The position numbers and the translations under genes were made by a program. 20,789 bases of DNA from a virus, in the IMG/VR virus record IMGVR_UViG_3300022707_002235, positions 1 to 20,789 of that record. One strand, given 5' to 3'. The notes below the pieces were generated by a model, which saw only the letters and a list, made by a program, of their open reading frames with translations, was not told the origin of the DNA and did no database searches. This document shows, piece after piece, positions 1 through 20,789 of this stretch (positions are counted from its first letter, which is position 1; each line of letters opens with the position of its first letter).

Positions 1-548
1 CCCTTCTTGGTCTTCACAATTTCAGGCCTCAAAGTAATCGCCAATGATTTGAAACAAAAATCATCCTTTCGCAGCTTTGTGCGCTCACCGGGTCTCATTC
101 CGTGCATCAGTCCGAGTGTAACAAATACATAGTTAACTGGGTCTTTTTTAGCTGTTCTAATTAGTCGCGTAATTTCATCGGGCGTTAAGACGTGACGAGT
201 GCGGCGAATCCATTTCGGTATCAAGAATGCTGGTCGCTGCTTTATTAGCCTTTGGCGTTTACACCACCCTAGAAATCCGTTTAAAACTTTTCTGTGGTTA
301 GCCATGTCGCCGATGCGCTCATCACAGAACTCTTCAAAGCACTGCTCATCGATCTCATCAGGCTTTAAATCTCCGAAATCAATTGCAAAGTCTCTGTTCA
401 TCAGGCGCTCAATCTCTTTAAAACTGCCAACACAAATAGTCTTCGCCTGGCGAGTCCGAGCTTTTTGAATGCCGATAGTGAGCCCAGCCTCATACTCTTT
501 TTTTCTGTGCTCGATGTAAACAGGCGTTAACTCTCTGACGGTCGCCAC
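1..548 (-). CDS. int: Tyrosine recombinase (phage integrase), C-terminal part cut by window edge
   Basis: Site-specific recombinase of the lambda-integrase family, expected to integrate or excise the phage genome. About 183 N-terminal residues are visible. The N-terminal 110 or so look like a SAM-like core-binding domain. The catalytic domain begins near 'RHVLTPDEI' (residues 118-126) and contains the Arg box G-M-R-P-G-E with R152 and E155. K179 in 'VKTKKG' fits the beta-hairpin lysine. The HxxR and Tyr boxes lie beyond position 1, so catalysis cannot be confirmed. I chose the GTG at 548 because AGAAGG sits 7 nt upstream and GTG overlaps the upstream TAG as TAGTG, suggesting translational coupling to the HTH gene before it. 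It is co-directional with all the other genes. An attP downstream of the gene would also be out of view. Confidence 0.9.
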   Translation of the reverse strand, partial: MATVRELTPVYIEHRKKEYEAGLTIGIQKARTRQAKTICVGSFKEIERLMNRDFAIDFGDLKPDEIDEQCFEEFCDERIGDMANHRKVLNGFLGWCKRQRLIKQRPAFLIPKWIRRTRHVLTPDEITRLIRTAKKDPVNYVFVTLGLMHGMRPGERTKLRKDDFCFKSLAITLRPEIVKTKK

Positions 549-778
549 TAAAAGCCTTCTCTATTTGCCAAATAACCAGCGCCAATATACTCACCGGTTT
601 TGTCTTGATAGTTCTTCAAAAACTCTCCACGCTTAATCCACGACCCTACGGTGCCATGATTTGCGCCGAACATTTTAGCGATTTCAGAGACGCTGTATTT
701 TTCGCGCAAGCGATAGCAGGCATAATGAGTCCTATCGCGCCACGTCTTATAACTTGGATTTGCTTTTGTCCCGTTCAT
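548..778 (-). CDS. Small HTH protein next to integrase (paralogue of upstream gene)
   Basis: A 76-residue protein with a predicted helix-turn-helix: 'SVSEIAKMFGANHGTVGSWIKRG' pattern at about residues 29-51 (hydrophobic, A/G turn, W-I-K-R-G end). I do not recognise a named family. Being directly before int and coupled to it by TAGTG, it could be an excisionase/recombination directionality factor or a transcription regulator. That is inference from position and fold type. The frame stays open up to 850, but the ATG at 778 has GGAGAA 5 nt upstream, while further upstream the reading runs deep into the preceding gene. It overlaps that gene by 32 nt. It is clearly related to that gene: both have Y-K-x-W-R-D-R-T-H followed by S-V-x-E, G-T and W-x-K-R-G. 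Confidence 0.75.
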   Translation of the reverse strand: MNGTKANPSYKTWRDRTHYACYRLREKYSVSEIAKMFGANHGTVGSWIKRGEFLKNYQDKTGEYIGAGYLANREGF

Positions 779-953
779 TAAACTTCTCCAATAGTCGGCC
801 GCGTTTAGTCCACTCGTTGGCGGTGCCTCTGTCGACTTCAAAAACCTCACCCAACTCAGTAACGCTCATGCCGGTTGCTCTAACTAACATAGCCGCAAAG
901 ACATGGGTCCGATCGCGCCATAATTTATATTCATGTGCTTTATAGGGTGACAT
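747..953 (-). CDS. Small HTH protein, tandem paralogue
   Basis: A 68-residue protein with the same plan as the next gene: 'YKLWRDRTH' at residues 9-17, then an HTH 'SVTELGEVFEVDRGTANEWTKRG' region at about 29-51. The helix-turn-helix pattern (V-T-E-L-G-E-V-F, G-T, W-T-K-R-G) suggests DNA binding, as in small phage regulators and homeodomain-like/resolvase-type HTHs. The ATG at 953 overlaps the end of the XRE gene by 14 nt, with AAGG 6 nt upstream. Its 3' end overlaps its paralogue by 32 nt. The pair probably arose by tandem duplication and then diverged (two-residue indel between the TH and SV motifs). The binding site and function cannot be read from sequence. Repressor, Cro-like or excisionase roles are all possible. 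Confidence 0.75.
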   Translation of the reverse strand: MSPYKAHEYKLWRDRTHVFAAMLVRATGMSVTELGEVFEVDRGTANEWTKRGRLLEKFNERDKSKSKL

Positions 954-1182
954 CCCAAGCCTTTTTGATCTTGCGCATTCTATAAGCCATATACATTCGT
1001 TTTGTATTAATTTTATAAATATCTCCTAGCATAATGAGAGTTAACATAGACGGCACAATTAACCCTCGCTCCCAGTTGCTGACAAATTGTGGCGTAGTAT
1101 ATCCAAAAATATTTGAGATATCTCTCTGGCTATACCCTGATTTCGCACGGCCGGCCTTTAATTGTTTGCTAATTAATTCCAC
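940..1182 (-). CDS. XRE/Cro-CI type helix-turn-helix regulator
   Basis: An 80-residue single-domain HTH protein. Residues 5-60 fit the XRE (lambda Cro/CI) fold: 'LKAGRAKSGYSQRDISNIFG' gives helices 1-2, then 'TPQFVSNWERGLIVP' is the recognition helix with the typical S-N-W-E-R-G-x-x-x-P ending, then 'LTLIMLGDIYKI' is helix 4-5. It ends in a basic tail (R-M-R-K-I-K-K). There is no C-terminal peptidase/dimerisation domain, so it is Cro-sized, not a full CI. The GTG at 1182 has AAGGGAG 5-6 nt upstream and overlaps the previous gene by 10 nt. It is the best candidate in this window for a lytic/lysogenic regulator, although it is embedded in the operon and not divergently transcribed. Confidence 0.85.
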   Translation of the reverse strand: MELISKQLKAGRAKSGYSQRDISNIFGYTTPQFVSNWERGLIVPSMLTLIMLGDIYKINTKRMYMAYRMRKIKKAWDVTL

Positions 1183-1499
1183 TGTATCTCCCTTAGAGAG
1201 GTTATGAGTTTTTGCTCGTTATCTTCACACATCTCTTGAAAACTACTATCTAAGAAGTCATCAAGAGCCTGGTAAATATATACTGGTTTTGTTTCATGGG
1301 TTTCGACGATCGTCCCGCTCTCAGTCATCAAGAAGAGACTCTCACACTTCTCATAAACCGGCTCGTCGTCTAGCCGATAAATGATTTCACATTCGGCGCG
1401 TTTGATGGGATTGCTTGCGACCACGTTTAGAGTGATCGTTTGAGTAAATGTTCTTCGCTCCATGGTGGGTGTTGTAGACTTCTCATTTATGGTAGTCAA
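1173..1499 (-). CDS. Hypothetical protein, acidic C-terminal half
   Basis: Up to 108 residues, family not recognised. The N-terminal part is beta-like ('TFTQTITLNVVASNP', residues 17-31; 'AECEIIYRLDDEPVYEKCESLFLMTE', 35-60) and the C-terminal part is acidic and helical ('ALDDFLDSSFQEMCEDNEQKLITSL'). The start is uncertain: the longest version begins with TTG at 1499, 8 nt after the HNH stop, but no Shine-Dalgarno is visible. The next candidate, ATG at 1463 (residue 13), has none either. Translation could depend on coupling to the HNH gene just upstream. The 3' end overlaps the XRE gene by 10 nt. No function is proposed. Confidence 0.6.
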   Translation of the reverse strand: MTTINEKSTTPTMERRTFTQTITLNVVASNPIKRAECEIIYRLDDEPVYEKCESLFLMTESGTIVETHETKPVYIYQALDDFLDSSFQEMCEDNEQKLITSLREIQWN

Positions 1500-1507
1500 A
1501 TTGTTTT

Positions 1508-1771
1508 TTAGAATGTTCGATTGTCGTTTTTAACGTTGTAAGAAGTTCTAGATAGTTTTTTCAAAACATCGTGGCGCTCGTGCAACCACAGCCATTGTTT
1601 GACGCCCGGCCACTTCTTGCACATCTTAGACCAGCCTTCGGTGTGAACTTGCACGTGATGTTTTCTGCACAGCGGCATTAAATTATCGGGCTCATCAGAT
1701 CCACCGGCGCCGACCGATGTGACGTGGTGGCGATCGATGTCAGCAAAGGTCGAGCAAGCTGCACACCTCAT
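1508..1771 (-). CDS. HNH endonuclease-like protein
   Basis: An 87-residue HNH-family protein. The motif is complete: C-A-A-C near the N-terminus (residues 3-6), 'DIDRHHVTSVGAGGSDEPDNLMPLCRKHHVQVH' at about residues 11-43 with the H-H pair, the N of D-N-L-M-P-L-C, and the final H-H-x-x-x-H. Together with C-x-x-C this should bind a structural zinc and one catalytic metal ion. Phage HNH proteins often nick DNA near cos during packaging or act as homing-like or recombination nucleases; which applies here is unknown. The terminase is not in the window. The open frame extends to a TTG at 1795, but I prefer the ATG at 1771 because it overlaps the TGA of the upstream 33-residue gene (ATGA) and has AGAAG upstream. 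Confidence 0.8.
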   Translation of the reverse strand: MRCAACSTFADIDRHHVTSVGAGGSDEPDNLMPLCRKHHVQVHTEGWSKMCKKWPGVKQWLWLHERHDVLKKLSRTSYNVKNDNRTF

Positions 1772-1869
1772 CGAGGGTCTTCTCGAGCGATCCAATACAG
1801 CGACACTGAAACGAATACGAACACCCCAGTCACTGCACAGTAGATAAATAATTCATATATGTTGATCAT
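1768..1869 (-). CDS. 33-residue single-pass membrane peptide
   Basis: A mini-gene that a normal length cut-off would miss. ATG at 1869, TGA at 1770-1768. The peptide begins M-I-N-I-Y-E, continues with a hydrophobic run of about 20 residues (L-F-I-Y-C-A-V-T-G-V-F-V-F-V-S-V-S-L-Y-W-I) and ends A-R-E-D-P-R. This is one transmembrane helix with a short charged tail. Its ATG overlaps the upstream TGA (ATGA) and its TGA overlaps the ATG of the HNH gene (ATGA), so it is framed by 4-nt couplings on both sides. That exact fit is the main reason to believe it. The function is unknown. Small phage membrane peptides can act as superinfection, antiholin-like or host-modulating factors, but nothing in the sequence singles out one role. 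Confidence 0.65.
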   Translation of the reverse strand: MINIYELFIYCAVTGVFVFVSVSLYWIAREDPR

Positions 1870-2012
1870 CTAAGCATCCTTTTTTTTAAATTAGCAATCT
1901 TGTCGTGTTGCTGCTGACAATATGAGCATATTTTCTTTTTAGTATCCAACTCGCCGGCGCACTCCTCGCACATCGGTAGGTACTCGACGTTTGGTCTAGT
2001 TTTCATGGTCAT
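1866..2012 (-). CDS. Mini zinc-ribbon protein (48 aa)
   Basis: A small gene of 48 residues from the ATG at 2012, or 46 from the ATG at 2006 (M-T-M-K-T-R-P). It carries two C-x-x-C pairs: M-C-E-E-C and I-C-S-Y-C, 14 residues between them, typical of a treble-clef or zinc-ribbon knuckle. A basic, helical tail follows (H-D-K-I-A-N-L-K-K-R-M-L-R). AGG sits 5-6 nt before the first ATG. It overlaps the end of the preceding gene by 17 nt, and its TGA overlaps the next ATG as ATGA. It probably binds zinc; partner and role (RNA polymerase, DNA or a nuclease) are unknown. Proteins of this sort in phages are sometimes transcription modulators, but here this is only a possibility. Confidence 0.65.
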   Translation of the reverse strand: MTMKTRPNVEYLPMCEECAGELDTKKKICSYCQQQHDKIANLKKRMLR

Positions 2013-2577
2013 TGGCCTGCCTTTTTTTAAAGTCGACAGTGGGATAGTTCATTTTATCTAGAAATTCTATGGCCTCTTTTTCGGTCGGCAAAGAAATGGG
2101 CCCTCCTAGCTCCTCAGCGGCCATCAGAGCGTCGAACATCTTTCTCCATGCGCCTATACTCATTTCTGGCTTTAAGTCGCCTGAGCGGTTCCACAGGTCG
2201 TACCAGCCCCCAAGCTGCTGAACCACAACCCAACCAAGGCGCCCAACGTGCTGATCTATCCATTTATGCGCAGCGTCTTCATAGCTCTGTGCCCTTTTTG
2301 AATAATACGAGACGCACTGAAAGAGAGTTTGAGCCATATACTGCGCTTGGTCTTCGATACTGACCCTTCTGTCCATTAGGGCCTTAAGGTCACATGGCAT
2401 AGGAGCTCGTCGATTTTCGTCGCGGTATTTTACCCAAGACCCGTTGAGCTCATCGTTTGAATAGTTCAAAACATCTCTGGCGTAGGCCAAGGCATTTGCC
2501 GGCTGTAACGCTACTTGATGGTATTGGTAAACACCAGACCACCATTTAGCTAATGCCTTTTGTTTGTGTGTTGTCAT
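1996..2577 (-). CDS. Replication-region protein, possible helicase loader-type, unrecognised
   Basis: 193 residues from the ATG at 2577, which has GGAGG 6-7 nt upstream. The frame is open to 2709, but that extension lies inside the initiator gene. It overlaps the initiator's 3' end by 32 nt. The protein is largely helical and tryptophan-rich ('LAKWWSGVYQYHQ', 'WVKYRDENRRAPMPCDLKALM', 'GRLGWVVVQQLGGWYDLW'). The middle segment 'R-R-A-P-M-P-C-D-L-K-A-L' resembles the short 'P-x-x-x-D-L' pattern found in phage proteins that follow an O-like initiator, such as helicase loaders or helicase modulators. Position supports that role (lambda P follows O), but there is no Walker A motif, so it is not a DnaC-type ATPase. 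I would call it hypothetical with a replication association. Confidence 0.7.
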   Translation of the reverse strand: MTTHKQKALAKWWSGVYQYHQVALQPANALAYARDVLNYSNDELNGSWVKYRDENRRAPMPCDLKALMDRRVSIEDQAQYMAQTLFQCVSYYSKRAQSYEDAAHKWIDQHVGRLGWVVVQQLGGWYDLWNRSGDLKPEMSIGAWRKMFDALMAAEELGGPISLPTEKEAIEFLDKMNYPTVDFKKRQANDHEN

Positions 2578-3550
2578 CAGTAACCTCCATTGCGTCAATC
2601 GCTTCCCAAGTTTGTTTATTAGCTTCAAAAGTCTGCTCCGAGAAAGTCTTAGGCCCGGACCTGTTGCCGTCATATCGCCCTTCGATTGCTCGAATTCTTT
2701 TATCTTCACTCAGCCAGTCATCAAAGCCCGGCTTCCATTGCTCAATGCAAAATTTAGAACAAGTAAATTTATTAATCGCGTCAATCCAGTGTGGTTTGTC
2801 AGGATATTTTTTTATCTGAGCTCTGCAAACCTTGATTCTTTTTTCGGAGAGATTTTTACATTTAGGCAAAGTTGAACAATTATCATTCCAAAGATTTCTG
2901 AGGTCGGCCGGATCTAAATCCGGGGTCTCGTCTCGTCCCGTACGTACGTCTCGTACGTCCCGCCCCGTCCCGTACGTAGTGCACGTTTGCGTACGCGTAC
3001 GTTCGTGTGCGTTCGTTTGCGTTCGTTTGCGTTCGTACTCGATAGTATGTCTTTTGCCGTGGCAAGCGGCACAGAGCCACACGACATCAAGAGGCTTGTC
3101 ATAATCTTCATGATGACCGTCAATTCGAACGTTTTCAGCACCACACTCAGAACATGACGCAGGCTTTTTGAGGGTCCCGTTTATCACAGCAGTTTTAACC
3201 ATGTTTCGGGCCTCAACCTTTTTGAAGCAACTTAGACCGCCTGTGTCATCAACGAGTTGAGCCATCTCCATTTCTTGAGTAATCAGCTTTTCAATAACAG
3301 ATCTTAAAGTCTTTTCTTTGATTCGGTTTCTCTCCGCGTGCACAGTATTTAGGCACACCGACCCACCCTTATTTTCTCTAGATGCCATCGCTAAAATGTA
3401 AATAAAGGCCAATAATTCATCAGAATTAAACTCAACAAAGTCTGAGCCGTCGAATATTTCATGTTCTAAACGAAACCAACTTGGTTTTTTAACGTCATTT
3501 CTTGGGTTGTATTTATCCCAGTTGTTTATCTTCAAAGAAATTCTAGACAA
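2546..3550 (-). CDS. Phage replication initiator (lambda O-like organisation) with zinc/HNH-like insert
   Basis: 334 residues. The N-terminal domain (about 1-120: 'LKINNWDKYNPRNDVKKPSWFRLEHEIF', 'LLAFIYILAMASRENKGG') looks like the winged-helix DNA-binding domain of phage replisome organisers. Residues 133-168 form a zinc/HNH-like module: C133-x2-C136, H146-H147, D-K-P-L, C160-x2-C163, H168. Residues 172-208 are a low-complexity R/T/G/D linker encoded by short DNA repeats. The C-terminal domain (about 211-320: 'LRNLWNDN', 'WIDAINKFTCSKFC', 'WKPGFDDWL', 'IRAIEGRYD') matches the usual end of O/DnaD-like phage replication proteins. The start is TTG at 3550, chosen because AGAGGGG lies a few nt upstream and M-S-R-I-S-L-K follows naturally. 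It probably binds its own internal repeats and recruits helicase. Confidence 0.8.
   Translation of the reverse strand: MSRISLKINNWDKYNPRNDVKKPSWFRLEHEIFDGSDFVEFNSDELLAFIYILAMASRENKGGSVCLNTVHAERNRIKEKTLRSVIEKLITQEMEMAQLVDDTGGLSCFKKVEARNMVKTAVINGTLKKPASCSECGAENVRIDGHHEDYDKPLDVVWLCAACHGKRHTIEYERKRTQTNAHERTRTQTCTTYGTGRDVRDVRTGRDETPDLDPADLRNLWNDNCSTLPKCKNLSEKRIKVCRAQIKKYPDKPHWIDAINKFTCSKFCIEQWKPGFDDWLSEDKRIRAIEGRYDGNRSGPKTFSEQTFEANKQTWEAIDAMEVTDDNTQTKGIS
2935..3040. repeat. Iteron-like decamers and CGTACG cluster inside the initiator gene; putative origin
   Basis: On the plus strand six 10-bp units lie in exact register: gcacgtttgc (2981), gtacgcgtac (2991), gttcgtgtgc (3001), gttcgtttgc (3011), gttcgtttgc (3021), gttcgtactc (3031). 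The two central copies are identical. Next to them (2939-2978) the palindromic core CGTACG occurs several times among runs of gtcccg. A T-rich stretch follows at about 2838-2885. Lambdoid phages carry iterons plus an AT-rich unwinding region inside the O gene. A 10-bp period puts the sites on one face of the helix. That this is the origin is inference. The repeats could instead merely encode a flexible linker. Confidence 0.55.
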
Positions 3551-3553
3551 GGG

Positions 3554-3586
3554 CCCCCCTCTTGTTAATGTTGACTCTCAGAGGGG
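3554..3586 (-). promoter_or_regulatory. Hairpin sequestering the Shine-Dalgarno of the initiator gene
   Basis: In the minus-strand mRNA the sequence CCCCTCT (3586-3580) can pair perfectly with AGAGGGG (3562-3556), leaving a loop of about 17 nt. AGAGGGG is the ribosome binding site of the TTG-initiated replication gene at 3550. If the stem forms, initiator translation would be weak until something opens it. The seven base pairs, five of them G-C, are read directly from sequence; the regulatory meaning is inferred. Confidence 0.55.
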
Positions 3587-3598
3587 ATTTGTTAAGAT
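3571..3598 (+). promoter_or_regulatory. Sigma70-type promoter for antisense RNA
   Basis: TTGACT (-35, 5 of 6 matches, 3571-3576), a 16-nt spacer and TAAGAT (-10, 4 of 6 matches, 3593-3598) on the plus strand, facing away from the replication gene. The expected transcription start is near 3605. This is the only reasonable plus-strand promoter paired with a terminator that I found. Confidence 0.5.
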
Positions 3599-3628
3599 CC
3601 GGCTCTGGGATAGTTGCACTGTCCGATC

Positions 3629-3657
3629 GTTCTAAGCTCCAACTTGTACGATATCAA
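3629..3657 (-). promoter_or_regulatory. Possible promoter for the replication genes
   Basis: Minus strand TTGATA (3657-3652; 5 of 6 matches to the -35 consensus), a 17-nt spacer and TAGAAC (3634-3629; 4 of 6). Transcription would start near 3622 and read the initiator gene, overlapping the first few nt of the antisense RNA. The -10 box is weak, and the region may instead be read through from upstream. Confidence 0.3.
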
Positions 3658-3686
3658 GGCCCGCTGCATAGCGGGTTTTGTTTTTT
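3656..3686 (+). terminator. Intrinsic terminator, plus strand
   Basis: Perfect 6-bp stem CCCGCT (3660-3665) / AGCGGG (3670-3675) with a 4-nt GCAT loop, extendable by flanking A-T and G-T pairs. It is followed on the plus strand by TTTTGTTTTTT (3676-3686). On the minus strand the hairpin is followed by CCTTGAT, not a U run, so it should act in the plus direction only. Confidence 0.8.
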
Positions 3687-3690
3687 AAGG

Positions 3691-4167
3691 TTACACATCC
3701 CCCAATACTGCTTTGGCTCTTTCATATATTGCAGAGGCATTTTCAATGGTCATGTCTATTTGAGTTTTCGTTCTTGTCGGGCCACTTAAATTAAACGCTT
3801 TGTGTACTTCGATAAAATCCCTCAAAACATCCTCAGCGGTCTCTTTCTCAATGGGCTGGATGTTGATCAAGAGCGCCTTGTGATTTTGATGGTGGTTATC
3901 TGCAGTGCTCCACATATAGCCCAGATATGTTTTGTCGTACTTAGAAAAAACCTCGACACCCTCAGCCAGCATCTTATTGATAGGCTCGACGTTTTCTTCG
4001 AACCATTTGGCTAAGCTGTCTACACTGAACTGTGGTGGAAATGTTCCATTTATTAATTTCCACCAAGTAGGCTTTTCAATTTGTAACTTCATTCTATTCA
4101 TTTTTAATGCCTTTCCATATCCAGGTTCGGGCTTTGCAAATGGAGCTTGTGATGGGTCAAATAACAT
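3691..4167 (-). CDS. Hypothetical protein between the RecT-like gene and the initiator
   Basis: 158 residues from the ATG at 4167 (GGAGG 7 nt upstream); a GTG one codon earlier is also possible. The start overlaps the TGA of the RecT-like gene (TGATG). The family is not recognised. It begins with a proline-rich segment (D-P-S-Q-A-P-F-A-K-P-E-P-G-Y-G-K), then 'KPTWWKLINGTFPPQF', an acidic helical middle and 'LRDFIEVHKAFNLSG' plus 'IYERAKAVLGDV' at the end. There are no cysteines, no membrane segment and no visible catalytic motif. It belongs to the recombination/replication gene block. In lambdoid phages this slot often holds accessory recombination or regulatory genes, but I assign no function. 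Confidence 0.7.
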   Translation of the reverse strand: MLFDPSQAPFAKPEPGYGKALKMNRMKLQIEKPTWWKLINGTFPPQFSVDSLAKWFEENVEPINKMLAEGVEVFSKYDKTYLGYMWSTADNHHQNHKALLINIQPIEKETAEDVLRDFIEVHKAFNLSGPTRTKTQIDMTIENASAIYERAKAVLGDV

Positions 4168-4868
4168 CACACATCCTCCAAGTTCACAGTATTCTCACCA
4201 TTTAAACGCTGAGTCAGATCTTGAGTTTTCTCACTCTCACTTCTTGAATCTAAGACTTCTCTAGATGGGTCTACGCCGTGGTCATATTCAGCGATCGCCA
4301 TGCCATTGAGACAGTCAGCAAAGAGTGATTTCAAAACTCGACCTCTGGCTCTGTATCTAAGCATGTCGTAGTGATAACTCTGCCATGTTGGGTTTTTTAA
4401 CAGATTAGCCTTCTTAGCATCATCCATTGAGAAGGTAACGCTAGTGACGCCACCGGTGTTTCTCTCGGCCTCACAGTAAGCTTTAAACGCCTTCTGATTG
4501 TCATCGGTCTTCTTACCATCCTTGTCTAAAAAATACTCGGTAAGCCTCACCAGCTTGCCTGACTGCCAACATAATGCAGCTGGTAGATCACCAAAGATTG
4601 TCGGCGTGCCCTTGATAACTGCGATTTGCCTTAGAGCTGTGATTGGTTTAAGACCGAGCTCTATTGCCGTCTGTCGAGCGACTAGAATGTCGGCAGGCTT
4701 ACCCTGAAACCTCTGAGGTATCATATTAGACGTTGCTAGCATTGAGCAGTATCTCATCTCTTCAGTTAAATTTGCAGGGATGATCTGACCATGGTCGGCG
4801 GCGATCTCTATTTGTTTCTTAGCGGTTGTTTCTATGACTTCTTTTTCTTCTTTTGACTCTTCGCTCAT
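4167..4868 (-). CDS. RecT-like single-strand annealing protein
   Basis: 233 residues from the ATG at 4868 (GGAG 6 nt upstream); an in-frame extension to 4925 lies inside the exonuclease gene. After a lysine/glutamate-rich start, the core reads 'IPANLTEEMRYCSMLATSNMIPQRFQGKPADILVARQTAIELGL' and 'ALRQIAVIKGTPTIFGDLPAALCWQSG' (about residues 29-105). This pattern (sampling of positions, then I-x-V-I-x-G-x-P) is found in phage proteins annotated as RecT-type recombinases. 'YDMLRYRARGRVLKSLFADCLNGMAIAEYDHG' near residue 185 fits the C-terminal core. RecT proteins pair complementary single strands after 5'-3' resection. The adjacent RecE-like nuclease strongly supports this call. The sequence is not close to the classical E. 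coli RecT, so the family is probable, not certain. Confidence 0.7.
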   Translation of the reverse strand: MSEESKEEKEVIETTAKKQIEIAADHGQIIPANLTEEMRYCSMLATSNMIPQRFQGKPADILVARQTAIELGLKPITALRQIAVIKGTPTIFGDLPAALCWQSGKLVRLTEYFLDKDGKKTDDNQKAFKAYCEAERNTGGVTSVTFSMDDAKKANLLKNPTWQSYHYDMLRYRARGRVLKSLFADCLNGMAIAEYDHGVDPSREVLDSRSESEKTQDLTQRLNGENTVNLEDV

Positions 4869-4869
4869 T

Positions 4870-5670
4870 TTAATCTCCGTATATGTACATCGTTTCAATG
4901 TTATTCGAATAACCCGGCCACTCATTTTTATCTAGGCAGGTTTTATATAGGTGTAAACCTTTCAGGCATTCTGCCCACCCATCCTCTATCATTTCTTCAG
5001 AAGCCCTATAAAGCATTGACTCGTAGGGTGCTGACTTCTCAAGAGCCCCAAAGATGAACTCATCGAACTCAACCTCAGGCATGGCGGCATTAAATACTTG
5101 TAGATACCAGGCGCACTGTAGATTCCACCTATATCGCTCAATACACCGCCTAAATGGGTGATAACGAGCGTCTTCGGTGGTCTTCCAATCAACGATGGTG
5201 CCCTTGAGTTTATCGTCTGTTTTGTTGATGATCATGAGATCTGCTCGAGCCTTGCACTTAACCCCGTTTATCTCTGCAATAGCTGTGATCTCTTTGGAAC
5301 CTAAATGGAGTAGGTTGTTAATGATGGGCTTAAGGCAGACTTTTTTAGACAGCTTTAAGTAGCCATCATATTTCTCTTCTACTAGACAATCTCTGCCGTT
5401 TGCCACTCGCAAATGCTCTTTAAACGCCTCTTTGCCAACTGTCGTTCGCCTATCGCATTTTGGCATTCTATAATATAGGTCTGCTATTTTCTCTGGTTCA
5501 CTCAAAGCAAAGTGAATGAAGTTGCCGTCTTTGAGTGCCTCAGTCTCTTTGCGCTCAGTCTCTTTGAAGTGCAATGGACTTTGTAACACCTTGCAAATGT
5601 CAGACCGGCTGATCGCCTCATAGTTTTGATAATCATCGTTTGGAATATTCTTATGAATACCTAATTCCAA
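4870..5670 (-). CDS. RecE-like exonuclease VIII (PD-(D/E)XK nuclease)
   Basis: 266 residues. Expected to be a 5'-3' double-strand exonuclease giving 3' overhangs for the annealing protein encoded next. Motifs run in order: 'ISRSDICKVLQSPLHFK' (20-36), 'GNFIHFAL' with H53, 'CKARADL' with D144, 'DWKTT' with D161 and K163 (the D-x-K pair), and Q185-x3-Y189 ('QCAWYLQ'). This is the lambda-exo/RecE arrangement, PD-(D/E)XK plus QxxxY. The start is TTG at 5670: AAAGGAGG lies 6 nt upstream, a very strong site, and no ATG fits. Its stop is 1 nt from the RecT-like ATG. It is the first gene after the tail block, about 60 nt from the fibre gene, so the early genes begin here. Confidence 0.85.
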   Translation of the reverse strand: MELGIHKNIPNDDYQNYEAISRSDICKVLQSPLHFKETERKETEALKDGNFIHFALSEPEKIADLYYRMPKCDRRTTVGKEAFKEHLRVANGRDCLVEEKYDGYLKLSKKVCLKPIINNLLHLGSKEITAIAEINGVKCKARADLMIINKTDDKLKGTIVDWKTTEDARYHPFRRCIERYRWNLQCAWYLQVFNAAMPEVEFDEFIFGALEKSAPYESMLYRASEEMIEDGWAECLKGLHLYKTCLDKNEWPGYSNNIETMYIYGD

Positions 5671-5730
5671 GCTCCACCTCCTTTAGATAGAGCACAACTA
5701 CTAGATATATTTACAGTCGTCTAGAATATT

Positions 5731-6255
5731 TTAAACAAAACCGTGGCCGACATAAACAGTCAAGACCGGCGTGCCACCAGATTGGCTCACAACTAATGAT
5801 GTACCAGAGAGGGTATAAGTAAGGGTGCCACCGCCTATAAGTGGGATTACAAGCGCTGTGCCTTCTGATTGATTCAAAACCACAGTGGTTTCAGAAGGCC
5901 CTCCAGCGCCTCTATGAGACCCGACCACAACACTGGTAGGCGATGAGGCGAATGTGTTGATAGTTTGAGATCCAGCCGCTGGTGTTAATGTAGTTGTAAA
6001 TATTTCAGGAGGTAGGATGTTGGCGATAGCAGTGGTATTTGTAGCAATGTTTGTGACGTTGCTGGCGATATTGGTCGCATTAGTGCCGATATTAGTCACA
6101 TTTGTAGCAATATCCGTATCGTTTGAAGTGATGCGATCATCAAGATTATTTTCATTTGAGCCTGATTTCTGTGCTAAGGCCTCAGATACCGGAGCACCTT
6201 GAGCGGTTTCTATATCGTTTACGGCTACAAATGAGCCACTAGGTAAATCAGCCAT
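5731..6255 (-). CDS. Short tail fibre-like protein with seven-residue repeats
   Basis: 174 residues. The N-terminus ('DLPSGSFVAVNDIETAQGAPVSEALAQKSGSNENNLDDRI') is followed by a string of seven-residue units at about 44-78: N-D-T-D-I-A-T, N-V-T-N-I-G-T, N-A-T-N-I-A-S, N-V-T-N-I-A-T, N-T-T-A-I. Isoleucine at a fixed heptad position suggests a trimeric coiled coil, as in fibre stalks. The C-terminal part is glycine/serine-rich and beta-like ('TTTLTPAAGSQTINTF', 'TLTYTLSGTSLVVSQSG', 'LTVYVGHGFV'), likely a small head domain. It follows the hub-like gene with a good GGGAG site and is the last virion gene. It may be a side or tip fibre touching the host surface. No chaperone or peptidase domain is seen. 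Confidence 0.65.
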   Translation of the reverse strand: MADLPSGSFVAVNDIETAQGAPVSEALAQKSGSNENNLDDRITSNDTDIATNVTNIGTNATNIASNVTNIATNTTAIANILPPEIFTTTLTPAAGSQTINTFASSPTSVVVGSHRGAGGPSETTVVLNQSEGTALVIPLIGGGTLTYTLSGTSLVVSQSGGTPVLTVYVGHGFV

Positions 6256-6264
6256 GACTACTCC

Positions 6265-8511
6265 CTATAAAAATTGATACGGGATTCCACTATCAGCGAA
6301 ATTCCCAGTAGACCAAAATCCATAAACTAGTTTAATAAACTCTGGCTGGTTATCGTAAATGTCTAACTCTAGCACCTGACCGGCCGCTGGTGTAAAGCCC
6401 AAACCAGACCCAAGGGTTAGAGTGTTACCTGATACTTGGTCTAGTGTGGCGTTACCATCGATAGAATAAGTAGAATTGTGAACCCGAATAGAAGCGCCCA
6501 CCAAAGTCTCCCATTTCTTGAACTCGTTTGCTCCAAAGATAGAGCTAAAAGACTGTTTGATAACGACTGAGGTTGCTGAGGCGGCTGACTTGACGAATGA
6601 TGATGGTGAGATTGTGGCAAAGCGTGAATCCTTGTCAAAATTAGTATCGGTCAATCTAAATGATACCTCACCTGTTTTGAAATCTAGAGACTTATTGTCT
6701 ATCTGAAACAACCTAGCCTCACCGTTTCTTGTACCACCCTCTTTGATGTCAGATAGCTTAAGGCTGGCGAAATCTAGTAAGACAATATCGCCCACTTCTA
6801 GTCTGAAACCATCTCTGAAATGCACCTTCACATTCTCAACAAACTCAGCACCAAACTTATACTTTCTCAAGCGTCTCTGTGTTGCAGCTGTGGCGAGTGT
6901 TTCACCTGTTAAGGCGGTCCGTAAGCCCTTTGAGGTAATGTTTAAGGACTTAACCCCCCTATTGATACGCGCAAGAGATGTGGCGCTTGTCGTAGAGATA
7001 ACTCTAGAGAAGGTGTTTTCTAACTCACGCTCATCGAATATGTAGGTAACTGTGTTGTGAAAGTTAATATCTGAGGATCTTCGAACTCTTAATTGAGAGG
7101 GATTTGTAACGTTTGTTGAATCAAGTGTCACAATATTAGTCCCGGGCAAAGGTCCTGTATGTAATCCGAGAGAGAATTGTGACTTACGCGGTAGTCCAAA
7201 CGCACCGGCAGGGTTGTAGATCTGCTCTTCGATGAACTTCTTACCCTCTATAGAGTCTTTCAAATAGAACTCATAGTTAAATGAGCTCAAGAATAACCTT
7301 AAAATAGACTCATGTTCTGCTATGTCGACCTGATCTGGATCTAAAGATAGCCCCTCCCCAAGGGTATCGTACTGACTTCTGAATGATGCTGTGGCTGGAG
7401 AGTCGAACTCTTGTACTAAAGAGGCGCCTCCAACAACGAGATAAGATCCAGCATCTGTCTTGACGATCAATTCAACCGTTCTAGTGATGCCAGAGACGTT
7501 GTTAGCGCCATTTGATGCACCAGTAGTTGTAACGAAATCACCGGTGGTTAAGTTGAAATCACGCTGCAGATCTATGTCATCAAAGAATATTGCATTCGGG
7601 ACTTGAGTAATGGTGTCGATGTTAACGAATGACTCGACTTCAATGTCTTCTGCATAGTTATCATTCTTACCACTTAAGAGAATCTTGAGTGCAAGGGTCA
7701 TGGCATTACCAGTAAGAGAGATAAAACTCTCTACACTAGCTCCATCATCATGAGAAGCAGCAATAGTCCCAAGAGCACCACGAGTGATTGTACTAAAAGT
7801 GGTGGAGGTTTTAGCTTCATAACGCATTATCTCATCATCGATGCGAACAAAGAACTTAATTGAGGTGTCTACTGTACCATCAGGACCCGTCACCGGTGCA
7901 AAGAACTGTGTAGCATCGTCAACAGTGACGCTTGTCACAGATGAATTAATCGCGCCATCTAACTCAGACTCAGCTTTTTGAAATACCTGCGAACGAGCCT
8001 TGATAGAAGGTGCTGCGATGTTAAGTGTAATCAACCCAGGACCGGCTAGAATATCGTCAATAATCCCTCTAAAAATGACGATAAAATCATCCTTCCAAGC
8101 GGTGTTTCTAAACCCTAACCAGATCTTAGCCTTTCGTCCCAGTATATCAAACGTAGGCGAGACCGTATCATCTGGTGTGATTAACTCTGTCGCCTCTAGA
8201 TCTTTATCAATAAGAGCGATCTTCATACTCGAAATAGTCTGAGAGAGACCTCTGTCTGGATTAATACCTTGGGTGATCTTTGAACTGGATTCGTCAAACG
8301 AAACTAACTGCGACTGACCTAGGACGGCGTTCAACCCACCTATAACAAAATCATTGCCAATCTCTAAACCAGGATCACCAATCTTGATTCGTTTCTCGAT
8401 GATCCTTGCGCCAAATAAAGTATCGACACCTTCGATGTCTAAGATAATAGTAGGTTCGATTTGTGAACGACTGGCAGCAGCAGCGGCCGTAGATGTTATT
8501 TCAAAACTCAT
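6265..8511 (-). CDS. Large tail tip/baseplate hub-like protein
   Basis: 748 residues, second largest product of the window by a clear margin over the rest. The N-terminal region ('IEPTIILDIEGVDTLFG', 'KRIKIGDPGLEIG', 'GLSQTISSMKIALIDKD') and 'FIVIFRGIIDDI...GLITLNIAAPSIKARSQVF' (about 143-178) resemble phage tail-hub proteins that enclose the tail tube end. Residues 183-261 hold a recurrent virion module: 'LDGAINSSVTSVTVDDATQFF', 'FFVRIDDEIMRYE', 'STITRGALGTIAASH'. The middle ('HESILRLFLSSFNYEFYLKDSIEG') and late part ('FRDGFRLEVGDIVLLDFASLKLSDIKEG') also suit tail-associated structural proteins. It ends with a beta-rich tail. The ATG overlaps the peptidase stop (ATGA). Tail tip assignment rests on size, gene order after the tape measure and these motifs. 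Confidence 0.7.
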   Translation of the reverse strand: MSFEITSTAAAAASRSQIEPTIILDIEGVDTLFGARIIEKRIKIGDPGLEIGNDFVIGGLNAVLGQSQLVSFDESSSKITQGINPDRGLSQTISSMKIALIDKDLEATELITPDDTVSPTFDILGRKAKIWLGFRNTAWKDDFIVIFRGIIDDILAGPGLITLNIAAPSIKARSQVFQKAESELDGAINSSVTSVTVDDATQFFAPVTGPDGTVDTSIKFFVRIDDEIMRYEAKTSTTFSTITRGALGTIAASHDDGASVESFISLTGNAMTLALKILLSGKNDNYAEDIEVESFVNIDTITQVPNAIFFDDIDLQRDFNLTTGDFVTTTGASNGANNVSGITRTVELIVKTDAGSYLVVGGASLVQEFDSPATASFRSQYDTLGEGLSLDPDQVDIAEHESILRLFLSSFNYEFYLKDSIEGKKFIEEQIYNPAGAFGLPRKSQFSLGLHTGPLPGTNIVTLDSTNVTNPSQLRVRRSSDINFHNTVTYIFDERELENTFSRVISTTSATSLARINRGVKSLNITSKGLRTALTGETLATAATQRRLRKYKFGAEFVENVKVHFRDGFRLEVGDIVLLDFASLKLSDIKEGGTRNGEARLFQIDNKSLDFKTGEVSFRLTDTNFDKDSRFATISPSSFVKSAASATSVVIKQSFSSIFGANEFKKWETLVGASIRVHNSTYSIDGNATLDQVSGNTLTLGSGLGFTPAAGQVLELDIYDNQPEFIKLVYGFWSTGNFADSGIPYQFL

Positions 8512-8930
8512 GGTGAGAAATACCGATTAATACCAGGCTCTCTAGTATCGATGTGAATCCAATTCGAACCCGGTGAGTGCTCCATTCTAATGCCTAAATC
8601 ACTTAAACCTGCTTCGAGACGAGATCTAACGCAATCACAACCACCGATTCCACCATATCCATCAACGGTAAAATCAACGGCTTTGCCTTCTATGTGGGCG
8701 CTTAACTCAGCCCCACCTATATCAAGGTTATACTCGTGAGGTCGTAGCCATGACTTAATATAAATAGCTCTACCGAAGATATCTCGAATCGCCTGCATTC
8801 TTTTAGCAGTATCAATGATGTTTTCTTTTTGTACATCTGTCGGATAAGCACACCAGCCCCATTCGCGAAGGGTTAAGGCCTCAATCCATCTGAAATTCCT
8901 GGCGCCTGGGATCGTCTCGTAAAGGTTCAT
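8508..8930 (-). CDS. M15-type peptidase endolysin
   Basis: 140 residues. Contains the M15/VanY-like signature: S77-x-H79-x2-G82-x-A84-x-D86 ('SAHIEGKAVDF') and W-I-H126-I-D128 near the end. H79, D86 and H126 would bind the catalytic zinc. 'SWLRPHEYN' (60-68) provides the usual conserved Arg region. This family cuts peptide stems of peptidoglycan (L-Ala-D-Glu or D-Ala-D-Ala-type bonds); which bond cannot be told. It has no signal peptide or transmembrane segment, so export would need a holin. The two mini membrane proteins encoded just upstream (9121-8927, 9303-9118) are the natural partners. ATGA overlaps at both ends show tight coupling. A role as a virion-bound peptidase is less likely given the small size and context. 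Confidence 0.85.
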   Translation of the reverse strand: MNLYETIPGARNFRWIEALTLREWGWCAYPTDVQKENIIDTAKRMQAIRDIFGRAIYIKSWLRPHEYNLDIGGAELSAHIEGKAVDFTVDGYGGIGGCDCVRSRLEAGLSDLGIRMEHSPGSNWIHIDTREPGINRYFSP

Positions 8931-9121
8931 ATATCGTTTTCTACCATCTCCGCTAACGATAAAAGCATCTCTTTCACGTAATGAGCGGCCTCATCGTCAT
9001 ACTGTGTACTGGTTTTGGCTACGAGCTTGTCGATCAAAGGGAATATATACTCAGCCAATAACCATCTCAACCAACCTGAACCGAGCAAATAAATAACCAT
9101 TTTAAGCGCCATTTTTTTCAT
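8927..9121 (-). CDS. Small membrane-associated protein of the lysis module, holin candidate
   Basis: 64 residues. A basic N-terminus (M-K-K-M-A-L-K) is followed by hydrophobic 'MVIYLLGSGWLRWLLAEYIFPLI' (residues 8-30), one membrane segment or amphipathic helix pair. The C-terminal half is polar and acidic ('YDDEAAHYVKEMLLSLAEMVEND'). Short phage proteins of this plan sit beside endolysins and are often called holins, but holins with one weak transmembrane helix are hard to identify from sequence. The ATG overlaps the stop of the previous gene (ATGA) and its TGA overlaps the peptidase ATG. Lysis role inferred from position. Confidence 0.6.
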   Translation of the reverse strand: MKKMALKMVIYLLGSGWLRWLLAEYIFPLIDKLVAKTSTQYDDEAAHYVKEMLLSLAEMVENDI

Positions 9122-9303
9122 AACCCACCCTTGTCTAAGCGTTTCTCGTGTTGACCTACCGTTGCTGTCATTTTAGCCATCTCAACATTGAGAGTGTCAA
9201 CGCTGTCAGCAATTCTAAAAGCATTATACGCAATCAGGCCATAAAGGATCAGTGTCATCACATCCTTGGGACTGAAGCTTATCGAGTCCTTTTTATCAGC
9301 CAT
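9118..9303 (-). CDS. Small single-TM protein with coiled-coil tail, holin/spanin-like candidate
   Basis: 61 residues. Polar start (A-D-K-K-D-S-I-S-F-S-P-K), one transmembrane helix 'VMTLILYGLIAYNAFRIA' (residues 15-32), then a polar helical tail 'SVDTLNVEMAKMTATVGQHEKRLDKGGL' with heptad-like spacing. An N-in single-pass protein with a coiled-coil tail suits a class III-like holin, antiholin or inner-membrane spanin-like factor. There is no lipoprotein box nearby to make a two-part spanin. GAAGG lies 8 nt before the ATG. It overlaps the upstream gene by 25 nt and the next by 4 nt (ATGA). Lysis module membership is inferred from position. Confidence 0.65.
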   Translation of the reverse strand: MADKKDSISFSPKDVMTLILYGLIAYNAFRIADSVDTLNVEMAKMTATVGQHEKRLDKGGL

Positions 9304-9629
9304 CTCAACACCTTCTTTAATTTGGTTTTATCGAGATCATTGACCATCTTATCAACGTCTATGGCCATGACATCGTTTCTCTGAGAAATATCTAAATCTC
9401 GAGTGGCTTGATCGTCAGCAGATTTAGTAGCTCGAGACTCTTCTACTAGGTCAAACTTTGTCTGATTAAAAACAGCTGTTTTAGCCACAGGATCTACATC
9501 TAAAATATTAATATCTGTGATCCATTCGCCTTGAGCGTCTTTCGGACACTCACAGATTAGGCCCCGAGGCTTATGATTTCGTCTAGATGTTACGGTCTTG
9601 CCGTTTTCTAAGTGTACATAAGCTATCAT
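9279..9629 (-). CDS. Hypothetical protein between fibre-like gene and lysis module
   Basis: 116 residues, not recognised. The N-terminal half looks beta-rich ('MIAYVHLENGKTVTSRRNH', 'GEWITDINILDVDPVAKTAVF') and has one C-E-C motif at about residues 26-28. The C-terminal half is charged and helical ('VEESRATKSADDQATRDLDISQRND', 'DKMVNDLDKTKLKKVLRWLIKRTR') and ends strongly basic. Immediately downstream of a long fibre-like gene, and coupled to it (ATGA, 9629/9626), it could be a fibre assembly or attachment factor. That is position-based guesswork. It overlaps the next gene by 25 nt in a different frame. Confidence 0.6.
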   Translation of the reverse strand: MIAYVHLENGKTVTSRRNHKPRGLICECPKDAQGEWITDINILDVDPVAKTAVFNQTKFDLVEESRATKSADDQATRDLDISQRNDVMAIDVDKMVNDLDKTKLKKVLRWLIKRTR

Positions 9630-11257
9630 TGCTCTACTCTCCTGGCCTGAAACGTTGACTCGTGATCTGGGTCAGAAAGGCCGGCTTCTGCGTTACCGTC
9701 ACCGTTGATCACAACAGCCCCCACTGCGATTGCATCTACGCTTCTGAGTCGTAATTTGTACGTATCTGTGCTTGTGACTGTTAGTCGAACGCTTCTTGTG
9801 ACGTCAAAGGTTAAGTTGCCATTTGCTGCGAGAACCGAGCTTCTGACAAAACATGTGCTTGTGTCTACGAGAACGTCACTAGAATCTGTTATTATGAGAT
9901 TTCCTGACATGTCATTAGCAGAGCCCGAGGTGTCAGCTAGGGCTAGTGCGATATGATAGGCAAGGTCCCAAATACCCGGCCTCAATGTTAGCGTTCCTCC
10001 GGTAACGTCTTCGAAAGTATTGGCTAAAACCGAGACGGTATCTGCACTCAGTTCGACCGCCAAGAGTTCCGGCTCTTCGGGCTGCCCTTGGTTTAAGCGA
10101 ATTTCATCTGGAGCAGTCCAGGTCCCAGCGGTAGTAATTGCGTCGATCTGTACAAATCCCAGATAACGAATCGGGACATTAGATCTAAGTGCAGTTGAGT
10201 ACAGCGTGGTGCCCAGATCAGAGCCCGTGCTAAGCGCTACAGTTGTATGCAACCCTGACTCTTTAAAGATTCTTGAGCCAGCAAAGGCCAATTCTACAGT
10301 ACCGGAATTATCAAGGGCATAGACGTGAACCCTTGCATCATCGCCATTAGCGTAGCCTAGCGTGGCGGTTGAAGGAATTGTCGCGTCTAAATCAACTGTC
10401 ACAGAGCGAATATTATAAGTGCCTGTAGCTAAAGTAGCATTTAAAAAAGAAATACTAACAGCATCCACAGAGGTCGGAGTGGCGGCGATCTGAGTCTCAA
10501 GATCTATCGTCAGAGCGCCAGCAGATGCAGCAGCTGCCAAAGAGTTATTAGCTATTAGGCTGGGCTCGTTGCCAGAAATATCAGCTAAAACAGCTAATTC
10601 AATATTGTCTGTACCGTTGTTAAAGACAGGTTTTGACAACGTGGTGTCATAGGTGATCGTGCCCTCTTTGTCGGTGAGGGCATCTAGATTGGCGGTGGTG
10701 TTTTTTGGCAGGGTGATTCTAGAACTATCAGTGGCCGTGCCGCCGTCGATGTTCTTTAAAATCAGGGTTTGAGAGCTATCTGTCCCAACCACATTACCGG
10801 TGACACCGTGTGCACCGTTGGCTAGATTATCAACCTCAGCTCCGTGTCTGAGATTCGTAATAGGATTATTATCAGCATCAATCGACTTATTCGTAATGGT
10901 CTGAGCAGTTGAGATGTCTACCGCATCGACTTCCGAGCCTACTGCGCCAATGGCAAATTTGGTTGCAGATGTGTCTTTATAGATAATTGAACCATCTGTG
11001 CCCGTTCGCTCAACGGTAATACCCGCACCCTCAGATGAAGCATCGTTACCGCCATCGTTCACAGTGATGTTCTTATCTGTGACGTCCATATTGGTGGTGT
11101 TAACGGTAGTGGTGGCGCCATTTACAGTTAAATTACCGTTGATGGTGACGTTATCATCGAAGGTCTGCTCACCTGCCATGGTATTATCTGCGGATTTAGA
11201 GGCAAAAGCGTTGTTCAGCGTAGTCTGATTGCCCAATTGACCATTTGAAACTGTCAT
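9626..11257 (-). CDS. Tail fibre/receptor-binding-like structural protein
   Basis: 543 residues, very rich in T, N, A, D and G with few charged residues. The N-terminal half (about 20-250) carries the repeat-like text common in phage fibre proteins: 'DDNVTINGNLTVNGATTTVN', 'DKNITVNDGGNDASSEGAGITVERTGTDGSIIYKD', 'AQTITNKSIDADNNPI', then 'ITLPKNTTANLDALTDKEGTITYDTTLSKPVFNNGTDNIE'. The C-terminal half is a different beta-rich domain (about 300-540, 'GTYNIRSVTVDLD', 'LTLRPGIWDLAYHIALALAD', 'TDTYKLRLRSVDA'). The 'PGIWDL' stretch recalls TNF-like or fibre-head jelly rolls. The ATG overlaps the preceding tail gene (ATGA). A host-range role is likely but not shown by a specific binding motif. Confidence 0.65.
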   Translation of the reverse strand: MTVSNGQLGNQTTLNNAFASKSADNTMAGEQTFDDNVTINGNLTVNGATTTVNTTNMDVTDKNITVNDGGNDASSEGAGITVERTGTDGSIIYKDTSATKFAIGAVGSEVDAVDISTAQTITNKSIDADNNPITNLRHGAEVDNLANGAHGVTGNVVGTDSSQTLILKNIDGGTATDSSRITLPKNTTANLDALTDKEGTITYDTTLSKPVFNNGTDNIELAVLADISGNEPSLIANNSLAAAASAGALTIDLETQIAATPTSVDAVSISFLNATLATGTYNIRSVTVDLDATIPSTATLGYANGDDARVHVYALDNSGTVELAFAGSRIFKESGLHTTVALSTGSDLGTTLYSTALRSNVPIRYLGFVQIDAITTAGTWTAPDEIRLNQGQPEEPELLAVELSADTVSVLANTFEDVTGGTLTLRPGIWDLAYHIALALADTSGSANDMSGNLIITDSSDVLVDTSTCFVRSSVLAANGNLTFDVTRSVRLTVTSTDTYKLRLRSVDAIAVGAVVINGDGNAEAGLSDPDHESTFQARRVEQ

Positions 11258-12033
11258 GTAAACACCCTAAACCTTAGTAGCCCCGTGTCGAAAAATCCAG
11301 TAGGCCCATTTTGCATTGATAATTCTTTTAACCTATACGCAGTGCCTTGAGGAGATTCGGGAGTCGACTCTAGAAGAACCTTCTTAAACAGAGTTCTATT
11401 GCCAATATCCTCCATCAACTCGAAAGGACCTTTGTCTATGATAGTCTGCATAAAAGTACGGAGATCTGCTACACCTGTCGCGTTATTTTTAATCACACCT
11501 GTTAGAGACATATCTCTATTGGTGGCAAATCTAATGTTCGCATCGAGAATCTTACGTATACCGAATGCTATAATCTCTAAATCACCTGTAGCAGCTTCGT
11601 TAACCGATGGATCGATCTTCTCTTGTTGGTCATCCTCACTTACATAATCCTGAAGTTTAAACTGAGGCTCGTAGATCTGTGCTGAGGTTGTGTTACTGGT
11701 GTAAGTAGCAGCGCCAGTCACGTCAGCACCTGTAAAACCTAGTAGAGTGAATGTACCGGTGCCTATTTGTGATCCACTCGAGATCAATAGTGCAAAGGTA
11801 CCTGTAGCAGCTATGGTATAAGTACGAGCCGTTCTGTTGAAGGTAACTGTATAGGTTAAAGCCCCGGCAGCATCTAGAGCGGTTGTTAAAACAGTCTCTA
11901 GTTCTGTGTGGGTGTGTGAGCCTATCTCTAAAACAGCACTCAACTCAGGGCCGCCCTCATCAAAGTTCAGATTGCGGTTATCCTCTGTGATCTCAGTGCC
12001 AAAATAGAATATTGAAAACGTCTCAATGCTCAT
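11254..12033 (-). CDS. Tail protein following tape measure, with shared beta module
   Basis: 259 residues. The N-terminal module (about 20-110, 'NLNFDEGGPELSAVLEIGSHTHTELETVLTTALDAAGALTYTVTFN', 'FALLISSG', 'TLLGFTGADV') matches a recurrent domain of phage virion proteins and is shared with the protein at 15901-16941. The C-terminal part ('LEIIAFGIRKILDANIRFATNRD', 'LRTFMQTIIDKGPFELMEDIGNRTLFKKVLLESTPES', 'LKELSMQNGPTGFFDTG') is unlike it and may be the real tail-tip portion. Gene position directly after the tape measure (ATGA overlap) is where distal tail or tail-tip proteins are usually found. The actual family is not recognised, so 'distal tail-like' is an inference from order. Confidence 0.6.
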   Translation of the reverse strand: MSIETFSIFYFGTEITEDNRNLNFDEGGPELSAVLEIGSHTHTELETVLTTALDAAGALTYTVTFNRTARTYTIAATGTFALLISSGSQIGTGTFTLLGFTGADVTGAATYTSNTTSAQIYEPQFKLQDYVSEDDQQEKIDPSVNEAATGDLEIIAFGIRKILDANIRFATNRDMSLTGVIKNNATGVADLRTFMQTIIDKGPFELMEDIGNRTLFKKVLLESTPESPQGTAYRLKELSMQNGPTGFFDTGLLRFRVFT

Positions 12034-14003
12034 ACTACCGCCAACCCTATATCGTTGGTTGAAATTCCATCTTTGATGATCTCTGCTAACGCTTGAGCCA
12101 ATTCTCTCTTGTCACCAATCCCAGCAATGCCCTCAACGTTAATTGTGACTTCTGTTCTTCGTCTTTCAGGTTCAATCTCATCTTCAGGTGTGAAAATCTC
12201 ACCCGGAGTAGCGACGGCACCACCACCGGCAGGAGAGGTTACACCACCACCGCCTACAGGCTCTGCGATTGATCCTGATGCTAATGATTTAAGAGCACCA
12301 CCGATTAAAACGAGCGCAACACCAGCGACGATCGCAGCAGCACCACCAAAGGTTAATAAAGAGGCCTTTAAAGCATCAATTCCGATACCCATAGCGATTA
12401 GAGTTGTGCCTAAATTGATCGCCATATCCCCTATAATCCCTAAAACAGTTTGGCCGAACTTCTTAAATCCACCCTCAGCACCGACTAAAGCAGCACCTAA
12501 GGCTTGAACACTTTGAGAGATACCGGTTCTAAGAGACGCTTGAAACGCCTTATCGATCGCTCTTGCAGCTTTAACACCCTCTTTAGCAGCTTCTTTTAGT
12601 GGTTTTATGAAAGTCTCTGGTGCAAATGACTCCTGAAATGCTTTGTTAGTCTTGATCGCCTGTCCTGCGACATTAACCAAAGACTGTTCAAGGCTCTCGA
12701 TGTTTTCTTTTAAAATAGGTATCGCGATTGATGCGGCTATAGCGAATGCAGGGAATAAAATAGCTAATGGTCCCTGTGATAACTCAGCCGCGCCTAGGGC
12801 TAACTTATTCAGAGACAGTAAAACGCTTGTAACTGTGGCGCCGATGATATCATCGATAGTGCCGAACAATTCAAAACCTAAAAGAATGTCGTCTAATTGC
12901 TTGTTTAAGAAATCTAAACCAGCACCTAGGGCTTTGGACTCCCCTTGTAGAGCGAGAAAAACACCTTGAGTCTTTGCAGCAGCTGCACTTAATTTGAAAT
13001 CTAAAGTCTGAGTGATCTCGAGAAACGCCGCGTCTGCTGCACCTGTCGAATTGGCTAGAGCTATGACGTTCTTCTCTAAGCCTTTAAAACCATCTGCTGC
13101 GAAGGTGATGATCGCACGCGCGGCTTCTGCTCTGCCTGTTAACTTAACTAATTTCTGTTCAGATCCACCCAAAGCATCGTTTAAATCCCTTAAGAAGACC
13201 GTCAAACCCTTTACTTGTAGTGCTTGCAGTGAAAATGCCTTAGCAACTTCAGGACCTAACTTTTTAGCCTGATCTTGTTTCTTCAAGACGGCCGTTAAGA
13301 TAGCGTTCAACTGGGTCACAGCTTCGCTAGTCGAAACACCACGAGTTGTTAACTGGGCTAGGCCGGCTGAGACATCCTCAAACGACACGCCAAGAGCGGC
13401 AGCAGTAGGTAGCACCTGACCTAAAGATGAGGCCAATTCATCAACACGAGTCTTACCTAATCGAACTGTACCGAATAAAATATCAGCAGCACGAGTAGCT
13501 GAGAGATTCTGCCCCTGAAACGCATTCACGGCAGATGTGATGATATCAATGGCTTCAGCTGTAGATGTTAATCCACCAATTGCTAGTTTGTTCGCAGCAA
13601 CTAGGGTCTCATTTGCCTTTGTAGCGTCGGTAATGCCGGCTGAGATGACCTGATAAAACGCCTGGGCTTGTTGAGCAGCACTAGTGCCAAATTCGGCAGA
13701 CGTTAATAGTAATTGTTTTCTTAGTTCTTTTTGATCGAATCCTAACCCTTGAGAGATGGTTCTGATCTCAGCTAAGGACTTGCCGAACTCGATATTTGCT
13801 TGAGCTATCTCTCTGATTCCAAGAGCTGCGATAATCCCGATACCAGCAGTGGCCAGGCTTCGCCCAATCCCCTGCGAGATCTCTCGGCCGATACCATCGC
13901 CGGCATCACTAGCGGCTTTACCAGCTTTTTTCTTGAACTGACGAACGGTTTTAACCGCTTTTTTGTCGTCTAATTCTATCTCGATCGTAATTTTATCGGC
14001 CAT
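12030..14003 (-). CDS. Tail tape measure protein (TP901-type)
   Basis: 657 residues. Governs tail length and is ejected with DNA. Begins with a basic, coiled-coil-like start ('ITIEIELDDKKAVKTVRQFKKKAGKAASDAG'). The core at about 75-270 has the TP901 tape-measure domain: 'LLLTSAEFGTSAAQQAQAFYQVISAG', 'AIDIITSAVNAFQ', 'ASSLGQVLPTAAALGVSFEDVSAGLAQLTTRGVS'. Hydrophobic stretches lie around 390-435 and 525-575 and could insert into the host membrane. A glycine/proline linker near 585-610 precedes a basic/acidic C-terminal end. By the usual 1.5 Angstrom per residue relation, tail length would be about 100 nm. The start ATG has AAGGAAG upstream. It overlaps the chaperone extension by 11 nt and the next gene by ATGA. 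Confidence 0.9.
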   Translation of the reverse strand: MADKITIEIELDDKKAVKTVRQFKKKAGKAASDAGDGIGREISQGIGRSLATAGIGIIAALGIREIAQANIEFGKSLAEIRTISQGLGFDQKELRKQLLLTSAEFGTSAAQQAQAFYQVISAGITDATKANETLVAANKLAIGGLTSTAEAIDIITSAVNAFQGQNLSATRAADILFGTVRLGKTRVDELASSLGQVLPTAAALGVSFEDVSAGLAQLTTRGVSTSEAVTQLNAILTAVLKKQDQAKKLGPEVAKAFSLQALQVKGLTVFLRDLNDALGGSEQKLVKLTGRAEAARAIITFAADGFKGLEKNVIALANSTGAADAAFLEITQTLDFKLSAAAAKTQGVFLALQGESKALGAGLDFLNKQLDDILLGFELFGTIDDIIGATVTSVLLSLNKLALGAAELSQGPLAILFPAFAIAASIAIPILKENIESLEQSLVNVAGQAIKTNKAFQESFAPETFIKPLKEAAKEGVKAARAIDKAFQASLRTGISQSVQALGAALVGAEGGFKKFGQTVLGIIGDMAINLGTTLIAMGIGIDALKASLLTFGGAAAIVAGVALVLIGGALKSLASGSIAEPVGGGGVTSPAGGGAVATPGEIFTPEDEIEPERRRTEVTINVEGIAGIGDKRELAQALAEIIKDGISTNDIGLAVV

Positions 14004-14265
14004 CGAGCTTCCTTGCTAGATTTGCTACCAGTTCTTTGGTCGTGAGTTGTTTGGATTTGATCTGACAGTCTCTGTGTAATCGACTCTCAAATTTTCGCCT
14101 ATGCCCTTTCTTCATGTGTTCAAACTTAAACAACTGAAGACTCAGCAACGTTTCTCCAGCCTCTAGCGGTGTTATCGCCTGCCAGTATTGAAACGCCTCA
14201 CTCCCATCCATGGATTTAACCTCATCATTACTAAACCCGTAAAACCGAACTAGTCGGGCACGCAT
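13993..14265 (-). CDS. Tail assembly chaperone extension (T-like part)
   Basis: 90 residues from the ATG at 14265, but in its natural form probably read as the C-terminal half of a fusion after a -1 frameshift at 14292-14286 (see that entry). The fusion would add the residues G-L-A-E-S-F-L before M-R-A-R and total about 179 residues. Content: 'RLVRFYGFSNDEVKSMDGSEAFQYWQAITPLEAGETLLSLQLFKFEHMKKGHRRKFESRLHRDC', then a basic helical end. In long-tailed phages two overlapping genes, G and T, precede the tape measure; G and the G-T fusion bind the tape measure and tail tube subunits. The gene's position immediately before the tape measure fits that exactly. There is no clear ribosome binding site of its own upstream of 14265, which favours the fusion. 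Confidence 0.75.
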   Translation of the reverse strand: MRARLVRFYGFSNDEVKSMDGSEAFQYWQAITPLEAGETLLSLQLFKFEHMKKGHRRKFESRLHRDCQIKSKQLTTKELVANLARKLDGR

Positions 14266-14279
14266 TAGAAATGACTCGG

Positions 14280-14531
14280 CTAATCCTTTTTTGTGCCTAG
14301 AATCTCCTTAAAGAGCATCTTCATGTGATTCATCTGAAGAGTCTTAATCAACGCCTCATCCAGTCCCGATTGCTTCAGGAATTCTTTTTGAATCCTGATA
14401 GACTTTAAACCATCCTCGCCAACCTTCGACAATTTTTCTAGAATCAACTCCACTTGCTCGAAATTGGCTCGGTCTGCTTTATAAGTTTTACCTTCATAAT
14501 CAAAGGTTATCTGCTCTTTAACAAGTTTCAC
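14280..14531 (-). CDS. Tail assembly chaperone (G-like)
   Basis: 83 residues. GTG start at 14531 with AGGAGG about 4 nt upstream. Small helical protein: beta start 'VKEQITFDYEGKTYKADRANFEQVELILEKL', then 'GLKSIRIQKEFLKQSGLDEALIKTLQMNHMKMLFKEILG'. It lies between the major tail protein and tape measure, the standard place of the G-type chaperone. Its last codons contain A AAA AAG followed by GAT TAG, so a fraction of ribosomes may shift into the T-like frame. No sequence homology to lambda G is claimed; the order, size and slip site give the call. Confidence 0.8.
   Translation of the reverse strand: MKLVKEQITFDYEGKTYKADRANFEQVELILEKLSKVGEDGLKSIRIQKEFLKQSGLDEALIKTLQMNHMKMLFKEILGTKKD
14286..14292 (-). 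other. -1 programmed ribosomal frameshift site A AAA AAG
   Basis: The chaperone frame reads GGC ACA AAA AAG GAT TAG, so the heptamer A AAA AAG stands in exact X-XXY-YYZ register. After a -1 slip the next codon is GGA (14286-14284) and reading goes GGA TTA GCC GAG TCA TTT CTA ATG CGT, in frame with the next gene down to 13993. The predicted fusion has about 179 residues. The same kind of -1 event makes lambda gpGT; in-window evidence is the heptamer, register and open frame. Confidence 0.85.
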
Positions 14532-14539
14532 TTATCCTC

Positions 14540-15454
14540 CTATTTCAGCAAATTCTGCTGGTGGTCTCCAAAAATAAACATGTTTAGTGTGGCTAATACG
14601 AGTGGATCAGGGATTACCTGAAATTCCACATTGATCAGACGATCACTCTCACCTGAGAAATTCAGGCCAGTCAAATTCGGGTATGCGCGCCAGATCGCCA
14701 AATCCTCTGAACGATCCGTACTGATGTTGCGAATTGGGTGCATGATCAGTTGACGGTTATCAGTTGAGATGTTCAAGAACCGCTTAGTCTCACCCCAGCC
14801 AGTAACCTCAGTGCCACCACCTGGAGTGACAGATGCGCCGCCAGCTTCTAGGATGACCTTTAGTTTAGCAGCGACACTCTCTTTCATGGCAACCGCTACG
14901 GGCTCAACATTGTTGCCAGTGCGAATCTTATCAAGAATCTGAGTGCCCGCTTGTTGAGCAGTCACATCAAACAAATCCTCAGTTGGCGAGAAATCAATAT
15001 CACCATCGATGAAACCCAGCTCAAAGCTAGAGCCTTCTCGTAATTTCAGGATCGTAAAAGAGGTAGGTGCTGAGCCGTCTGCTGTATCTGTAGCGGCGCC
15101 AATTCCAACGTTTTGAACGATGTATGAAGCTGAATCATCAGGATCGACCTTAGCATTAAACAATGCAACACCATCAATGCCCGTAATGGTAGCAGTAGCA
15201 ACCGCCGCCGCTGAGTCATCAGTGGTGATGGCAATCTCAATTGGAGTAGAATTGGCCGGTGCAGGATCAGGCGCGCCGCCGCCGCTGGTGTTGTACCAGA
15301 CATGGTGAAGCACTCCCGTTGCCGAAGTCATAGCGACAAAAGTGCCATCTAAACTGTCTGTAGAGTCAGCCACAGCAGTAATTTTAGTGGTCTCAGGGTT
15401 GCCCCACGTTAGATCTACGGGTTCAATCCGTATGTTTGAAACATCGTTAGCCAT
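14540..15454 (-). CDS. Major tail (tube) protein
   Basis: 304 residues. The ends belong together: 'NIRIEPVDLTWGNPETTKI' at the start and, after an insert, 'FELGFIDGDIDFSPTEDLFDVTAQQAGTQILDKIRTGNNVEPVAVAMKESVAAKLKVIL', the usual tail-tube text with beta strands, then 'RQLIMHPIRN' and 'LINVEFQVIPDP'. Residues about 25-140 are an inserted domain ('SLDGTFVAMTSATGVLHHVWYNTSGGGAPDPAPANSTPIEIAITTDDSAAAVATATI'), a recurrent virion-surface module found in phage fibre and tail proteins and likely exposed on the tail. A very strong GGGAGGG site lies 7 nt before the ATG, fitting a highly expressed structural gene. Location between tail terminator candidate and chaperones supports the call. Confidence 0.75.
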   Translation of the reverse strand: MANDVSNIRIEPVDLTWGNPETTKITAVADSTDSLDGTFVAMTSATGVLHHVWYNTSGGGAPDPAPANSTPIEIAITTDDSAAAVATATITGIDGVALFNAKVDPDDSASYIVQNVGIGAATDTADGSAPTSFTILKLREGSSFELGFIDGDIDFSPTEDLFDVTAQQAGTQILDKIRTGNNVEPVAVAMKESVAAKLKVILEAGGASVTPGGGTEVTGWGETKRFLNISTDNRQLIMHPIRNISTDRSEDLAIWRAYPNLTGLNFSGESDRLINVEFQVIPDPLVLATLNMFIFGDHQQNLLK

Positions 15455-15475
15455 CCGTTGGCCCTCCCAAATTAG

Positions 15476-15904
15476 TTATAGACTAAAACAAATCTCATGT
15501 GTGGCGGTCAATGTAATCTCACCACGTACTATATTGTCGTTTTCGTCACTAATCGGGACTACGTTGACTTCACTTAAAAGGATGTTCTTAATGCCATCCG
15601 TTCTGTTACTCATATCTAAAATGTTATTCAAAATAACAGTAATCTTGGTCAACATATCTTGCAATGATTCAGAGCCAGCCTGATTTCTCGAAGCCTTCTC
15701 CCAAATCCTCACAGTTAACTCATTCTCCAGAGCGTTGGTCTGTTGATTCGTCGACACATTAGAGATCGTGCCCTGCTCAACGTGAAAACCCTTCTGAATC
15801 TTTGTATTACCTAGGTTCTCAAAATCAAAAGCCTTGGTTTCTTCCTTGAAGCCCTGATTTGTCATTATATCAATTAAAAGCTGTCTAGGGATAGCTAAAC
15901 TCAT
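15476..15904 (-). CDS. Tail terminator/completion protein candidate
   Basis: 142 residues, beta-alpha-like. 'AIPRQLLIDIMTNQGF' (helix), 'KGFHVEQGTI' and 'ALENELTVRIWEKASRNQAGSESLQDMLTKITVILNNILDMSNRTDGIKNILLSEVNVVPISDENDNIVRGEITLTATHE'. The pattern 'E-L-T-V-R-I-W' followed by two long helices, an I-L-L-x-x-V-N-V-V-P strand and a final I-T-L strand recalls tail terminator proteins (lambda gpU type) that cap the tube. It sits just before the major tail gene, the expected place. ATGA overlap with the upstream gene. The sequence alone is not decisive. Confidence 0.6.
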   Translation of the reverse strand: MSLAIPRQLLIDIMTNQGFKEETKAFDFENLGNTKIQKGFHVEQGTISNVSTNQQTNALENELTVRIWEKASRNQAGSESLQDMLTKITVILNNILDMSNRTDGIKNILLSEVNVVPISDENDNIVRGEITLTATHEICFSL

Positions 15905-16941
15905 CGTCTAAACACCGTGCCCGACCTAATTGTAATCCCCTCATCAATGTCAGCCTTACCATCGTTGTCTAAGTCGACTCGGATAATGGCTCGATCGCGA
16001 TGTAACTTCTCTTGCCCGCCGAACTCCCGAGCCTTAGCAAAGAAGTCATCATCTTGTGAATTACTCTGCTCATCGTGAATGATGCGCAGTGCTAAAAAGG
16101 TTGACCACTGTCTCACTTCTTCAAGATCAGTGATGGACTTCAACCCCAATGGATCACCGAAGATATCGATGTAACCTTGCTCATCTAGCCAGGCCATAAT
16201 CAAATCTTGAGCTCGTCTGTGGACATTAAGAAACGAATTCCTACCCTCTGGTACAAATTGTAGAATGTCGTGCCTATGAAAAACCAAATCTTGATCATTT
16301 GAGAAGAGCTGATCGCCATCGACACTCATCAGTTGGATTGTCTTGGTCAGGCTCTCTGTAGTGGATCCATCACCAATCACAACCGTGATAGCTCGTGGTA
16401 ATTCTCTGACCCTTAAGCCTTCTTGAGGCGTTCTATTTGAGAAGTCGTTGTCACCAAACCCAGGTTTAGGGCTGAATCCAATTGTAGGTAATATTGAGAC
16501 ATTAGAATTGCTCCCATCCGTTGGGAGCAGACTGAATGCGTCCGTGCTAGAAATAGTGATCTTATCGTCTTTCGAGACAACCACCGTGTAAGTGAGAGCG
16601 CCGGCCGAATCCATCTGAGTCTTAATCTCAGCGGCTAATGTGGTCAGTGTGAACGTCCCCGTCGACAAGGTAGCAGTCAGCTCAGAGCCACCCTCATTAA
16701 AATCTAGTTTGTTATTAGTCGCGTCAATATCGATCTGAAAGGCAGTGAATTGAAAGTCTAGAAACCGCTCTTCTGTATCTGTATCGAAAACGTCGATAGG
16801 TGAGCCATCCCCACCGGCTTGAACTGTGATAGTCGAAATTGCCGTTGAGCCCTTTGACACGTAGGATCGTTGGCCGTCGAAACGGGTCTTATCGCCAACC
16901 TGGATCTTTTTCTCTAAATCTAAACTCGGGAATAATGCCAT
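15901..16941 (-). CDS. Structural protein with shared beta module and EF-hand-like loop, head-tail region
   Basis: 346 residues. Opens with 'MALFPSLDLEKKIQVGDKTRFDGQRSYVSKG'. Residues about 70-165 hold the module 'FQIDIDATNNKLDFNEGGSELTATLSTGTFTLTTLAAEIKTQMDSAGALTYTVVVSKD' plus 'SILPTIGFSPKPGFG', paralogous to the N-terminal part of the protein at 11254-12033. The remainder ('GRNSFLNVHRRAQDLIMAWLDEQGYIDIFGDPLG', 'EVRQWSTFLALRIIHDE') is helical. Near the C-terminus D323-L-D-N-D-G-K-A-D-I-D-E334 fits a calcium-binding D-x-D-x-D-G loop. The gene stands just upstream of the tail terminator candidate, a usual position for a connector/neck-type structural protein. The precise role is unknown. Confidence 0.6.
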   Translation of the reverse strand: MALFPSLDLEKKIQVGDKTRFDGQRSYVSKGSTAISTITVQAGGDGSPIDVFDTDTEERFLDFQFTAFQIDIDATNNKLDFNEGGSELTATLSTGTFTLTTLAAEIKTQMDSAGALTYTVVVSKDDKITISSTDAFSLLPTDGSNSNVSILPTIGFSPKPGFGDNDFSNRTPQEGLRVRELPRAITVVIGDGSTTESLTKTIQLMSVDGDQLFSNDQDLVFHRHDILQFVPEGRNSFLNVHRRAQDLIMAWLDEQGYIDIFGDPLGLKSITDLEEVRQWSTFLALRIIHDEQSNSQDDDFFAKAREFGGQEKLHRDRAIIRVDLDNDGKADIDEGITIRSGTVFRR

Positions 16942-16983
16942 TTTTCAACCTTCTCTACTTAATAAAAACACATAACTTACCTT

Positions 16984-17748
16984 TTATAAAGTGGCAGAGA
17001 CTACTTCTTGTTCCACTTCTGCGGAATAAGACATATCCATCTCAAAGATAACATCATTAGGCACTGTTGTACCCGGACAGCCCTCGACGCTTATTAGATC
17101 ACCCGCTACAAAGGTTAACGATGAAAGACCATCAGTCTTGAAGGCGTGTCTTGCGTCGATCAGATTCCAAGTGAAGAGTAGCACAGCGTTCTTGTACACC
17201 TTTATATCCGCATCAGAATTATCAATCTTGTTCATATAAGAGAGTCCTATGACTTTAAGATCAAACTTACATTCATAGGGCTCGCCATCTGATTTCTCAG
17301 TATGGTTATTAGTCCGCTTTAAAAAAGCATCCGCCGAGAGCGATCCATCGTCAAAAAATACACTCGTGTCACTAGTCCCACCAATAGTGTCACCGACCAT
17401 GCTTGTGGATGCCACCTTCTCCCAATTGCCTGATGATGAGCTAAACTGAATTATGTCACCGTCAGACGGAGTATCTACATTTGTGGCTATTGTCGCGCCG
17501 TCCGCAATTATTGTAGCACTTATCGAGGCGAGATATTTCAGCCCCACAGCTGGGTCGGTTAAATCTTCCGCGCCATCGTTCACGATTAAATCACTAGCAT
17601 TAATGGCGGCTACGACGTCAGCATCGGTGCCCCACTCCTCGTTCTCAACTATTCCTTGGAGGGTATAATAAGCCCCGACAGCTATGTCCTGGCCGATGAA
17701 AGTTACGGTGGCCCCGGTGTCGTTTTTTATCCTTTTAGTTAATCCCAT
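16984..17748 (-). CDS. Virion surface-like protein with duplicated C-terminal module
   Basis: 254 residues. The N-terminal 75 ('KRIKNDTGATVTFIGQDIAVGAYYTLQGIVENEEWGTDADVVAAINASDLIVNDGAEDL') look like a small alpha/beta module. The middle ('SATIIADGATIATNVDTPSDGDIIQFSSSSGNWEKVAS') is fibre-like. Residues about 125-254 form a domain shared with the next gene (17758-18309): 'FFDDGSLSADAFLKRTNNHTEKSDGEPYECKFDLKVIGLSYMNKIDNSDADIKVYKNAVLLFTWNL', ending 'VVSATL'. TAGGAG is 6 nt before the ATG. It lies in the head-proximal half of the structural block, so decoration, head fibre or whisker roles come to mind, but none can be proven from the sequence. Confidence 0.6.
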   Translation of the reverse strand: MGLTKRIKNDTGATVTFIGQDIAVGAYYTLQGIVENEEWGTDADVVAAINASDLIVNDGAEDLTDPAVGLKYLASISATIIADGATIATNVDTPSDGDIIQFSSSSGNWEKVASTSMVGDTIGGTSDTSVFFDDGSLSADAFLKRTNNHTEKSDGEPYECKFDLKVIGLSYMNKIDNSDADIKVYKNAVLLFTWNLIDARHAFKTDGLSSLTFVAGDLISVEGCPGTTVPNDVIFEMDMSYSAEVEQEVVSATL

Positions 17749-17757
17749 TCAAAACTC

Positions 17758-18309
17758 CTAGAGGGTCGCCGATCCAATTTCTTGTAACGTGGTTGACGTG
17801 TAAAGGTAGCCCAGATCAAGAAGCACATCTTCTGGGGAGGTGCCTCCCGCTGCTTTGGCAAAAACGCTGATCTTATCTCCTGCCAGAAAGACGCCCTGAA
17901 GACTCCCTAATCCGTTGGTTTTGATTCGCCTTCGCTGTACAGAGATACTCCAAGTGAAGATAACTGAAGCGTTACGCTCGACCTCGAAGTCAATTGTAGT
18001 GCTGTCGACTTTGTTCATAAAAGTAAGGGAGGTGATATCTAAATTAAAAGGACAGATAAATGGCTCAACGTCCGAAGACGAAACGTGGTTATTTTCGCGC
18101 TTGAGGTATTTGTTTGAGATAACGTTGTCACCAAAGAAGTTGACGCGACCCGACTCATTGGCGCCAGTGGTCTGTGAAATCCAATTAGCTACAGTGGCGG
18201 TACCGTTAGACTCAAAGAGAGCTCCTGAAGCTGTGTTAACAAAATGCATTCCTGAAAATGGGGGAGCATCAGTTGGGTCATTTGGTTCTCTGATTACATG
18301 ACATGCCAT
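17758..18309 (-). CDS. Virion surface-like protein, paralogous C-terminal module
   Basis: 183 residues. The N-terminal part ('MACHVIREPNDPTDAPPFSGMHFVNTASGALFESNGTATVANWISQTTG') is glycine/serine-rich. The C-terminal ~120 residues match the following gene's module: F-F-G-D-N, Y-L-K-R-E-N-N-H, E-P-F-I-C-P-F-N-L-D, F-M-N-K-V-D, V-I-F-T-W-S, K-T-N-G-L, and the shared end S-A-T-L. The open frame runs up to 18375, but the ATG at 18309 overlaps the stop of the upstream 45-residue gene (TAATG) and has GAGGAG 9 nt upstream. The upstream part is a shadow of that gene. Unknown function; likely assembled on the capsid or as a fibre. Confidence 0.6.
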   Translation of the reverse strand: MACHVIREPNDPTDAPPFSGMHFVNTASGALFESNGTATVANWISQTTGANESGRVNFFGDNVISNKYLKRENNHVSSSDVEPFICPFNLDITSLTFMNKVDSTTIDFEVERNASVIFTWSISVQRRRIKTNGLGSLQGVFLAGDKISVFAKAAGGTSPEDVLLDLGYLYTSTTLQEIGSATL

Positions 18310-18446
18310 TAGCAGCACTCCTCTTCGAGTACAGCGACGGTGCCGTCTGCATTCTTTGAAAATAACAACTCGCAAAGGTTATCATACAGCAGGTTTTCAA
18401 ACTTCTCTCCAAAACCATCCTCATCAACCTGTATGCCATTACCCAT
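18309..18446 (-). CDS. 45-residue acidic small protein
   Basis: A mini-gene: ATG at 18446, TAA at 18311-18309, peptide M-G-N-G-I-Q-V-D-E-D-G-F-G-E-K-F-E-N-L-L and so on, ending L-E-E-E-C-C. About eleven acidic residues against two lysines, with a likely amphipathic helix in the middle (F-E-N-L-L-Y-D-N-L-C-E-L-L-F). Its start overlaps the 3' end of the lysine-rich gene by 8 nt and its TAA shares its A with the ATG of the following gene (TAATG). There is no strong Shine-Dalgarno, so coupling is likely. No family recognised. The fit between neighbours is the main evidence that it is real. Confidence 0.55.
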   Translation of the reverse strand: MGNGIQVDEDGFGEKFENLLYDNLCELLFSKNADGTVAVLEEECC

Positions 18447-18651
18447 CTTTTACCGCTTTCTTCTTGGTTTTCTTCTTTGGTTTCTTCTTTGGTTTCTTGG
18501 CCAAATCGTCTTCAACCCTATCATCTAACTCTTTCAACCATTGCATTATAATGACGAAAGCAGGGACCGCTCTACCCTTAAGTAAAAAGTCCCCTTCCGC
18601 AATAACTTTGCGCACTGCCTTAACCATTTTAAGATCACGTTCAGTAAACAT
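18439..18651 (-). CDS. Small basic protein with lysine-rich tail
   Basis: 70 residues: a helical body ('FTERDLKMVKAVRKVIAEGDFLLKGRAVPAFVIIMQWLKELDDRVEDD') and a C-terminal tail with repeated K-P-K-K-K units (residues 52-66), encoded by a short DNA repeat (AAGAAG/AAACCAAAG at 18455-18501, minus strand). Such tails are typical of nucleic-acid or acidic-protein binding. The body lacks a named fold. The ATG overlaps the preceding stop (TAATG). In the structural block it may be an assembly/scaffold-like or packaging-associated protein, but this is not established. Confidence 0.6.
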   Translation of the reverse strand: MFTERDLKMVKAVRKVIAEGDFLLKGRAVPAFVIIMQWLKELDDRVEDDLAKKPKKKPKKKTKKKAVKDG

Positions 18652-19406
18652 TAAGCACTTTCTAACACCCTCACGTCCTGACCTGCTGAACTTGCAATCA
18701 TGAAGATATTAATATCCTCTCCCCATTGGAATGTAGCACTTGATCGCTTGCTAATCTTAGCCCCCGTCGCAGTTGTTATCCCTGTAGCGCCAACAAACAC
18801 ATCGGCACTGCCCTCGTTCTGAATTGTGACGAAACGACGACCTACAAGAGGCGCACTTACAATTTCAGCAATGGTGGTTTCGACAGTCTCAGCAGTGCTC
18901 TTGATGGCAATATTGGCGGAGTCATTGACCCATGTTCTGCGAAACAAATCACCTAACAGGTCATAGCGATCACCAGTAGCTGAAAGCGCTGTTAGTACAC
19001 CACTTACCCCGCGGCCACCTACTTTAATAGGATTACCAGCGTCAGCATCATCATCTGCAGTCGATGAGGTCAAATCAGCCGCAACCTTCAACTCACCATC
19101 ATCATTAAACACAAATGGATGTGCGTCGCCATCGGCAGAAACCGGTGAGCCACCAGCATCTTGCCTGACACCGACCATGATCAAGCCGTTACCAGCATCG
19201 TCAAATGCTACGTCTAAAGTTTGAACATCAATAATGTCAGTTGAGTCCCCAATTGCCACTGAATCTTGTGTGTTAACCAGGTCTCTAATATCAAGATTCG
19301 TAGCAGTCACAACGGCGTTAAGACTGCCATCAGCGTTAATTTCTAGTGTGTCTGTACCATCTGTTATCTGTATTTCGTTTAATTCGTCTAAAGTTATGCC
19401 ACTCAT
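18651..19406 (-). CDS. Virion structural protein with C-terminal beta-sandwich
   Basis: 251 residues, very acidic and rich in G, A, T and D. N-terminal text 'SGITLDELNEIQITDGTDTLEINADGSLNAVVTATNLDIRDLVNTQDSVAIGD' and 'SADGDAHPFVFNDDGELKVAADLTSS' is typical of phage decoration or head-fibre proteins. The C-terminal ~65 residues ('RRFVTIQNEGSADVFVGATGITTATGAKISKRSSATFQWGEDINIFMIASSAGQDVRVLESA') form a compact strand-rich domain that recurs in the next two genes. GGAGAG precedes the ATG by 5-6 nt. A role in capsid decoration or fibres is inferred from composition and position on the head side of the tail genes. Confidence 0.65.
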   Translation of the reverse strand: MSGITLDELNEIQITDGTDTLEINADGSLNAVVTATNLDIRDLVNTQDSVAIGDSTDIIDVQTLDVAFDDAGNGLIMVGVRQDAGGSPVSADGDAHPFVFNDDGELKVAADLTSSTADDDADAGNPIKVGGRGVSGVLTALSATGDRYDLLGDLFRRTWVNDSANIAIKSTAETVETTIAEIVSAPLVGRRFVTIQNEGSADVFVGATGITTATGAKISKRSSATFQWGEDINIFMIASSAGQDVRVLESA

Positions 19407-19416
19407 TTCACTCTCC

Positions 19417-19728
19417 TTATGAAAAGGTTAACAGTTCGATAATTTCACCGGCAACGGGACTCTGAAAAAAGATAGTTTGACTTGAGAATAGCTGCGTTAC
19501 AGTGAGATTCGCCCTCCCGGGTATTGTAACAAACTTTGAACCAGATTCTGCAGCGATAAACGCTAGCTTCAAAGAACCTAGTCCCCTTGTTCGTATGATA
19601 AATTCTTTTGTATTCGCCGGCAAAAGCTGACTTTGCTCTGTGTCGGCCAAAGCTATTGTTAAATTAAACATCGTGGGCGTCGTGTCTGTTGTTGTCAGAG
19701 CTAAAGTCGAACTATTAACGAATCCCAC
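19417..19728 (-). CDS. Small beta-rich virion protein
   Basis: 103 residues, all strand-like: 'STLALTTTDTTPTMFNLTIALADTEQSQLLPANTKEFIIRTRGLGSLKLAFIAAESGSKFVTIPGRANLTVTQLFSSQTIFFQSPVAGEIIELLTF'. The later part has the same strand order as the ends of its two neighbours (an F-I-I-R-T-R strand, x-G-S-K turn, F-F-Q-S-P strand, final E-I-I-E-L). Start GTG at 19728 overlaps the previous TAG (TAGTG) with GGAGG 7-8 nt upstream. Probably a minor capsid surface protein; no catalytic or binding motif. Confidence 0.6.
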   Translation of the reverse strand: MGFVNSSTLALTTTDTTPTMFNLTIALADTEQSQLLPANTKEFIIRTRGLGSLKLAFIAAESGSKFVTIPGRANLTVTQLFSSQTIFFQSPVAGEIIELLTFS

Positions 19729-20165
19729 TAAGCCACCTCCATTACTAGGACGGTCGGCGCGTTAGAAAGAGCCTTAGCAAAAATATCGATAGAGTCGCTG
19801 ACATCAATAAAAAACTCACCATTTGGTTTTACTTGCCAGCCAACAACACTCGCTCCAAGGTCTAAGAAATTAACCACTATGATATCGACAGAATTATTTT
19901 GAAAGCCCATGCCATTCCGGTCAGTTAGATTTGTTGCCGGTAATTTAGTCCAAGTTGCTGAACTTAACGTCACCTCAGTTATCAACCCGCCAATGCTTAA
20001 TCCACTCGGAGAGACAGCACCTGAGATAGGTATGGGTGGTATATCTCCAGCAGATGCAGCGGGTAAGCCACCGACCTTGAGATAGCTGTCTGTAGTAACA
20101 CCAGCAACGACAAGCTCCATCGCCTTTCTGATTAGCTCTTGAGCTTGATCGTCATTTACAGCCAT
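19728..20165 (-). CDS. Beta-rich virion protein, decoration-like
   Basis: 145 residues. A short helical start ('DDQAQELIRKAMELVVAGV') is followed by 'YLKVGGLPAASAGDIPPIPISGAVSPSGLSIGG' and then the beta domain shared with the next two genes: 'MGFQNNSVDIIVVNFLDLGASVVGWQVKPNGEFFIDVSDSIDIFAKALSNAPTVLVMEVA'. AAGAGG lies 6 nt before the ATG. Decoration or fibre-base protein is the most probable role. Family name not known to me. Confidence 0.6.
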   Translation of the reverse strand: MAVNDDQAQELIRKAMELVVAGVTTDSYLKVGGLPAASAGDIPPIPISGAVSPSGLSIGGLITEVTLSSATWTKLPATNLTDRNGMGFQNNSVDIIVVNFLDLGASVVGWQVKPNGEFFIDVSDSIDIFAKALSNAPTVLVMEVA

Positions 20166-20175
20166 CTAAAACCTC

Positions 20176-20286
20176 TTAGAATGGGCTAGGGTCGTTTGAA
20201 AGTGAGCCAACAGTCGATGCGGGCGTCTCATATGACCCGAGTGTGATGTTGCCGACTAATTGCCCTGGATTGAATGGTGGTCCCAT
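20176..20286 (-). CDS. 36-residue mini-protein
   Basis: ATG at 20286 with GGAG 6 nt upstream, TAA at 20178-20176. The peptide starts M-G-P-P-F-N-P-G-Q-L-V-G-N-I-T-L-G-S-Y-E and ends in S-N-D-P-S-P-F. It is rich in proline, glycine and serine, has no membrane segment and few charges. It fills the gap between two virion genes. Real by its good ribosome binding site and fit, but too short for a family assignment. Confidence 0.55.
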   Translation of the reverse strand: MGPPFNPGQLVGNITLGSYETPASTVGSLSNDPSPF

Positions 20287-20346
20287 TATTTTCTCCTAAG
20301 CTTTTTATATAGCCACTTAATTAGCGGCCAAAGGTTTACAACAAAC

Positions 20347-20547
20347 CTACTTTTTTTCATTCCTCTGTGCAGGCGGCCTCTTTACTTCTTTTTTCTCAAC
20401 CATTGGCATCTTGGCTGGTGGTCGCTTCATGACTCCGCGTGCCATCAGCTCTTCTTTTAACTGCTCAGCATACTCTTTGTTGCCTTTTTTCTCAGCCAAC
20501 TTGAGTTGCTTGCCTAGCATTCTGTCGCCGTAATGTTTCATGTTCAT
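20347..20547 (-). CDS. Small basic hypothetical protein
   Basis: 66 residues (or 64 from the ATG at 20541). Helical basic N-terminus 'MKHYGDRMLGKQLKLAEKKGNKEYAEQLKEELMARGV', then two K-R-P-P-A units separated by 'KMPMVEKKEV', and a charged end. No known family. The ATG overlaps the stop of the previous gene (ATGA). Located in the head-side structural block, it may be an assembly factor or internal protein; this is a guess from charge and place. Confidence 0.55.
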   Translation of the reverse strand: MNMKHYGDRMLGKQLKLAEKKGNKEYAEQLKEELMARGVMKRPPAKMPMVEKKEVKRPPAQRNEKK

Positions 20548-20738
20548 TTGTCGATATCCCCTATTTTCAATTTACCTGTAGAGACTAGCTTCATACCTTC
20601 TCTGGTTAAGCGGCCCCAAGCAACCCACTTAGACCCATTCCATTGAGGTGGGCCCAAGTGAACGAACCCGGTCGAGATGCCATTCAAAGTCTTGATTAGC
20701 AAATCTTCTGACCGGGTTTTAACGAATACAAGTCTCAT
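20544..20738 (-). CDS. Hypothetical protein, 64 residues
   Basis: Start 'MRLVFVKTRSEDLLIKTLNGIS', then 'FVHLGPPQWNGSKWVAWGRLTREGMKLVSTGKLKIGD'. The mix of aromatic and glycine residues with alternating strands suggests a small beta-barrel (SH3-like), but no family is recognised. Its ATG shares one nt with the previous TAA (TAATG). Followed closely by the next gene (ATGA). Confidence 0.6.
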   Translation of the reverse strand: MRLVFVKTRSEDLLIKTLNGISTGFVHLGPPQWNGSKWVAWGRLTREGMKLVSTGKLKIGDIDK

Positions 20739-20789
20739 TAAGCCTCAGAAGGCATGAGATACGAAACGATGATAACCATTTTACCGGCC
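20738..20789 (-). CDS. C-terminal end of an upstream gene (cut by window edge)
   Basis: Only the last 16 residues are seen: A-G-K-M-V-I-I-V-S-Y-L-M-P-S-E-A, then TAA at 20740-20738. A capsid or capsid-associated gene would fit the order, but this fragment is too short to identify. The TAATG junction with the next gene shows it belongs to the same operon. Confidence 0.5.
   Translation of the reverse strand, partial: AGKMVIIVSYLMPSEA

Follow-up and report, generated by a model that had tools for sequence, protein, structure and literature searches.

CopA and the RNAI of pT181 are plasmid countertranscripts made at the leaders of rep genes. The phage RNA OOP is as a rule assigned to the lambdoid phages. 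OOP sends the cII mRNA to degradation, and the RNase III-dependent cut falls 12 nt downstream of cII (PMC5869508). Activity of the pO promoter lowers transcription from pR, and loss of pO impairs the replication of lambda (PMC3985674). In a 2025 review of phage RNAs, OOP figures as an antisense RNA to cII, with a promoter that matters for replication. In a bacterial chromosome, ArrA is antisense to the dnaA leader, and lowers the level of dnaA mRNA (PMC12112137).

Here we analyze a contig from IMG/VR, 20,789 bases long, which we refer to as the window. Its sequence indicates that this bacterial virus carries a conserved small RNA (sRNA) gene, whose predicted transcription starts just ahead of the gene for its replication initiator and runs backwards.

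The replication region of the window

Nearly all the coding capacity of the window lies on the minus strand, as an earlier note on this DNA had described (6213 amino acids compared with 226 on the plus strand in a greedy set of open reading frames). The order along that strand is exo, a RecT-like annealing protein, g159, the sRNA unit, the initiator with an internal HNH, and then smaller genes that include an HNH endonuclease and g108 (Table 1). The initiator protein matches the profiles of replication initiation family phrog_19658 (3.8e-9), a DnaD-like loader (1e-6), the O-like phrog_345 (9.3e-6) and an endonuclease (3.2e-18). The OOP-like position proposed in the earlier note is thus borne out, with an opposite-strand RNA gene beside a gene matching initiator families (phrog_19658 and phrog_345). 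The earlier note also had the RNA covering no cII-like gene, and a profile search with g159 indeed gives no cII match.

The HNH endonuclease domain of the initiator occupies residues about 110-173, between an N-terminal PSWF part and a C-terminal DnaD-like part. It looks inserted, because the homologous initiator of a third relative (L079, discussed below) lacks it. The tandem repeats within the gene precede the C-terminal part. Tandem repeats are also found within the initiator genes of L079 (16041-16118) and of the sister phage L005 (13421-13466), and the arrays in all three genes are candidate iterons of an internal origin.

Three gene starts in this region have features of their own. The AGAGGGG of the initiator pairs with CCCCUCU just upstream (3556-3590, minus strand) in a predicted self-closing hairpin of 8 bp, which is not found in this form in L005. 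The exo start (5660-5700, minus strand), with its TTG codon, is locked in a predicted hairpin of 9 bp, and on this folding model is probably translationally regulated. Just ahead of its ATG (1463-1500, minus strand) g108 has a promoter-like AATTTGACTA..ATAAA that is kept in L005 (14918-14955), with no clear ribosome site in the window or in L005; to judge from the sequence, its mRNA is possibly leaderless in both phages.

Table 1. Positions in the window of the predicted sRNA unit and of the genes and repeats discussed in the text.
Feature	Position	Strand	Details
sRNA promoter	3571..3598	+	TTGACT (3571-3576), spacer of 16, TAAGAT (3593-3598); TG ahead of the -10
Predicted sRNA, ~82 nt, three hairpins	about 3605-3686	+	Fold score, strand asymmetry, homologous unit in L005
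Central hairpin	3626..3652	+	Loop region UUCUAAGCUCCA at 3630-3641; predicted fold; loop identical in the window and L005, stem arms different
Intrinsic terminator	3655..3686	+	11-pair stem, loop of 4, six U; terminator scans; 10/11 pairs kept in L005
Replication initiator gene	2546..3550	-	TTG start 3550, behind AGAGGGG; leader covered by the predicted sRNA
Tandem repeats, period 10 and 13, within initiator gene	2934..3043		Candidate origin iterons, as in lambda O
g159 gene, 159 aa, upstream of initiator	3691..4170	-	Stop codon ~5 nt past the sRNA end
exo, exonuclease VIII-like (DUF3799)	4870..5670	-	TTG start 5670; start region complementary to the sRNA loop, candidate second target, predicted inaccessible
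g108	1173..1463	-	ATG 1463; candidate second target common to L005

Promoter, terminator and fold

The promoter has a score of 9/12. Shuffled DNA contains such sites no less often (24 in the window compared with 33 expected), so the promoter by itself is no evidence for the unit. Unlike the promoter alone, the terminator is far above chance. It comprises CAAGGCCCGCTGCATAGCGGGTTTTG followed by TTTTTT, with the stem at 3655-3680. In a stricter scan, no other hairpin with a U-tract reaches -12 kcal/mol on either of the two strands of the window; shuffled windows contain 0.017 each. A terminator of -15.5 or better with a promoter upstream occurred in none of 60 shuffles. Applied to lambda as a control, the same simple scan recovers pO and tO with scores equal to those of the window.

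The plus-strand unit of promoter, ~82 nt and hairpin with U-tract reported in the earlier note is therefore present, and the window has no other strong terminator. The terminator had been described as a 6-bp GC-rich hairpin. This fits the GC-rich core of 5-6 bp but not the full stem, whose 11 pairs include G-U and A-U pairs.

The plus-strand RNA (3605-3687) has a predicted folding energy of -30 kcal/mol, with z = -4.03 relative to its own shuffles. The complementary minus-strand sequence is much less structured, with z = -1.9 compared with -3.9 for the RNA strand when both strands were scored together.

A homologous unit in a sister phage

Using the tail gene at 6265-8511 as bait we found about 20 phage contigs. 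The nearest relative is L005, whose tail protein is 77% identical to that of the window, and it carries an sRNA unit on the strand opposite to the initiator. The promoter is TTGACA-17-TAGATT at 13049-13021, and the terminator CAAGGCCCGCCGCAAAGCGGGTTTTG-TTTTTT lies at 12950-12925, giving a predicted RNA of about 96 nt compared with 82 nt in the window. The contexts of the -35 box (GTTAATGTTGACTCTC in the window and ATAAATGTTGACACTC in L005) match in 13 of 16 bases. The 3' 65 nt of the two sRNAs align without a gap, with 50 positions identical (77%). The loop UUCUAAGCUCCA is identical at 12 of 12 positions and the terminator nearly entirely so, unlike the stem arms and the 5' half, which vary. 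For comparison, the fourfold-degenerate sites of five shared genes are 29-41% identical between the two phages, and the far higher identity of the 3' 65 nt indicates that the sRNA is under selection. Alternatively, the unit may have passed between the two phages by later transfer. This would leave unexplained the retention of loop and terminator alongside variation in the stem arms and the 5' half.

In L005, too, the folded strand is the RNA strand, with z = -3.6 compared with -0.2 for the complement. The central stems of the window and L005 differ by a slip of one register, which makes the evidence from covariation weak, and consensus folding of the two sequences returns the terminator alone.

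The flanking genes are different in the two phages. In L005 an Erf-like annealing protein is encoded upstream, and downstream lies a gene for an initiator that matches phrog_270 and phrog_9474; BLASTP of these neighbors against g159, RecT and the window initiator gives no significant similarity. The distance from the -35 box to the initiator start codon is 21 nt in the window and 19 nt in L005, and the 3' end of the sRNA falls ~5 nt before the g159 stop codon in the former and at the Erf stop codon in the latter. With the same geometry, dissimilar flanking proteins and an initiator-like gene downstream in both cases, we conclude that the position at the initiator leader was kept while the genes changed. 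The earlier note had proposed a search of related phages for a conserved promoter, hairpin and U-tract, and in L005 all three are kept where the flanking genes are replaced, a more stringent case than the one proposed.

Searches for further homologues

The contig of a third relative, G021 (L079, L086), has an initiator homologous to that of the window, and 130-150 nt upstream of it, on the opposite strand, there is a strong terminator behind three hairpins. The candidate RNA of L079 (15589-15690, minus strand) has z = -5.6, and lies between an exonuclease gene and the divergently transcribed initiator. It scores weakly with covariance model R2 (E = 2.7 across all loci, 0.05 alone), and no promoter at L079 passes the scan. 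The G021 RNA is therefore at best an analogue, a structured RNA that occupies the equivalent place but is unrelated. L085, another initiator relative and a closer one, lacks such an sRNA unit. The clear homologues of the unit known so far are two, those of the window and L005.

Searching with DNA patterns and blastn, we find L005 only in IMG/VR, no match in 50,697 phages, and in plasmids a terminator-like stretch only. Protein scans of IMG/VR and GTDB with the initiator, RecT and g159 give no close relative. Rfam 15 has no credible match in the sRNA, and OOP in lambda is likewise unmatched. Two-mismatch matches to the loop in the relatives are at background level, and none of the papers searched reports this RNA. 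A match to the covariance model in Asticcacaulis (L004, E = 0.009) was rejected as chance; it lacks a promoter and coincides with the start of a gene.

Comparison with known RNAs

The locus shares with lambda OOP an opposite-strand promoter beside the initiator start, an RNA of about 77-80 nt in lambda that is transcribed away from the initiator, an intrinsic terminator where the upstream gene ends and an initiator with internal repeats. It differs in that the upstream gene of the window is neither cII-like nor overlapped, and in L005 is Erf. The promoter of the window and L005 is some 20-50 nt away from the start codon, whereas that of lambda overlaps it, and their RNA has the invariant loop. 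Covariance model R2 gives no match in the lambda locus (L084), and there is no sequence similarity between the sRNA and OOP. In the absence of both cII overlap and sequence homology, the sRNA is not a member of the OOP family.

ArrA of Bacillus subtilis (PMC12112137) is like the RNA of the window and L005 in being antisense to an initiator leader and having a housekeeping-type promoter. It is chromosomal, however, is 267 nt long, has DnaA sites in its promoter and bears no sequence relation to the phage RNA. ArrA has been shown to lower the mRNA of its initiator; the phage RNA is a prediction from sequence. The plasmid countertranscripts of rep leaders, such as RNAII of pMV158, are likewise small structured RNAs opposite an initiator leader, with a loop that has a possible kissing role. 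They inhibit translation of Rep or attenuate transcription of rep, whereas here the ribosome site is uncovered and attenuation is inconsistently predicted. We regard the sRNA as a new RNA family of known geometry, OOP-like or ArrA-like by position, and would by analogy work as these do.

Possible action at the initiator leader

The promoter, terminator, fold, strand and conservation, and the position in two phages with different neighbors, can be read from the sequence. From these we infer transcription, pairing and an effect on replication, and propose as the likeliest reading, though with confidence a little short of even, a countertranscript that restrains the replication operon, both initiator and origin activity. 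The host-type promoter ~20 nt before the initiator start would fire away from the initiator, and the ~82-nt RNA would stop at the intrinsic terminator next to the upstream gene's stop codon, covering the intergenic leader. Pairing of the sRNA with the operon mRNA in the leader could then lead to cleavage of the mRNA or to shutdown between the upstream gene and the initiator. Convergent transcription could also reduce readthrough into the initiator and origin, as for pO-OOP in lambda and ArrA at dnaA.

The earlier note had the RNA covering the leader of the initiator mRNA. It does span intergenic sequence ahead of the ribosome site of the initiator, but it runs away from the initiator and leaves the site itself uncovered. 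In the window a hairpin of its own is predicted to close that site whether or not the sRNA region is blocked, while in L005 blocking the stretch covered by the sRNA is predicted to leave the site more closed. With the site uncovered, and that of the window closed in either state, direct block of initiator translation is unlikely, and a combination of mRNA processing or shutdown with convergent interference fits better.

Could the act of transcription suffice, the convergent promoter regulating transcription through the origin and initiator with the RNA as a by-product? The geometry equals that of lambda pO (PMC3985674), candidate iteron arrays lie within all three initiator genes, and the -35 box is ~20 nt from both initiator starts. 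We nevertheless think it unlikely, given that the RNA loop and terminator sequences are conserved and that the fold lies in the RNA strand and not its complement. The strong terminator at a gene border might suggest a terminator or insulator against antisense transcription only, or a hairpin working in the minus-strand mRNA. Yet a promoter lies ahead of it in both phages at equal distance from the initiator, the loop ahead of the terminator does not vary and the minus-strand transcript is not unusually folded, so we consider this very improbable. The claim of the earlier note that the unit has no open reading frame holds insofar as the differences between the two phages have no coding pattern, but a plus-strand frame (3562-3789) does run through the sRNA, beginning ahead of the promoter and stopping past the terminator. 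One frame is open to a stop common to both phages, which speaks for a short peptide gene. However, the frame crosses the terminator, 0 of the 9 changed codons in it are synonymous, and the differences show no codon-position bias in any frame. Since they fall evenly over codon positions the sRNA looks non-coding, and a peptide gene is hardly credible.

The countertranscript reading does not by itself account for the loop, since a cis antisense RNA stays complementary whatever its sequence; the invariant loop hints at a partner elsewhere. The RNA might act in trans, with UUCUAAGCUCCA as a seed that pairs with other mRNAs, of phage or host, at their start regions and the locus setting timing only. 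Identity at all 12 loop positions where the stem arms have diverged would fit this, as would the start of exo (UGGAGCUUGGAA spanning the TTG codon), which can pair over 12 nt with 11 Watson-Crick pairs and one G-U. At -23.0 kcal/mol exo is the best of 30 gene starts in the window, a value reached by 0 of 400 shuffled loops. The g108 start ranks second in both phages, and a shared gene in the top two arises with 8 of 400 shuffled loops. (RNAcofold is unable to represent complexes of loop and target, and its ranking was left aside.) Against this, the exo start lies in its own 9-bp hairpin, so that including opening costs the net energy is about -1 kcal/mol. On the same basis g108 comes first in the window, a result equalled by 23 of 100 shuffled loops, and 20th in L005. 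The phage region of L005 has no exo, and the targets were chosen after looking. Action in trans is in our view less likely than the countertranscript reading. Somewhat less likely again is a combined form, in which an RNA gene kept while its neighbors swap would have two actions, one in cis at the replication operon and one in trans, by way of its loop, at the starts of recombination and early genes.

Biological significance

The presence of an RNA unrelated to OOP in the same place in other phages, with the initiator and recombination genes replaced around it, suggests that phage replication modules recurrently include a countertranscript at the initiator leader. On the old question of whether the RNA or its transcription is the agent, the invariant loop found here points to the RNA. 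If action in both cis and trans were true, it would tie replication to recombination.
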